This document shows, piece by piece, positions 1 to 64,000 of a DNA stretch of 64,000 nt; position 1 is the first letter of the stretch, and each line of letters opens with the position of its first letter. The stretch comes from Mycobacteroides immunogenum (GTDB lineage: Bacteria; Actinomycetota; Actinomycetes; Mycobacteriales; Mycobacteriaceae), in contig NZ_CP011530.1 of assembly GCF_001605725.1 (NCBI RefSeq), positions 4,960,001-5,024,000 on the forward strand, given 5' to 3'. A program made the translations under genes and the position numbers. The notes below the pieces were generated by a model that was not told where the DNA came from, ran no database searches, and worked only from the letters and a program-made list of their open reading frames with translations.

Positions 1-36
1 CTGAATACGCGGGTTCGATTCCCGTCATCGGCTCCA
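1..36 (+). tRNA. 3' part of a tRNA gene (identity undetermined)
   Basis: A T-arm is readable: stem GCGGG (9-13), loop TTCGATT, stem CCCGT (21-25). It is followed by a 7-nt acceptor strand CATCGGC, a T discriminator and an encoded CCA ending at 36. The 5' half lies outside the window, so the anticodon cannot be read. The acceptor ending ATCGGC resembles some bacterial tRNA-Thr genes, but that is only an impression. A recombinase remnant lies just downstream, which fits use of this tRNA 3' end as an attachment site. Confidence 0.8.
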
Positions 37-149
37 CGATTACCAACGGTGATGCTGTTAATCCCCTCCGACCGCGCCCCTTAGGGGCACCAAAGGTCAC
101 AACTCAGACAGAACTCGCGTTCGGTCAGTCCAGGAAACCCCTGCCGCCT

Positions 150-245
150 TCAAGCATCGTTCGGGGTGTGCGCGTAGACCTGCGGCGTCAAGCTTGTGCC
201 TGAATGCCCAATCCGCGCCGCGATGACAGCAATTGGCACACCATC
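150..245 (-). pseudogene. C-terminal remnant of a tyrosine recombinase (integrase)
   Basis: Read on the minus strand, an open frame ends at a TGA (150-152). It carries the typical end of a phage-type integrase: ARIGHSGTS (the LGH-type box), then TPQVYAH with the nucleophilic tyrosine at codon 174-176, then a short tail TPNDA. Nothing recognisable as integrase continues beyond about 245, and a stop follows upstream in frame. Only about 31 codons remain, so the gene is a truncated relic. Its 3' end faces the tRNA about 115 bp away, the usual place for an integrase beside its attachment site. The reading frame and motif are seen; the integrative-element origin is inferred. Confidence 0.6.
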
Positions 246-464
246 GAGTGCATCAGCGGGTTCGGAGAGTCGGTGCAGGACGACCTAAAAGCCATCCAGG
301 ATGCACTGACAAGCCGGAACGCCACTGCCGACGACATCGCCAAGTATGCCGAGCGCATCCAAACCGCTTCACAGGTGATGGATGAAGATCCCAAATCTGT
401 TGGACGGGGTGGTAGCAACCTCGTCCGCACAGGATTGATAAAGAACTACACCCAAAGCCCTTGA
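204..464 (+). CDS. Hypothetical protein, possibly 5'-chimeric
   Basis: An 86-residue frame starts at ATG 204 and is followed one base later by the next frame. I do not recognise a family. The middle is helical and charged (ESVQDDLKAIQDAL, then ADDIAKYAERIQTA), as in small ESX-associated helical proteins, and the C-terminus is polar. The first dozen codons lie antisense to the integrase remnant, so the present start may have been created by a recombination junction. No convincing ribosome-binding site precedes ATG 204. It is probably the first, possibly truncated, member of the operon running to 2459. Confidence 0.4.
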   Translation: MPNPRRDDSNWHTIECISGFGESVQDDLKAIQDALTSRNATADDIAKYAERIQTASQVMDEDPKSVGRGGSNLVRTGLIKNYTQSP

Positions 465-531
465 TGTGAGCGCAGTGTTAGGCTCGCTGGCAAACGAGGT
501 GAGGACAGTCGCCGAGTCGGGGAGGTTCGAT

Positions 532-840
532 ATGTCGGGGGTTCTGCGGGTACCACCGGAGCAGATGCACCAATCAGCCGCCAAGCTGCACGAGATCGCG
601 CGCAACCTCAAGGATCAGCACGAGCGCGCCCACGGCGCTGTCTCGGACCTGCTGACAGGGTTCGGGGAGCACGCAAGGTCCGCACTCGCAGCCAGGCTGG
701 AACAGTGGGAAGAGGAGACCCGCTCCCACCACCAACACCTAACGACCCACGCCGACAACCACACCCGCATCGCCAATACGTTCGTAGAGGCAGACACTCT
801 CGAAGCCAAGGCCATCGGCAAGATTGTAGGCAACCCGTGA
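532..840 (+). CDS. WXG100-like ESX-associated helical protein
   Basis: The frame is open from GTG 466, but ATG 532 is preferred: GGGGAGG lies about 6 nt upstream and the sequence then begins SGVLRVPPEQM, like the N-terminus of mycobacterial WXG100-type proteins. The product is about 102 residues and almost wholly helical (HQSAAKLHEIARNLKDQHE, then a second helix rich in E, H and T), matching the two-helix hairpin size of the family. A canonical central WxG is not present; the hairpin turn would be near SDLLTGFGEHARSALAARLEQW. The stop overlaps the GTG of the next gene, indicating translational coupling. Assignment to the ESX/WXG100 superfamily rests on length, fold pattern and context, not on a diagnostic motif. 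Confidence 0.55.
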   Translation: MSGVLRVPPEQMHQSAAKLHEIARNLKDQHERAHGAVSDLLTGFGEHARSALAARLEQWEEETRSHHQHLTTHADNHTRIANTFVEADTLEAKAIGKIVGNP

Positions 841-1981
841 TCTCTCTGGACCAAATGCTAAAGGCGCCACAGCTATACCAAGAGGTTGCGCACGCCGCCC
901 GCACCCGTGCCGCCGGTACGGCTAACGCAGCTGAGGAAGCCGACTCGATACGCAAGCTCTCCGAGTGGGAAGGCGCCAGCGGAGATGCCGCTGACGACGC
1001 CAACAGACGCACGGTCTCGACATTCGAGCATTCCACCGTCAGTGATAAGGAGTTCGCAGCACGAGCCGAGAGCGCCTCGCAGAGTGCCGCTAAGAATGCT
1101 CAGGACATTCAGGCGATGCTGAACAAAGCCGACGAATACCCGGCTGTACACGTCGATCTGCATACCAATGAAGTCAAACCCGCTGACATGACCAACATGA
1201 ACAAAGGTGCTATCGATCGGGCGTGGCAGAAGTACGTCGAAACCAAGGCCGAGGTGGAGCGAATCGTTGCGGCCGGCAACGCAACAGACCTGGAATTCGC
1301 CCGAACGTTTGTGGCCGGAACGGGAGGGTCCGAAGACACCGTTAGTGCCCTGGCTCACGAAAACGGCACCGCCACGCGGAAAGTGTTCGAGGCCCCACCG
1401 GCGGGCAGACTGGACGGCACCGGGTACTGGCAGATTGACAAAACTAAGCCGATGGCCTCTCCCGACTCGCCCCCACCGCCTCCGGGTAACTACACGCAGG
1501 AAATGCCCCAGTCGAAGTACACCGAGGGTGTCAAATCGGCCCCCCCCTTGTCGTTGGCAAGAATTGGGCCGAAGGTACGGAGGAGCCCTACGCGCAGATG
1601 CGGGAGCAATTCAAATTCCGTGTATCGGGAACGGAATTCACCGGGCAGACCAAAATGTTTGAGGTGGACGGGAAGTGGTACCAAGCCCAGTGGCAGAACT
1701 ACACGTACGACATGCAGCGCACTCCGATGCTCACCGGAGGAAATGACATGGGCGGCCTAGGTAGTTTCACGGTGCCGGGTAAATGGGAGCCCGTTTCATA
1801 CGGACAGATTATGGGGTACTCAGCTGCTCACCCGGACGGTCCATTGTTCCTGCCCGACACGTGCGGCAACCAGATCAAGCTAGTGAACGCCTCGCCCGTG
1901 GACATCAGGCTGGATCACGGCAAGTTCACCAATGTGCCCATCCCACAGCACGGCATCCCGGAGATGCGCAGTGGGCGGTAA
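837..1981 (+). pseudogene. ESX-substrate-like protein, frameshifted in a C8 tract
   Basis: Translation starts at GTG 837, overlapping the preceding stop. Frame one runs through an N-terminal helical region with a WxG element (SEWEGASGDAADDA) and a coiled-coil-like stretch to a proline-rich linker (PDSPPPPPGNY). It then turns into basic nonsense after about residue 237. The sense frame resumes in the -1 frame right at the run of eight C (1540-1547), continuing VVGKNWAEGTEEPYAQM to the stop at 1979-1981. One additional C would restore a single frame of about 381 residues. Either a base was lost (mutation, phase variation or sequencing error) or ribosomes slip. The N-terminal half resembles ESX-secreted WXG/LXG proteins; the C-terminal domain is unrecognised. 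It overlaps the next gene's GTG by 11 nt. Confidence 0.65.
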
Positions 1982-2459
1982 ACGCACCTGGATACCAGCG
2001 GTACTCATCATCGCCCTGCTGGTTTTCGGTGGCGTGTGGTGGTACCAGGACCGTGACACAGCGCAGCCTAAACCGGATTGTGATGTCGTCCACGAGCTGG
2101 TGGAGTTCAAGGCTTCGGCAGTCAAAGAGCAGGAATCCCTTCTGCAAGCGGGTGAGGATCAGCAGAGGCTCGAGAAGTACAAGGCGTCCGTCGCCCAAGA
2201 GCAGACGTACGTAGATCAGATCCAAGATCCGTCCATCAGGGACAAAGCGCAGGCTTTAGTAGACGCCGACCGCAAGAGTCTGGACAAGCAGACCGACCTG
2301 TACAACAACCCGATCGGCCTCGGCCCCGCAGGTGGCCCACCGAGCCTCGAGGAGCGGCAAGCCTACGAGGCCGCCCAGAAGATCGCGGCGCAGTTCAAAT
2401 CGGCTAAAGACGAACTATTGCGAGCCTGCCCAGCCGCCTCGTCAGATCCGAAGCTGTAG
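1971..2459 (+). CDS. Single-pass membrane protein of the ESX-like operon
   Basis: The start is taken as GTG 1971, inside the end of the previous frame and preceded by a GGAG at 1960-1963; the longer upstream frame is not protein-like. The 162-residue product has a short basic N-terminus (GGKRTW), one hydrophobic helix (IPAVLIIALLVFGGVWWY, residues 7-24) and then an extracytoplasmic domain. That domain has long charged helices (VKEQESLLQAGEDQQRLEKY) and two cysteines (DCDVV near residue 34 and RACPAA near the end) that could form a disulfide. I do not recognise a named family. Overlap with the upstream gene suggests co-translation, and the protein may be a membrane partner of the secreted product. 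Confidence 0.6.
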   Translation: MGGKRTWIPAVLIIALLVFGGVWWYQDRDTAQPKPDCDVVHELVEFKASAVKEQESLLQAGEDQQRLEKYKASVAQEQTYVDQIQDPSIRDKAQALVDADRKSLDKQTDLYNNPIGLGPAGGPPSLEERQAYEAAQKIAAQFKSAKDELLRACPAASSDPKL

Positions 2460-2678
2460 CTAGCCCCGCTCGTTTATCTCGATGGGGTTCCCGTCCGCGT
2501 CAATCGGCCAGGGCGGTCGCGGTACAGCACGCTCGGCCTGCAACCGGGGATTCAATGAGTCGGGATCACCAGTGGCCAGGCCGCCCAACGCTGAACCCCA
2601 CGAGCTGGGCCCTCGGTACATCCCGTACATCGCCCCACCCACGACGAGGAGTACGGCAAGCGTCAGCAGTAGAGCCAT
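2460..2678 (-). CDS. Small membrane protein, paralogue of 4239-4463
   Basis: This 72-residue protein begins with one hydrophobic helix (ALLLTLAVLLVVGGAMYGMY) followed by a soluble tail containing DSLNPRLQAERAVPRPPW and DGNPIE. The same tail occurs in the gene at 4239-4463. The stop is adjacent to the stop of the convergent operon gene ending at 2459. An ISL3 element is inserted 23 bp upstream of the start codon, so the native promoter has probably been separated from the gene. Function unknown; the tail probably faces outward or makes a protein contact. Confidence 0.6.
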   Translation of the reverse strand: MALLLTLAVLLVVGGAMYGMYRGPSSWGSALGGLATGDPDSLNPRLQAERAVPRPPWPIDADGNPIEINERG

Positions 2679-2701
2679 GGCACCACCGTAACCCGATTTT
2701 C

Positions 2702-4091
2702 GGCTCTATTGCCATGAATGTGGGTCGGGTGGGGTGTGCTATGTCTCGCGTGGCGGAGTGGTCTGGGCGCACGGGTAGCTCATAGGTTCGAAAGCTCCTA
2801 CACCTCGTACCAAGGAGCTTGCCCGTGCGCGCGACCACTTTACTCAACCGTGTCCTCGACCTGCCGAAGACCACGGTCCGCGACGTCGAGTGCGGCGACA
2901 AGGTGACGGTGTGGGTGCGCCCGCAACAGCGGGTGATGTCCTGTCCGCATTGCGATTTCCGTACCCGGCACCGCTACGACACACGGATGGTGGATTCGGC
3001 GTGGCGGCACCTGGACCTCAGTGGGCGGGTATGTGTGCTCAAACTGCGGCGACGTCGGTTGCGCTGCCCCGAGCACGGTGTCCTGGCCGAGTCAGTGCCG
3101 TTCGCGCGGCCGGGATCGGGGTTCACCCGCGACTTCGAGGACCTTGCGGTCTGGCTGGCCGCCAAGTGTGACAAGAAGACGGTGTCGACGTTCTGCCGCG
3201 TCACGTGGCGCACCGTCGGGGCGATGTGTTCGCGCGTCGTGGCCGAGAAACTGGACCCCGACCGGCTGGCCGGGCTGGTCGACATCGGCGTCGATGAGAT
3301 CTCCTGGCGCAAGCACCACAAGTATTTGACTTTGGTGTCCGACCACGACACCGGCACAATCGTGTGGGGTGCGCCGGGCAAGAAGGCAGCCACTCTCGAC
3401 GCGTTCTTCACCGCGGCCCTACCCGCCGATGGCGCGAAGAAGATCGAGGCCGTGTCGATGGACCTCGGGCCGGCATTCGCGAAATCCGTTCGCGCACATG
3501 CCCCGCAGGCGGTGATCTGCTTCGATCCGTTCCATGTCGTCAAACTAGCCACCGACGCCCTCGACGACGTTCGCCGTCAGGTATGGCAGTCCGCGCGCAA
3601 ACTGTCGGACAAGCAGATCGCCAAAACCTACAAGGGAGCCCGCTGGGCGCTGCTGAAGAACCCCGAATCCCTCACCGACACACAGAAAGCCACCCTCGCC
3701 CAGCTCAAACGCGAGGGCGGCGCACTGGTCCGCGCCTACGAACTGAAGGAATCGCTGCGGGCGGTGTTCGCCGGGGATCTTGACGCCGACACCGTCACCG
3801 ACATGCTCGGGAAATGGTGCTCATGGGCGCAGCGGTGCCGGATCCCGCAGTTCGTCAAGGTCGGCCGAACCATCAACAAACACCTCGATGGCATCCAAGC
3901 CGCGGTGGAGCGCGGACTGGCCAACGGCCGCCACGAAGGGCTCAACAACAAGGTCCGGTTGATCATCCGCAGGGCCTACGGCTTCCACAACGCCGAGAAC
4001 GCGCTCGCCATGATCATGCTCGTCTGCGGACCGGTGACCCTCGAACTCCCATACCACACATGAGGTCATCCACATTCATGGCAATAGAGCC
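2702..4091 (+). mobile_element. Complete ISL3-family insertion sequence
   Basis: The element is 1,390 bp, bounded by perfect 22-bp inverted repeats at 2702-2723 (GGCTCTATTGCCATGAATGT then GG) and 4070-4091. Both ends are flanked by the same 8-bp sequence CGATTTTC (2694-2701 and 4092-4099), a target-site duplication of the length typical for ISL3 transposases. One intact transposase gene fills it. Intact ends, perfect duplication and an intact frame all point to a recent insertion. It lies between the start of a small membrane-protein gene and its likely promoter. Confidence 0.95.
2825..4063 (+). CDS. ISL3-family transposase
   Basis: This enzyme cuts and joins the ends of the surrounding IS. 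GTG 2825 is preferred over TTG 2819 because AAGGAG (2812-2817) lies 7 nt before it. The 412-residue product has an N-terminal zinc-binding region with a CPHC pair and a later CPEH, a helix-turn-helix-like segment (KKTVSTFCRVTWRTV), then the DDE nuclease: VDIGVDEIS, FDPFHVV, and an acidic residue in the GRHEGLNNKVR block near the end. Length and motifs match ISL3 transposases (IS1165/IS1557 type). No frameshift or internal stop is present. Confidence 0.93.
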   Translation: MRATTLLNRVLDLPKTTVRDVECGDKVTVWVRPQQRVMSCPHCDFRTRHRYDTRMVDSAWRHLDLSGRVCVLKLRRRRLRCPEHGVLAESVPFARPGSGFTRDFEDLAVWLAAKCDKKTVSTFCRVTWRTVGAMCSRVVAEKLDPDRLAGLVDIGVDEISWRKHHKYLTLVSDHDTGTIVWGAPGKKAATLDAFFTAALPADGAKKIEAVSMDLGPAFAKSVRAHAPQAVICFDPFHVVKLATDALDDVRRQVWQSARKLSDKQIAKTYKGARWALLKNPESLTDTQKATLAQLKREGGALVRAYELKESLRAVFAGDLDADTVTDMLGKWCSWAQRCRIPQFVKVGRTINKHLDGIQAAVERGLANGRHEGLNNKVRLIIRRAYGFHNAENALAMIMLVCGPVTLELPYHT

Positions 4092-4238
4092 CGATTTTCT
4101 ATCAAGGACATTGGTGACCGTGCACATGCTGGATCGTAGGTGAGCTGGTCGTCGCCGAGCGCGATGACAGGACCATGTTGACCACCACCACGTCTAAGTG
4201 CGGCGGACTAGCACATCGATGTCGTAAGTCGTGCCGAG

Positions 4239-4463
4239 CTAGGAGCGGTTTCGTTCGTCACCTTCGATGGGATTGCCATCTTCATCGACCTGCCATGGCG
4301 GGCGAGGCACCGCACGCTCCGCCTGTAGTCCAGCGTTTAGCGAGTCTGGATACCCGGTCCCATACGGGGATCTCCAATTTGGAGAGATATTTCGACCCTT
4401 GTACATCACGAACATCCCCACACCGAAGATGAGCAACCCGAGCAGCGTTAGTAGCGGGGCCAT
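4239..4463 (-). CDS. Small membrane protein, paralogue of 2460-2678
   Basis: The frame is open to 4499, but ATG 4463 is the start that lines up with the paralogue, giving about 74 residues. One membrane helix (APLLTLLGLLIFGVGMFVMY) is followed by a tail with DSLNAGLQAERAVPRPPW, DGNPIE and a final basic ERNRS. The paralogue shares the tail nearly residue for residue, so the two arose by duplication. Between this gene and the IS end, 4100-4234 holds no recognisable gene. No function can be assigned. Confidence 0.55.
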   Translation of the reverse strand: MAPLLTLLGLLIFGVGMFVMYKGRNISPNWRSPYGTGYPDSLNAGLQAERAVPRPPWQVDEDGNPIEGDERNRS

Positions 4464-4509
4464 GACACCAAGGCTACGGCGTACGAAGGTCAATACCACG
4501 AAAACGGTC

Positions 4510-4980
4510 TCAGGAAGCCCCGAGCCCGGCCGCCAGCTCAGGACGCTTCAACGCCAGCAATGCCTTGCGGTACTTACCAATCAGCCGCGCGCGCGTCTCC
4601 TGGTCCAGCCGGGCCAAGCGATCCGGGTTGGTGTTGTCGGAGATATCAGCGATCTTCACCGCCAGCGCAACCGGATTCGCCGAGATCCGCTCGTAGTAGA
4701 CCTCGTCGGGAACTTCATCTCGGCGCGTCAATAGTCCAACGGCCTCCACCACCCCAGACGGAAAACCTTCCGCCACAAGGCTATCCAACGTCGAGCCGGT
4801 GTCTTCCACAATATCGTGTAACCAGGCCGCAGCAATGTAGACAGGCTCAGCGGGCACAACAGCGGCAGCCACTCGCCCAACGTGTCCTATGTACGGTTCA
4901 CCCGCCTTGTCGACCTGCCCGTGATGCGCTTCACGCGCGATCTGCTCAGCCACCTCCGCAATGTGCGAAACATCTAGCAT
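4510..4980 (-). CDS. HD-domain phosphohydrolase, SpoT/MESH1-like
   Basis: The product is about 156 residues from ATG 4980; the frame is open further upstream, but that part overlaps the neighbour's end and looks non-coding. It has the metal-binding pattern of the RelA/SpoT hydrolase fold: REAHHGQVDKAGEPYIGH with the first histidines, AAWLHDIVEDTG (the HD dyad plus the ED pair) and VKIADISDNT with a distal aspartate. Stand-alone proteins of this size hydrolyse (p)ppGpp or related nucleotides, but a synthetase domain is absent and the substrate here is not known. It is oriented like the small membrane gene just downstream, 46 bp from it, and may share a transcript. Confidence 0.75.
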   Translation of the reverse strand: MLDVSHIAEVAEQIAREAHHGQVDKAGEPYIGHVGRVAAAVVPAEPVYIAAAWLHDIVEDTGSTLDSLVAEGFPSGVVEAVGLLTRRDEVPDEVYYERISANPVALAVKIADISDNTNPDRLARLDQETRARLIGKYRKALLALKRPELAAGLGAS

Positions 4981-5033
4981 CGCCAATTCCCACCCTCTCG
5001 GTCCAACTCGGTCCATTCCCCAGCCCCAGGTAC

Positions 5034-5780
5034 TCACTGACGCTGCGCCGGCAACCGCACCCCCGCCCAGCCGCGTCCTGTCCCCCAAATATGGTGCAGT
5101 CCAATGAGGGCTGCGTCCAGCCCCATGGTGAAGACCAGATCGTGCGCACGTGTCTGTCGCTCACGCACCGAGCGGGCGAAGGCCTCATAGACGCGGCCCA
5201 TCTGCGGCGCGCTGGCCGGGTCATAGCGTGCGTACACGTCGTTCGGGCCTGGCGAATCCACCGCGGCACCGAAGATGAAGGTCTCAAGGATGCTCATCGA
5301 TGCGATGATGCTTTCCTCCGGCCAGCCCGCAGCGGCGAAGCCTGCGGTAACCCGTTGGTACATACCGGATGTGAGCGGGGCCTGCGCCAGCGGAACCTCC
5401 ACGATGAGCGGCAACAGTTCCGGCCGCCTGCGCAGCTGATCCAGGTAGCTCCACGCCCACCGAGACAGTGCCTCACGCAGCGGAACGGCGCCGAAGCCGG
5501 AGACATCCAGGCCCGCGGTGAATCGCTCCTGCACCGCCACCAACAGCCCGGCCCGGGACGGGACGTGGTTGTACAGCGCGGCGATGGTCACGCCCAACCG
5601 GGCCGCGACGGCTCGCATGGTCAGTTTGCGCAGGCCGGAGGCGCGCAGCTCCTCCAGTGCCGCGTCGACAATGCGGTCGCGGTTCAGCACCCCGACAGAC
5701 GGCCGCCCCCGTCCACGGCTCGCGGTATCGCCGTCGTCGCGGTCCCTCTGCATCGTGATTGATCCGTTCCCAGTCGTCAT
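5034..5780 (-). CDS. TetR-family regulator of the putrescine operon
   Basis: This 248-residue repressor-type protein has an N-terminal TetR helix-turn-helix (RDRIVDAALEEL, then LTMRAVAARLGVTIAALYNHV, roughly residues 33-75). The large ligand-binding domain resembles the TetR_C class. Two starts are possible, ATG 5780 and ATG 5753; the second has a better spaced purine-rich site. It is divergent from the putrescine oxidase gene with 199 bp between them. Those 199 bp contain two inverted repeats, so it probably controls the oxidase operon and itself. The effector could be putrescine or an aldehyde product; that is inference. Confidence 0.85.
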   Translation of the reverse strand: MTTGNGSITMQRDRDDGDTASRGRGRPSVGVLNRDRIVDAALEELRASGLRKLTMRAVAARLGVTIAALYNHVPSRAGLLVAVQERFTAGLDVSGFGAVPLREALSRWAWSYLDQLRRRPELLPLIVEVPLAQAPLTSGMYQRVTAGFAAAGWPEESIIASMSILETFIFGAAVDSPGPNDVYARYDPASAPQMGRVYEAFARSVRERQTRAHDLVFTMGLDAALIGLHHIWGTGRGWAGVRLPAQRQ

Positions 5781-5834
5781 GCCTCGCCAAAATTAACTAT
5801 CGAGCCGTCACCAATGACTAATTTACCCAGGTAG

Positions 5835-5869
5835 TAGCTCTGGAAAATGAAAATTTAGCTTCCGAGCTA
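5835..5869. promoter_or_regulatory. Inverted repeat between TetR gene and putrescine oxidase gene
   Basis: The arms are TAGCTC (5835-5840) and GAGCTA (5864-5869), with inner GGAA/TTCC also complementary, in an AT-rich stretch. Position between divergent genes makes it a candidate TetR operator. Confidence 0.4.
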
Positions 5870-5927
5870 TTCGATCGCCGCGGCGAAGTTCCTAGCATTG
5901 TGACTCACGCCACCATCGGGGATTACG

Positions 5928-5941
5928 TACACCACGGTGTA
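5928..5941. promoter_or_regulatory. Short perfect palindrome upstream of putrescine oxidase
   Basis: TACACC-AC-GGTGTA is a perfect 6-bp inverted repeat about 38 bp before the oxidase start. It is a second candidate operator in this divergent region. Confidence 0.35.
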
Positions 5942-5979
5942 GTCCCGTCCGTTCCGGCGTCAATTCGAGAGGACATTCC

Positions 5980-7404
5980 GTGACCGAATTTGCCGTACCC
6001 GCGACCCCCCACAGCGGACCAGCCATCGACCGTGACGTGGTGGTCATTGGCGCCGGAATCTCCGGCTTGATGACTGCCCGCAGGCTCGTGCAGGCCGGGC
6101 ACACCGTCGCGGTGCTTGAGGCGCGGGACCGGGTCGGCGGACGTACCTGGTCGCAGATTATCGACGGCGAGTTCTTCGAGATCGGCGGCCAATGGATCTC
6201 CGCCGACCAGGATGCGCTCAAAGATCTGCTGGCCGAGCTCGGCAAGTCGACTTTCTCCCGCTACCGCGAGGGCAACTCGGTCTACATCGGCCAGGACGGC
6301 GAACGGCGCGAGTTCACCGGGGATTTCCCGGTTTCCGACGCCACCCTGCAGCAGGTGAGTCAACTGGTGCACTCGCTGGACGCGCTGGCTGCCGAGATCG
6401 ATCCCGCCGCCCCGTGGCAGCACCCGCGCGCCGCCGAGCTCGACGCCATCCCGTTCGCCACCTGGCTGGCCTCCAACAGCGACGACGAGGAGGCCCGCCG
6501 AATCGTGGGCCACTACATCGCGGCAGGCATGTTCACTAAGCCATCTCATTCATTCTCGGTACTGCAGGCCATGCTGATGATCGCCTCGGCGGGGAAGTTC
6601 GAGCACCTCATCGATGAGGGCATCCTGCTCGATGAGCGCGTGGTCGGCGGCATGCAGTCGGTATCGCAGCAGATCGCCGACGAACTTGGTCCTGACGTGG
6701 TGCACCTGTCGACTCAAGTGCTCCAGGTGATCTGGTCCGACGCCGGCGAGGCGATGCCCTCCGCCGTCACGGCGGTCAGCGACAGGGTCACCGTGCGGGC
6801 GCGATTCGCGGTGCTGGCAATACCGCCGAACCTTTACAACACCATCAACTACCAGCCACCGCTGCCCCGCATCCAGCAGGTCAGCCACCAGCATCAGTCG
6901 ATGGGCCTGGTGATCAAGGCCCAAGCCGTGTACGAAACGCCCTTTTGGCGCGAGCGCGGTTTATCGGGAACGGGTTTCGCCTCCCACGAGCGGATCTGCG
7001 AGGTCTATGACAACACCGTCGCCGATCACCCGCACGGCACCCTGGTCGGCTTCGTGGTGGGCCCGAAGGCCGAGGAAACCTGGGCACTGCCCGACGACGA
7101 GCGCCGCGCAGCCATTCTGGAATCGTTCGCCGCGTACTTCGGAGACGAGGCCAAGCGACCGCTCGCCGTCTACCTCTCCGATTGGGGTACAGAGGAATTC
7201 ACCCGTGGCGCCTACGGCGCCAGCTGGAGCCTCGGCGGCCTCAGCCGCTGGGGTCACCTACAAAACCGGCCGGTCGGCCCGCTCTTCTTCGCAAGCTCCG
7301 ACATCCAGGGCACCGGCTACATGCATGTCGACGGCGGCGTACGGATCGGTACCGATACCGCGAACCGAATCAACTCCGCACTTCTGGCCCCCACAATCAA
7401 CTAG
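5980..7404 (+). CDS. puo: Putrescine oxidase (FAD amine oxidase)
   Basis: The enzyme oxidises putrescine to 4-aminobutanal, releasing ammonia and H2O2. The 474-residue product has the FAD dinucleotide motif GAGISG at residues 24-29, the following LEARDRVGGRTW, the flavin amine-oxidase core (EIGGQWIS) and the C-terminal FAD contact around GYMHVDGGVRIG. Length and many blocks (HQHQSMGLVIK, VYETPFWRERGLSG, TRGAYGASWSLGGL) match Rhodococcus putrescine oxidase as I remember it. Start GTG 5980 follows GAGAGGAC. The aldehyde dehydrogenase that takes the product and a permease follow on the same strand. No signal peptide, so it acts in the cytoplasm. Confidence 0.88.
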   Translation: MTEFAVPATPHSGPAIDRDVVVIGAGISGLMTARRLVQAGHTVAVLEARDRVGGRTWSQIIDGEFFEIGGQWISADQDALKDLLAELGKSTFSRYREGNSVYIGQDGERREFTGDFPVSDATLQQVSQLVHSLDALAAEIDPAAPWQHPRAAELDAIPFATWLASNSDDEEARRIVGHYIAAGMFTKPSHSFSVLQAMLMIASAGKFEHLIDEGILLDERVVGGMQSVSQQIADELGPDVVHLSTQVLQVIWSDAGEAMPSAVTAVSDRVTVRARFAVLAIPPNLYNTINYQPPLPRIQQVSHQHQSMGLVIKAQAVYETPFWRERGLSGTGFASHERICEVYDNTVADHPHGTLVGFVVGPKAEETWALPDDERRAAILESFAAYFGDEAKRPLAVYLSDWGTEEFTRGAYGASWSLGGLSRWGHLQNRPVGPLFFASSDIQGTGYMHVDGGVRIGTDTANRINSALLAPTIN

Positions 7405-7474
7405 ACAAGGGACGCCAGGAAATGCGTCCATCACGCCAGCAGCACCGAAACCCCATCCTTACAAGGAGAACCTC

Positions 7475-8814
7475 GTGACCGAATACGCCGTAACCGATCC
7501 TGCCACCGGCGATGTCGTCGCCACCTACCCCACCAACACCAACGCCGAACTGGATGCCGCACTCACCGCGGCGGCCGAAAACTCGCGCACCTGGCCCGCG
7601 GACACCACCGTCGCCGACCGAGCAGCCCAAATGCGTCGGGTAGCAGAGTTGCACACTGAAAAACGGGAGATGCTCGCCGACATCATCGTGCGGGAGATGG
7701 GCAAGCCACGCGATGAGGCACTCGGGGAAATCGACTTCTGTGCCGCGATTTACGAGTACTACGCCGACAACGCGGAGAAGTTCCTCGCCGACGAGAACAT
7801 TGAGCTACTCGCTGGCGAGGGCACCGCGGTGATCAAGCGCTTCCCGATCGGGGTGCTGCTGGGCATCATGCCGTGGAACTTCCCCTACTATCAAGTGGCC
7901 CGGTTCGCGTGTCCGAATCTGTTGGTGGGCAACACAATTATTCTCAAGCACGCCCCTCAATGTCCGGAATCCGCTGAGGCGCTCGCACTTTTGTTCGCCG
8001 AGGCAGGGTTGCCGGCCGGTGCATATCTGAACATTCGTGCCACCAACGAGCAGGTCGCCGGCCTCATCGCAGACCCTCGCGTCGCCGGCGTCTCCTTCAC
8101 GGGCTCCGAGCGTGCCGGCGCCGCAGTCGCCGAGATAGCAGGCCGGAACCTGAAGAAGTGCGTCCTGGAACTCGGCGGCTCTGATCCATTTGTGGTGCTC
8201 TCGTCCAACGATCTGGACGCCACCGTGGCGGCGGCAGCCGCGGCCCGGTTGGACAACACCGGACAGGCATGCAACGCCGCCAAGCGATTCATCGTCGTGG
8301 ACGAACTGTATGACGCGTTCGTGGAGAAGTTCACGGCCACGCTGCTCGCCGCCGCCGACGGTATCGCTCCGCTCAGCTCGGTGCGCGCCGCGCAAACCCT
8401 GGAGTCACAGGTCGCTGCCGCCAAAGCCGGTGGGGCAACAATCATCTCTGCCGGTGAGCGCCGCGGGGCTTTCCACCCACCGGCGGTGATCACCGGGCTA
8501 ACCGCCGACAACCCGGCCTACCACCAGGAGCTGTTCGGTCCGGTCGCGGCGGTATACCGGGCGAGCGGCGAGGACCAGGCCGTCGCCATCGCCAACGACA
8601 CCCCCTTTGGTCTGGGCTCCTACGTCTTCACTACCGACCCCGAACAAGCGCAGCGGGTGGCCAACCGCATCGAAGCCGGGATGGTTTTTGTGAACGGAGT
8701 CGGTGCCGACGGTGCCGAGCTGCCATTCGGCGGTATCAAGCGCTCCGGCTTCGGCCGTGAGCTGGGCCGGTTCGGCATGGAGGAATTCGTCAACAAGAAA
8801 CTCATCCGCACCCT

Positions 8815-8818
<4 letters not shown>
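7475..8818 (+). CDS. Aldehyde dehydrogenase, Sad/YneI-type
   Basis: An NAD(P)-dependent dehydrogenase that most likely oxidises 4-aminobutanal and/or succinate semialdehyde from putrescine breakdown. Start GTG 7475 is preceded by AAGGAGAA (7462-7469); the longer open frame upstream is the shadow of the oxidase gene. The 447-residue product has the MPWNFP motif, the general-base glutamate in LELGGSDPF (E232) and the nucleophile in NTGQACNAAKRF (C266). It resembles the E. coli Sad family more than the longer GabD type. It is slightly short after the cysteine block, where about a dozen residues seem missing compared with Sad. Its stop overlaps the permease start. Confidence 0.88.
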
Positions 8819-11831
<3,013 letters not shown>

Positions 11832-11835
<4 letters not shown>

Positions 11836-12893
11836 TGCCGTCCGGCCTTCACCGGCTTGTCGGGCGTACTCGGCTTCTTTACCCCGATATCACCGAGCAC
11901 CTTTTTGATGGTCCCGCCCAGCCCGCTCACCAGGTTCGGCGGCTTAGGACTGGGGGACGCGCTCGGAACGGGTGCGGACGGCACGGCCGGTAGCGTCGGC
12001 GGGGAGATCCGGGAAGTCTGCTGCTTTGGCTTCAAAGTCGTATTCGGCTGTGCTGCTGGTTCCTTCACCGGCTTGACGGCCGACTTCGGAGCAGGATCGG
12101 CCACGACCGCCGGCGTGATAGGAATCGGCTTGGTCAGTGCATCACGGATCGGCGCGATCGACTCCGAAACCGTGGTAGACACCGCCTGCCCCGCCGCCTG
12201 TACCGCCTTGCCGACATTCCCGGTGGCGCCCAGCGTCGTCAGGAAGGCATTCGGCACGCGGGTCACAATAAGCGTGAGCTGTTCTGTCGCATGGAAAGCC
12301 ACTGCCCAGAAGACCGCGGTCACCCGCACCGCTGCCGCCTCCAACGGCGTATGCACCGCCGGAAAGGGCTCGGGGCCCGGCGGGTTGGTCAACGCCGCGA
12401 ACAGATCGGTGCGCGCCTGCCCCAGTACTCCGGGCAAACTGCCCGGTTGAGTGAGCGCCGCCTCGCCAATCTGCACCAGCCCCACCGCGATCACCTCGGT
12501 ACCGAATTCGGTACGGGGCACCACCTGGCCCAGGTCGGTGCCGATCAGCCCGGTCCATACATCGTTGGCCGCGCCGCTCACGGTGGCGCCACTCAAACCC
12601 AGCGCCTGCACCAGGGGCTGCCCCGCTTGCAGTTGCGTCAAGAATGTTCCCGGTACCGACAGCACCGCAGCCGGTATCTGCACGGCGCCCTGCGCCACGA
12701 ACGGACAGATCAACGAACAGTTCTGCACCTGGTTGGCCAGGAACTGCGTGATCAGCGCACCCGGAGCGGGCTGCACCGCCGCCGCCAAGCCCACGTCGAA
12801 CGCCGCACTGCGCTCGGGCATGCCGGGCGGAGCATTCACACCAGCAGAAGTCGCGAGTACTGCTGTCGCACATGCCGCCGCGAGAAGTCTCAC
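11832..12893 (-). CDS. Exported Ala/Pro-rich protein
   Basis: A 353-residue protein with a signal-peptide-like N-terminus (RLLAAACATAVLATSAGVNA). The mature region has amphipathic helices, two cysteines close together (QNCSLICPF) and a low-complexity C-terminal third rich in P, K, S and T, ending in basic residues. This layout is common among mycobacterial secreted proteins of unknown function. No enzymatic motif is visible. It is probably exported and may associate with the envelope through the basic, proline-rich tail. Confidence 0.7.
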
Positions 12894-12944
12894 GCACTTA
12901 CCACGAACCAGCCCGCCATCGGGTTCGATCGCGGCGAAGACAGG

Positions 12945-13355
12945 TTAGGCCCCGGCTTCCTCCGGCACGTCGTGGCGCACCACGCGGACCTTGCCGCGCG
13001 GCAGGCTGGCCACGTATCCGTGGTACTTGCCATAGATCTCCCACGCCGTGTCGAAGTCGTGATGCGGCACGTCGATCACGTGGTCGTCGGAGAACTCCAT
13101 GTGCAGATCGCCTTTGTCGTTCCACCTGGCCTCGGTACATGTGGAACCCGAGATGCTGAAGAGCGGACGCTCCTCATCCAGAATGGCCTTCGGATCGACG
13201 CAGACGATTTCCCGTGGCCACCTCCCCGCGGGGGGAAGCGTGAGCCACATCGGCACGGCGATAACCACCTCGTTGTAGTCACCCAGGCTGATTACCAATC
13301 CGTCACGGAACATGATCCGCTGGACTGGACAGCCCTCAATCCATGCTTCGGACAT
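12945..13355 (-). CDS. Conserved hypothetical protein (DUF6188-like)
   Basis: A 136-residue soluble protein with no signal peptide or membrane segment. Its composition (ISLGDYNEVVIAVPMWL, then VDPKAILDEERPLFSI, and a C-terminal RVVRHDVPEE) is like the small mycobacterial family I know as DUF6188, though I cannot confirm this by search. It lies between the secreted protein and the decarboxylase, same strand as both, with its promoter probably in the AT-richer 13356-13448. Confidence 0.6.
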   Translation of the reverse strand: MSEAWIEGCPVQRIMFRDGLVISLGDYNEVVIAVPMWLTLPPAGRWPREIVCVDPKAILDEERPLFSISGSTCTEARWNDKGDLHMEFSDDHVIDVPHHDFDTAWEIYGKYHGYVASLPRGKVRVVRHDVPEEAGA

Positions 13356-13448
13356 ATCTTCACTCTGAACCCGCCCCCTCAGCTAGCACAAGGGGTTGAC
13401 GGCACAAGTTTTATTGTCAAAACTAGTCGAAACGTAAACGTTATTTGT

Positions 13449-13472
13449 GCTGCCCACACTCCTGCGGGCAGC
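13449..13472 (-). terminator. Terminator-like hairpin after the decarboxylase gene
   Basis: GCTGCCC (13449-13455) and GGGCAGC (13466-13472) form a 7-bp stem directly beyond the decarboxylase stop. On the minus strand an A/T-rich stretch follows. A strong U run is lacking, as is common in mycobacteria. Confidence 0.5.
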
Positions 13473-13474
13473 CC

Positions 13475-16315
13475 TCAGTGTTGCTTGGCTTTCACACCGT
13501 TTCCAGGCTCTGCCGCCGCCTTTTCGGCCTTGGGCGACTTTTGCGGGACGGCCTGTACCGCTACCGCTTTCGGGGCCACAATCGGGTGCGAGATCATCTC
13601 GATGGCCTTATCGGTGTACACGCGATAGCCGAAGTCCGGTTGGTAGCCATGGATTTCCGGGGTATCCAACGTTCTGATGAAGCTCAAGATCTCCCGGCTG
13701 AATACCTGCCCAGGCACCAGTACAGGGAATCCGGGCGGATACGGCGTGACGAAGGTCGCCGACACCACATCGCCGCCGGCATCGAGCTTTTCCATGATCT
13801 CCGCATCGCTCAGATACTCGCAATTGGTGTCGGTGTACGAGAGGTAAAAGGCCTTGCGCACGTCGCCTTCGGGGGTCTGTACCGAACCGCCGTGATCCAG
13901 AAACGCCGGGTGGAATCCGCTGAAGTTGGGCATGGCGGCACTCTTGGCGGTCAACCGGTGGACCCGTTGCTCGAACCGGGCCCGCTCCTCGATCCCCATC
14001 TCCCCGATCCGCTCGTCAAGTTCGCGCGCGATCTTGACCAGCACCTCCACCAGGAAGGCCACCGAACTGCGGGTGGTGCCGATGTTCGTCATGAACAGCA
14101 CGGTGTTTCGCGAGGTCTTGTTGATCTGCACCCCGTGCCGGTCCATCAGTTGGTCGCGCTTGAATTCGTCGCCGTCGTAACCGGTATGCCCGATCGCCAG
14201 CGTGATGCGCGACGGGTCCAACACGAATTCGTCGGCAGCCCAGGCTGATTCCATGTTCTTGAGGCCTGAACGCAGTGGTTGTTCAATGTGCGACGGCCGG
14301 TAGTCGCCGGGAATCAGGTCGGAGGTGCGCAGACAGGACATGTACTTGCTCAGCAGCGGGTGGTTGTCGATGGCGTCGCGCAGCTGCATGGCGTTCTCAA
14401 TCTGCCTCTGCACCAACTCGACTCCCTCCAGCGCCACCTGGCGCCGCCCCAGGTCCAACGAGGCCAGAATCTGATAGTTCGGCGACGTCGAGGTGTGCGC
14501 CATGTACGCCTCGTGGAATGCCTCGGAGACTTTCTGATCGAAGTCCTGGTCGTACACATGGATCATCGACCCTTGCCGCAGCGAGGTCAGCGTCTTGTGA
14601 GTGGACTGAGTCGCGTACACCCGCACCCTGGCCTTGGCCGGGTCCGCCATGAGCCGCCGGTTCAGCAGATCCTCATCGGTGGGCGGCGTGGCGATCTCGG
14701 CCTTGAGGTATTCCTCGTATCGCTTGCCGTAGTCCTTGTCCTGCAAGTGCTCTCGAAGTTTGCGTGCCGATGCCATCGCGGTGCGGTTCCGGTATACGGG
14801 GTGGAATCGGGCGAATGCGAACCACGCCTCGTCCCATAGGAACACCAGATCCGGCTTGATGGCCAGGCATTCCTCCATCACCCGCTGTACGTCGTAGACG
14901 ATGCCGTCGAAGGTGCAGTTCGTCAGGGAGATCATCTTGACCCGCTCAAGCTTGCCGGCCCGCTTGAGCGCCAACAATTTTGACTTGATCTCGCGCAGCG
15001 GCACCGCGCCATACATCGAGTAGTCGACGAGCGGATAGGCCTCAAGATAGATCACATTAGCGCCGGCCATCATCATCCCGTAGTGATGCGACTGGTGGCA
15101 GTTGCGGTCCAGCAGCACGATATCCCCGGGTGCCACCAAGGATTGCGTGACAATCTTGTTGGCGGTCGAAGTGCCGTTGGTGACGAAGAAGCTGTGCCGG
15201 GAGCCATAGGCCTCCGCCGCCAGCTGCTGCGCCTCGCGCAGCGGACCGGTCGGTTCCAGCAGCGAATCCAGTCCACCGCAGGTCGCCGACGTCTCGGCCA
15301 TGAAGACATCCAGCCCGTAAAAGCTGACCATGTCTTTGATCCAGTGCGAGTTGACGATTGACTTGCCCTGCGAGATGGGTAGGGCATGGAAGACACCGGT
15401 GGGCCGGTGGCTGTACTGCTTGAGCGCGCTGAAGAACGGTGTGCGATAGCGCGCGGCCACGCCGTGCAGGATCGACAGGTGCAGTTCCAGTACACCCTCA
15501 CGGGCATGGAACACCCGGCGGAAGTACAGGCCCACGCGGCCTGCAATGTCCTCGACCTCGATCTCGGTCATCAGGTAGAGGTCCATCTCGGGCCGTAGAT
15601 CGGCCAGTGAGGTGGCCAGAATCTGGGCACGCTCGTCGGGTGACTGGTGATCGGCCAGCTCACCGGAGATGTGGGTGTCGACGAACTCCGACAGGGACGA
15701 CAGGTCGCGGGCTGAGCGGTGCGAGAACCGGCGTCGTACCACGGCAGCCTGCAGGTTGACGTTGAGCCGGGCAGCGATCAGCGCCTCATCCCCGCTGGAG
15801 ACCACCACCAGCTCGTACACGAACTCGTCGTCCGGACGGCGCCAGCTGCGTACCTCATTACGCAGCGCGCGTTCCTGCGCCTCGGTGAGTGAGGCGACCA
15901 CGAGAACCTCGAAGTACAGCTGGTCCCGCTTGCCGACGGGCTGCTGCTCCAGCGTGCGGGGATCCACGGGGAACATGTCGGTGTCGTCCAGTCCGGCGTG
16001 GTCGACATCCCCGGTCCGATATGACTCGGCGGTCAGCGCCCGGTTGATCCGGGAAACAGCCTGCGCAAACTTGTCATAGGCGCCATTACTGAACAGCCGG
16101 TGCACCTTCGCGAATTGCAGTGATCCCGGATATGCCCAATACGGTTCCAGGGGTGTCAGCTTATCCAGCAGGTCTTTGCAGATGGCCGCGTATTGCTCCT
16201 TGAGCGCACCGGTGGTGGTGGTCCGGGTCAGCCGGTCGGCGGCTTCCTCAAGACGGCACCAGGAGTCTCCACGGAGCTGCCATACGCTGTTGTACGCGCG
16301 TGAATTGTCATTCAT
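13475..16315 (-). CDS. adi: Orn/Lys/Arg decarboxylase, Rv2531c-like
   Basis: A PLP-dependent fold-I decarboxylase acting on a basic amino acid to give a polyamine or diamine. ATG 16315 is chosen because GAAAGGGG precedes it; this gives 946 residues, essentially the size of M. tuberculosis Rv2531c. The N-terminal ~270 residues form a wing or response-regulator-like domain. The catalytic core has TNGTSTANKIV, DRNCHQSHHYG, LVFLWDEAWFAF (PLP-contacting aspartate) and TQSTHKTLTSLRQGSM, where the lysine binds PLP. The C-terminal Orn/Arg/Lys domain contains TPYPPGFPVLVPG. A basic tail ends the protein. If it acts on ornithine it could feed the putrescine oxidase operon about 6 kb away; that link is inferred. 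Confidence 0.9.
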   Translation of the reverse strand: MNDNSRAYNSVWQLRGDSWCRLEEAADRLTRTTTTGALKEQYAAICKDLLDKLTPLEPYWAYPGSLQFAKVHRLFSNGAYDKFAQAVSRINRALTAESYRTGDVDHAGLDDTDMFPVDPRTLEQQPVGKRDQLYFEVLVVASLTEAQERALRNEVRSWRRPDDEFVYELVVVSSGDEALIAARLNVNLQAAVVRRRFSHRSARDLSSLSEFVDTHISGELADHQSPDERAQILATSLADLRPEMDLYLMTEIEVEDIAGRVGLYFRRVFHAREGVLELHLSILHGVAARYRTPFFSALKQYSHRPTGVFHALPISQGKSIVNSHWIKDMVSFYGLDVFMAETSATCGGLDSLLEPTGPLREAQQLAAEAYGSRHSFFVTNGTSTANKIVTQSLVAPGDIVLLDRNCHQSHHYGMMMAGANVIYLEAYPLVDYSMYGAVPLREIKSKLLALKRAGKLERVKMISLTNCTFDGIVYDVQRVMEECLAIKPDLVFLWDEAWFAFARFHPVYRNRTAMASARKLREHLQDKDYGKRYEEYLKAEIATPPTDEDLLNRRLMADPAKARVRVYATQSTHKTLTSLRQGSMIHVYDQDFDQKVSEAFHEAYMAHTSTSPNYQILASLDLGRRQVALEGVELVQRQIENAMQLRDAIDNHPLLSKYMSCLRTSDLIPGDYRPSHIEQPLRSGLKNMESAWAADEFVLDPSRITLAIGHTGYDGDEFKRDQLMDRHGVQINKTSRNTVLFMTNIGTTRSSVAFLVEVLVKIARELDERIGEMGIEERARFEQRVHRLTAKSAAMPNFSGFHPAFLDHGGSVQTPEGDVRKAFYLSYTDTNCEYLSDAEIMEKLDAGGDVVSATFVTPYPPGFPVLVPGQVFSREILSFIRTLDTPEIHGYQPDFGYRVYTDKAIEMISHPIVAPKAVAVQAVPQKSPKAEKAAAEPGNGVKAKQH

Positions 16316-16474
16316 CGCCGCCCCTTTCGTAGGGCACAAGCCTTGCAGCGCACGGCGAACCCTCTGGTGATCAGCGGACGAATGCTGAGCGTCCATCTGG
16401 TGACGTCCGCCTTGTTGCCCTAGCATTAGCTGGGAGCTAGCAGCGTGGCTAGCACCGCGGGCGAAAGGGACCCC

Positions 16475-17659
16475 ATGACAGCGGAGCTATCGGACGACGT
16501 CGAGCAGCCGCGGATCACTCCGCGCCCCGCCCCCACAGCAAGTCCACAGCTGCCGCGCCCCGGCGACCTGACCCTGCGGGAACGCGCGATGGTCGAGACC
16601 TCCGCTCTCACCGATATCGCGCTGCGCACCGTCGGCGCCTTGTCGGTCATGGGCGTCGTGGCGCCAAGCCTTATCGCGGACCGGGAATTTGTGGCTCGCG
16701 AACGCGACAACCTGGCCTTCTACGGCGAGCTGGCCGCGATGGGCGACGCGGATCTTTCCTTCCCGGCACCGGAAACCACCCCAGTGGTGTTCTCACGCCC
16801 CGCGAGTTCTCTGGCGCAGGCACTGGCCAAGGGCACCGTCGAGAACCTGGACTTCGAAAGTCCTTATCAGGCACGCAATCCCGCCTTCAAAGACTACTGG
16901 ACGAGCTTCCCGCACAACAGCGTGGCACGGGCCCAGCACTGGCGTCACGACGACGGCCCTCGCCCCACGCTCTGCGTCATCCACGGGTTCTTCGGATCGC
17001 AGTATCTGTTGAATGGGGTGTTCTTCGCCCTGCCCTGGTTCTTCCGCAATGGCTACGACATCTTGTTGTATACCTTGCCTTTTCATGGTCGGCGGGCCGA
17101 GAAGTACTCGCCGTTCAGCGGGGCCGGATACTTCAGCCACGGATTCACCGGCTTCTCCGAGGCAATGTGCCAGGCCGTGCACGACTTCCGGATCTTCGTG
17201 AACTATCTGCGCGGCACCGGAGTGGAGAGGATCGGCCTGACGGGTCTGTCGTTAGGCGGTTACACCACCGGACTGATCTCCACCGTGGAGCACCGGATCG
17301 ATGTCACCATTCCTAATGTTCCCGTCGTGGATGTGAAATCGCTACTACACAGCTGGGTTCCGGCCGAATCCACCATCAAGCTGGCCGCCCGGCTCGGGCA
17401 TCTCGATCAATCTCAGCTGGACGGCGCATTGTCCTACTCGTCACCGCTGACCTATCAGCCAGTGGTGCCCAAGGAGCGCCGACTGATCATCACTGGACTG
17501 GGCGATCGGCTGGCGCCGCCTGAGCAAGCCGAGATGCTGTGGGAACACTGGGACCGCTGTGCATTGCACTGGTTCCCCGGAAATCACATCTTGCACGTGA
17601 ATCAGGGCGACTACCTGCACCACATGACCGACTTCTTGGACCGGTACCTGCGCGACTAA
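16475..17659 (+). CDS. Alpha/beta-hydrolase family protein
   Basis: A 394-residue protein from ATG 16475, preceded by GAAAGGGA. After a proline-rich N-terminus of about 40 residues it has a core with [10 protein letters not shown] (oxyanion-side HGF), then the nucleophile elbow GLSLGGY, a late acidic loop ([11 protein letters not shown]) and histidine in FPGNHILHV, completing a Ser-Asp-His triad. The substrate is unknown. It is divergent from the decarboxylase, and its stop overlaps the convergent methyltransferase by 4 nt. Confidence 0.8.
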
Positions 17660-18558
17660 CCTTTGACCGCCGAGACCAGGCTGATCGAGTTGAACATGTA
17701 CCACGCCGGCTGGCTCGGTTCAGGCAAGGTACGGCCCGAAAAATTCAGGTAGTCCAACAGCTCGGTACGTTCCGAATCCCAACCGTGACAACGGAACCAG
17801 GTGGCAGATTCGCTGCGCTGCTCGTTGTAGATCAGCGAGAAGAAGTCCGAATTCGCCTGATCGCCGCTCTCGTTGGCACCTGCCACCAGCATGGCGAACA
17901 CCACGTCGGCATATGTCGTCATCTGCTCGATACCCACGAAACTACCCGGCGCCGCCAGCTGATCGATCGATTCGAAGAGGCGCTCCTGCGCATCCGCCGG
18001 CAGATAGATCAACAGCCCCTCAACAATCCAGGCCGACGGCTGTGACGGATCGAATCCCTTGTCCCGTAATGCTTTCCCCCAATCTTCACGCAGGTCCACA
18101 GAGATCTCCTCGCGGGCCGCCTTGGGCGCGGCCCCGTGCTCGTCCAGCACCTCACGCTTGAACTGGTGCACCAGCGGCTGATCCAACTCAAAAACAGTGG
18201 TATCGGCGGCCCAGTCCAGCCGGTACGCCCGCGAGTCCAGCCCGGAGGCCAGGATGACCACCTGCTTCACCCCAGCCTCGATCGCCCTGCCGAAGTACGT
18301 ATCGAAGTAACGGGTGCGGGCGCCCTGGAAACTCACGAAATATTGCCCGAACTCCTCCGAGCGCAACGGATGCTCGGGCACACCGCCGGCCACCAACTCG
18401 GCCCACTCCCCACCCGCAGCGCGACAGAAGACCTCCGCGTACTGATCTTGCGCCAGGGGTGTGGGTTTCGTGGCCTCAAGCGCCCTGCTGGCCGCCACGA
18501 ACAATGCGGTGGAGCCGACGCTTGTCTTGATGTCCCAGTTGTCCCGTTCGGTGCGCAT
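17656..18558 (-). CDS. SAM-dependent methyltransferase, LCM/PPM type
   Basis: A 300-residue member of the large mycobacterial family of putative leucine-carboxymethyltransferase-like enzymes (Rv0726c type). ATG 18558 is chosen because family members start with a short stretch leading to [18 protein letters not shown]; longer starts run into non-conserved sequence. The SAM site is in [15 protein letters not shown], followed by [12 protein letters not shown] and [11 protein letters not shown]. The methyl acceptor is unknown for this family. Confidence 0.85.
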
Positions 18559-18623
18559 GGTCGCGACAATACTCCGCGACTGTGACAAGTAGGTTGACAT
18601 GCACTGGCGCCCGGATGGCGCGC

Positions 18624-20186
18624 CTAATACGCGCCGTCGCTGCGCGCCACCGCGCGGAAGGTGCGCCACAGGATCGACACATCGGACACCATGGACCAGT
18701 TCTCGACGTAGGACAGATCGAGGCGCACTGCCTCATCCCACGGCAGATCGGACCGCCCGCTGACCTGCCACAGACCGGTCATCCCGGGCTTGACCAAAAG
18801 CCGGCGCTTGATCACATCGGTGTATTCATCCACCTCGCGACGCAGCGGTGGCCGGGGGCCCACCAAGCTCATCTCGCCGCGCAGCACATTGAACAGCTGA
18901 GGCAGTTCATCCAGGCTGGTACGACGCAGGAATCTGCCCACCACGGTGACGCGCGGATCCTGGCGTATCTTGAAAAGCGGTCCCGCCCCGTCATTTTGGT
19001 CCATCAGCGTGGACACCATCTGATCTGCGCCCACCACCATGGAGCGGAACTTGATCATGCGGAAGGGCCGGGATCGCACGCCGATACGTTCGGCCGAGTA
19101 GAACACCGGCCCGCGCGTCTCCAGCTTCACCGCCAGGGCGCACGCCAACAGGACGGGGCTGAATCCGAGGATGAGCAGCAGGGCGCCGATCCGGTCGAAC
19201 AGCACCTTGTGCAGCCGGGACGCACCCTCGTACTGAGGTTCTGCCAGGTGGATAAGCGGCATCGACCCGGCGGGACGCACCCGAACTCGCGGCTGGTCGA
19301 CATCGAACACCCCGGGCGAGACCAGCAGGTCGACCCCGATCTCACTGAGATGCCACGCCAGTTCCCGCATCTTCTCGGGGCCGAGTTGTTCGGTGGCGGT
19401 GACCGCCACGGTGTCTGCGCCCGCCTCCAGTACTGCGGCGACGATCCGGTCCTCGGAGCCCAGGATCGGAATGACACGGTCAACCACCTCGATGTTTCGG
19501 CCGGGCTCGCCCACATATCCGGGAACACAGACACCGACAACCCGATACCCCAGCGCCGTGTCGCGCCCAAATGCCTCGGCCAGATTCAGCGCCGCGGTGT
19601 CACCACCGAGCACCACCACCGTGAAGATCTGCTTGCCGCGGGCGCGCTGCCTGTTGAGCCATAGCCGGCTGAACCTCCTGTTGAGCAACAGAAACACGAT
19701 GCCGAGGATGAGCGACATTCCCAGCGCGAAGCGCGAAACGTTGAACTTGAACAGCACGCTCACGATCGCGAAGAGGCCGAACATGTGGAATGTCGCACGC
19801 AGCACCCGCTGGTATTCCTCGCCGCCGCTGCCCATCAGGTGCGGGTCACGGCTGCGATAGACACCCAGTAGCAGCGCCCAATAGCCGAAGAACCCGACTC
19901 TGATCCACAGCTCGGCCGGCGTCATCGGGTTGGTGGCATTGCGCAGTTCGATCCAGGCCCAACCGGCGGCGGCCACGACGGCGCTATCGGTGATCAGGAG
20001 CCAACGACCGTAAACATCGCCCCAGTGCGTGGCGCGGCGCATGGCCGAAGCCTGTTTCGCCGCCGCCTGCGCTCGGCGTGATCGACGAATACTGCCGACG
20101 CGGCCCCTGAGCCGAGTAGGTGTTGAGGAGCCCTCATCCACCGCGACCACGACACGTCCTCCATCACCAACAGCATCAGCAAACAT
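18624..20186 (-). CDS. Polyprenyl-phosphate sugar phosphotransferase
   Basis: A 520-residue membrane enzyme of the bacterial sugar transferase family (WbaP/CpsE-like), which starts a surface polysaccharide by moving a sugar-1-phosphate onto a polyprenyl phosphate. It has an N-terminal multi-helix membrane part, a Rossmann-like middle ([14 protein letters not shown]) and a C-terminal catalytic domain. The catalytic domain starts at [13 protein letters not shown] and contains [26 protein letters not shown] and [14 protein letters not shown]. An N-terminal basic stretch precedes the first helix. The acceptor and sugar are not given by sequence; no other polysaccharide genes are in the window. 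Confidence 0.9.
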
Positions 20187-20785
20187 GCAGAACAGCTCGT
20201 GTCACGGAGTGACGGGATGCGGAAGACTCCGCGCAACCCGGCTATGACAACCATCGCGTGAACGCCTCGGCACGGTCGCGAGACCAAAGATGTAACGCTC
20301 GTTACCCAGTTTCGTTCGAAACGGAATCTATCGAGAGAATTGCCATCCGGCAACACGAGGACTCAAGTCGCCCGCAATTGTGACCGGCCTCACGAAGGCG
20401 CGCTCAAAATGTACAGATTGTTCTTAACTCGGCGCCGACAGGGATACAGTAGATCGGCTTTGAGCTGGGCAAAGAATAAACTTTGTCATGTCACAGAAAG
20501 TTCATCGAGTACAAAGTTAGCTCACTACATGTGTCGTAACTCGACGTATCAGCAATGCGGACGGCAGCCCACGGCGGCATGCGCGCAACATCCGGACAAC
20601 CCGGTGGCATCGCACTACAAACGGTCGCCAGGCCATCACGCGGCCCCATCGTCGCCCGCCGGCTTTTGCTCACAACTGAAAGATGATTTCAACAAATCTG
20701 CCCACAATCGCGTTCCGCATGGTCAACGACGCACTGTGGCCCACGCCACACCGCTAACTGGATACGATTGTTAGCCAAATAGCGT
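20187..20785. other. 599-bp intergenic region, no gene supported
   Basis: This gap separates two minus-strand genes. Frames inside it do not look like protein. It contains an inverted repeat AACTTTGT (20479-20486) and ACAAAGTT (20511-20518), and a small palindrome GTTTCG-TT-CGAAAC near 20310. The A/T content is higher around 20400-20540. It probably holds the promoter of the sugar transferase gene and possibly an unannotated RNA. Confidence 0.5.
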
Positions 20786-21724
20786 TCATACGAGCGGGCG
20801 TCCGGTGCGGATGCGCCAGTCGAGGTCGAACATCAACGCGTTGAAGGGGAAGCGCCGCAGCCCATTGGGCAGCATCCGGGTCATCAGACCCAGCGCGGCA
20901 AGAAGCCGTCTGAACATTCGCTCGCGGGCCGGGCTCCACGGGAAGCCCATCTCGTCCCGGAACCGCTGCGGCAAGAACCCGGTGGTGATGAAACGCGAGA
21001 ACGCGCCCACGGGAGGGCGAATGAACTTGGGGACCGCGATGGACGCCGACGCGATGCGATACAGATACGGGCGTACGTGATCATCGATGTGCACCAGCTC
21101 CATGGACTGCGCCCAGTACTCCTCGAACTCCGCGCAGGACTTGGGCCACATCGCCAGCGGCATCTGCAAGGTTGTCCCCATGACGGCGCCTTCCTGTAGG
21201 CACCGCTCAGCCATCTCACCGGTCAGCGGCCCGACGAATGCCTCGTACACATCGACAAAACCCTTGTAGAGGCAGATCGCCACCCACTTCTGCAGCTCCG
21301 GATCAAAGGCGTTGTACTGCACCTTGTCGCCCGGCTTCGAATGCACCTGGGCGTGCGCACGATTGGTCGCCTTGCGGAAGGCCGCCTTTTGTTCGGGGGT
21401 ACCCAGTGTCGCGACCGACAGAAACGTGAAAGTTGTCCGCGCACGCTTGATGGGGTGCAGATCGGCACGCCCGCTCTCGACCTTGCTGTCGACGACGCCG
21501 TACCCCACCCCGGGCCGCGCCAGCTGCATGATGATGTTGGCCGGCCCGCCCAGCAGCGCCAGGCCCATGAAGTTGTCCGCCACGGTGGGCTGGCGCCGCC
21601 AGGACCACCACGGCGAGAGCTGTGCCGCGGGCGGCACCGGCTCGTTCCGGCGGCTTCGCGTGCCCGGCCCCCCATCGCCTGCGAGCCGCACTTCGGCTGC
21701 CGATACCTGTTCGATAGTCACCAT
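20786..21724 (-). CDS. MpaB/DUF2236 family oxygenase-like protein (Rv0276-like)
   Basis: A 312-residue protein of the DUF2236 family, which includes latex-clearing oxygenases and MpaB. Family features visible are the early LLGGPANIIMQLARPGVGYGV, the central HAQVHSK (a heme-ligand-type histidine region) with DPELQKWV, and YWAQSMELVHIDDHVR. It is oriented divergently from the TetR gene. Order, orientation and size equal M. tuberculosis Rv0276. The real substrate is unknown. Confidence 0.8.
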   Translation of the reverse strand: MVTIEQVSAAEVRLAGDGGPGTRSRRNEPVPPAAQLSPWWSWRRQPTVADNFMGLALLGGPANIIMQLARPGVGYGVVDSKVESGRADLHPIKRARTTFTFLSVATLGTPEQKAAFRKATNRAHAQVHSKPGDKVQYNAFDPELQKWVAICLYKGFVDVYEAFVGPLTGEMAERCLQEGAVMGTTLQMPLAMWPKSCAEFEEYWAQSMELVHIDDHVRPYLYRIASASIAVPKFIRPPVGAFSRFITTGFLPQRFRDEMGFPWSPARERMFRRLLAALGLMTRMLPNGLRRFPFNALMFDLDWRIRTGRPLV

Positions 21725-21734
21725 TGACCCCTCA

Positions 21735-21762
21735 ATATCTGCGAACGCTTGTTCTCAAATAT
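21735..21762. promoter_or_regulatory. Imperfect 28-bp palindrome, TetR operator candidate
   Basis: ATAT at both ends and GAAC-GCTT-GTTC (21743-21754) in the centre form an imperfect dyad between the divergent DUF2236 and TetR genes. Size and location fit a TetR operator controlling both. Confidence 0.55.
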
Positions 21763-21795
21763 CGTCCTCGCCGCCTCACCTGTCAAGATGGGGTG

Positions 21796-22395
21796 GTGTC
21801 GTCATCGCGGGTATATGGGGGCGTTGAGGCTCCCGACCGCCAGGCCGAGCGCCGCAACCGGTTGCTGGACGCGGGCCTGGACCTGATCACCTCCGGTCCC
21901 GCACCGACGCTGACGGTCCGCGGGGTGTGCAAGCAGGCGGGCGTGGTCGCCCGGTACTTCTATGAGAACTTCGCCGACCTCGACCAACTCAGCGCGGAGG
22001 TGTTCGACAGGGCCATCGGCCACATCGCCTCGACAACCCAGCAGATCGTGGACGCCGCACCGCTACCCGAGAAGACCGCTGCCGGCATCGCCAACCTCGT
22101 GCACATCATCGAAGCAGACCCGCGAATCGGAACACTGATGTTCGGCAACAATCCCGCCAACTCGGTGATCGCCGAGCGCCGCTACGCCGCATGGGATCTA
22201 TTCGCGGCCCTGTCCGGGCAGCACATGAACAAGACCTACCAGGCCACCAATGACGAAACCCTGCGGGCAGCTTCTTATTTCACCGTTGGCGGCGTCGGAC
22301 ACACGCTGGCCGCCTGGGTCTCCGGCCAGCTCAAGCTCACCAACACCGAACTGGTCCGGGTACTCACCGAACTGCTGGAACCGGTCAGGCGGTAG
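21796..22395 (+). CDS. TetR-family regulator (Rv0275c-like)
   Basis: About 199 residues from GTG 21796. The frame is open back to 21724, but that would leave no room for a promoter and the extra part is not protein-like. The helix-turn-helix is at PTLTVRGVCKQAGVVARYFYENF, preceded by RRNRLLDAGLDLI. The C-terminal domain is helical and ligand-specific. It sits between the DUF2236 gene (divergent) and the glyoxalase-like gene (convergent, 11-nt overlap) exactly as Rv0275c does in M. tuberculosis. Confidence 0.85.
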   Translation: MSSSRVYGGVEAPDRQAERRNRLLDAGLDLITSGPAPTLTVRGVCKQAGVVARYFYENFADLDQLSAEVFDRAIGHIASTTQQIVDAAPLPEKTAAGIANLVHIIEADPRIGTLMFGNNPANSVIAERRYAAWDLFAALSGQHMNKTYQATNDETLRAASYFTVGGVGHTLAAWVSGQLKLTNTELVRVLTELLEPVRR

Positions 22396-22972
22396 CGACT
22401 TCGCGAGGAGTGCGCTCTGCCGCCGTCTTCGGCGCCACACTCACATCCGCAGCCGTGAATTCCTTGGTCCAACAGGCAAATTCAAGAGTGATGCCGTCGG
22501 GGTCCAGGAAATAGAACGAGCGCACGTACACGCCCGGGTGCAGCTCCTTGGAGACCTGGAACTCACTCTCGTCGTGGTTCAGGATGGGCCCCACCCGAAC
22601 GCCCTTGGCCTTGAGCTTGACGCGATACTCGTCGAACTTCTCGGCGGGCACGTGCAGCGAGATGTGATTCATGGAGCTGACGGCGCTGACGATGTCCCCG
22701 ATTCCCGGAATCGCGGCAGGAGCCGATATCCCCGGAACACCGTCCGGCGCGTCCTTGAACCAGAAGAACGCCAAGCTGTCGCCGCCGCCGGCGTCGAAAA
22801 AGAAGTGCTGCCCCTGCCCCATCGGCAGATCGAGCGACTTGATGAGCGGCATACCCAGCACGTTGGAGTAGAAGTCCACGGTGCGGGCCATATCCGAACA
22901 CACAAGCGCCACATGGTTGAAACCGCCGAACTCGAACTCGGAGTTGGGGTTGTTCGGTTTGATCATCGTCAT
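22385..22972 (-). CDS. Glyoxalase/VOC-family protein (Rv0274-like)
   Basis: A 195-residue metal-dependent VOC protein. The two beta-alpha-beta-beta-beta modules are seen: FNHVALVCSDMARTVDFYSNVLGM at the start of the first and MNHISLHVPAEKFDEYRVKL at the second, ending in FYFLDPDGITLEFAC. Histidines in FNHVA and MNHIS and the final glutamate are the usual metal ligands. Such proteins act as dioxygenases, isomerases or lyases, so the reaction is not predictable. Divergent from the next TetR gene. Confidence 0.85.
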   Translation of the reverse strand: MTMIKPNNPNSEFEFGGFNHVALVCSDMARTVDFYSNVLGMPLIKSLDLPMGQGQHFFFDAGGGDSLAFFWFKDAPDGVPGISAPAAIPGIGDIVSAVSSMNHISLHVPAEKFDEYRVKLKAKGVRVGPILNHDESEFQVSKELHPGVYVRSFYFLDPDGITLEFACWTKEFTAADVSVAPKTAAERTPREVATA

Positions 22973-23021
22973 GGGGAGCCTCCTTGATCCGACCGCATGA
23001 CTACCTTGCGCTGTACGCTAA

Positions 23022-23045
23022 TCTGAATCTAACATCAGATTCAGA
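23022..23045. promoter_or_regulatory. Perfect 9-bp inverted repeat, TetR operator
   Basis: TCTGAATCT-N6-AGATTCAGA lies between the divergent glyoxalase-like and TetR genes. A 24-bp perfect dyad in this position is a strong TetR operator candidate. Confidence 0.7.
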
Positions 23046-23096
23046 AACGGGTCAATACCGTTCGACAACATGAGCACGAGCATGCGGGAGGCGACC

Positions 23097-23708
23097 GTGG
23101 TCCAACCCACCGTGCGAGGCCGGCAAACACAGGCCGCCATCGACGAGGCCGCCCGAACTGTGATCGCGCGCAAGGGAATCCTGGCCACCACTGTCGCCGA
23201 TATCGCGACCGAGGCCGGCCGTTCGACGGCCTCCTTCTACAACTACTACGACTCCAAAGAAGCGATGGTCGCCCAGTGGGCCATGCGGTTTCGCACCGAG
23301 GCGCAAGAGCGCGTTTCCTCCCTGATGGCAGAATCGCCGCCGCCGAAGAACAAACAGCGTGCACGCGATATCGCGACGGCACATTGGCTCACCTGGCGCC
23401 ACCAGCTGGCCGAGATGATCAGCGTCTCTCAAATGGCCATGATCAACGCGGAGTTCGCCGAGTTCTGGAACCAGATATGTTCCGAACCAATCGATTTCCT
23501 TACCACCACTATCAAACGTGCGCAGCGCGACGGGTTCAGCCCGGGCAACGATCCACACCTCATGGCCACCGCGATTGTGTCGATGATGAATCAATTCGCC
23601 TACAACCAGCTCAGCCAGGGCAACGCCGCCAACGTCGATGACGCCGCCTGCATAGATACCTTGGCCGGAATCTGTTACCGCGCAATCTATTCCAAGGAGG
23701 TATGCTGA
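23097..23708 (+). CDS. TetR-family regulator (Rv0273c-like)
   Basis: About 203 residues from GTG 23097, which has GGGAGG 5 nt upstream; ATG 23070 is open too but lacks a ribosome-binding site. The DNA-binding part is AAIDEAARTVIARKG and TTVADIATEAGRSTASFYNYYDSKE. The C-terminal domain contains NQICSEPIDFL. The stop is immediately followed by the ATG of the hydrolase gene, so the two are co-transcribed. It is probably autoregulated through the perfect inverted repeat just upstream. Confidence 0.87.
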   Translation: MVQPTVRGRQTQAAIDEAARTVIARKGILATTVADIATEAGRSTASFYNYYDSKEAMVAQWAMRFRTEAQERVSSLMAESPPPKNKQRARDIATAHWLTWRHQLAEMISVSQMAMINAEFAEFWNQICSEPIDFLTTTIKRAQRDGFSPGNDPHLMATAIVSMMNQFAYNQLSQGNAANVDDAACIDTLAGICYRAIYSKEVC

Positions 23709-24830
23709 ATGCCCACCGAAGTGACCGTCGAACGCGAGTTCATCGGACTCCCCTCGCCCACCGCGGGACGAGGCGGCGCCGGCGGGCATCCATGCCAGGG
23801 CCTCTATCACCGGGCGGCAGGCACCCAACCCAAGATCGCCTTTATCGCCACCCACTATCAGATCGACTTCTCCGAGCATTACATCGCCGAGTATCTGGCC
23901 CGGCACGGGTACGGATTCTTGGGCTGGAATACCCGCTTCCGGGGGTTCGAAAACCAGTTTCTGCTGGATCATGCCCTCGTCGACATCGGCGTGGGCGTGC
24001 GGTGGCTGCAGGAACAGGCAGGAGTGGAAACCGTGCTGCTGCTGGGCAATTCCGGTGGGGGTTCACTCATGGCGGCCTATCAGTCTCAGGCGGCCGCCCC
24101 CAAGGTGACGCCACTGGAGGGTATGCGGCCGGCGCAGGGATTGGACAGCCTGCCCACCGCCGCGGGCTATGTCGCGACCGCCGCGCATCTGGGCCGTCCC
24201 GACGTGCTCACTGACTGGATGGACGCCTCGGTGCTCGAGGAAAGCGATCCCGCCTCTACCGACCCCGCCCTCGATCTGTTCAATGAGGCCAACGGCCCGG
24301 CTTACTCCCCCGAGTTCGTCGCCGCATACCGAGAGGGCCAGGCCGCGCGCAATCACCGGATCACCGCCTGGGCGCTCGAGGAGCTCGCGCGCGTGCGCGC
24401 GGCCGGGTTCAGCGACCGCGCCTTCACCGTGCACCGCACCTGGGCCGACCCCCGGATGGTCGATCCCACCTTGGAGCCCACCAAGCGTCCCGCCAACATG
24501 TGCTATGCGGGAGTGCCGGTGAAGGCCAACCGCTCTACCTTCGGAATCGGTTGTGCCACCACGCTGAAGAACTGGATCGGCATGTGGAGCCTGTCGCACG
24601 CACAGACGCGCGCCGAGCCACATCTGGCCGATGTCACGGTCCCAGCACTGGTCATCAACGCCGACGGCGACACGGGAGTCTTCCCGTCGGATGCGCGGCG
24701 CATCTACGACGCGCTGGGCACGACGGACAAGCAACAGGCATCCATCGACGCCGACCACTACTTCCAGAACCCTGGGGCCCGACAGGAGCAGGCCGATACC
24801 ATTGCCGAGTGGGCAAGCACACGGTGGTGA
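23709..24830 (+). CDS. Alpha/beta-hydrolase fold protein (Rv0272c-like)
   Basis: A 373-residue cytoplasmic protein. The nucleophile elbow is GNSGGGSL, with an acid in VINADGDTGVFP and histidine in IDADHYF, giving a plausible Ser-Asp-His triad. Length and position between TetR and fadE6 homologues equal M. tuberculosis Rv0272c. The start codon abuts the TetR stop. Substrate unknown; the neighbourhood suggests an acyl or CoA ester. Confidence 0.8.
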   Translation: MPTEVTVEREFIGLPSPTAGRGGAGGHPCQGLYHRAAGTQPKIAFIATHYQIDFSEHYIAEYLARHGYGFLGWNTRFRGFENQFLLDHALVDIGVGVRWLQEQAGVETVLLLGNSGGGSLMAAYQSQAAAPKVTPLEGMRPAQGLDSLPTAAGYVATAAHLGRPDVLTDWMDASVLEESDPASTDPALDLFNEANGPAYSPEFVAAYREGQAARNHRITAWALEELARVRAAGFSDRAFTVHRTWADPRMVDPTLEPTKRPANMCYAGVPVKANRSTFGIGCATTLKNWIGMWSLSHAQTRAEPHLADVTVPALVINADGDTGVFPSDARRIYDALGTTDKQQASIDADHYFQNPGARQEQADTIAEWASTRW

Positions 24831-24831
24831 G

Positions 24832-25794
24832 ATGAGCGGCCAGCCCGGCGATCATCGACTCAGGGTCCTCGCACACTTCCCGGCCGGTCCGCGAACCCTC
24901 GAACAGATTGCACCGCACGCCGATTGGATCGATGTTCACTTCTGCGCCGAGGATGACGACGCCACCTTCTACTCCGAGCTTCCTCATGCCGAGGTGCTCT
25001 GGCATGTGCTGCGCCCGCTCTCGGCCGACGACATCGCCAGGGGTGAACGGCTGCGGTTGATCCACAAGTTCGGCGCCGGGGTGAACACCATCGCACTGGA
25101 CGCGGCCGCCGGGCGGGGGATCGCTGTCGCCAACATGCCAGGCGCCAATGCCCCGTCTGTCGCCGAGGGCGCGCTGCTGCTGATGCTCGCGGCGCTGCGA
25201 CAGCTGCCGCGGCTGGATCGGGAAACTCGTGCCGGCACCGGCTGGCCCACCGATCAGTCTCTCGGCGATACGGTTCGCGATATCGGCTCGTGCACAGTCG
25301 GATTGGTGGGATACGGCAACATCGCGAAGACGCTCGAACGCATCCTGCTGGCGATGGGTGCCACCGTGTTGCACACCAGCACCCGCGACGACGGCACCGA
25401 CGGCTGGCGCAGCCTGGATGAACTGCTGACATGCAGCGATATCGTCTCGCTGCATCTACCGCTCACCGAGGCCAGCACCGGCATGCTCGACGCCTCGGCA
25501 TTGGCGCGGATGAAGCCCGGATCGGTCCTGATCAACACCTCACGCGGGGCGGTGATCGACGAGCCGGCACTGGTCCAGGCGCTGCGGCACGGCCCGCTGG
25601 CTGCCGCCGGTCTTGATGTCTTTGCCCACGAGCCGGTTTCATCGGACAATCCACTGCTGACATTGCCAAACGTGGTGCTCACACCGCATGTCACCTGGTT
25701 CACCGCGGACACCATGACGCGCTATCTGGACCACGCGATCGACAACTGCCGGCGTATACATGAGGGGTCACCGCTAGCTGACCGCGTGCGCTAA
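24832..25794 (+). CDS. D-2-hydroxyacid dehydrogenase family protein
   Basis: A 320-residue NAD(P)-dependent oxidoreductase starting at ATG 24832, one base after the hydrolase stop. The nucleotide-binding motif is VGLVGYGNIAKTLERIL, the catalytic arginine is in INTSRGAVIDE, the glutamate in DVFAHEPV and the histidine in LTPHVTWFT. These are the Arg-Glu-His residues of the family. The substrate is a 2-hydroxy or 2-oxo acid, not further defined. It is absent from the corresponding place in M. tuberculosis as I recall, so it is one of the insertions into this core block. Confidence 0.85.
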   Translation: MSGQPGDHRLRVLAHFPAGPRTLEQIAPHADWIDVHFCAEDDDATFYSELPHAEVLWHVLRPLSADDIARGERLRLIHKFGAGVNTIALDAAAGRGIAVANMPGANAPSVAEGALLLMLAALRQLPRLDRETRAGTGWPTDQSLGDTVRDIGSCTVGLVGYGNIAKTLERILLAMGATVLHTSTRDDGTDGWRSLDELLTCSDIVSLHLPLTEASTGMLDASALARMKPGSVLINTSRGAVIDEPALVQALRHGPLAAAGLDVFAHEPVSSDNPLLTLPNVVLTPHVTWFTADTMTRYLDHAIDNCRRIHEGSPLADRVR

Positions 25795-25833
25795 GCTAGC
25801 GCCCGAAGATTTACACTAGGCAGAATTCGTAAA

Positions 25834-25850
25834 TATTCGCACAACGAATA
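25834..25850. promoter_or_regulatory. Perfect palindrome upstream of the SDR-fadE6 unit
   Basis: TATTCG-N5-CGAATA, with a further ATTCGT copy at 25825-25830, lies 23 bp before the SDR start. Likely binding site for a TetR-type repressor. Confidence 0.55.
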
Positions 25851-25872
25851 CCACAATGGCGTGGGAGGACGA

Positions 25873-26724
25873 ATGAGAACAGCCGTACAGCTCGCGGGCA
25901 AGGTCGTCGCCGTAACCGGTGGAGCACGTGGAATCGGTCGCGCCATCGCCACGGCGTTCGCCGCCGAAGGCGCCAGCGTCGCGATCGGCGATATCGACAA
26001 GAAGCTGTGTGAGAACACCGCCGCCGAGATCGGGAACAGCACCATCGGCCTTCCGCTCGATGTCACCGATCACGGCAGCTTCGAGGCCTTTTTCGACACC
26101 ATCGCGGCCACCCTCGGCCCGGTAGACGTGATCGTCAACAACGCGGGCATCATGCCGATCACCCCGTTCGGCGACGAGTCCCTGGAATCCATCCAGCGCC
26201 AGCTCGATATCAATGTGCGCGGCGTCATGTGGGGCAGTCAGCTGGCCATCAAACGGATGAAACCCCGCGGCGGCGGCGCCATCGTCAACATCGCCTCGGC
26301 GGCGGGTAAGGCGGGTTTCCCGGGACTTGCCACCTACTGCGCCACCAAGCATGCCGTGGTGGGCCTCAGCGAGAGCTTGAGCCTGGAATACGAAACCTCC
26401 GGAATCTCGGTGGTGTGCGTGATGCCGGGCATGGTCAACACCGAACTGATCTCCGGCCTTGATACCCACTGGCTGCTGAAAACCGTTGAACCAGAAGATA
26501 TTGCCAATGCGGTCGTCAACGCGGTACGCAAGGGCACCTTCCCGGTCTTCGTTCCCAAGATGTTCGGCGGAATGTATCGGACCATGTCGGTGCTGCCCCG
26601 CAGTACCGGCAAGTTCTTGACCCGCAAGCTCGGCATCCAGGACTTCATGCTCAACGCGCACGGATCCGATGCCCGCAAGGCCTACGAAGACCGCGCCAGC
26701 CACAGCGAGCCCAGCGCCGAATAG
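25873..26724 (+). CDS. Short-chain dehydrogenase/reductase
   Basis: A 283-residue SDR from ATG 25873, preceded by GGGAGGAC; GTG 25861 is too close to the promoter palindrome. Motifs are VTGGARGIGRA (cofactor), NNAG, the catalytic serine in NIASAAGKAG, and YCATKHA (YxxxK). The C-terminal extension (GMYRTMSVLPRSTGKFLTRK) is seen in mycobacterial SDRs of lipid metabolism. It lies 15 bp upstream of fadE6 and is likely co-transcribed. Confidence 0.9.
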   Translation: MRTAVQLAGKVVAVTGGARGIGRAIATAFAAEGASVAIGDIDKKLCENTAAEIGNSTIGLPLDVTDHGSFEAFFDTIAATLGPVDVIVNNAGIMPITPFGDESLESIQRQLDINVRGVMWGSQLAIKRMKPRGGGAIVNIASAAGKAGFPGLATYCATKHAVVGLSESLSLEYETSGISVVCVMPGMVNTELISGLDTHWLLKTVEPEDIANAVVNAVRKGTFPVFVPKMFGGMYRTMSVLPRSTGKFLTRKLGIQDFMLNAHGSDARKAYEDRASHSEPSAE

Positions 26725-26739
26725 TAAGGAAGCGACAAG

Positions 26740-28923
26740 ATGCCGATCGCCATCAACAGTGAGCATGTAGCACTTGCGGATTCGGCGCATGCGTTCGTCG
26801 AGCGCGTTGTGCCCAGCGAGCTGCTTCACGAAACCCTCGAGACTCCGCTGCCCTGGCCGCCACCGTTCTGGAAGGGTGCCGCAGATCAGGGCCTGACCTC
26901 CGTGCACCTCGCTGAATCCGTGGGTGGACAAGGTTTTGGCGCATTGGAGCTTGCCATTGTGGTGGCCGAGTTCGGGCGTGGGGCCGTGCCCGGCCCGTTT
27001 GTCCCCTCGGTGATCGCGAGCGCGCTCATCAGCGCACACGACCCCGATCATCCACTGCTGAACGACCTTGCCTCCGGTGCGTCCATCGCCACCTTCTCGT
27101 CTTCTTCGTCCTTCACCGCAACGCTTTCCGGTGACGGGCTGACCGTGGATGGTCAAGCGCGTTCGGTGCTGTCGGCAGCATCGGCGAGCTACGTGGTGGC
27201 GCCGGTCTCCGTCGGTTCAGACCGGGTATGGGTGGTGCTGAGCGCCGATGACGTCACCCTGGACCCACAACAGAGTGTGGACCGGCTGCGCCCGGTCGCC
27301 CATGTCACGGCGGCTGCCGCGCAGGTTCCTGCCGATCGTGTGTTGAGCAACCTCGCTGACGCCCGCGCGGCGGCCATCATCTCTACGGTCGTATCCGCCG
27401 AGGCCGTCGGCGTCGCACGCTGGGCCACCGACGCGGCATCCGAATATGCCAAGGTGCGTGAGCAATTCGGCCGTCCCATCGGGCAGTTCCAGGCCATCAA
27501 GCACAAGTGCGCAACCATGGCCGCGGTCACCGAGCGTGCCACCGCAGCCGTGTGGGACGCCGCGCGCGCACTCGACGAAGCCGATGAGCATGCGGGCGTT
27601 GTGGAGTTCGCGGCCTCCGTGGCCGCGACATTGGCCCCTGCCGCGGCTCAGCAGTGCACACAGGATTGCATCCAGGTACACGGCGGTATCGGCTACACCT
27701 GGGAACACGATGCACATATCTACTACCGGCGGGCATTGGGTCTCATCGCCGCCCTGGGCCGTTACGGCAGCGCACCGGCCACCGTGGTGCGTACCGCCGT
27801 CGAACACGGTCTGCGCAAGGTGGATATCGATCTGGCACCGGAAACCGAGGCCCTGCGCGCCGAGATCCGCGCCGAGGTGACCGCTCTCAAAGAGATCCCG
27901 TCCGGAAAACGCAACGCCGCCATCGCCGAGGGCGGATGGGTGCTGCCCTACCTGCCCACGCCGTGGGGCCGCGCCGCGTCCCCCATCGAGCAGGTGATCA
28001 TCTCCCAGGAATTCCTCACCGGCAGGGTTCGCCGGCCCCAGCTCGGCATCGCGACCTGGCTGGTGCCGTCCATCGTCGCGTACGGCACCGAGGAGCAGAA
28101 GCAGCGGTTCCTGCCACCCACATTCCGTGGCGAAATGATGTGGTGCCAGCTGTTTTCCGAACCCGGTGCGGGGTCGGACCTGGCGGGACTGTCCACCAAG
28201 GCGGTCAAGGTGGACGGCGGCTGGCGCCTCACCGGCCAGAAGATCTGGACCTCGGTGGCACAGTTCGCCGATTGGGGTGCCTGCCTGGCCAGGACGGATC
28301 CCAGCGCGCCGAAACACAATGGCATCACCTATTTCCTCGTCGATATGAAGAGTGAGGGCGTCACGGTGCGCCCGTTGCGCGAGATGACCGGCGGCGCGCT
28401 GTTCAACGAGGTCTTCATCGACGACGTATTCGTACCCGACGAGCTGGTGGTCGGCGAGGTCAATCGCGGCTGGGAGGTGAGCCGCAATACGTTGACGGCG
28501 GAACGTGTTTCGATCGGCAGCTCCGATCTTCCGTTCCTGGCCAGCCTGGACGACTTGGTGGCATTCGTCGGCAACAACGAGCTCGGCGAAGTCGCCCGCG
28601 ATCAGGCCGGTCAGCTCATCGCCGAGGGGCACGGGGTGAAGCTGCTGAATCTACGCTCGACCCTGCTGACTCTGGCCGGTGGTGACCCGATGCCGTCCGC
28701 CGCGGTGTCCAAGCTTTTGGGCATGCGCACCGGACAGGGCTACGCCGAGTTCGTGGTGAATCATTTCGGGCAAGATGGCGCCATCGGCGATTCCGAACAG
28801 GAGCAGGGCCGCTGGGCGGACTATCTTTTAGCTAGCCGCGCCACCACCATTTACGGCGGCACCTCCGAAGTGCAGCTGAACATCATTGCCGAGCGACTGT
28901 TAGGACTGCCGCGTGACCCGTAA
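26740..28923 (+). CDS. fadE6: Double acyl-CoA dehydrogenase (FadE6-like)
   Basis: A 727-residue fusion of two acyl-CoA dehydrogenase modules. The first (about 1-360) ends with AQQCTQDCIQVHGGIGYTWE. The second (about 370-727) has the full substrate and FAD segments MMWCQLFSEPGAGSDLAG and WRLTGQKIWTS, and ends with YGGTSEVQLNIIAERLLGLP. These enzymes introduce a 2,3-double bond into acyl-CoA. Length and architecture match M. tuberculosis FadE6 (Rv0271c). The stop overlaps the downstream hydrolase gene by 11 nt. Confidence 0.9.
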   Translation: MPIAINSEHVALADSAHAFVERVVPSELLHETLETPLPWPPPFWKGAADQGLTSVHLAESVGGQGFGALELAIVVAEFGRGAVPGPFVPSVIASALISAHDPDHPLLNDLASGASIATFSSSSSFTATLSGDGLTVDGQARSVLSAASASYVVAPVSVGSDRVWVVLSADDVTLDPQQSVDRLRPVAHVTAAAAQVPADRVLSNLADARAAAIISTVVSAEAVGVARWATDAASEYAKVREQFGRPIGQFQAIKHKCATMAAVTERATAAVWDAARALDEADEHAGVVEFAASVAATLAPAAAQQCTQDCIQVHGGIGYTWEHDAHIYYRRALGLIAALGRYGSAPATVVRTAVEHGLRKVDIDLAPETEALRAEIRAEVTALKEIPSGKRNAAIAEGGWVLPYLPTPWGRAASPIEQVIISQEFLTGRVRRPQLGIATWLVPSIVAYGTEEQKQRFLPPTFRGEMMWCQLFSEPGAGSDLAGLSTKAVKVDGGWRLTGQKIWTSVAQFADWGACLARTDPSAPKHNGITYFLVDMKSEGVTVRPLREMTGGALFNEVFIDDVFVPDELVVGEVNRGWEVSRNTLTAERVSIGSSDLPFLASLDDLVAFVGNNELGEVARDQAGQLIAEGHGVKLLNLRSTLLTLAGGDPMPSAAVSKLLGMRTGQGYAEFVVNHFGQDGAIGDSEQEQGRWADYLLASRATTIYGGTSEVQLNIIAERLLGLPRDP

Positions 28924-29854
28924 TACCGCTACCGAGACTGCGTGGCGCCAGCACGAGGATTTCTTCACCGCCGGGGACGGCACCCGTATCGGATTCTCCG
29001 ACACCCGGAACCGCGCGGCACCCACCACGGTGCTGTTCCTGCACGGCTGGACGCAGAACCGTGAGGCCTGGGACGACGTGGCCGGTCCGCTCCACAAACA
29101 CAATCCCGAGCTGCGCATCGTCGCACTCGATCACCGCGGGCACGGCAAGTCAGATCCGGCGCCGGGCGGCTCGGTGAATGTTCGTCAACTGGCCACGGAC
29201 GCTGCCGACTTCATCAACGCCGAGATCCCCACCGGGCAGATCGTGATCGTCGGTCACTCGATGGGCGGCATGACCATGATGGGCCTCGGCGAGTACCACC
29301 AGGACCTGGTGGCTCAGCGGATTTCTGGCGCGGTCTTCGTGGCCACCTCCGCCGGGCGGCTGCTGCACCGGCTACGCGTGGTGCCGCCGGTGTTCTCCGT
29401 TGTCAAGGCGGTGGTCCTGGGTGTCGTGGCGCAGGGTTGGTTCCTCCAGCAGGGCTACCTCATGCGGCCCATCATCTCCACGCTGGTGTTTGGGCGTGAT
29501 CCCCGGCCGTACGACGTGAGCCGAGTGTGGGACCAGATTCGCTCGGGCACTCCGCGCAGCTACAAGGACGCCGCCGAGAGCATGGTGCTCCATGAGGATC
29601 TGACCGAGGGCTTGAGCGCCTATCGCGGTATGCCCTCCGCGGTACTGGCGGGAGCACGCGACTTCCTCACCCCGGCAGGCGATTCCCGCATCATCGCCGC
29701 GGCGCTGCAGACCAATGAACTGCGCACGTACCCAGGCTCGGGCCACATGCTGCCCAACGAGCGCGCCGGCGAGGTCATCAACGAGATCGTGACGGTGCTG
29801 GACGCGCTGGCCCAACAGCCCGCCACCCCGGCGGCCCGGGAATCGACGGGCTAG
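28913..29854 (+). CDS. Alpha/beta-hydrolase (lipase/esterase-like)
   Basis: A 313-residue hydrolase from GTG 28913, overlapping fadE6. It has [16 protein letters not shown] (HG oxyanion motif), [10 protein letters not shown], the nucleophile elbow VGHSMGGM, an aspartate in [13 protein letters not shown] and histidine in [12 protein letters not shown] classical Ser-Asp-His esterase or lipase. Coupling to fadE6 suggests hydrolysis of an ester that feeds acyl-CoA metabolism. Its 3' end overlaps the convergent SRPBCC gene by 4 nt. Confidence 0.87.
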
Positions 29855-30315
29855 CTGTACCGGTTCTGCAGTCGCCGCAGGGTGGCCTCAACGCCCTCGG
29901 CATTGGCCTTGATGAAGCCCGGCAACTTGTAGTTCAGCAGGAGTTGGACCGGTCCGGCATTGCGGAAGTCGAATGTTTCGGTGACCCGGGTACTGGTCGG
30001 CGACAGCGCCACGAACTCCCAGCGCCACCGGTGACCCATTGGATGGCGCCACTCGATGACTTTGTCGGGGTCGAACTCGGTGACTGTGCTGGTGATGCGG
30101 TACGGGAGCCCGAACATCCGCATCCCGGTGGAGAAACGTGAGCCCACCGCGAGATGTTCAGGCGTACGGATGTTCTGGCCAACCGTGCCCGAACCGTCCA
30201 GCTCATGGTGACGCCGCGGGTCCGCGACAATGGCGAACAGTTCCGTTGCCGGGGCAGACACTTCGACTGCGCGGCTGACCTGCTGGGGCCCTGCGTCTAC
30301 TGCTGATACCGACAT
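29851..30315 (-). CDS. SRPBCC (START-like) family protein
   Basis: A 154-residue polyketide cyclase/dehydrase-like protein, a fold that binds hydrophobic ligands in a deep cavity. The start is [28 protein letters not shown], typical of the family, with a C-terminal long helix ([15 protein letters not shown]). Many mycobacterial members have no known ligand. It is the last gene of a minus-strand group with the enoyl-reductase-like and fadD2 genes. Confidence 0.8.
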
Positions 30316-30345
30316 ACATCCACTCCCATCGTTTGGCGAAGAGTC

Positions 30346-31593
30346 TTACAGTCGTTCCACCTTGACGATCACGCCCCGGGCCGCGCGGAGCCGGCTCAGC
30401 AGCGGGTCGCCCATCGCGGCCGCGGGCGTCAAAACCCCCAGCCGGTCCGGTAATTCACCGCGGTCGAGGGCCAGTGTCAAACCGCTCTCCCCGAGCAGCA
30501 CCGCAGTGGCCTTGTAGCCGGGGTCGCCTTCCTGGGCGATGATCGCGCGATACCGCACACCCTGTGTTGTGGTGGTATACGTCTCGACCCGGTAGTGACC
30601 ACGTTCGCGAGTACGCTCGCTGGGCCCGGTCCCGGGCTTCGGGAGTAGGCGCTGGGCAATGAATTTCGGCATCGGGATGCGGGTACCCAGTCCGAAGCCG
30701 ACCGCCAGTGCACCGGTCACCGCGGCCGCGGCGACAGGCGCCACCACCGAGCTACCCAAGCTCATCGCTTCGCGATACCGCATCCGGGAACCGTAGGCCC
30801 AATCGAGTAACGCGTTGCTACGCCGCACGATTCGGGTGTTGACGGGACCCATGAAGAACGCTCCCAGCCAGGTGCCTGCCAGCTCAGGCGCCACGGATTC
30901 GCCGCGTAGCGTTTGGAATTCACGCTGCCGCCCTACCTCCGGTTCGGCCGGGCGATCCGGGCTCAGGGAGTAGGGGTCCTGAGAGTTGCGGCGCACCTCA
31001 GGGTCTTCAGCACTGGCCTCCATCACCTCGACCATAGAAGCGGCGGTGCCGCCGCTGACCCCGCCACGGAACTTGCTCAACACATAGGTCGTATCGAGCA
31101 GCTCGCCGGTGCCGTCCTGCTGCGCCTGTCGGTACAGCGCGTACACACTCAGATCTGATGGGATGGAATCGAATCCGCAACAGTGGACGATGCGGGCTCC
31201 GGTGTCGGCGGCCTGCTTGCCATAGACGTCGATGCTCTCCCTGACGAAGTTGACCTCGCCGGTCAGGTCCGCGTAGTCGGTGCCTGCCTCGGCGCAGGCG
31301 GCCACCAGTGGCAATCCGTATTTCGTGTAGGGCCCCACCGTGGTCAGCACCACCTGCGTGGACGCCGCCATGGCCGCCAGCGTGGCAGGCCGTGTGGTGT
31401 CGGCTTCGATCAAAGGCCAGTCACGTGCCGCCGGGCCACAGGCATCACGCACAGCGGCAAGCTTTTCGGTATTGCGGCCGGCCAGCGCGATCCGCGCACC
31501 GGTGTCCGCCACCCGCCCGGCCAGGTATTGCGCCGTCAGCTTCCCGACGTAACCCGTCGCCCCGTACAGCACGATGTCGTGTTCACGGGACAC
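30346..31593 (-). CDS. Trans-acting enoyl reductase-like (Rv2449c-like) protein
   Basis: A 415-residue NAD(P)-binding protein of the saccharopine-dehydrogenase-like family, the group including M. tuberculosis Rv2449c and the trans-acting enoyl reductase of phthiocerol synthesis. The cofactor motif is IVLYGATGYVGKLTAQYLAG, followed by IALAGRN. HCCGFDSIPSDL and FRGGVSGGTAASM are family hallmarks, and a hydrophobic helix (SSVVAPVAAAAVTGALAVG) sits in the middle. Stop-to-start spacing to fadD2 upstream is 3 bp, so they are co-transcribed. Confidence 0.85.
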   Translation of the reverse strand: MSREHDIVLYGATGYVGKLTAQYLAGRVADTGARIALAGRNTEKLAAVRDACGPAARDWPLIEADTTRPATLAAMAASTQVVLTTVGPYTKYGLPLVAACAEAGTDYADLTGEVNFVRESIDVYGKQAADTGARIVHCCGFDSIPSDLSVYALYRQAQQDGTGELLDTTYVLSKFRGGVSGGTAASMVEVMEASAEDPEVRRNSQDPYSLSPDRPAEPEVGRQREFQTLRGESVAPELAGTWLGAFFMGPVNTRIVRRSNALLDWAYGSRMRYREAMSLGSSVVAPVAAAAVTGALAVGFGLGTRIPMPKFIAQRLLPKPGTGPSERTRERGHYRVETYTTTTQGVRYRAIIAQEGDPGYKATAVLLGESGLTLALDRGELPDRLGVLTPAAAMGDPLLSRLRAARGVIVKVERL

Positions 31594-31596
31594 GTC

Positions 31597-33267
31597 CTAC
31601 ACCTCCAGCTCACGTAGCTGACGCTTGAGAATCTTTCCAGATGGATTGCGCGGCAAGATATCCAGGAAGATCACATCGCGCGGCACCTTGTACCTGGCCA
31701 AGTTCTCGCGCACATAGGCGCGGATACCGTCGGCGTCCACCGTCGACTCGGGGTGACGGACCACGAATGCCCGCAGCCGCGCTCCCCACTCGGGGTCGTC
31801 AACGCCCAGCGCGGTGGCCTCGATGACCTCGGGATGTCCGCTGATCAAGTCTTCAACCTCGGCGGGGAATACATTCTCGCCGCCCGAGACGATCATCTCG
31901 TCGTCGCGGCCGGAGACGTAGAGCAACCCGTGCTCGTCGAAGTAGCCGACGTCGCCGCTGGACATGAGGCCGTCGATGATCTGCTTGTGCCCACCGCCGG
32001 TGTATCCGTCGAACGGGATGGCATTGCTGACGAAGATGCGCCCGACCGTGCCCTGTGAGACCGGCTTTCCTTCGTCATCAAGGATTTTCACGGTCGCACC
32101 CTTGACCACGGGGCCTACGGTGGACGGGTTGATGGCCAGGTCCTGCGGCCGCGCGATGGTGGCGAAGGCGACCTCGGTGGATCCGTACAGGTTGTAGATC
32201 ACCGGCCCCAGCGCGTCCAGTGCCCGGGAGGCAAGTTCGCCACCCAGCTGCGATCCGGACACGAAAACGATACGCAGCGAGGACAAGTCGGGCTTGTGCT
32301 GTGCCTCATCAAGGGCATTGAGAAGGCGGTTGAGCATCACCGGTACCACCACGATGGCCGTCACCTTGAACTTCTCGACATCGGCCAGAACGTTCTCGGG
32401 CTTGAACTTGCGGTGCAGAATCAGCGTGCAGCCCAGCGTCAGCGCCAGGCTCTGGTGCAGATAGCCCAGCGCGTGGAACATCGGGGCAGGTACCGACGTC
32501 ACCTCCCCCGAGCGGAACGGCACATGCGAGAACATGCCGCCGACCGGCGCCAGGGTCAGCGCCAACTTCCTCGGAGCCCCCTTCGGGGTACCCGTCGTGC
32601 CGCTGGTGAGGATCACCAACGACGAGTACTTCGACGGGCGCGGCGCCGGCGAGGTGCTGTTGCGCTTGATCACCGAGGCGATGGATTCGTCGTCGGAGGC
32701 CGGTTGATCCGGATTCTCCGGGTTGGTCGGCAAGGCCATGATCCGGCCCAGCTCGGGGCTGTAGCCGTCCAGGAATTCGGCGTACTCGGCGTCGTAGATC
32801 AGGACACGGGCGCCTTCGCGCTCGGCGACCTCCTTGGTCTGCGGACCCGAGAAGTCGGTGTTGAGCAGGATCACGCGGGCGCCGGCGCGGTGGGCGGCGT
32901 AGTTGGCGATGATGAACCAGCGGTGGTTGCGCGCCAGGATCGCGACTCCGTCGCCGCCCTTGATGCCGAGCCGATTCAGACCGTGCGCCAGTGCGTTCAC
33001 CGCGTCGTTCAGTTCGGCGTAGGTCAGCGAGCCCTCATCGTCGATGATGGCGGTGCGCGACGGGCTGCGGTGCGCACCGAACGCGGGTACCGCGCCGATC
33101 TCTCCGAACCGATAGAAGTCCCTGACGATGCCCGCCAGCACGTTCGGCGGGTCCAATTTCAGCATCCCCGCCTCAATGACCTTGCGGAGATAATGCAGCT
33201 CAGCGCCACCGCGCTTCGCAAGAGTCTGGAGCTTCGAGAAGAGCGGCCGTTCGGCGGTGATCGACAT
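31597..33267 (-). CDS. fadD2: Acyl-CoA synthetase (FadD2-like)
   Basis: A 556-residue AMP-forming acyl-CoA ligase from ATG 33267; upstream extensions are not conserved-looking. Motifs are VILTSGTTGTPKGAPRK (P-loop), YGSTEV (ATP/AMP), SSGDVGYFDEHGLLYVSGRDDEM and the C-terminal catalytic lysine in NPSGKILKRQL. It activates fatty acids or branched acyl chains as CoA esters. Position between fadE6 and polD2 and opposite strand to both equals M. tuberculosis fadD2 (Rv0270). Confidence 0.9.
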   Translation of the reverse strand: MSITAERPLFSKLQTLAKRGGAELHYLRKVIEAGMLKLDPPNVLAGIVRDFYRFGEIGAVPAFGAHRSPSRTAIIDDEGSLTYAELNDAVNALAHGLNRLGIKGGDGVAILARNHRWFIIANYAAHRAGARVILLNTDFSGPQTKEVAEREGARVLIYDAEYAEFLDGYSPELGRIMALPTNPENPDQPASDDESIASVIKRNSTSPAPRPSKYSSLVILTSGTTGTPKGAPRKLALTLAPVGGMFSHVPFRSGEVTSVPAPMFHALGYLHQSLALTLGCTLILHRKFKPENVLADVEKFKVTAIVVVPVMLNRLLNALDEAQHKPDLSSLRIVFVSGSQLGGELASRALDALGPVIYNLYGSTEVAFATIARPQDLAINPSTVGPVVKGATVKILDDEGKPVSQGTVGRIFVSNAIPFDGYTGGGHKQIIDGLMSSGDVGYFDEHGLLYVSGRDDEMIVSGGENVFPAEVEDLISGHPEVIEATALGVDDPEWGARLRAFVVRHPESTVDADGIRAYVRENLARYKVPRDVIFLDILPRNPSGKILKRQLRELEV

Positions 33268-33376
33268 GATCGACAGCCTATGTGACCTCCCTCTCAGCGG
33301 CACATCCAACCGGTCGGTCGGGGGCCTGTCACCAAGTACGCCCAGGAAAGTCGGTCTACAGCCCTACGATGACGCC

Positions 33377-34585
33377 ATGGCAGACCTTGTGCTGCAGGTC
33401 GCGGGGCGCGAGGTCACCATCACGCACCCCAGCAAAGTGGTCTTTCCCCCGGGTGACGACACAGTGGGCATTACCAAGGGCGATCTGGTCCGCTACTACC
33501 TCGATGTCGCCGATGGGGCGCTGCGCGGGGTCCGTGATCGGCCGATGATCCTCAAACGGTTCGTCAAGGGCATCTCCAACGAGGCGGTGTTCCAGAAGCG
33601 AGTGCCTGAGAAGCGACCAGACTGGGTCGCATCCGCCGAACTGCACTATGCGCGCGGCACCTCCGCCCGGGAAGCTGTTGTCACCGACGCGGCATCGCTG
33701 GCCTGGGTGGTCAACCTGGGCTGTGTTGACCTCAATCCCCATCCCGTGCGCGCACATGACCTAGACCATCCCGACGAACTGCGCATCGATCTTGATCCGG
33801 TCCCCGGGGTGCCGTGGGGCCAGATCCTGGACGTCGCGTTTGTTGTTCGCGGAGTGCTGGAGGATCACGGGCTGACCGCCTGGCCGAAGACCTCCGGTTC
33901 GCGCGGCTTCCACATCTATGCGCCGGTCGCCCCGCGGTGGACCTTCCGGGAGCTTCGGTTGGCCGCCGAGACGGTGGCCCGCGAGGTGGAGCGCCGCGCC
34001 CCGGACCTCGCGACCAGCCGCTGGTGGAAGGAGGAACGCCACGGCGTGTTCGTCGACTTCAACCAGAACGCGAAGGACCGCACGGTGGCGTCGGCCTACT
34101 CCGTGCGGGCGACGCCGGATGCCCGGGTGTCGACGCCGTTGCACTGGGATGAGGTCGCCGGGTGCCGCCCCGAGTCATTCACCCTGCATACGGTGCGGGA
34201 ACGCTTCGCGGACGTCGGTGATCCATGGCGGGGCATGGACGATGCCACCGGGGCACTGGATCAACTACTGGAGTTGGCCGCCGAGCTAGGGCCCGCGGAG
34301 AAGGCGCCCAAGGGCGCCTCTCGAGACGGACGCCGCCAGTCAACGATGCCCCTCATCGAAATCGCCAGGACGAAGACCAAGCCAGAAGCCCAAGCCGCAC
34401 TTGACGTCTGGCGAGAAAGCCACTCGAGCGTGGCTGAACTCCTTGAGCCACAGGATATTCTGATCGACGGCATGCGTGGGCCGAGCTCCGTTTGGTATCG
34501 GGTGCGTATCAACCTGGTGCATGTCCCCGAGGCGCAGCGGCCCGCGCAGGAAGAGTTGATCGCGGACTATTCCCCCTGGGGCTAG
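33377..34585 (+). CDS. LigD-polymerase-domain protein (PolD2-like)
   Basis: A 402-residue archaeo-eukaryotic-primase-type polymerase related to the LigD polymerase domain. ATG 33377 is chosen; the longer frame reads through the fadD2 promoter region. Catalytic metal residues are in LRIDLDPVPG (DxD), followed by SGSRGFHIYAPV and GVFVDFNQNAKDRTVASAYSVR. In mycobacteria such stand-alone proteins (Rv0269c, Rv3730c) can extend or fill DNA ends with ribonucleotides in repair. No nuclease or ligase domain is attached. Divergent from fadD2 as in M. tuberculosis. Confidence 0.88.
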   Translation: MADLVLQVAGREVTITHPSKVVFPPGDDTVGITKGDLVRYYLDVADGALRGVRDRPMILKRFVKGISNEAVFQKRVPEKRPDWVASAELHYARGTSAREAVVTDAASLAWVVNLGCVDLNPHPVRAHDLDHPDELRIDLDPVPGVPWGQILDVAFVVRGVLEDHGLTAWPKTSGSRGFHIYAPVAPRWTFRELRLAAETVAREVERRAPDLATSRWWKEERHGVFVDFNQNAKDRTVASAYSVRATPDARVSTPLHWDEVAGCRPESFTLHTVRERFADVGDPWRGMDDATGALDQLLELAAELGPAEKAPKGASRDGRRQSTMPLIEIARTKTKPEAQAALDVWRESHSSVAELLEPQDILIDGMRGPSSVWYRVRINLVHVPEAQRPAQEELIADYSPWG

Positions 34586-34977
34586 GCCTCGCGCGCGGGC
34601 AGGGCAGCCACCGAGGCCGCCCCCATTACCACCGCTGACAATGCCACGGCGGCACCGAGGGCCGAAGTGGTCCTGCTGAGCTCTCCCCTGCGCCCGGCCG
34701 CAACCAGCACCGCGGCATCAACCGCATCGGTGAGTACGTTCAGTTTCAAGAAGGTTCCTGGGGAGGTGAATACACCCAGGCGTGACAAACCCAGAGCCAG
34801 CAGCGCGTTGCGGATGCCGAACATACGGCCCATCGGAATGGCCGGCGTCCCAGCCGCCTCCATCCGAAAGACACGGGCGAATACGTTTGGCGTGAGGAGA
34901 CTGCCCGAGGCAATAAGCGAGCGCCCCGCGATCAAGAGTTTCAAGGGCAGCGGGTACTCCGCGAATCGTAGCGTCAT
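34582..34977 (-). CDS. Small membrane protein (DUF4267-like)
   Basis: A 131-residue protein from ATG 34977, preceded by AGGAGG; the longer frame to 35031 lacks one. Four hydrophobic stretches are visible, for example LKLLIAGRSLIASGSLL and TTSALGAAVALSAVVMGAASVAAL. The pattern resembles DUF4267-type small membrane proteins, not certain. Its promoter region contains a perfect palindrome 70 bp upstream. Confidence 0.6.
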   Translation of the reverse strand: MTLRFAEYPLPLKLLIAGRSLIASGSLLTPNVFARVFRMEAAGTPAIPMGRMFGIRNALLALGLSRLGVFTSPGTFLKLNVLTDAVDAAVLVAAGRRGELSRTTSALGAAVALSAVVMGAASVAALPAREA

Positions 34978-35044
34978 CGAATCCTCCTCATTGAGTCCTG
35001 CCGATAAGACGCTGCCGTACAAGACAATCAACCCATCAAGCAGA

Positions 35045-35064
35045 AGTATACCGATTGGTATACT
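35045..35064. promoter_or_regulatory. Perfect 8-bp inverted repeat over a -10-like element
   Basis: AGTATACC-GATT-GGTATACT upstream of the small membrane-protein gene. TATACT resembles a -10 box, so a bound repressor would block the promoter. No regulator gene is next to it. Confidence 0.6.
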
Positions 35065-35104
35065 AGGTCGAAGTTAGCAGCCCCGCAAGATCTGTCGGGT
35101 ATCG

Positions 35105-36988
35105 CTACCAGCGGTGTTCCCGGCCCCGCTCGCGGTACCAGTCAATAAGGTCCGGATTGTCGATCGACCGCGGATCCAGTGACACGTCGGCACGCCCGGC
35201 CAACACCCCACAGATGGGGACCTCAAGCTTCTTACCAGTCCGGGTGTGCGGAATCCCGGGCGCCTCGATCACCTCATCGGGAACATGACGGGGCGATAGA
35301 CGGGCGCGGATCTCCCGCGCGATGCGGGCCCCCAGATCCTCATCGAAAGTGTGCCCCGGCGCCATGGTGACGAACAGCGGCATCCAGTACGCACCGTCTG
35401 GGCCATCGACACCGAGCACGAATCCCTCGGCGATCTGCTCCATCGATTCGACGACCTCGTAGATGTCCGCCGAGCCCATCCGGATTCCGTTGCGATTCAA
35501 CGTGGCATCGCTGCGCCCGTGGATCACCAGCGATCCCCGTTCGGTGACGGTCACCCAGTCGCCGTGCCGCCAGACTCCTGGTGCGCGGCCATCGGACCAT
35601 TCGTGCTCGAAATAGGCGGCCCGATAACGCGATCCGTCGGAATCGTCCCAGAATCGGACAGGCATGCACGGCATCGGCTGCAGGATCACCATTTCGCCCA
35701 CCTCCCCGATGAGCGACCGGCGATCGGGCGACCAGCTGCGCAGGTCCACCCCCAGGTAGCGAGCAGGCAGTTCACCGGGGCGTGCGGGTACTCCCGGAGT
35801 ACCGCCGGCGAAGGCCGTGCAGACGTCGGTGCCTCCCGACAGGGACGATACCGCGACTCCGACATACCTTCCTGCCCACTCGAACAGGTCGGAAGACAGC
35901 GGAGACCCGCTGCTGCCCAAGGTTTTCAGCGCGCGCAGGTCATGCCCGGACGACGGCTCCAAACCTGCCTTCTTACTCGCCTGCAGGTGCCCGGGACTGG
36001 TACCAAAGTAGGTGACCCGCTCGGCTGCCAGTAGCTCCCACAGTCGATCCGCATTGGGGTACAGCGGATGTCCGCTGTAACAGACCACCGTCGACCCCAC
36101 GAGAAGCCCGGCCAGACGAAAATTCCACATCATCCACGACAGCGCCGTCTGCCAGAAGAACACGTCGCCCGGCCCCAGATCACAGTGCAGCCCCGCGCCC
36201 TTAAGATGCTCCAGCAGCATGCCACCGTGACCGTGCACGATCCCCTTGGGCTTCCCCGTGGTGCCGGAGCTGAACAGGACCCAGATCGGATGATCGAACG
36301 GCACCATTTCCACGACGGGATCCGCACTACCCGTGGGTAACTCAACGATAAGCGCAGGATCTCCGGGCAGCAGGCGGTGCAGTTCAGCGGTGTCCGCGCT
36401 CTTGTCGACCCAGCGGCCGTTGTATTGGTATCCGGGGCCGGAAACGAGCACCTTGGGCTTGAGCTGCGCCAGCCGCGCGGCGGCACCCTCGGGGGCGTAG
36501 TCCTGGCCACATCCCGCCCACACCGCGCCGACAGCTGCGGTGGCCAGGAAGGCCACCATCGCGTCGGGCACATCCGGTAGGTAGGCGGCCACACAGTCGC
36601 CACGCCCCACCCCGAGACGGCGCAACTCCCCAGCCACGGCGCCGATCCGGCCGGCCAGTTCCCGCCAGCCGATCTCGGTGCGCTCCCCCGCCTCGTCCAC
36701 GCCGACGATCGCGACGCCATCGCGGTCCACATGGCGCAGTATCTGAGCCACGTAGTTGAGCTCAACGCCGGGAAACCATTGCGCCCCAGGCATCACCGCA
36801 TTGGCCAGCACGCCCTCATCACCGTTGCGCAACCCCCGGCCGGGCACCTCGAAGAACTCCCACAGTGCACGCCAAAACTGAGGAACAGACTCAACCGACC
36901 AACGCCACACATCGTCGTAGCGGTCGCGTGGCACCGCATGCCGGTGCGACACATGCTCGACGAATCGTTCGTAGGTGCTACCGCCCAT
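35105..36988 (-). CDS. Acetoacetyl-CoA synthetase
   Basis: A 627-residue acyl-CoA ligase that most likely activates acetoacetate. It has the ACS-family start ([20 protein letters not shown]), [35 protein letters not shown] in the position typical of acetoacetyl-CoA synthetases, [20 protein letters not shown] and [13 protein letters not shown] with the catalytic lysine. The length is usual for acetoacetate-CoA ligases. Its start overlaps the end of the next ligase by 11 nt, so both are in one transcript with the citE-like genes upstream. Confidence 0.88.
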
Positions 36989-38618
36989 GCGTCCGGTCCG
37001 GCTCTCGTAATCCCAGAAGTTCCATGGCCTGCACCCGCATGTCGATCTTGCGCACCTTTCCTGTCACAGTCATCGGGAAGCTGTCGACGACATGCACATA
37101 ACGTGGAATCTTGTAGTGGGCGAGCCGCCCCGAGGCGAAAGTGCGAACGGCAACAGCGTCGAGCACCACGCGGCCCGACCTCATCCGCACCCAGGCACAC
37201 AACTCCTCGCCGTACTTCTCGTCGGGCACCCCAACAACATGGACGTCCTCGATGTCCGGATGGGTGAGCAGGAACTCCTCGATCTCCCGCGGATAGATGT
37301 TCTCGCCACCGCGTATCACCAAGTCCTTGATGCGCCCAACGATGGTGCAGTAGCCGTCTTCTCGCATCACCGCCAGGTCGCCGGTATGCATCCAGCCGTC
37401 GGTGCCGAGTACTTCGCGGGTGTGCTCCTCATCGTTCCAGTAGCCGAGCATCACCGAGTAGCCACGCGTACACAGCTCACCGGATTGACCGCGCGGCACC
37501 GTCTCTCCGGTATCGGGGTCGACGATCTTGATTTCGATATGTGGATGCACACGTCCCACAGTCGCGGTGCGCCGATCCAGATCGTCGTCGAAAAGCGTCT
37601 GGCAGGAGACCGGCGAGGTCTCCGTCATGCCGTACGCGATGGAGACTCCCGCCATGTGCATCTCGTCGATGCACCGTCTCATCACTTCCACGGGGCACAC
37701 CGAACCCGCCATGATGCCCGTCCGCAGCGAGGATAGGTCGCGCCCCGCGAAATCGGGGTCCGCGAGCATAGCGATGAACATGGTCGGCACCCCGTACACC
37801 CCGACGCACCGCTCACGTTCAATGGCCTCGAGGGTGCGCGCGGGATCGAATCCCGGCGCCGGCATCACGATGGTGGCACCGTGTGTGGTGCATCCGAGAT
37901 TGCCCATGACCATCCCGAAGCAGTGGTAGAAGGGCACCGGGATGCATAACCGATCGCCCGCTTCGAGGTGCAGGGACTCCGCCACAAAGTAGCCGTTGTT
38001 GAGCACGTTGCGGTGCGAGAGCGTCGCACCCTTCGGATAACCCGTTGTTCCCGAGGTGTATTGGATGTTGATGGGATCGGTGTTGGACAGCTGCGACATC
38101 CTCGCGCGCAGCGCGGCGCCGGAAACCTCTTCGGCTGATTCCAGTAAGCGCGCCCAGTCGGAGGTGCCGATGAACACAACATCCCGCAAGCCAGGAGCAT
38201 CCGCACGCACCTGGCTCACCATTGTCACGTAATCGGACGACTTGTATACGGTGGCACAAATCAGCGTGCGAACACCCGACTGGTTTAGCGCATAGGCCAG
38301 CTCATGGGTCCGGTACGCCGGATTGATGTTGACAAGTATCGCACCGATCTTCGCCGTGGCGTACTGCACCAGTACCCATTCGGCGCAGTTCGGCGCCCAG
38401 ATTCCCACCCGGTCGCCCGCCACAACACCCAACGACATGAGGCCGCGCGCAACGCGATTGATCTCGGCGTCGAGCTCGCGGTATGTCCATCGGCGCTCAC
38501 CCGAGACATCGATCAGGGCGTCGACATCGGGGTGGGTCCGGGCTATCCGCTCGAAATTTTCCCCGATCGTCTCCTCGATGATCGGGGGCACCGTCGACCC
38601 GGAGTCATAGGACTTCAT
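36978..38618 (-). CDS. fadD35: Acyl-CoA ligase (FadD35-like)
   Basis: A 546-residue AMP-forming ligase. Motifs: [56 protein letters not shown] (segment of the hinge) and the C-terminal [12 protein letters not shown] catalytic lysine. Length and the adjacent CitE-like gene equal M. tuberculosis fadD35 (Rv2505c) within the leucine/isovalerate-type cluster Rv2498c-Rv2505c, of which fadE19, accA1/accD1 and scoA/B are missing here. It probably activates a short or branched acid. Confidence 0.85.
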
Positions 38619-38742
38619 CGTCTCGTTTCACCACCTGCATTACTGCGTCCCGGACACCGATGAGCGGGACGGATCACGGAAAACTCTAGTGATTCGGCAG
38701 CGCACGTACCGTGAATTCCACTGCGCGGTAACCGAACATTTC

Positions 38743-39570
38743 TCACCCGGGGCGCCCGCTGGTCAAGGCGTTCAGCTGGATGATTCGTTCCGCGCGGCGT
38801 AGCACGGGAGCATCCACCATCGCACCCTCGAACTGAAAGACACCCCGCTCCCGGCTCGCCAGCTCGAGCACCCCACGCGCCCAGCACACCTGTTTCTCGG
38901 CCGGCTTGTATGCCGCGCGGATGACGTTCACCTGGGTGGGGTGGATGGCCACCTTGGCGTCAAACCCTACGGCCACGGCGTCATCCGCCTCGGCACGCAG
39001 ACCGTCGAGGCCCTTGATATCGAGGTATACCGAATCCAGTGCAAGTCGCCCGAATGCCTTGGCCGCTAACAGAGTTTGCGAGCGAACATGCTGCGCCACA
39101 TCGCGGTAGCTGCCGTCGGGCCACCGGTTATTGGTGCCCCATGTGGCGGCGAACAGGTCTTCCGCTCCCCACATCGCCGCGACGACGTTCTCGGGACGCG
39201 CCAGTTCGACGATATTGAGCGCGCCCATCGGGGTCTCCACCAGCACCACTACGTCCAGCGGGGCCAGCTTGGCTACCTGGTCGGCGTGCTCGCTCTTCGC
39301 CAGCATCACCGTGGTGTATCCGGTCTTCGCGACGGCCGCCAGGTCGAGCGAGTGATCCGCGGTGGATGCCGGGTTGAGCCGAACCACCGTCCGGCCGGGA
39401 TCCAGCGGCGTATTGATCAACGCATCGCGCGCCGCCGCCCGATCCGCCGCAGCGACCCCGTCTTCAAGATCTAGTATGACCACATCGGCTGCCGCAGCGG
39501 CCTTTTCGAATCGCTCTGGACGATCAGCCGGGCAAAATAGCCAGCCAGGGCCCGCATCGGCGACGGTCAT
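38743..39570 (-). CDS. citE: CitE-like beta-hydroxyacyl-CoA lyase (Rv2498c-like)
   Basis: A 275-residue TIM-barrel lyase of the HpcH/HpaI-CitE family. It has WLFCPADRPERFEKA, the metal-binding VVILDLEDGVAAADR, RLNP, VVVLVETPMGALN and KVAIHPTQVNVI. M. tuberculosis Rv2498c, to which it corresponds in length, has been described as a bifunctional beta-hydroxyacyl-CoA lyase acting on citramalyl-CoA in itaconate breakdown. No citrate lyase alpha or gamma subunit is nearby, so true citrate lyase activity is unlikely. A 4-nt overlap couples it to the MaoC-like gene. Confidence 0.87.
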   Translation of the reverse strand: MTVADAGPGWLFCPADRPERFEKAAAAADVVILDLEDGVAAADRAAARDALINTPLDPGRTVVRLNPASTADHSLDLAAVAKTGYTTVMLAKSEHADQVAKLAPLDVVVLVETPMGALNIVELARPENVVAAMWGAEDLFAATWGTNNRWPDGSYRDVAQHVRSQTLLAAKAFGRLALDSVYLDIKGLDGLRAEADDAVAVGFDAKVAIHPTQVNVIRAAYKPAEKQVCWARGVLELASRERGVFQFEGAMVDAPVLRRAERIIQLNALTSGRPG

Positions 39571-40088
39571 GCCGACTCCTCCGAGGGACGCTTGCGCACC
39601 ATGGTCTTACGCGACGCGGTGACCACCACATCACCGTGCTGGTTCCTCCCGGTGTGCGCAAAGCTGACGATGCCCTCGCCCGGCCTGCTCTTGGACTCGC
39701 GCTTGTCAATCACCTCGGACTCCGCATACAGGGTGTCTCCGTGGAACAGCGGCTTGGGGAAGGCGATCTCGCCGAATCCCAGATTGCCGACGATGGTGCC
39801 CTGCGTCAGCTGTGCGACCGACAGCCCCACCAAGGTCGAGAGGGTGAACATCGAATTGACCAGACGCTGATTGAACGGCGGTAGCGCGTCCGAGAACGCG
39901 GCGTCGAGATGTAATGCCTGGGTATTCATGGTCAACGTGGTGAACAGCACGTTGTCGGCCTCGGTAATGGTGCGTCCGGGCCGGTGCAGATACAGCACAT
40001 CGGTCTCGAACTCCTCGAACCATAGGCCACGCTGCTCGACGGTTCGTCTCTCGCCCACAACCACCTCCATGCCCACTCGGGCGTCCAC
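39567..40088 (-). CDS. MaoC-like hydratase/dehydratase (Rv2499c-like)
   Basis: A 173-residue hot-dog-fold protein. The catalytic pattern around RTITEADNVLFTTLTMN with a downstream HLDAAF is that of MaoC-type (R)-hydratases. Other blocks are FPKPLFHGDTLYAESEV and GIVSFAHTGRNQHGDVVV. It hydrates enoyl-CoA or dehydrates hydroxyacyl-CoA, consistent with making the substrate of the CitE-like lyase. ATG 40070 is an alternative start. The gene leads the four-gene minus-strand unit and is divergent from the IclR regulator. Confidence 0.85.
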   Translation of the reverse strand: MDARVGMEVVVGERRTVEQRGLWFEEFETDVLYLHRPGRTITEADNVLFTTLTMNTQALHLDAAFSDALPPFNQRLVNSMFTLSTLVGLSVAQLTQGTIVGNLGFGEIAFPKPLFHGDTLYAESEVIDKRESKSRPGEGIVSFAHTGRNQHGDVVVTASRKTMVRKRPSEESA

Positions 40089-40179
40089 TTAACGGTGCAT
40101 CGCTACCTTGGATGAAAGCCCAATACAGGGCAAGGATGATGCACAAAACTCCCGCCGGGTGAGCACTCTGCGAGGCAAA

Positions 40180-40196
40180 CGTCCATTCAGTGGACG
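40180..40196. promoter_or_regulatory. Palindrome between maoC-like gene and IclR gene
   Basis: CGTCCA-N5-TGGACG is a perfect 6-bp dyad 16 bp before the IclR start. It is a good candidate for the IclR binding site controlling both directions. Confidence 0.55.
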
Positions 40197-40211
40197 CGTA
40201 TCGTAGGGCCG

Positions 40212-40970
40212 GTGACTGAGGCTCCCGGCGTGGTACACCGCACCGCGGCGCTCTTGCGCGCGGTTTCCGCGGACACCGGAACAGGAGTGAGCACCACAGA
40301 ACTCGCCCGCCGCACCGATATTCCGCGAGCCACCGCGCATCGCCTGCTGGAGTCGCTCGCCACCGAGGGACTGGTTGAGCGCGACGCACGCTCGGGCCAG
40401 TGGTTCCTGGGGCCAGAGATCTACGTATTGGGGGCCGCATCAGCGCCCCGATACAACATCACCGAGAAGGCGGCCGCCGACGTGGCGTCGCTGGCCCGGG
40501 AAACCAGCGAGAGCGCGTTCTTCTCTATGCGCCGGGGCGATCACACCGTCGTCCTACTCGGCGAGGATGGCGACTTCCCGATCCGATCGCACGTGCTGTA
40601 CGAGGGCGCGCGTTTTCCACTCGGGGTGGTCTCGTCGGGCATGGCGGTGCTGGCCTATCTACCTGACGAGGCGATACATGCGTACCTGGAGCGAGCAGAC
40701 CTTCCGTCGCAGTGGGGCAATGGCTTTCGTACCGATGAAGTCTGGAAGCGCATCGCCCTGACCCGAGAGACCGGTTGGGCCGTCAATCCCGGCCAGGTAG
40801 TGGAAGGCTCCTGGGGCATGGCTGCCGCGGTATTCGACACGAACCAAAACCCGATCGGCGCACTGACTTTGACCGGAATCGAAGCCCGGTTCAACGCAGA
40901 ACGCCGGCCGGTGCTCGGACAACTGCTACTACGGCACGCACACCGACTCAGCCGCACCGTCCGGCGTTAA
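40212..40970 (+). CDS. IclR-family regulator
   Basis: A 252-residue regulator from GTG 40212. An N-terminal winged helix-turn-helix (VSTTELARRTDIPRATAHRL, then LESLATEGLVERD) precedes the effector-binding domain (VVLLGEDG, FPLGVVSSGMAVLAYL, GWAVNPGQVVEGSWGMAAAV). It is divergent from the MaoC-citE-fadD35 unit, so control of that operon in response to an acid or acyl-CoA intermediate is likely. A short copy of part of its HTH-coding DNA recurs at 41904-41952. Confidence 0.87.
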   Translation: MTEAPGVVHRTAALLRAVSADTGTGVSTTELARRTDIPRATAHRLLESLATEGLVERDARSGQWFLGPEIYVLGAASAPRYNITEKAAADVASLARETSESAFFSMRRGDHTVVLLGEDGDFPIRSHVLYEGARFPLGVVSSGMAVLAYLPDEAIHAYLERADLPSQWGNGFRTDEVWKRIALTRETGWAVNPGQVVEGSWGMAAAVFDTNQNPIGALTLTGIEARFNAERRPVLGQLLLRHAHRLSRTVRR

Positions 40971-41079
40971 CCGGCGCGGCGCGGGGGCGCGCCTTGGATC
41001 GTCCGCCGCCATGAAACACATCGTCTATCAGTGGCGAATTTCGCATGCCATTGATAGACAAAACAAATTGAGTTAGTAG

Positions 41080-41160
41080 ATTAATTCGATTGGAACACCG
41101 AGTGTGATATCCGCAATTTCAGACTACACTCGCAATTAGTCATGAAAGGAGGCCGATACT
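41080..41160 (+). promoter_or_regulatory. Duplicated leader of the first CX8C peptide gene
   Basis: ATTAATTCGATTG (41080-41092) and, about 30 bp later, an ATTTCAGACTACACT block are nearly repeated before the second peptide gene (42023-42105). AAAGGAGG precedes ATG 41161. The conserved leader suggests shared regulation. Confidence 0.6.
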
Positions 41161-41427
41161 ATGCCGAATCCTCAACATAAGGGGCGATTCGTATATGCAG
41201 CGTCGATGCTTGCGGTGTTAGGGCTGACCAGTCAAACTTCCCACGGAATCGCCCAGGTCAGCGCCGATATTCGCATCACCTGCCAAGAGGTCAGCGCCGT
41301 GGGCGATTGCGTATCCAAAACACCCGATGAAGATAACAATAGAAGTGGCTGTGCGGAGATCAATGCGCTGGGCTCCTGCGAGAATCAGGAACAAGTAGAG
41401 GATCCCCCACACACCATGGCGCGGTAG
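41161..41427 (+). CDS. Secreted CX8C-repeat peptide 1
   Basis: An 88-residue protein with a signal-peptide-like N-terminus (VYAASMLAVLGLTSQTSHG, likely cleaved near VSA). The mature part has four cysteines arranged as two CX8C units with one consensus: CQEVSAVGDC and CAEINALGSC. They are joined by a polar linker and followed by an acidic stretch and the C-terminal PPHTMAR. The gene at 42106 encodes a paralogue with the same layout and identical last seven residues. AAAGGAGG lies ideally upstream. I know no family with this pattern. Two disulfides, one per unit, are likely in the exported peptide. Confidence 0.7.
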   Translation: MPNPQHKGRFVYAASMLAVLGLTSQTSHGIAQVSADIRITCQEVSAVGDCVSKTPDEDNNRSGCAEINALGSCENQEQVEDPPHTMAR

Positions 41428-41477
41428 CGCGTACCCGTTCAACGACATTGATGAGACAACGAAGAAAGGTATTACAT

Positions 41478-41729
41478 ATGTACCGTATCGGCACTGTTGT
41501 TGGTTGCGCCGTTGTTGCCGGTGCAATCTGCTCGGGGATCTTTCTGAACGAGACCACGCCAACCGGCGGCGCATCGACGTACCTGGCGCATGCGGCGGCC
41601 GATCCCGGCACTGATCCAGGCCCTGATGCCGATATCAGCGGCCCCGAAGACACCGATTCAGACAACGGTCCTGCGCCGGCCTCACCGCAGGGAGACACAG
41701 TTCTAACGTCCGACAACGACGAGGTTTAG
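41478..41729 (+). CDS. Small exported acidic protein
   Basis: An 83-residue protein from ATG 41478, after GAAAGG. Its N-terminus is hydrophobic (GTVVGCAVVAGAICSGIFL), so it is exported or membrane-anchored. The mature region is very acidic and rich in D, P, G and S (DPGTDPGPDADISGPEDTD). It sits between the two CX8C peptide genes and interrupts the duplicated block, 51 bp after the first peptide's stop, so it is probably co-transcribed with it. Function unknown. Confidence 0.6.
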   Translation: MYRIGTVVGCAVVAGAICSGIFLNETTPTGGASTYLAHAAADPGTDPGPDADISGPEDTDSDNGPAPASPQGDTVLTSDNDEV

Positions 41730-41807
41730 AAACAGTCCGGTAGACGGCAACCGGCACAGCAGTTTCCGGCCTACCGATGATCACGTCGTAGCTCCACCCA
41801 CATGCAG

Positions 41808-41853
41808 ACATGCGTGGCCCCAGTTCAGTCATCTGAGCTGGGGCCACGCATGT
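41808..41853. terminator. Long hairpin terminator
   Basis: Two 21-nt arms (41808-41828 and 41833-41853, one G-T mismatch near the loop) enclose a TCAT loop. T-rich bases follow on the plus strand. This is an unusually strong hairpin at the end of the first peptide/acidic-protein unit. Confidence 0.75.
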
Positions 41854-41903
41854 TTGGTTGGCATGCCGTACTTCGGTGGCGGATCCGGCCCGTCTGCTAC
41901 GAG

Positions 41904-41960
41904 TGTGTCGCCTGCTGAAGTCGCTCGCCACCGAGGGCCTCGTAGAGCACGAGGACACCG
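41904..41960 (+). pseudogene. Fragment homologous to the IclR helix-turn-helix
   Basis: About 50 bp match the nearby IclR gene around 40338-40386 (CGCCTGCTG-AGTCGCTCGCC and beyond), reading HRLLKSLATEGLVEHED in the same sense as the intact gene. No frame extends in either direction. It is a leftover of a second regulator copy or of a recombination event linked to the peptide-gene duplication. Confidence 0.6.
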
Positions 41961-42022
41961 CCGAGTTGGCAGATTCGCCGAGTTATTCATTTCAACGATA
42001 ATCAGCGCATATTAGCCAATCA

Positions 42023-42105
42023 ATTAATTCGATTGAGACATGGGTGTCGTGCCACAGATTTCGGACTACGCTTCTTATTAGAAACATGAGAAGAGGCGAA
42101 TCGAA
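42023..42105 (+). promoter_or_regulatory. Duplicated leader of the second CX8C peptide gene
   Basis: ATTAATTCGATTG (42023-42035) and an ATTTCGGACTACGCT block copy the leader at 41080-41160. AGAAGAGG precedes the start codon. Conservation outside the gene implies a retained regulatory signal. Confidence 0.6.
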
Positions 42106-42378
42106 ATGTCGATCATTCGACGTGTAGCACGTATTGCATTGACCACTCTATCGGTACCGCTGGCCGTGGTAATTGGGCTTTCTGTTCACACTTCCAGCGG
42201 AAACACCGAGGTCAGTGCGAATTTACACGCCTCCTGCGAAAAGGTAAACACCGTCGGAAATTGCGTACCGAAAACCTCCGAAGACGGCAATACAAATACG
42301 TGTGTGGCTATCAACGCGCTTGGCGCATGCGTCAATCAGGACCAATTAGAGAACCCTCCACACACCATGGCGCGGTAG
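42106..42378 (+). CDS. Secreted CX8C-repeat peptide 2
   Basis: A 90-residue paralogue of the protein at 41161. Signal segment ALTTLSVPLAVVIGLSVHTSS, probable cleavage near VSA. The mature peptide has CEKVNTVGNC and CVAINALGAC, again CX8C twice, then NQDQLENPPHTMAR. Signal peptides of the two copies have diverged while the cysteine units and the C-terminus are kept, suggesting selection on the mature peptide. The 32 nt spanning the stop are identical in the two genes. Convergent to the PucR gene. Confidence 0.7.
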   Translation: MSIIRRVARIALTTLSVPLAVVIGLSVHTSSGNTEVSANLHASCEKVNTVGNCVPKTSEDGNTNTCVAINALGACVNQDQLENPPHTMAR

Positions 42379-42409
42379 CGCGTACCCGTGTAACACCACC
42401 CACATGCAG

Positions 42410-42441
42410 ACAGGCCGTACTTCGGTCGCGGTCCGGCCTGT
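42410..42441. terminator. Hairpin between peptide 2 and the PucR gene
   Basis: ACAGGCCG (42410-42417) and CGGCCTGT (42434-42441) form an 8-bp stem between two convergent stops. Likely a bidirectional terminator. The surrounding sequence repeats one near 41864. Confidence 0.5.
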
Positions 42442-42444
42442 CCG

Positions 42445-43674
42445 CTACAAGTGCATCGCTGACAACTCAAGAGCCCACCACACTTCAAGTAGCACCTCGG
42501 TATCACCCAGGCTCGTCCCAGTCAGTTCTTCAAAACGGGCGATCCGATAGCGCACAGTGTTCTGGTGCACGAAGAGCCTTGTCGCCGTGCGCTCCACATG
42601 GAGCCCACACGCCAAGTAGGCGCGCAGCGTCGCAATGAGTTCACCGGCAGAGCTCGCCAACGAAAGCGGGTCAAGGTAACGTCGCCGGAGCAACTCGCCT
42701 ACTTCGAGGTCCAACGCGACGGTGGAGCGCAGGCCCAGCGCCGCGATGTCATAGGCCCCCTGCAGTCCACAAGCCTCGGCTGTCACCAAAGCACGTGCGG
42801 CTGATCGATATGATTCCGCAAGATGATCCAGCGGTCTGGGCGGACCATACCCAACGATTCCCTCGATATCCCTCGGGGGCAACTGACTCAGGAAGCCCGC
42901 GGCATTGCCATTGACCAGCGCACACAGCCCGCAGCGACCCGAAGTCAACTCGCCCAATCCCAGCGTCCGCTCGAGCTCGCGCTGAGTCAGGTTTGCCCCG
43001 AGACGACGGGCGCGCACCGCGACATAGTCGGCAGCCGGATCAAGCCCATAGATCTCGGCTTGAATTCGTAATTCGGCACGAGAGATCGTGCCCAACAACG
43101 CACCCCGAACAAAGTCCGCGTGGCCGTCGTCTTCCCTTCGGGCCTCGAGGCGATCGGCTCGCCGGTGAGCATCCGTGATCGTCGTTATGACCAGATCGGA
43201 CCGCGCCAGAACTGACTGGACGAACTCCAGCACCTGTCCCTCGGCGATACCCCGATCTTTACCTAAGCAGCGGGCATGCGCGACCAATGTTTCAATGCCG
43301 AGACGCCACGCGCGAAGCAGGTCACCAACAGGCACACCCTGCCTCGCGCGCGCTTCCCCCACCGCGCCGAGGGTCGCCTGCTCGTCGACAGTCAGTGCCC
43401 GCGTATCTCCGTCACATCGCAACACTGGCTCCAGCTCACGAGTGATCTCGAGATCCAGGGTCTCCGATGCCATCTCCCGATACACCGGGATCTCAGCCTG
43501 CACTGCGGTGCGGACCCGTTGAGCAAGCGCAACTTGATCGCTGAGCAACAGCGATACAACTTCGTCCGCGGTAGCGCGGCGCGATACCTGCAACGCACCA
43601 ACGCCGCTCCTCGGGCGAAGCCGGCCAACGGCCTCGTCCGTGCTGTACCAGGTGTTAGTCCCTGGGAAATTCAT
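42445..43674 (-). CDS. PucR/CdaR-family regulator
   Basis: A 409-residue regulator from ATG 43674. The N-terminal part is helical, the middle resembles the GGDEF-like domain of this family, and the C-terminus has the PucR helix-turn-helix: AYLACGLHVERTATRLFVHQNTVRYRIARFEELTG. Such proteins respond to a metabolite and activate neighbouring catabolic genes. It is separated from the LysR gene by a divergent 424-bp region, so it could control the peptide genes, the LysR gene or the oxidation cluster. Confidence 0.83.
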   Translation of the reverse strand: MNFPGTNTWYSTDEAVGRLRPRSGVGALQVSRRATADEVVSLLLSDQVALAQRVRTAVQAEIPVYREMASETLDLEITRELEPVLRCDGDTRALTVDEQATLGAVGEARARQGVPVGDLLRAWRLGIETLVAHARCLGKDRGIAEGQVLEFVQSVLARSDLVITTITDAHRRADRLEARREDDGHADFVRGALLGTISRAELRIQAEIYGLDPAADYVAVRARRLGANLTQRELERTLGLGELTSGRCGLCALVNGNAAGFLSQLPPRDIEGIVGYGPPRPLDHLAESYRSAARALVTAEACGLQGAYDIAALGLRSTVALDLEVGELLRRRYLDPLSLASSAGELIATLRAYLACGLHVERTATRLFVHQNTVRYRIARFEELTGTSLGDTEVLLEVWWALELSAMHL

Positions 43675-43762
43675 CTGACTCGTTCGGCAGAAAATCCGCG
43701 GCGGCCAGCACTCTCTGAGCGCGCGAATTGGCTTTGACGAGATCCGACTTGGTGAATGCCAT
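43655..43762 (-). CDS. Possible 35-residue leader ORF overlapping PucR start
   Basis: From ATG 43762 a short frame reads MAFTKSDLVKANSR, then AQRVLAAADF and a polar end, stopping 17 bp inside the PucR coding region. It looks more protein-like than the PucR frame upstream of 43674. It could be a coupled small protein or a chance frame; no strong ribosome-binding site is visible. Confidence 0.3.
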   Translation of the reverse strand: MAFTKSDLVKANSRAQRVLAAADFLPNESDEFPRD

Positions 43763-44098
43763 TGGCGAGCCACCGGCTTGTTTTGTACACACCACCCTCT
43801 TTTGATACACGATTTCCCCATGAAAGGCGCACCTGGAGAAGAGTATTCGTGTTTTCAATCAACACAATCGAAAAAACCTATCGTCGATAAGGGCGTGCCC
43901 GCGGTCAGATACGCTGTCCAACGATCGATCCCGCGCATCCGCGCCGCAACGGTCGCGTTCCCAAATTTGGCAATCGGCTGAGCCAATTTCAGGCAGCCAG
44001 ACGGGTGCTTCTCGACCTGATGAATGTGCAAGACTTATCCGCTATCTCGGCCTGTTTGCACAGCAGACCGGAAGGGCATGATGCGTAAGGAGGGGCCA
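43763..44098. other. Divergent control region between PucR and LysR genes
   Basis: No convincing gene. It is locally A/T-richer and contains the short palindrome TATCG-T-CGATA (43879-43889). Probably promoters for both regulators. Confidence 0.45.
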
Positions 44099-45037
44099 GT
44101 GCTGTTCCGGCAGCTGGAATACTTCATCTCAGTCGCCGAAGAACGGCACTTCGGTCGCGCAGCACAGAAGTGTCACGTCTCTCAACCGACGCTCTCTGCC
44201 TCGATCGCCAAGCTGGAACGTGAACTGGATGTCAAGCTCATCGAGCGCGGCCATAGCTTTGTTGGCCTCACGCCAGAGGGAGAGCGGTTGCTCACGTGGG
44301 CCAAGCAGATGCTTCGCGAACACGCGGCGCTGAAAGCAGAATTTTCCGCGATGCGATCCGGGATAGCGGGAACTCTTCGTCTGGGCACGATTCCGACGGC
44401 GTCGACCACATCATCGCTGGTACTGTCCGCGTTCTGCTCGCAGCACCCGATGGCGAAGGTACGAGTACGGTCCCAGCTGGCAACGTCCGAGTTGTACCAG
44501 TCTCTCAACGATTTCGAGCTCGATGCCGCGATCCTGCCCGTAATGCAGGACAAGACACAGGGTTTGGACTTCACCCCGCTGTATGAGGAGCGCTACGCGA
44601 TAATTTCTCCGGCTGCGCTGTTGCCGACAACCAGTGCAACCGCCTCGACCTTGCGGTGGGCCGACGCCGCGCGGCTCCCCTTAGCGCTACTCACGAACGA
44701 CATGCGAGTCCGCCAGATTATCGACGCCGCATTCGCCGGCGTCGGAATCACCGTGAGCCCGAAGGTCGAAACAGACTCCGTGAGCACGTTGTTGGCCCAG
44801 GCAGCCAGCGGCGATAGAGCCTGCATCGTGCCACACAACTGGCTATGGACCACCCTCATCAACGCGGAACTTCGCGCCCTGGAGTTGGTCGATCCCGTTG
44901 TGAAAACACCGATTGCGGTCGCCACCAAATCAAGCGGACACGTGCCGGCGATCGCCCAGGCTTTCGCCGAAAGCGCGAAACACCTTGCCCTTGACGATTT
45001 CTTCGCGAAACGGCTTGGAAACGTCTTCAATCCGTGA
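44099..45037 (+). CDS. LysR-family regulator, probable regulator of the oxidation cluster
   Basis: A 312-residue LysR protein. GTG 44099 is preferred because AAGGAGG ends 5 nt upstream. The helix-turn-helix is HFGRAAQKCHVSQPTLSASIAKLERELD; the effector domain contains RLGTIPTASTTSSLVL and IIDAAFAGVGITVSPKVETDSV. It is the first gene of the plus-strand run leading to formate dehydrogenase, catalase and the GMC enzyme. LysR genes of this type often stand near NAD-formate dehydrogenase genes. It is a candidate to bind the shared 28-nt motif upstream of the FDH and GMC genes. Confidence 0.83.
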   Translation: MLFRQLEYFISVAEERHFGRAAQKCHVSQPTLSASIAKLERELDVKLIERGHSFVGLTPEGERLLTWAKQMLREHAALKAEFSAMRSGIAGTLRLGTIPTASTTSSLVLSAFCSQHPMAKVRVRSQLATSELYQSLNDFELDAAILPVMQDKTQGLDFTPLYEERYAIISPAALLPTTSATASTLRWADAARLPLALLTNDMRVRQIIDAAFAGVGITVSPKVETDSVSTLLAQAASGDRACIVPHNWLWTTLINAELRALELVDPVVKTPIAVATKSSGHVPAIAQAFAESAKHLALDDFFAKRLGNVFNP

Positions 45038-45288
45038 CGGGGGGCTTCCGTGGCCGCGTCTGCCCATACGTTTATCTATCGTTTTTTCCGATCATGTCGA
45101 TAAATACAAACGATTGAATTGCTATCGCCATCCACTTTCTGGATCGTTATCATGATCGGGAAGCAGAATTAACTGCCGAAATCACGCCAGGTATACCGAA
45201 CCATTGCTGTCCCAACGATGTATCAGCAAGGCGTTGAGATACTACTTCCACTGCTTGCCACATGCGGCGCTAAAGGAGTTTCACCATC

Positions 45289-45540
45289 ATGGCAGATTTG
45301 ACTGAACGCGCGACAATTACTGCATTGGCCTGGATCGCAATGGGCTTGGCTCCTATCTTGCCGGCACCTTTTGTGAGCGCGGCGCCCTGTGCGGATCCTG
45401 CGATGTGCCAGGCACCCGAGCCTGGTACAGCCTCCGTGGAAGATGACGCCGAGCTCAAATCACAACCGGATCCGGCGATGATGCCGCAAGAACAGGAGCC
45501 GGAAGCACCGTGGCAGGTCATCGGCATTCCTGGCAGATGA
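45289..45540 (+). CDS. Small exported protein with a CX5C pair
   Basis: An 83-residue protein from ATG 45289, after AAAGGAG. A signal segment (TITALAWIAMGLAPILPAP) ends near FVSA. The mature part has CADPAMC, then an acidic, proline- and glutamate-rich tail (PQEQEPEAPW). It resembles the other small exported proteins of this region in size and acidity but lacks their CX8C units. It is followed 46 bp later by a lipoprotein gene. The 251 bp before it hold no gene. Confidence 0.6.
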   Translation: MADLTERATITALAWIAMGLAPILPAPFVSAAPCADPAMCQAPEPGTASVEDDAELKSQPDPAMMPQEQEPEAPWQVIGIPGR

Positions 45541-45586
45541 CGTCGAGCGCGCATCGTCAACCTTCTGCAGATCTCATGGAGACGGG

Positions 45587-46159
45587 ATGTTAAGTGCTCG
45601 CAACATAATTGCCGCGACCGCCGGCCTGGTGACCGCAGTGTCGATATCAGGCTGCACGGCTCCGATCGAAGGCCGGCCCAAAATGTCTCCGGTCGTGACG
45701 AACTCGTCAGGCAGGCCTTTTCTCGTCATAGATCCCTGCGAGTCCATACCAGCAGACGTGTTTGCGAAGCAAGACATCAATCCCATGGTTGCGGGAAATG
45801 CTGCGCATTCGGCCGCTGCTGGGGACGAGATAAGGATCTGCTTCCACCGGTCTGTCGATCGACGACACGTCATCGGGATCGTTGTTTCCAATGAAAAGTT
45901 CGGGCACCCCGAAATCAGCATCAGTGACGCAAATGGCCTCACGGTGCGCGGCAGACGAGCGATCGCGTTCACCATCCTTGACAGCGGCGCGACTGACGTG
46001 GAGTCATGCGAAATTGATGTCGCGGCGACCACCGGCCGGTTCGGCGTTCAGATGGTTGCCCGCGTAAGCCCGCATGGGGAGAGCTTCAGACCGCACGGTG
46101 ACTGCTTGTCTGCGGCCAACTACTACGCCGACATCTTTGCGCCGTACTTTCCGCTCTAG
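45587..46159 (+). CDS. DUF3558-like lipoprotein
   Basis: A 190-residue lipoprotein. The signal ends in the lipobox SISGC (residues 19-23). The mature domain starts with FLVIDPCESIPADVF and has further cysteines in IRICFHRS, ESCEID and GDCLSA, the usual pattern of the actinobacterial DUF3558 family. Its role in the envelope is unknown. It is upstream of the formate dehydrogenase gene on the same strand, with 186 bp between that contain the shared motif. Confidence 0.65.
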   Translation: MLSARNIIAATAGLVTAVSISGCTAPIEGRPKMSPVVTNSSGRPFLVIDPCESIPADVFAKQDINPMVAGNAAHSAAAGDEIRICFHRSVDRRHVIGIVVSNEKFGHPEISISDANGLTVRGRRAIAFTILDSGATDVESCEIDVAATTGRFGVQMVARVSPHGESFRPHGDCLSAANYYADIFAPYFPL

Positions 46160-46212
46160 CCGAGGGCACAACGTCGCACCGTTGTATTGCTCACCAAACA
46201 CAGTCCACTCAA

Positions 46213-46240
46213 TCTCGGAAGCTGCTCCATAGACACCGAA
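46213..46240 (+). promoter_or_regulatory. Conserved 28-nt motif upstream of formate dehydrogenase
   Basis: The core TGCTCCATAGACA-C-CGAA recurs upstream of the GMC gene at 49160-49187; 23 of 28 positions agree. It lies 106 bp before the FDH start, suggesting an activator site or a shared promoter region. Confidence 0.65.
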
Positions 46241-46345
46241 ACCTATTGCATAGAAGGCTGATTCAGTAGAGCGGGCCACCTGCCTTTGCTTCACAAGCCA
46301 GGCGGCGCTTGCTCTGCTCATTGTGGACGCTGGAGGAATTCCCCT

Positions 46346-47500
46346 ATGGCCAAATGTGTGATGGTGCTGTATCCGGATCCACTCGATGGGTATCCGCCGA
46401 AATATGCTCGCGAGAGTATTCCGGTGATCGAATGCTACCCAGACGGCAGCTCTCTCCCGAGCCCGAGCGTGATCGACTTCAGACCTGGCGAGCTACTGGG
46501 GTGCGTCTCCGGGGCACTTGGACTTCGAAAGTTCTTTGCGGACGGCGGGCATGAGTTGGTAGTGACAGCCGACAAAGAAGGGCCTCACTCGGAGTTCGAA
46601 CATCATCTATCCGATGCGGATATCGTTATTTCACAACCATTTTGGCCCGCGTATCTCACCAAAGATCGTTTTGCCAGGGCACCCAAGCTCAAGCTGGCTT
46701 TGACTGCCGGTATCGGATCGGACCATGTTGATCTGGACGAAGCTCGAGCGCGCGGTGTCACCGTGGCCGAGGAAACATACAGCAACAGCATCAGCGTCGC
46801 CGAACACACGGTCATGCAGATTCTGGCGTTGGTAAGGAACTTTGTACCTGCCCACCGGTGGGCCGCAACGGGCGGGTGGAACATCGCCGATTGCGTTGCG
46901 CGCGCATATGACATCGAAGGCATGGACGTCGGGGTGATCGCCGCTGGGCGTATCGGTCGCGCGGTGCTGGAACGGTTGAGGCCATTCGGTGTCCGCCTGC
47001 ACTATTTCGATGTTCATCGCCTGCCCGCGGAGGTAGAAAGCGACCTGGGTGTGACCTACCACCCCGACGTGGAGTCATTGGCAGCCTCAGTGGACGTGGC
47101 TTCCATCCATTCGCCCCTGATCGCCCAGACCCACCACATGTTCAACGACAAGCTGCTCAAGTCGATGCGTAGGGGCTCATACATCGTCAATACCGCCCGC
47201 GCTCAGGAAACCGACCAGAAAGCCATTGTCGCGGCGCTCGAGAGCGGCCATCTTGCGGGCTACGCCGGAGATGTGTGGTACCCACAGCCCCCGTCACCGG
47301 ATCATCCGTGGCGGACGATGCCCAACAACGCTATGACTCCGCATGTTTCGGGCACCTCTCTCTCGGCGCAGGCGCGGTACGCCGCAGGAACCAGGGAGAT
47401 CCTCGAAGACTGGTTTGCCGGTAGACCCATCCGCTCGGAGTACTTGATCGTGGAGGGCGGGAGGTTCGCCGGGACCGGTGCGGTGTCCTACCAGCAATAG
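46346..47500 (+). CDS. fdh: NAD-dependent formate dehydrogenase
   Basis: This soluble enzyme oxidises formate to CO2 with NAD. ATG 46346 follows GGAGGAATTC and gives 384 residues. The match to the Pseudomonas/Mycobacterium vaccae type is clear: QPFWPAYLT, NSISVAEH, the NAD motif VGVIAAGRIGRAVLERL, the ribose-binding aspartate in HYFDVHRLP, catalytic Arg in NTARAQ, DVWYPQP with Gln, and His333 in MTPHVSGTSL. Compared with the Pseudomonas sp. 101 enzyme as I recall it, the two reactive cysteines are replaced by serine (S146 and S256), and three other cysteines are gone. No metal-dependent FDH subunits are nearby. Confidence 0.92.
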   Translation: MAKCVMVLYPDPLDGYPPKYARESIPVIECYPDGSSLPSPSVIDFRPGELLGCVSGALGLRKFFADGGHELVVTADKEGPHSEFEHHLSDADIVISQPFWPAYLTKDRFARAPKLKLALTAGIGSDHVDLDEARARGVTVAEETYSNSISVAEHTVMQILALVRNFVPAHRWAATGGWNIADCVARAYDIEGMDVGVIAAGRIGRAVLERLRPFGVRLHYFDVHRLPAEVESDLGVTYHPDVESLAASVDVASIHSPLIAQTHHMFNDKLLKSMRRGSYIVNTARAQETDQKAIVAALESGHLAGYAGDVWYPQPPSPDHPWRTMPNNAMTPHVSGTSLSAQARYAAGTREILEDWFAGRPIRSEYLIVEGGRFAGTGAVSYQQ

Positions 47501-47574
47501 CTGCACAAGCCCTATCCGCAAATGTACGTCAGCCCAATTGCCCAGAAGCACTTAAATACTGAGGAGATATCGAT

Positions 47575-49029
47575 ATGACAAGCAACAACTTCACCACCAC
47601 TGGAGCCGGTCGGCCGATTCCCAGCGATGAGTTGTCCTTGACATTGGGACCCGACGGACCGGTGTTGATGCAGGACTTCTACCTCATCGAGGCGCTCGCC
47701 GACTTCAACCGGGAACGGGTTGCCGAACGTCAGCCGCATGCCAAGGGTGCCGGCGCCTTTGGCCGCTTCGAAGTGACCAATGATGTCAGCGCCTACACCC
47801 GAGCGGCAGTGTTTCAGCCCGGCACTACCACCGAGGCATTCGTCCGGGTAGCCGGCAATGCCAGCGAGCGCGGCAGCGCCGATACGCTGCGCGACACCCG
47901 CGGATTTTCGGTCAAGTTCTATACCTCCGAAGGCAACTACGACATCGTCGGCAACAACGTTCCCATGTTCTTCATCAGAGATGCGATCAAATTTCCCAAC
48001 CTGATCCGCGCTTCCAAGCGTCGCGCCGACAACGACTGCCATGATCACAACATGGTCTGGGATTTTTGGACGTTGTCCCCCGAATCCGCCCACCTGGTGA
48101 CATTGGTAATGGGAGATCGAGGAATTCCCAAGACATTTCGCCACATGAATGGCTATGGCTTACACACATTCAGCTGGGTCAATGATGCCGGAGAGATAGT
48201 TTGGGTCAAGTACCACTTCAAGTCCGACCAAGGCGTGGAAAGCCTGACGCAGGAGGAAGCCGATCGCCTGGCCGGCACCGACCCCGACTGCAACATGCGA
48301 GACCTTCACGAAGCCATCGCGCGGGGCGAACACCCGAGCTGGTCGCTAAAGGTCCAGATCATGCCGTTCGAAGACGCAAAGACCTACCGTATCAACCCAT
48401 TTGATGTAACCAAGGTGTGGCCGCATGCCGACTACCCGCTGATCGACGTCGGCACGCTGACGTTGGACCGCAACATCACCGATCACCACACCGAGGTGGA
48501 GCAAGCAACGTTCACGCCGGCCAGCCTGGTGCCGGGAATCGGCCTGAGCCCGGACAGGCTCCTGCTAGGGCGCAGCTTTGCCTATGCCGACGCTCATCGG
48601 CACCGTGTTGGAGTCAACCACAATCAAATCCCGGTCAATGCCCCAAAGGTCGAGGTTCGCAGTTACACCAAGGACGGCGCTATGCGTTTCTACAACCGCA
48701 CCGATCCGGTGTACGTACCCAACTCCGTCGGCGGACCACAGGCGGATCCCGCTCGGGCCGCCGAAGTTCGTTGGGCCGCCGATGGCCACATGGTGCGCGC
48801 TGCGCAGACACTGCGCCCCGACGATGACGACTGGGGCCAGGCTCGAGACCTACTCCTGAACGTGATGAATGATGAAGAGCGGGAACGCCTGGTGCACAAC
48901 GTGGTTTTACACGTGAGCGATGGCGTGAAAGAGCCGGTCCTTTCCCGAGTTTTCGAGTACTGGAGAAACATCGATACTGCCACCGGCGACAAGATCGAGC
49001 GCGGCGTCCGCGCCGCGACAAATACGTAG
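47575..49029 (+). CDS. katA: Monofunctional heme catalase
   Basis: A 484-residue small-subunit (clade 3-type) catalase that decomposes H2O2. The distal histidine is in RQPHAKGAG (H55), the asparagine in the IVGNNVPMFFIRDA block and the heme-ligand tyrosine in SFAYADAHRHRVG (Y337). A GAGGAGA ribosome-binding site precedes the start. It is 74 bp downstream of formate dehydrogenase on the same strand, likely one transcript. No signal peptide. A strong hairpin follows the stop. Confidence 0.93.
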   Translation: MTSNNFTTTGAGRPIPSDELSLTLGPDGPVLMQDFYLIEALADFNRERVAERQPHAKGAGAFGRFEVTNDVSAYTRAAVFQPGTTTEAFVRVAGNASERGSADTLRDTRGFSVKFYTSEGNYDIVGNNVPMFFIRDAIKFPNLIRASKRRADNDCHDHNMVWDFWTLSPESAHLVTLVMGDRGIPKTFRHMNGYGLHTFSWVNDAGEIVWVKYHFKSDQGVESLTQEEADRLAGTDPDCNMRDLHEAIARGEHPSWSLKVQIMPFEDAKTYRINPFDVTKVWPHADYPLIDVGTLTLDRNITDHHTEVEQATFTPASLVPGIGLSPDRLLLGRSFAYADAHRHRVGVNHNQIPVNAPKVEVRSYTKDGAMRFYNRTDPVYVPNSVGGPQADPARAAEVRWAADGHMVRAAQTLRPDDDDWGQARDLLLNVMNDEERERLVHNVVLHVSDGVKEPVLSRVFEYWRNIDTATGDKIERGVRAATNT

Positions 49030-49054
49030 GAACATCCCCAACCCAGGCAGTAGA

Positions 49055-49097
49055 TCGACGCTGAGCTGGATGCGCCTAGCATTCGGCTCAGCGTCGA
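49055..49097. terminator. Terminator hairpin after catalase
   Basis: TCGACGCTGAGC (49055-49066) and GCTCAGCGTCGA (49086-49097) give a perfect 12-bp stem 25 bp beyond the catalase stop. It separates the FDH-catalase unit from the GMC unit. Confidence 0.75.
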
Positions 49098-49159
49098 AAT
49101 GGGCTGCTATCAGACCTATCCGAATTCCGTTGTACGGGACGCCAAGACGGTTCCAACTA

Positions 49160-49187
49160 TCTCAGAGCGTGCTCCATAGACATCGAA
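49160..49187 (+). promoter_or_regulatory. Conserved 28-nt motif upstream of the GMC gene
   Basis: The counterpart of 46213-46240, with core TGCTCCATAGACA-T-CGAA, 106 bp before the GMC start, the same distance as in the FDH case. The equal spacing supports a shared regulator. Confidence 0.65.
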
Positions 49188-49293
49188 TTTTGTTGGCACA
49201 AAACTAATTTGAGGGTCGGGATGCCGCACGCGTGAGGCCGGTGGTGTTGAACGACCCGGGCCCTGCTACACGCAACCTTTAGAGGAGGAACTC

Positions 49294-51030
49294 ATGGCCT
49301 ACGATCGATCTCACTTTGACTTCATTGTTGTTGGCGGTGGAACGGCAGGCAATGTCGTCGCCAGTCGACTCGCCGAAAACCCCAATGTCAGAGTCCTCAT
49401 TGTCGAAGCCGGCGTCGGAAATCCCTGGGATGTTGAGTTGGTCAGCACCCCGGGGCTGGCGATGGACATCCGCCACACCGAGAATGACTGGGACTACAGC
49501 GCCACGTTCGTGGACCGCGGCGTCTGGCGGCGCACCGACAAGAACTGCACTCGCGGTAGGGCTCTCGGTGGTAGCTCCGCCGGTAACTACTTCAGCTGGA
49601 TCCCCGGTTGCAAACCGACCTACGATCGGTGGGCCGAGTATGGCGGCCAGGAATGGACCTGGGAGCCTCTCCTTCCTTACCTACGCAAAAGCGCCACATA
49701 TCACGACGACGACGGAACGTTCCCTTCCGACCTGCACAAGATCGGCGTTGACGGTCCTCTCCCCATTTCTCACAACCTGATTCCCGAACTGAAGGCTTTC
49801 CGCGACGTGGTCACGCAGGCCTGGACGTCCCGGGGCTTGCCGCTTACCGACAACATCTTCGACGGCGAGATGAACGGCCTTACCCACGCGGTCAACAGCA
49901 TCTACAAAGGTGTGCGCTCGGGCAGTTACCTCTTCGTAAAGGGCAAGCCGAACATCACGATCCTCTCGGAGGTGCGCTCCAAACGCCTCATCATCGACTA
50001 CGCCACCCGTACGGCCAAGGGCGTGACAATCATCGACGGACTCGGCAACGAGCATGACTTTTACGCCACCCGGGAAGTCATTCTCTCCCAGGGCGTTTTC
50101 GAAAGCCCCAAGCTGTTGATGCTCAGCGGCATTGGCCCGGCCAAAGAGCTGGCCAAACATGGAATCCCGGTGATCGTCGATTCTCGGCACGTCGGCCAGC
50201 ACCTGCTCGACCACCCCGGCGTCCCGTTCGTGCTCCGCATCAAGGAGGGATACGCCCTGGACAGCACTCTGCTCCGCGATGGACCCAAGAAGGACGCAGC
50301 CATCGCCGCCTATCAGAAGGATCATTCGGGACCGCTCGGTTCGGGCTTCCTCGAGATGATTGGCTTCCCCCGCATCGACTCCTACCTGGAGAAGGACCCG
50401 ATTTATCGGGAGGCCAAGGCCGCCAATGGTGGGGTCGACCCCTTCTCGCCCGAGGGACAGCCGCACTTCGAACTCGATTTCGTCCCCGCATTCGGAAGTG
50501 CGTTCCAGTGGCAGTACCCGACCCCACCGGAGGGCGACCACGTCACCGTGATGGTCGATATCGTCCGCCCGACCTACGAGGGCGGGAACGTGACGCTCAA
50601 CAGCGTTGATCCGCTTGAACAACCCAACATCAAGCTGAACTACCTGTCCAACGAGCTCGACATCATTGGTCTGCGCGAAGGCGTCAGGTTCGCCTACGAC
50701 ATCTTGACCAAGGGCGACGGCTTCAAAGACATCGTCATCGACCAGTACCCCTGGGAAATGCCTCTTGAATCCGACGAGCTGATGCAAGCGTCTATTCAGG
50801 ACCGTGTCCAGACCTCGTACCACCCGTGCGGCACCAACCGGTTGTCCAAGAACATCGACCAGGGCGTCGTGGATCCCAAGCTGAAAGTCCATGGGGTGAA
50901 CAAGCTTCGCGTCATCGATGCGTCCGTCTTCCCGATCATTCCTGACTGCCGTATCCAAAACACCGTCTACATGGTCGGAGAGAAGGGCGCCGACCTGATC
51001 AAGGCTGATCACGCAGATCTCTACAAGTAG
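49294..51030 (+). CDS. GMC-family FAD oxidoreductase (alcohol oxidase-like)
   Basis: A 578-residue flavoenzyme after AGAGGAGGAACTC. It has the FAD motif GGGTAG (14-19), the first GMC signature GRALGGSSAGNYFSW, the second around GVFESPKLLMLSGIGP, and catalytic H510 (YHPCGTNRL) with N556 (CRIQNTVYM). The His-Asn pair is that of alcohol and cholesterol oxidases. The C-terminus GEKGADLIKADHADLYK is reminiscent of fungal GMC enzymes. It oxidises a primary alcohol to an aldehyde; if O2 is the acceptor it makes H2O2, which the neighbouring catalase and DyP enzyme would remove. No signal peptide. The substrate is not deducible; choline, methanol or aryl alcohols are all possible. Confidence 0.88.
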   Translation: MAYDRSHFDFIVVGGGTAGNVVASRLAENPNVRVLIVEAGVGNPWDVELVSTPGLAMDIRHTENDWDYSATFVDRGVWRRTDKNCTRGRALGGSSAGNYFSWIPGCKPTYDRWAEYGGQEWTWEPLLPYLRKSATYHDDDGTFPSDLHKIGVDGPLPISHNLIPELKAFRDVVTQAWTSRGLPLTDNIFDGEMNGLTHAVNSIYKGVRSGSYLFVKGKPNITILSEVRSKRLIIDYATRTAKGVTIIDGLGNEHDFYATREVILSQGVFESPKLLMLSGIGPAKELAKHGIPVIVDSRHVGQHLLDHPGVPFVLRIKEGYALDSTLLRDGPKKDAAIAAYQKDHSGPLGSGFLEMIGFPRIDSYLEKDPIYREAKAANGGVDPFSPEGQPHFELDFVPAFGSAFQWQYPTPPEGDHVTVMVDIVRPTYEGGNVTLNSVDPLEQPNIKLNYLSNELDIIGLREGVRFAYDILTKGDGFKDIVIDQYPWEMPLESDELMQASIQDRVQTSYHPCGTNRLSKNIDQGVVDPKLKVHGVNKLRVIDASVFPIIPDCRIQNTVYMVGEKGADLIKADHADLYK

Positions 51031-51086
51031 TGACCAGCCCAGCAGCGCATTCATAGCCGTCTAGGTGCACGGCGCTTGAGGTACTC

Positions 51087-51135
51087 CGGAGCTGGGCCAC
51101 GCTATCTCACGCAGATGACGTGTGGCCCAGCTCCG
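51087..51135. terminator. Terminator hairpin after the GMC gene
   Basis: CGGAGCTGGGCCA (51087-51099) and TGGCCCAGCTCCG (51123-51135) form a perfect 13-bp stem with a 23-nt loop between the GMC and DyP genes. It may cut transcription or attenuate read-through into the peroxidase. Confidence 0.65.
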
Positions 51136-51188
51136 CCGTATGCCGGGGCCGCGACACAAATCCAACGTCAAGAGAGAGTCCGATAACC

Positions 51189-52160
51189 ATGGCCATCGCT
51201 GCGCCGCAATCCATTGTCGCCCCACTTACTCCCGCCGCGATCTTCCTGGTGGCCACAGTCCGTCATGGCGGCGAAGCCGCAGTGCACAAGGCACTTTCGG
51301 AATTCTCCGGTCTGACGCGTTCCGTCGGATTTCGCGACCCAAGTAAACATCTTTCCGTGATCACCGCGATCGGTTCGGACGCGTGGGACCGACTGTTCTC
51401 GGGCCCACGCCCCGCCGAACTACACCCGTTCATCGCACTGGAAGGCCCCCGCCACACCGCGCCATCGACTCCGGGAGACCTTTTGTTCCATATCCGTGCG
51501 GAGTCGCTGGACGTATGTTTCGAGTTGGCGGATCGCATCGTCCAGTCAATGAGCGGCGCCGTGACCATTGTTGATGAGGTGCATGGCTTCCGGTTCTTCG
51601 ACAACCGGGACCTGATTGGATTTGTTGACGGAACCGAGAACCCCAGCGGAGCAGTGGCATTAAGCGCTACCTCCATTGGCGACGAAGATCCCGACTTCGC
51701 CGGTTCGTGCTATGTCCATGTTCAAAAGTACGTTCACGACATGAGTTCCTGGAACTCCCTGCCAGTGGCAGAACAAGAATGTGCGATCGGGCGCAGCAAG
51801 CTGGACAACATCGAGATGGACGACGACGCAAAACCCCCCAACGCCCACATCGCGCTGAACGCGATCACCGACGACAACGGCAACGAACTCAAAATCATTC
51901 GACACAACATGCCCTTCGGAGCCGTCGGTACGAGTGAATACGGCACCTACTTCATCGGGTACTCACGCACTCCCGCCATCACCGAGCGGATGCTTCGGAA
52001 CATGTTTCTGGGTGACCCACCAGGTAACACAGACCGCATCCTTGACTTTTCAAGGCCCGTCACGGGATCTATGTTCTTTTGCCCTACAGCAGAATTCATC
52101 GACAACCCACCGCCGCTACCGGCAGCGGTATCTACCCCAACGGCCCAGGCCGCGCGGTAG
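51189..52160 (+). CDS. DyP-type heme peroxidase (class B)
   Basis: A 323-residue peroxidase from ATG 51189. It has the GxxDG motif GFVDGTENP (D147), the proximal histidine H220 (NAHIALN) and R238/N240 in IIRHNMPFG; the spacings equal those of Rhodococcus DypB (153, 226, 244, 246). Class B enzymes use H2O2 to oxidise dyes, Mn(II) or lignin-like phenols. No signal peptide. No encapsulin gene is adjacent and the C-terminal tail (STPTAQAAR) does not look like a cargo peptide. It completes the peroxide-handling set of this block. Confidence 0.9.
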   Translation: MAIAAPQSIVAPLTPAAIFLVATVRHGGEAAVHKALSEFSGLTRSVGFRDPSKHLSVITAIGSDAWDRLFSGPRPAELHPFIALEGPRHTAPSTPGDLLFHIRAESLDVCFELADRIVQSMSGAVTIVDEVHGFRFFDNRDLIGFVDGTENPSGAVALSATSIGDEDPDFAGSCYVHVQKYVHDMSSWNSLPVAEQECAIGRSKLDNIEMDDDAKPPNAHIALNAITDDNGNELKIIRHNMPFGAVGTSEYGTYFIGYSRTPAITERMLRNMFLGDPPGNTDRILDFSRPVTGSMFFCPTAEFIDNPPPLPAAVSTPTAQAAR

Positions 52161-52178
52161 GACGAGAATCAACGATCG

Positions 52179-53084
52179 CTACACCAGCGCCTGAGCCGCT
52201 GCCACTACAGCATCCGAAACGCTGCGGGCCACTGTGCTGTCCAGCTTCCAGGACTGCCAGAACAACGGTACGTCGAGGTACATATCGGCTGCACGGACGA
52301 ACTCACCCGTGGCCAAAGCGTGCTCAGCGAGCAGGTCCGGATACATACCCCAGCCCAGCCCAGAACTCACCGCAGTCGCGAATCCCTCGGTCGAAGGTAC
52401 GTAGTGAATTCTTCTGGCGACGGTACGGCGAAAGGCCTTGTGCACGAGTTGGTCCTGGAGCCCATCGTCACGACTCCAGGCGAGTGACGGCGCTGCCGCC
52501 ACGGCAGCTGCGGTGAACCCACCTGCCAGGTAGCGCGCAAAATATGCGGGGGACGCCACCGGTATGTAGCGCATTGCGCCGAGGCGGCGCACTCGGCACC
52601 CCGGCACCGCCACTCGCTCGGTCGTCACCGCTCCCATCACCACACCCTCACGCAGCAACCGCGACGAAAGATCCTGGTCCTCAATGCGAATGTCGAACAA
52701 GACATCGAGCCCAGCACTGAGCACCGTGGGAAACCACGTCGCCATGGAATCTGCGTTCACGGCAATTGCCACTCGCCTTTCTGTCGAGATTTCGACCCCC
52801 GCTTCGGATAATGCCTCGGACTCCAGCATCGCCGTCTGCGCCGCCAAACGCACCAGTGGAATACCAGCAGCTGTTGCTTTACAAGGCTTTTCACGAACAA
52901 CCAAGATCTGACCTACGTGTTGCTCAAGCGCCTTGATTCGCTGACTCACCGCAGACGGCGTCAACTTGAGCTCGCTGGCAGCAGTATCGAAACTGCCGAA
53001 CTCGATGACGGCGGCCAGGGCCGCCAGTTGGCCGCTATCCAGTCGTGTTCTCAAGGCAGCGAGTCGCTGCGAGTCCAGACTCAC
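52179..53084 (-). CDS. lysG: LysR-type regulator LysG/ArgP
   Basis: A 301-residue ArgP-type LysR regulator from GTG 53084. Its N-terminus (LDSGQLAALAAVIEFGSFDTAASELKL, TPSAVSQRIKALEQHVGQ) is characteristic. It activates the divergent lysE exporter when lysine or arginine is in excess, as known for Corynebacterium LysG and M. tuberculosis Rv1985c. The start codon abuts a perfect palindrome that is the likely binding site. Confidence 0.9.
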   Translation of the reverse strand: MSLDSQRLAALRTRLDSGQLAALAAVIEFGSFDTAASELKLTPSAVSQRIKALEQHVGQILVVREKPCKATAAGIPLVRLAAQTAMLESEALSEAGVEISTERRVAIAVNADSMATWFPTVLSAGLDVLFDIRIEDQDLSSRLLREGVVMGAVTTERVAVPGCRVRRLGAMRYIPVASPAYFARYLAGGFTAAAVAAAPSLAWSRDDGLQDQLVHKAFRRTVARRIHYVPSTEGFATAVSSGLGWGMYPDLLAEHALATGEFVRAADMYLDVPLFWQSWKLDSTVARSVSDAVVAAAQALV

Positions 53085-53099
53085 ATTAGAAATTCTAAT
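53085..53099. promoter_or_regulatory. LysG binding-site palindrome
   Basis: ATTAGAA-A-TTCTAAT lies directly before the lysG start, between lysG and lysE. Its size and T-N11-A form fit a LysR-family site. Confidence 0.65.
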
Positions 53100-53155
53100 G
53101 CAGACTAAGGATCATTAGCTGTACTGAACCCTTGTGTCACCCTAACGTCGTCGTG

Positions 53156-53752
53156 GTGACCGTCCTCTTCCTCGGCTTTCTCACCGGAATGTCCCTGATT
53201 GCCGCCATCGGCGCCCAAAATGCGTTCGTACTGCGCCAAGGCATCCGCAGTGAGCACGTGCTGCCGGTGATCGCCGTGTGCATCACCGGCGACTTCCTGC
53301 TCATCGCGGCGGGAATCGGCGGACTCGGTGGGCTGATCGCCGCCACGCCGAGCCTGCTCACGGTGACCAAGCTGGGCGGTGCGGCCTTTCTGATCGGCTA
53401 CGGGTTGATGGCCGCCCGCCGCGCTCTGCGTCCCGGCACGCTGATACCGGCGGAATCCAATCCGGCACGGCTCGGCGCAGTGTTGTTGACCGCGTTGGCC
53501 ATTACCTTTCTGAACCCGCACGTCTACCTCGACACCGTGGTGCTGTTGGGCTCGCTGGCCAACGCCCATCGCGACGCCCGCTGGCTATTCGGGGCGGGCG
53601 CCCTGGCCGCCAGCGTCACCTGGTTTGTCTGTCTCGGCTACGGCGCGCGATACCTGGCCGGGGTGTTTCAGCGCCCGGGAACCTGGCGGGTGCTCGATGC
53701 CGGAATAGCGGTGATCATGCTCGCGCTCGGCGTCTCGTTACTGGTCAGCTAG
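53156..53752 (+). CDS. lysE: LysE-family basic amino acid exporter
   Basis: About 198 residues from GTG 53156 (GTG 53153 and TTG 53132 are also open). It has about six membrane segments and the LysE signature [19 protein letters not shown] near the start, plus [18 protein letters not shown]. It exports lysine and arginine. Its partner regulator LysG is divergent. It corresponds to M. tuberculosis Rv1986. Confidence 0.9.
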
Positions 53753-53826
53753 CCCAAGTTCACCCTTGCCGAACCATTTGGTCCGGTGTTAGCGTCCTTT
53801 CCGAACCAACTGACTTGGGAGGAATC

Positions 53827-54294
53827 ATGGACGCCGAGAAAGCACGCACTCGATTCGCAGAACTTCGCGGTCAGCGGGATGTCAGCCCGGCCGACCTCGA
53901 CGAAGTCTGGGCAGCCCTGGACACCGTCCACAGTGAGGACATGCTGGGCAACTGGAGAGGCGACGAGTTCCACACCGGACACAAGATGAACGGCCAACTG
54001 GCCGCCGCGCGCTGGTACGGCAAGATCTTCACGTCGGTCAACGATGTCGAGCCCATCGTCTGCTACGACGATGACGGAAAGCTGTTCTCCAACAACGAAC
54101 TGAGCCTCGGCGGCGCAACCCTGTGGCAGATCGAATTCCGCGGCGAGGTCACCGCGACCATGGTGTACAACGGGCAGCCCATCTTCGACCATTTCAAGTG
54201 GGTGGACGCCGACACCCTGATGGGCATCATGAACGGCAAGCGCCAACGCGAAAGCGACAGCTACCTGTACTTCCTACTCGAGCGAGATCGGTGA
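53827..54294 (+). CDS. GXWXG/DUF4334-domain protein
   Basis: A 155-residue soluble protein from ATG 53827 (preceded by GGGAGGAATC). It contains the GNWRGDEFHTGH segment typical of the GXWXG domain followed by a DUF4334-like part ending in MNGKRQRESDSYLYFLLER. The family is widespread and uncharacterised, probably ligand-binding. Its stop overlaps the alcohol dehydrogenase start, and a TetR gene follows, giving a three-gene operon. Confidence 0.75.
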   Translation: MDAEKARTRFAELRGQRDVSPADLDEVWAALDTVHSEDMLGNWRGDEFHTGHKMNGQLAAARWYGKIFTSVNDVEPIVCYDDDGKLFSNNELSLGGATLWQIEFRGEVTATMVYNGQPIFDHFKWVDADTLMGIMNGKRQRESDSYLYFLLERDR

Positions 54295-55358
54295 AAATCA
54301 CTGCGGCGCTGAGCCCTTCACCCAAAGATCCCTTCACCCTGCAGGAACTCGAGCTCGATGCCCCCAGACCAGACGAGGTGCTGGTCAAGATCCACGCCAC
54401 CGGGCTGTGCCATACCGATCTGACCTTCAAGTCGCAGATCCCGATTCCTGCCGTGCTCGGTCACGAGGGTGCCGGGATCGTCGAGGCGGTCGGTAGCGCG
54501 GTGAACGGCATCACGCCCGGCGATCATGTGGTGCTCAGTTATCGCAGCTGCGGCAGCTGCCGGTCGTGTGCCGCGGGCCAGCGGGCCTACTGTTCACGCT
54601 CGCTGCGGCTCAATTCCGCGGGCGTACGCGCCGACGGCTCACCGACGTTATCCGCCAATGGGACTCCCGTCTACGGGTCCTTCTTCGGGCAATCCAGCTT
54701 CGCCCAGTACGCGCTGACCAGCGCGGACAACACCGTCGTCGTCGACTCCTCCGTTGACCTCACCGTGGCCGCACCGCTGGGCTGTGGGTTCCAGACGGGC
54801 GCCGGCGCGGTGCTCAATGTCCTCTTACCGGAGCCTGATTCGCGACTGGTCGTCTTCGGTGCGGGCGGAGTCGGCCTGGCTGCCGTCATGGCCGCTCGCG
54901 CGCTGGGCGTCCAGACCATCATCGCCGTGGACCCGGTCGCCTCACGTCGCGAGAAGGCCACCGAACTGGGGGCAACGCAGACGGTTGACCCGAAGACCGA
55001 GGACGTGAGCGCGGCGGCGCGCGGGGCCACCCATGCCCTGGACACCACCGCGAACGCCGGGGTCATCGCATCCGCACTCGGGCTGCTGCGCCCGCGCGGA
55101 ATCCTGGTTCTGGTGGGACTGGGCGCATCGCCCGGCCCCATCGACCTGAACGATGTAATGCTGGGCGGCAAGGTGATCCGGGGGTGCATCGAGGGAGACG
55201 CGAACCCGCAGGAGTTCATCCCGGAACTGCTGCGAATGCACGCGCAGGGCCGCTTTCCCATCGAATCGCTGATCAGAACCTATCCGGCCGCCGAGATCGA
55301 GCAGGCAGTCACCGACGCGCGATCGGGCGTCGCGATCAAACCGGTGCTGCTCTGGTGA
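54291..55358 (+). CDS. Zinc-dependent alcohol dehydrogenase (aryl-alcohol type)
   Basis: A 355-residue medium-chain dehydrogenase from GTG 54291. The catalytic zinc site is in GLCHTDLTFK and GHEGAGIV; the structural zinc cysteines are in CGSCRSCAAGQRAYC. The cofactor motif is VFGAGGVGLAAVMAA with a following VDP, suggesting NAD. It resembles benzyl/aryl-alcohol and similar dehydrogenases. The substrate may be linked to the GXWXG protein; the operon is closed by a TetR gene. Confidence 0.88.
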   Translation: MKITAALSPSPKDPFTLQELELDAPRPDEVLVKIHATGLCHTDLTFKSQIPIPAVLGHEGAGIVEAVGSAVNGITPGDHVVLSYRSCGSCRSCAAGQRAYCSRSLRLNSAGVRADGSPTLSANGTPVYGSFFGQSSFAQYALTSADNTVVVDSSVDLTVAAPLGCGFQTGAGAVLNVLLPEPDSRLVVFGAGGVGLAAVMAARALGVQTIIAVDPVASRREKATELGATQTVDPKTEDVSAAARGATHALDTTANAGVIASALGLLRPRGILVLVGLGASPGPIDLNDVMLGGKVIRGCIEGDANPQEFIPELLRMHAQGRFPIESLIRTYPAAEIEQAVTDARSGVAIKPVLLW

Positions 55359-55945
55359 GCGCGATGAGGGCCGCGGGCCAGGCCACACACGACAGAATCA
55401 TGGCCGCCGCCAAGGCCGAGTTCACCCAGTACGGCTTTGCCGGCGCACGTTTGAACCGCATCGCCACCAACGCCAACGCGAGCAAGGAACGGCTGTACAG
55501 CTACTTCGCCAGCAAGGAACAACTGTTTGAAGCCGTTGTGACGCAATGGATCAACGACGCGCCGTACAAGGTGCCACTGCGCGCCGAGGACGTACCGGGC
55601 TATGTCGCGGGCCTGTTCGACAACATCGTCGCCGATCCGCAGGGAGCACGGTTACAGCGCTGGATCGAGTTGGAGGCGCCCGACGGGATGTTCGACAACC
55701 ATCTGCTGCGCCGCATCTTCCAGGCCAAACTCGACGAGGTACGCCGGGGGCAACAGTGTGGACTCATCGACCCGGCATGGGACCCCATGAGTCTGCTCAT
55801 GATGCTGATCGATATCGCCTACTCGATGGCCGCGAGCGGATTCGGCATCGACCGGATTGTCGATGCGCCCCTCGGCGACCACACTCTCGCCGATCGCAGG
55901 GCTGCCGCCGCCGAGGCCGCACGGCGGCTGGTGGGCTGCTCGTAG
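55355..55945 (+). CDS. TetR-family regulator
   Basis: A 196-residue regulator from GTG 55355, overlapping the alcohol dehydrogenase stop. The helix-turn-helix is HDRIMAAAKAEFTQYGFAG and LNRIATNANASKERLYSYFASKE. Being last in the operon it probably regulates the three genes upstream by feedback; no clear operator was found before the first gene. Confidence 0.85.
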   Translation: MSAMRAAGQATHDRIMAAAKAEFTQYGFAGARLNRIATNANASKERLYSYFASKEQLFEAVVTQWINDAPYKVPLRAEDVPGYVAGLFDNIVADPQGARLQRWIELEAPDGMFDNHLLRRIFQAKLDEVRRGQQCGLIDPAWDPMSLLMMLIDIAYSMAASGFGIDRIVDAPLGDHTLADRRAAAAEAARRLVGCS

Positions 55946-56015
55946 TGCCGCCGCCGCCCATCACACACGCCCCTGGTTTGCGTGCGCCAGCTACTCTCGA
56001 TGTGTGCCACCTGGG

Positions 56016-56996
56016 ATGATCACTCGCCGCGGACTTCTTGCCGCGGGCGCCGGCCTCGCCGCGAGCACTGCGCTGGCCGCCTGCTCAAGGGAGTCTGCTC
56101 CCACATCGGAGCGCGACGGTACCGCCATCATCAAGCACGCATTCGGTACCACTGAGGTCAAGGCTGCGCCGAAGCGCGTCGTCAGCGCCGGATACACCGG
56201 GCAGGACTACCTACTGGCGCTGGGCATCGTCCCGGTGGCAGTCACCGAATGGTACGGCGGCTTCCCGTTCGCGACCTGGCCCTGGGCCACCGACCGTCTC
56301 GGTGGCGGCACACCCGAGGTGCTCACTCTCACCGACGGGCTGATGATCGACAAAATCACATCCCTGAAACCCGACCTCATCGTGGCCGCCGACGCCGGAC
56401 TGGACCAGGACACCTACTCCAAGCTGGCCGGGATCGCACCGACCATCGCGCAATCGGGCAGGTACGCGTTCTTCGAGCCCTGGAAGGACCAGGCCAAGGC
56501 CATCGGCCAGGCAGTGTTCAAACCCACGGAAATGGCCGCAGTCGTACAAGCCGTCGACAATAAGTTCAGCGCGGCCGCCTCCGCGCACACCGGATTCAAG
56601 GACAAGAAGGTCATCTATCTACAGGGTGAGCTGCTCGACGGGCAGGCCATCGCCTACCGCTCCGGACCGCGCACCGGGTTCCTCTCCGGCCTCGGGCTCC
56701 TCACCCCCACCGAATTGGAGACCTACGCCAAGGGCGACCAACTCGCGCAGCTGCCGTCCGACCAACTCGCCACCGTGCTCGCCCAGGCCGATGTGCTGCT
56801 GTGGGGCACCGAATCCGACGAGCAGACCGCCGCACTCAAGGCCGACCCCGCGCTCACCAAATTGGGGCCCTCGCTACTGGACCGCAGCATCTTTACCAGC
56901 AAAGAGCTGGCCGGGGCGATCAACTTCAGCTCGCCCCTGAGCCTGACCTATGTGGTGGACAACCTGGTTCCCCAGCTTGCCCGGATATTGGGGTGA
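56016..56996 (+). CDS. fecB2: Iron-siderophore binding lipoprotein (FecB2-like)
   Basis: A 326-residue periplasmic binding protein from ATG 56016. Its signal has a twin-arginine (MITRRGLL) and a lipobox (LAAC), so it is an exported lipoprotein. The domain is that of FecB/FepB cluster-8 binders: KRVVSAGYTGQDYLLALGIVPVAV, then LKPDLIVAA. It corresponds by position to M. tuberculosis FecB2 (Rv0265c). No permease or ATPase genes are adjacent. The next gene's GTG overlaps its stop. Confidence 0.85.
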   Translation: MITRRGLLAAGAGLAASTALAACSRESAPTSERDGTAIIKHAFGTTEVKAAPKRVVSAGYTGQDYLLALGIVPVAVTEWYGGFPFATWPWATDRLGGGTPEVLTLTDGLMIDKITSLKPDLIVAADAGLDQDTYSKLAGIAPTIAQSGRYAFFEPWKDQAKAIGQAVFKPTEMAAVVQAVDNKFSAAASAHTGFKDKKVIYLQGELLDGQAIAYRSGPRTGFLSGLGLLTPTELETYAKGDQLAQLPSDQLATVLAQADVLLWGTESDEQTAALKADPALTKLGPSLLDRSIFTSKELAGAINFSSPLSLTYVVDNLVPQLARILG

Positions 56997-57388
56997 ATCC
57001 CTACCCCCCTGCCCGGCCGCGGGAGCCGTATTGGGGCGACATTGTGATTCGGGTGGTCGGTGGGCTCGCCGGCGCACTCGGACTCGGCGTCTTCGGGCTC
57101 GCGTCGTTCGCGGTGTTGTCGTCGCGGTTCTCGTCGAATCCGTTGGCCGATCCGCACAGCTACGGCCTGATCTTCGGGATGGTGCTCTCCGTCCCCTTTG
57201 GGCTGCTGGCAGCGGGCACCCTACCCCTGGTGTTTCCGCGGGGACATCGACTCCGCGCCCTGACCATCGGTTTCCTTGTGTACTTCGTCGCGGTGGCACT
57301 GCTGGTCTACTGTGCCGCCACCATGCCCACCCGGCTGCCGCCCTGTGCCACAAATCCACCCGCGCCCCAATGCAAGCACGCACCTTAG
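56993..57388 (+). CDS. Small three-helix membrane protein
   Basis: A 131-residue protein from GTG 56993, overlapping fecB2 by 4 nt. A proline-rich N-terminus (NPYPPARPREPYWGD) is followed by three hydrophobic helices (VVGGLAGALGLGVFGLASF; GLIFGMVLSVPFGLLAAG; LTIGFLVYFVAVALLVY). The C-terminus has cysteines in PPCATNPPAPQCK. I do not recognise the family. Confidence 0.65.
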   Translation: MNPYPPARPREPYWGDIVIRVVGGLAGALGLGVFGLASFAVLSSRFSSNPLADPHSYGLIFGMVLSVPFGLLAAGTLPLVFPRGHRLRALTIGFLVYFVAVALLVYCAATMPTRLPPCATNPPAPQCKHAP

Positions 57389-57398
57389 ACTTCGCGGA

Positions 57399-58112
57399 AT
57401 GGCGACAAGCGAGATCGAAGAAAGTCCTCAGGATGCGGTGGTCTTCGCCCAGGTGGGCCGTAGCTACTATCCGCTGCTGTCCGCCGTCTTCGTGGGAGTC
57501 GTCCTTATCTCGAACGTGGCTGCCACCAAGGCAATTGGTTTCGGACCCGTCGTCGGCAGTTGGTCGCTGATCACCGACGGCGCGTTTGTGCTGTTCCCCC
57601 TTAGCTATGTGATCGGGGACGTGTTGAGCGAGGTCTACGGATATCGCGCCACCAATCGAGTGATCCTGCTCGGGTTTGTCATGGAGGCGCTGGCCTGTCT
57701 GGTGCTGTGGACGGCCAAGATACTGCCGCCGGCCGAGTTTTATCCCAACCAGGAGGCATTCGCCACCATCGTCGAGAGCATCACCACCCTCATGGTGGCG
57801 GGGCTCGCCGGATACCTTGTTGGACAAACACTTAACGCACTGGTTGTAGTGCGGATGAAGAAACGGTCCAAGGAGCGCCATCTGTGGGCGCGTCTCGTGG
57901 GTTCGACCGTCGTGGGCGAGTTCGCAGATTCGCTGGTGTTCTGCTCAATCGCCGCCACCGCACTCGGCATCACCACCTTCGGGCAGCTGGCCACATATAC
58001 GGCCCTGGGCTGGGTCTTCAAATCGGTGGTGGAGATCGTGATGCTTCCCGTTACCTATCGAGTGATCGCCTATATCAAGAAGAACGAACCCACTTATACA
58101 CAGGCGGGATAA
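57399..58112 (+). CDS. VUT-family (YhhQ-like) queuosine-precursor transporter
   Basis: A 237-residue integral membrane protein with about six helices. Family blocks are VLISNVAATKAI, FPLSYVIGDVLSEVYGYRATNRVI and VGSTVVGEFADSLVFCSIA. Members import 7-cyano-7-deazaguanine or a related base for tRNA queuosine. It is 10 bp after the preceding gene and probably in the same transcript. Confidence 0.87.
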   Translation: MATSEIEESPQDAVVFAQVGRSYYPLLSAVFVGVVLISNVAATKAIGFGPVVGSWSLITDGAFVLFPLSYVIGDVLSEVYGYRATNRVILLGFVMEALACLVLWTAKILPPAEFYPNQEAFATIVESITTLMVAGLAGYLVGQTLNALVVVRMKKRSKERHLWARLVGSTVVGEFADSLVFCSIAATALGITTFGQLATYTALGWVFKSVVEIVMLPVTYRVIAYIKKNEPTYTQAG

Positions 58113-58151
58113 TTGCACCCGTAGGCGCGGCCACGGGAGTACCGTCGAAAT

Positions 58152-58787
58152 ATGAGTACCGCAACGGATTTGAAGGTGCGGGATCACGGGGATCGGGCGC
58201 TGTTGCTCGAATGTACGTCCGTGCAGGAGGTGCTGGCATGGACGTCGGCCCTGAATGCCGACCCTATCGAGGGTGTCACCGATATTGTCCCCGCCTCCCG
58301 CACCGTCCTGCTCAAGCTCCGCAGCCCAGCCGACCAGGCCATGGTGCGGCACCGCCTGACCCATCGCACGGCGCCCGAGAGCATCGTGGACGGCACCGCC
58401 TCACCACCGGTGACCATTTCGGTCCGGTACGACGGGCTCGATCTCGAAGAGGTTGCCGAGCACACCGGGCTGGGCGTTGATGGCGTCATCGCGGCGCATA
58501 CCGGAACTGTCTGGACTGTCGGATTCTGTGGATTCTCACCGGGATTCGCGTATCTCGTCGGAGGAGATCCGCGCCTCGCCATCCCCCGTCGTGCCGATCC
58601 GCGCACCAAGGTGCCCGCCGGTTCGGTGGCACTCGCCGGCGAGTTCAGCGGCATCTACCCCCGCGAATCACCCGGCGGCTGGCAATTGATCGGTACCACC
58701 GACGCCGTCATCTGGGATCTGGATCGCAACCCGCCGGCTCTGCTCATCCCCGGCACTCGGGTCCAATTCCGGGAGGTAACGGCATGA
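58152..58787 (+). CDS. pxpB: 5-oxoprolinase subunit PxpB (KipI-like)
   Basis: A 211-residue subunit of the ATP-dependent 5-oxoprolinase, formerly called allophanate hydrolase subunit 1. It has [46 protein letters not shown] and [11 protein letters not shown]. It corresponds to M. tuberculosis Rv0264c. Its stop overlaps the pxpC start by 4 nt. The third subunit, pxpA, is not in the window. Confidence 0.9.
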
Positions 58788-59659
58788 GGCCCACTCTGGA
58801 AGTGATGCGCACCGGCCCCTTGGCCCTGGTGCAAGACCTCGGGCGGGTTGGCAAGGCGGCCATGGGCGTCGGGCGCTCGGGAGCCGCGGACCGCAGTTCT
58901 CATTCCTTGGCCAACCGCCTGGTGGCCAACCCCGACAACCTGGCCACCATCGAGGTGACACTGGGTGGCATGTCGTTTCGGGTGACCGGCGGCGATGTGG
59001 TGGTGGCCGTCACGGGCGCCGATACCGACCCATCCGTCAATGGAATTCCCTTCGGCACCAACAGCATCGCTCAGGTTCAGGACGGGGATGTGGTATCTCT
59101 GGGCGCGCCGCGCAGCGGCCTGCGCAGCTATGTGGCGGTACGTGGCGGAGTAAGCGTGGCGCCGGTGATGGGTTCACGCAGCTTCGACATCATGTCCGGC
59201 ATCGGACCCAAGCCGTTGCAAGCCGGGGACAGACTGCCGATCGGACCGCGTTCCCCGTCCTTCCCCGAGATCGAGCAGGCGCCCGTGGCCACCATCTCCG
59301 ACAACATCGTCGAACTCAAGGTGGTCCCCGGCCCCCGGGATGACTGGTTCGCCGATCCCGATGCCCTCATTCACGGCGACTGGATCGTCTCCGACCGCAG
59401 CGATCGGGTCGGCACTCGATTGATCGGAAGGCCATTGGAGCTGCGGGACCCGGCGCGACAGCTGCCCAGCGAGGGGGTGGTGCGCGGCGCTATTCAGGTG
59501 CCCGCGGGCGGCCAGCCCGTTATTCTGGGTCCTGACCATCCGGTGACCGGAGGCTACCCGGTGATCGGGGTGATCACGGATCATGACGTCGATCTGGTTG
59601 CTCAGGTGCGGCCGGGACAAACCGTTCGATTCTCTTGGTCGAGACCGCGCATAAATTAG
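58784..59659 (+). CDS. pxpC: 5-oxoprolinase subunit PxpC (KipA-like)
   Basis: A 291-residue partner subunit. Characteristic segments are [25 protein letters not shown] at the start, [27 protein letters not shown] and [12 protein letters not shown]. With PxpB it forms the complex that opens 5-oxoproline to glutamate. It matches M. tuberculosis Rv0263c. The aminoglycoside acetyltransferase gene starts just downstream. Confidence 0.9.
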
Positions 59660-60852
<1,193 letters not shown>

Positions 60853-60897
60853 AGTGACGGTACCCAGGCAATCTGAGAGAGCCTGAGAAAAATCGGC

Positions 60898-61566
60898 CTA
60901 CTGGCCGGAGAGCGCACGTTCCTTGCGGCGCAGATACATCCGGATCGCGACGACCACACCCACGATGAGGCCGCCGGTGGTGAACATGGAGACCACGGGG
61001 TTGACGGCCTGCACCACGTCGACGGAGAAGCTGTAGATGATCACCACCATCAGACCCGAGAACAACAGGCTGAAGATGCCGCACCAGAAGCTGACGTGCA
61101 CGTGCAGCCGGTGGTACGAGCCGTGGTCGGCATCGGTCCAGCCCTGCTCCCCCGCCAGCTTCTCGACGCCGCCGGCCCACAGTTTGGCGACCAGCAATTC
61201 GGTCAGCGGTTTGCCGATGAGCGCGCTGACCAGAAAGTACGTGCCCAGCAGCATGCCGGGTACCTCGTTGGTGACCTGCGACAGCCGCGGATCACGGGTG
61301 AGCCACGCGATGATCAGGCTGACCCCGAAGATGGGCACCACCAAGAGCGAAACCGGGTCGAGGGCACGCTTCCACGCCATTTTGACCACGCCCTGAGTGG
61401 CCGATACCGCGGTCGCGGCCATGAGCGCGTGCAGCTCGGAAAACCCGATAAGGCGCAGCCCGAAGTAGGCGCACAACGCGGGTCCCACATTGAGCAGCCC
61501 CTCGATCAACAGCTGGCGGGGCGAGATCCCGTCCTCGGTATCGGGCCGCTCGGTGGTCAGGGACAC
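60898..61566 (-). CDS. VC0807-like membrane protein, paralogue 2
   Basis: A 222-residue membrane protein, second of three tandem paralogues. It shows GLRLIGFSELHALMAATAVSATQ, TNEVPGMLLGTYFLVSALIGKPLTELLV, SYHRLHVHVSFWCGIFSL and IYSFSVDVVQAVNPV. The C-terminus ends in RMYLRRKERALSGQ. The 45-bp gap to paralogue 1 and 20-bp gap to paralogue 3 suggest one transcript. Confidence 0.75.
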   Translation of the reverse strand: MSLTTERPDTEDGISPRQLLIEGLLNVGPALCAYFGLRLIGFSELHALMAATAVSATQGVVKMAWKRALDPVSLLVVPIFGVSLIIAWLTRDPRLSQVTNEVPGMLLGTYFLVSALIGKPLTELLVAKLWAGGVEKLAGEQGWTDADHGSYHRLHVHVSFWCGIFSLLFSGLMVVIIYSFSVDVVQAVNPVVSMFTTGGLIVGVVVAIRMYLRRKERALSGQ

Positions 61567-61586
61567 CGCGCGACTGTATCCGTTCG

Positions 61587-62246
61587 TCAGGCCGCAGGCG
61601 AGTCGTACGTCACCCGCTGCAGGTAGCGCCGGATAAACACAATCATGCCGATGATCAGGCCAATCGTGGTCACCAGGGAGAAGACTTGATTGACGGCCTG
61701 GGCGATATCGACGGAGAAGCTATAGATGATGACAATCGAGATGGCCGACAACACCAGGCTGATCGCACCGCACCAGAACGTCACCTGTACGTGCATCCGG
61801 TGATAGGACGTGAAGTCGTCCTCGGTCCAATGATGTTCGGCCGCGATCTCATCGATCCTCCCGGGCCGCGCCTTGGCGATCATCAACTCGGTGAGCGGCC
61901 TACCGATCAGTGCGCTGCCGATCAGGAACAGCGAGAGCAGAATCCCGGGAACGGTGTTGGACACCTGAGCCATGCGCGCGTCGGAAGTGACAAGCGCGAT
62001 GACCAGACTGAGCCCGAAGTTGAACATCAAGAAGCCCGACAGCACGTCGAACTTGCGGTTCTTGACCACCTTCGCCAGCACCTGAAGGCCGGAAACCACA
62101 GTGGCAGCGATCAATGCGTGGATCTCGGGTTGCCCAAACGCACGCAATAGGTAGTACGTGCCCAGCGATGGTCCGGCACTGATGAGCGCGTGCCGGAGCA
62201 CGACGCGCGCTGACGCCTTCTGATTCTCTGCGGTCTGCTCGGGCAC
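61587..62246 (-). CDS. VC0807-like membrane protein, paralogue 3
   Basis: A 219-residue membrane protein, first transcribed of the three. Blocks: QPEIHALIAATVVSGLQ, SNTVPGILLSLFLIGSALIGRPLTELMI, SYHRMHVQVTFWCGAISL and IYSFSVDIAQAVNQVF. It is closest to paralogue 2, which shares WCG and YSFSVD segments, so paralogue 1 is the more diverged copy. Confidence 0.75.
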   Translation of the reverse strand: MPEQTAENQKASARVVLRHALISAGPSLGTYYLLRAFGQPEIHALIAATVVSGLQVLAKVVKNRKFDVLSGFLMFNFGLSLVIALVTSDARMAQVSNTVPGILLSLFLIGSALIGRPLTELMIAKARPGRIDEIAAEHHWTEDDFTSYHRMHVQVTFWCGAISLVLSAISIVIIYSFSVDIAQAVNQVFSLVTTIGLIIGMIVFIRRYLQRVTYDSPAA

Positions 62247-62313
62247 GCGGCGAGGTTACCCGGCGAAACTGGGAATCACGGGCTGGCGCGCAGTGCCGAC
62301 GGCGCATCACCCA

Positions 62314-63201
62314 CTATGCCGGTAGTCCCCGAAATGATTCGATGATCAGGCCGCGCAACCACTTATGCGCCCCGTCATCGTCGTTACGGGGATGCCAGGC
62401 CACGCCGACCGTGACGGCGGGTAACTCGAGCGGGATGTCGAATGTCCGGATGCCCAAGCCCGCGGTGTCCACCGAACCGGCGACAGTCAGCGCGATCAAA
62501 TCGGACGAGCGCGCCAGCAGCATGGCGCTGGTATGGCTGGGCACCACCACCGGGACTCGGCGGCGCAGACCCAGCCGGGCAAGCGCCTCATCGATCGGCC
62601 CACGCAGCTTGCCGCGCCGCGAAACACTGATGTGCCCGTATGCGGCGAATGTCCTGGCGAGGATTGGTCCGTCGAACAGCGGATGGTCTGCCGCGGCCAC
62701 ACCCACCATCGGCAACGTGGCGACCGGGGTGTGGCGTGTTTCGGGATCGAGGTGATCCAGCGAACCGATTTCGAGGTCGATATCTCCCCGTCGCAGCGCC
62801 CCGGTGTCGTCCCGCGCCTCCGGCGCGAAGACGATGTTGACACCCGGAGCCTCACGCCGCAGTCGCTGCAGAAGCGGCACCGCAAGCGCCGTCAGGAAAA
62901 GCTCGGCAGCCTGCACGGTAAAGGTCTGCTGCAGTTCTCCAGGAGCGAATTCCTCTCCAGGACGCAGGATTTGGTCGGCCTGACGCAAGAGCCCGCTGAG
63001 TTCATCACGGATCTGGACAGCGCGCGGAGTGGGCACCAGCCCTTGACCGGCGCGCACCAGTAGCGCGTCACCGGTGATACGCCGCAGTCTGCCCAAAGAG
63101 CGGCTCACGGCGGGCGGCGAGGTAGCCAATCGCTCGGCCGCCGCAGTAACACTGCTCTCTTGCAACAGCGCGTCCAGAACGCGCAGCAGATTCAAGTCCA
63201 T
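62314..63201 (-). CDS. LysR-family regulator
   Basis: A 295-residue LysR protein beginning MDLNLLRVLDALLQESSVTA, with the helix-turn-helix RLATSPPAVSRSLGRLRR. The effector domain contains LFDGPILARTFAAYGH and SDLIALTVAGSV. It is divergent from the beta-propeller gene, with a perfect inverted repeat between them. It likely controls that gene and itself. Confidence 0.87.
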   Translation of the reverse strand: MDLNLLRVLDALLQESSVTAAAERLATSPPAVSRSLGRLRRITGDALLVRAGQGLVPTPRAVQIRDELSGLLRQADQILRPGEEFAPGELQQTFTVQAAELFLTALAVPLLQRLRREAPGVNIVFAPEARDDTGALRRGDIDLEIGSLDHLDPETRHTPVATLPMVGVAAADHPLFDGPILARTFAAYGHISVSRRGKLRGPIDEALARLGLRRRVPVVVPSHTSAMLLARSSDLIALTVAGSVDTAGLGIRTFDIPLELPAVTVGVAWHPRNDDDGAHKWLRGLIIESFRGLPA

Positions 63202-63228
63202 CGCAGCCGCACTCTTAACTTCGAAGGT

Positions 63229-63249
63229 AAGTATTGCTTATCAATACTT
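63229..63249. promoter_or_regulatory. LysR operator palindrome
   Basis: AAGTATTG-N5-CAATACTT, a perfect 8-bp dyad between the divergent LysR and beta-propeller genes, containing TATTG-N5-CAATA, a form usual for LysR-type sites. Confidence 0.65.
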
Positions 63250-63314
63250 GCATTCCTTCGCAATCATGCAGCGTGCAGGCTGAAGGCACAAGTCCTACAG
63301 ACCCAGGAGGAACC

Positions 63315-64000
63315 ATGACTTCATCATCCGCACGGGAGGGTCGCGAGGGCGATGCGCTCGCCGTCGTCAGCCAGACCGGCCCCACTGTCGCATTTTTCGA
63401 CGCCGCCACCGACGAGATGCTCGGCGTGATCGATGTGCTGGCCGAGCCCCATGAGCTGTGCTTCGATCCCACACAGCGGCTGCTGTGGTGCACGAACACC
63501 TATCACACCGGCTACTACCACGCGAACGCCGGCAGACGCACCCAGCTGACGGTCATTGATCCCGATACCCGGCGCGTCGTCGACGTGGTCGACCTCGCCC
63601 CCGAACACGCCCCCCACGGCCTGGCCCTCGATTCCGAGCGGGGCCTGCTGTACGTCAGTGTCGAGGGATCCGAAGAACGCGATGGCGGTGTCGTCGTGAT
63701 CGATACCGCGACGCGAAAGTCGCTGGGACGCATCGATACCGGAGCGCCCGGACCACACTGGTTCGTCATCGATCCGTCCGGCAAGAGGGGCTACGCCACC
63801 AACAAGGAGGCGCCGTTCGTCTCGTTCGTGGATCTGGACTCCGGCACCTTCACCACCGTCGAGGTGCCCGGCAGCGAAGGGCTTGCCGTCTCCGCCGACG
63901 GGTCCGAACTGTATGTCGCCGCCCCCTACGGCTCATTCAAGGCCGGTGAGACCGACCCCTCGTTGCAGACCGGCATTCGGGTCATCGACACCCAGGCCGC
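63315..64000 (+). CDS. YncE-like beta-propeller protein, 3' end outside window
   Basis: ATG 63315 follows AGGAGGAA. About 228 codons are visible and remain open to the window end. The sequence shows repeated blade units: TQLTVIDPDTRRVVDVV, PHGLALDSERGLLYVSVEG, VVVIDTATRKSLGRIDTG, PHWFVIDPSGKRGYATNK and LAVSADGSELYVAAP. These are typical of the YVTN/YncE family, with a strand-ending D-P-x-x-x-x-L-Y or Y-V pattern. No signal peptide is seen. Divergent from a LysR regulator; function unknown. Confidence 0.8.
   Translation, partial: MTSSSAREGREGDALAVVSQTGPTVAFFDAATDEMLGVIDVLAEPHELCFDPTQRLLWCTNTYHTGYYHANAGRRTQLTVIDPDTRRVVDVVDLAPEHAPHGLALDSERGLLYVSVEGSEERDGGVVVIDTATRKSLGRIDTGAPGPHWFVIDPSGKRGYATNKEAPFVSFVDLDSGTFTTVEVPGSEGLAVSADGSELYVAAPYGSFKAGETDPSLQTGIRVIDTQA

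What the first reader, a model, noticed from the sequence alone, without database searches (positions are those of the whole stretch)
46346..52160. Alcohol-oxidase-like GMC enzyme, catalase, DyP peroxidase and formate dehydrogenase as one module
Four enzymes lie on one strand: a likely H2O2 producer (GMC), two H2O2 consumers and an enzyme that removes formate. The set recalls the alcohol oxidase/catalase/formate dehydrogenase trio of methylotrophic yeast peroxisomes, with a DyP enzyme added. It may oxidise methanol or methoxy- or choline-derived alcohols to formate and CO2. The gene content is seen; the pathway is inferred. A formaldehyde dehydrogenase is missing from the block and would have to be encoded elsewhere, or the substrate is not C1.
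Basis: partly seen in the sequence, partly recalled or inferred. Interest (0 to 1): 0.8.

Follow-up and report, generated by a model that had tools for sequence, protein, structure and literature searches.

The report
Mycobacterial formate-burning gene cluster
The supposed alcohol oxidase is a close relative of a fungal enzyme that burns formate with oxygen, and in this mycobacterium it sits with a formate dehydrogenase and an unusual catalase behind matching control sites, so the block most likely disposes of formate rather than oxidising methanol.

Summary
The four genes are present as stated. The GMC enzyme (49294-51030) is not alcohol-oxidase-like: it is 66% identical to Aspergillus oryzae formate oxidase, keeps its R87, S94, H511 and R554, and its predicted fold matches formate oxidase (TM 0.96). 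Oxidase and dehydrogenase thus share one substrate, formate; no formaldehyde step is missing.

Of 396 mycobacterial genomes 10 have the oxidase. A distinct catalase clade occurs in 9 of these 10 and in 1 of 386 others; a distinct FDH clade in 7 of 10 and 1 of 386. Gene order varies. One palindromic motif occurs without mismatch only twice in the genome: before FDH-catalase and before the oxidase. It tracks a PucR regulator.

The linked catalases carry Asn instead of the channel valine (human Val116) in 14 of 14 rows. Passages of one paper call that valine invariant in catalases investigated before, and cite raised peroxidatic activity when yeast's is changed to Ala. A formate-burning enzyme pair is therefore testable.

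DyP is loosely attached: 2 of 12 oxidase loci, no motif, behind a hairpin. Activities are inferred, none measured. The direction of transfer between fungi and mycobacteria is unresolved.

The parts
42445..43821 (-). PucR-type regulator, probable regulator of the module
   Evidence: PF13556 HTH_30, 78 bits; PucR presence tracks motif A/B in 11 loci
44024..45037 (+). LysR-type regulator
   Evidence: PF00126 and PF03466; LysR genes, one or more, in 10 of the 11 loci compared
46182..46233 (+). operator-like motif before FDH: weak block A 46182-46200 (12 of 16), block B 46213-46233 (16 of 19)
46346..47500 (+). NAD-dependent formate dehydrogenase
   Evidence: NF005750 over cut-off; 590 bits to 7ya3; residues equivalent to I122, N146, D221, R284, Q313, H332 kept, R222 is V (residue list recalled)
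47575..49029 (+). small-subunit catalase with Asn95 in place of the channel valine
   Evidence: PF00199, 636 bits to 9t0l, Asn95
49055..49097 (+). hairpin, possible terminator after catalase
   Evidence: 19-nt arms; -45.4 kcal/mol for the surrounding 91 nt, z -5.9
49130..49180 (+). operator-like motif before formate oxidase: block A 49130-49148 (11 of 16, within chance), block B 49160-49180 (16 of 19)
49294..51030 (+). formate oxidase (GMC family)
   Evidence: 919 bits to 3q9t; residues; fold
51082..51140 (+). hairpin between formate oxidase and DyP, possible terminator
   Evidence: 19-nt arms; z -3.7
51189..52160 (+). DyP peroxidase related to encapsulin cargo, without targeting tail; accessory
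   Evidence: 564 bits to 9bkx; tail compared with the second DyP of the genome

Best explanation
The block is a formate-oxidation module. Formate oxidase passes electrons from formate to O2, giving CO2 and H2O2, through an FAD that, by analogy with the fungal enzyme, matures to 8-formyl-FAD. NAD-formate dehydrogenase takes formate to CO2 and NADH. The linked catalase removes the H2O2 and, as small-subunit catalases can, may spend part of it on a second formate. FDH-catalase and formate oxidase form two transcription units switched together by one operator, probably through PucR. No formate-tetrahydrofolate ligase was found in the genome, so oxidation is the likely sink for formate. DyP is an optional extra peroxidase. 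Shown: homology, catalytic residues, predicted fold, co-occurrence, shared motif. Inferred: activity, cofactor, transcription units, regulator, physiological role.
For: 919 bits and 66% identity to A. oryzae formate oxidase, next other GMC at 222 bits; R87, S94, H511, R554 in 127 of 127 homologue rows; AlphaFold model against 3q9t TM 0.96; FDH over its family cut-off; linked catalase and FDH clades co-occurring with the oxidase in shuffled orders; motif B exact only before FDH and the oxidase in the whole genome; no FTHFS.
Against: No activity measured. Of R87, S94, H511 and R554 only R554 differs from the genome's own GMC paralogue. G263 has the oxidase without linked catalase or FDH nearby; G141 and G212 have no NAD-FDH; G197 has FDH and catalase without oxidase. 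The pattern used was partly fitted to the window's own sites. Two related FDH-type enzymes (second NAD-FDH; MoCo enzymes) exist elsewhere in the genome or its kin, so the module is not the only conceivable formate sink.
Confidence: 0.8

Rival explanations
1. The module exists to make H2O2, for DyP or as a weapon, with formate only as fuel; catalase is self-protection.
For: Formate oxidase makes H2O2 (PMC11236828, introduction); DyP, a peroxidase, is next to it in the window and near it in G405.
Against: Linked catalase in 9 of 10 oxidase genomes, in tandem copies in four loci; DyP in 2 of 12 oxidase loci; no visible signal peptide on the oxidase N-terminus (by eye); shared control with FDH.
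Confidence: 0.12
2. The GMC enzyme has the formate oxidase fold but prefers another small oxoacid or aldehyde hydrate.
For: A third of positions differ from the fungal enzyme; L97 near the flavin is Gly or Ala in 9 of 10 mycobacterial genome rows including the window.
Against: R87, S94, H511 and R554 all kept; genomic link to two unrelated formate dehydrogenase types.
Confidence: 0.06
3. One reading: methanol, choline or aryl-alcohol oxidation ending in formate and CO2, like the yeast AOX/catalase/FDH trio.
For: GMC family membership; formaldehyde dehydrogenase MscR elsewhere in the genome; a zinc alcohol dehydrogenase about 2 kb downstream, 239 bits to TIGR03989 against a cut-off of 440.
Against: Pichia AOX1 100 bits against 919 and 20% identity in the structural match; Arg where the genome's GMC paralogue has His at the second catalytic position (the role of that pair is recalled).
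Confidence: 0.02

Closest known systems
Formate oxidase of Aspergillus oryzae RIB40 (3q9t, 5zu2, 5zu3)
   Same: 66% identity over 576 aligned positions; R87, S94, H511, R554; predicted fold TM 0.96
   Different: Bacterial; in a cluster with FDH and catalase; Gly in place of L97 in the window; cofactor and activity untested
AOX/catalase/FDH set of methylotrophic yeast peroxisomes
   Same: An O2-using GMC enzyme, a catalase and an NAD-formate dehydrogenase
   Different: The oxidase uses formate, the end of that pathway, not methanol; no compartment is evident
Small-subunit monofunctional catalases (9t0l, 1hbz)
   Same: Full-length match 636 and 561 bits, HAKG motif and FAY heme-tyrosine region
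   Different: Asn at the channel position that is Val in 20 of 20 other mycobacterial rows
Encapsulin-cargo DyP of mycobacteria (9bkx)
   Same: 564 bits over residues 4-321
   Different: No targeting tail and no encapsulin gene beside it; the genome's second DyP keeps the tail and has an encapsulin-like neighbour

Membership tests
Formate oxidase (GMC) | Full-length close relation to characterised formate oxidase | tested here: met
   919 bits, 66% identity; next GMC 222 bits
Formate oxidase (GMC) | R87 and S94, linked in print to 8-formyl-FAD formation | tested here: met
   127 of 127 rows, window R87 and S94; but the GMC paralogue of the genome has both too; paper passages
Formate oxidase (GMC) | H511 and R554 (the Arg replaces the second catalytic His/Asn of other GMCs; recalled) | tested here: met
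   window H510 and R553; the paralogue has H at the latter position
Formate oxidase (GMC) | Fold | tested here: met
   TM 0.96 to 3q9t; residues 91-95, which include S94, modelled at low confidence
Formate oxidase (GMC) | 8-formyl-FAD cofactor and formate-specific O2-dependent activity | not testable with these tools
   needs purified enzyme
Methanol/alcohol oxidase (AOX) | Closest to AOX sequences | tested here: not met
   AOX1 100 bits, 20% identity in the structural match
NAD-dependent formate dehydrogenase | Family cut-off | tested here: met
   NF005750 650 bits against 329
NAD-dependent formate dehydrogenase | Catalytic residues N146, R284, Q313, H332 and NAD-type D221 (recalled Pseudomonas numbering) | tested here: met
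   R222 is V
Monofunctional small-subunit catalase | Catalase family match and small subunit | tested here: met
   PF00199 571 bits, 484 aa
Monofunctional small-subunit catalase | Channel valine (human Val116) | tested here: not met
   Asn in 14 of 14 linked rows; described as invariant before, in passages of PMC8773446
DyP-type peroxidase | Family cut-off | tested here: met
   TIGR01413 286 bits against 100.5
Encapsulin-cargo DyP | C-terminal targeting tail and neighbouring encapsulin gene | tested here: not met
   Tail absent; the second DyP at 817911 ends in GSLSIGSLKGSLS beside an encapsulin-like ORF (encapsulin recognised by eye)
Yeast-type methanol dissimilation module | Methanol-oxidising first enzyme | tested here: not met
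   by sequence and fold only

The most novel reading that the evidence does not exclude
Formate oxidase and the Asn-gated catalase work as a two-stroke formate burner in the bacterial cytosol: the oxidase makes H2O2 from formate and O2, and the altered catalase spends that H2O2 on a second formate. Net: 2 HCOOH + O2 gives 2 CO2 + 2 H2O, without NAD; the catalase is in effect a formate peroxidase that evolved with its peroxide source.
Probability: 0.25. Interest if true: 0.78.

Novelty: new variant of a known kind. Interest (0 to 1): 0.62.

Why it matters
The formate oxidase with solved structures is fungal; a bacterial homologue in a regulated cluster gives the enzyme a physiological context that can be tested genetically. 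The linked catalase clade changes a residue described in print as invariant in the catalases investigated until then, beside a matching peroxide source, which makes the question of how the channel sets catalatic against peroxidatic activity directly testable. It also corrects a tempting methylotrophy annotation: one source names many of these proteins choline dehydrogenase.

Tried and rejected
Methanol or choline oxidation: rejected. DyP as a core member: weakened. Direction of transfer: trees rooted on distant GMCs placed mycobacteria inside fungi, a 27-row tree placed the 16 fungal rows as one clade; the outgroup branches are very long, so no direction is claimed. One search also had four mycobacterial rows translated on the wrong strand; corrected. 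Plasmid carriage: no match for the protein at 1e-60; for the DNA only short matches, 8% of the query or less. FDH as obligatory: not so. FDH-free loci as proof that oxidase plus catalase suffice: dropped after Mo-FDH-like genes appeared in the G141 locus and next to a linked-type catalase of G329. LysR as binder of motif B: possible (a site lies upstream of LysR in G070, read), but PucR fits presence and absence better (after the fact, Fisher p 0.006; for G361 and G212 this rests on motif A, as motif B scores only 12-13 of 19; PucR absence was judged inside 20-kb stretches). The 140-aa orphan was modelled, but its fold search never ran.

Rows dropped: the 'other' rows are those under 83% (FDH) or 73.5% (catalase) identity among the 30 loci fetched for each, plus two FDHs from elsewhere, so apartness is partly by selection; a linked-type catalase of G329 on contig C655 (77%) was in neither set. 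One search kept 14 cluster rows over 400 aa against 15 over 250 aa. One search used homologue rows of 550-620 aa only. Trees were made with the quick method.
Full report
WHAT IS THERE. The window lies in a mycobacterial genome of one 5.57-Mb contig; the nearest named locus found is in Mycolicibacter heraklionensis, 92% for the oxidase (records very near the window's own genome may be left out by that tool). The four ORFs are at the stated places on the + strand. Around them are a PucR-type regulator (42445-43821, -), a LysR regulator (44024-45037, +) and a DUF3558-like ORF just under its cut-off. Downstream follow LysG-like (over cut-off) and LysE-like genes. The stretch 42-52.2 kb has G+C 0.589 against 0.636 in the rest of the window.

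THE GMC ENZYME IS A FORMATE OXIDASE HOMOLOGUE. Against PDB sequences the three best hits are A. oryzae formate oxidase and two of its mutants (919-916 bits); aryl-alcohol oxidase follows at 222 and Pichia AOX1 scores 100 bits. Identity is 383 of 576 aligned positions. R87 and S94, which a paper describes as involved in 8-formyl-FAD formation (PMC11236828, passages and introduction), and H511 and R554 are kept in 127 of 127 homologue rows. The genome's own GMC paralogue at 307 kb also has R, S and H at the first three and differs only at 554, where it has His; so R554, the overall identity and the fold carry the assignment. The AlphaFold model matches 3q9t at TM 0.96, with AOX1 at 20% identity far below; residues 91-95, which include S94, are modelled at low confidence. 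Activity is inferred, not shown.

DISTRIBUTION. Formate oxidase at E<=1e-100: 2 of 61 relatives including the window's own genome, 10 of 396 genomes of the genus, 1 of 346 genomes of the phylum sample, that one being the window's own. A scan of 84,980 species with six short exact peptide patterns gave five loci, all mycobacterial; the patterns were strict, so distant copies would be missed. Among the proteins listed, those with organism names are mycobacterial or fungal (best 120 of 747 and of 773 shown; many are unnamed). The family is thus shared between the two groups, but rooting is unstable and I claim no direction.

THE MODULE RECURS IN SHUFFLED ORDER. Twelve oxidase loci were compared (the window and eleven others, two of them, L009 and G022, very alike). 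A linked-type catalase lies near the oxidase in 11 of 12 and a linked-type FDH in 9 of 12; order and strand vary, and G361 has FDH on the other strand. G141, G212, G329 and G361 have tandem catalases. Exceptions: G263 (oxidase on a 7.7-kb contig, no catalase or FDH there, and no catalase hit at 1e-150 in that genome), G141 and G212 (no NAD-FDH at 1e-110), and G197 (LysR-FDH-catalase without oxidase). Genome-wide, linked-type catalase (74% identity or more) occurs in 9 of 10 oxidase genomes and 1 of 386 others; linked-type FDH (84% or more) in 7 of 10 and 1 of 386; the one other is G197 in both cases. Linked FDHs (9 rows against 25) and linked catalases (15 rows against 20) each sit on one side of a branch, support 99 and 100 (selection caveat under Tried and rejected). 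In G141 and G329 a molybdopterin enzyme whose best family is Fdh-alpha (470 and 460 bits, below the cut-off of 666) lies in the oxidase locus or next to a linked-type catalase: a further, weaker link to formate.

SHARED CONTROL. I saw a palindromic motif by eye in the upstream regions. With the site before the G022 oxidase as seed, the two best sites of the whole 64-kb window on both strands are 46213 (133 bases before the FDH ATG) and 49160 (134 before the oxidase ATG), each 16 of 19 positions; the next are at 14. In the own genome an IUPAC form, partly fitted to these sites, has four matches within two mismatches; the two without mismatch are these. In 61 relatives the only other exact site is that of the G022 oxidase; matches within two mismatches number about as many as for the reversed control (130 against 118, my sum of the table). 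Of 11 loci, the eight with a PucR gene have motif A or B before the oxidase; of the three without, G084 and G141 lack both before the oxidase and carry a different motif C at 17-19 of 19, and G197, which has no oxidase, lacks both before FDH. For G212 and G361 motif B is weak and motif A decides. Motif A in the window itself is weak (12 and 11 of 16; random pieces reach 12). Hairpins after catalase and after the oxidase (z -5.9 and -3.7) suggest units FDH-catalase, oxidase, and DyP apart.

THE CATALASE IS UNUSUAL. In the RFSTVAGE motif the linked catalases have Asn at the Val position (window residue 95): 14 of 14 linked rows against 0 of 20 other mycobacterial rows; some linked rows have a one-residue insertion beside it. 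Among the 120 best homologues plus the query, 29 have Asn and 92 Val; in a 46-row subset the Asn rows are one side of a branch, support 100. One Asn row is named Malassezia and one Nocardia. [quoted passage not shown] coli HPII. The Val-Phe spacing of 37 in that paper's three pairs equals the spacing in 1hbz and in the window protein (counted by me), which supports the equivalence. PMC9687031 (passages) lists formic acid as a two-electron donor to Compound I of small-subunit catalases, at concentrations far above that of H2O2. The step from these facts to a formate peroxidase is a hypothesis (the section on the most novel reading).

SOURCE AND FATE OF FORMATE. A mycothiol-dependent formaldehyde dehydrogenase, over its cut-off, is encoded at 2018406; it yields formate by established knowledge. 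No formate-tetrahydrofolate ligase was found; the same search found it in 4 of 14 control genomes. A second NAD-FDH (74%) lies at 1065955. What supplies formate in nature is unknown.

DYP. The window DyP is 65% identical to the genome's other DyP, which keeps an encapsulin-type tail and has an encapsulin-like ORF beside it. The window copy and the G405 copy lack the tail. In G405 DyP is divergent from FDH, with the motif in the shared gap.

PRINT. Searches of the held open library: formate oxidase alone (42 papers, 30 listed), with mycobacteria (2, listing only), with formaldehyde and catalase (3, listing only), with 8-formyl/FAD/bacterial (17, 12 listed), and mycobacteria with FDH, catalase and GMC (1 paper, passages read, a different pathway). 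In these listings and passages I saw no bacterial cluster of this kind. One paper names 'formate oxidase' genes in Carbonactinospora and consortium partners, tied to CO dehydrogenase genes by annotation (PMC9977764, passages). Subscription literature was not searched.

Noticed in passing
L027:4904-5326 and six other formate-oxidase loci; not found in the window by tblastn: A conserved orphan protein of about 140 aa without a Pfam match; AlphaFold model pLDDT 80 from one of five models, the others near 50; its fold search did not run.
   Followed up: partly
L011:4703-5773 and four other formate-oxidase loci: A FUSC_2-type membrane protein (49 bits, cut-off 25.6) near the oxidase in 5 of the 11 loci; possibly an acid exporter.
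   Followed up: partly
L013:8201-11269: The formate oxidase gene of M. icosiumassiliensis is split by a 1347-base insert with transposase-like ORFs, IS3-like by eye.
   Followed up: partly
L116 (G405:93730) and L117 (G022:343955): Motif-B-like sites (1 and 2 mismatches) just by other PucR-like ORFs followed by an acyltransferase-like ORF, recognised by eye; this hints that PucR-family regulators bind the motif.
   Followed up: partly
L024:15160-17565 and L094:7253-9601: Molybdopterin enzymes best matching Fdh-alpha, below its cut-off, in the G141 oxidase locus and next to a linked-type catalase of G329.
   Followed up: partly
G022:C1:338221-340977: FdhA-like reading frame with one in-frame TGA, about 13 kb from the G022 oxidase; possibly a selenocysteine formate dehydrogenase.
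   Followed up: no
P0016: A protein record labelled Mycobacterium tuberculosis variant bovis is nearly identical to the G361 formate oxidase; the label may be wrong.
   Followed up: no
P0224: A catalase named Malassezia sp. carries the same channel Asn as the mycobacterial linked catalases, at 69% identity to the window protein.
   Followed up: partly
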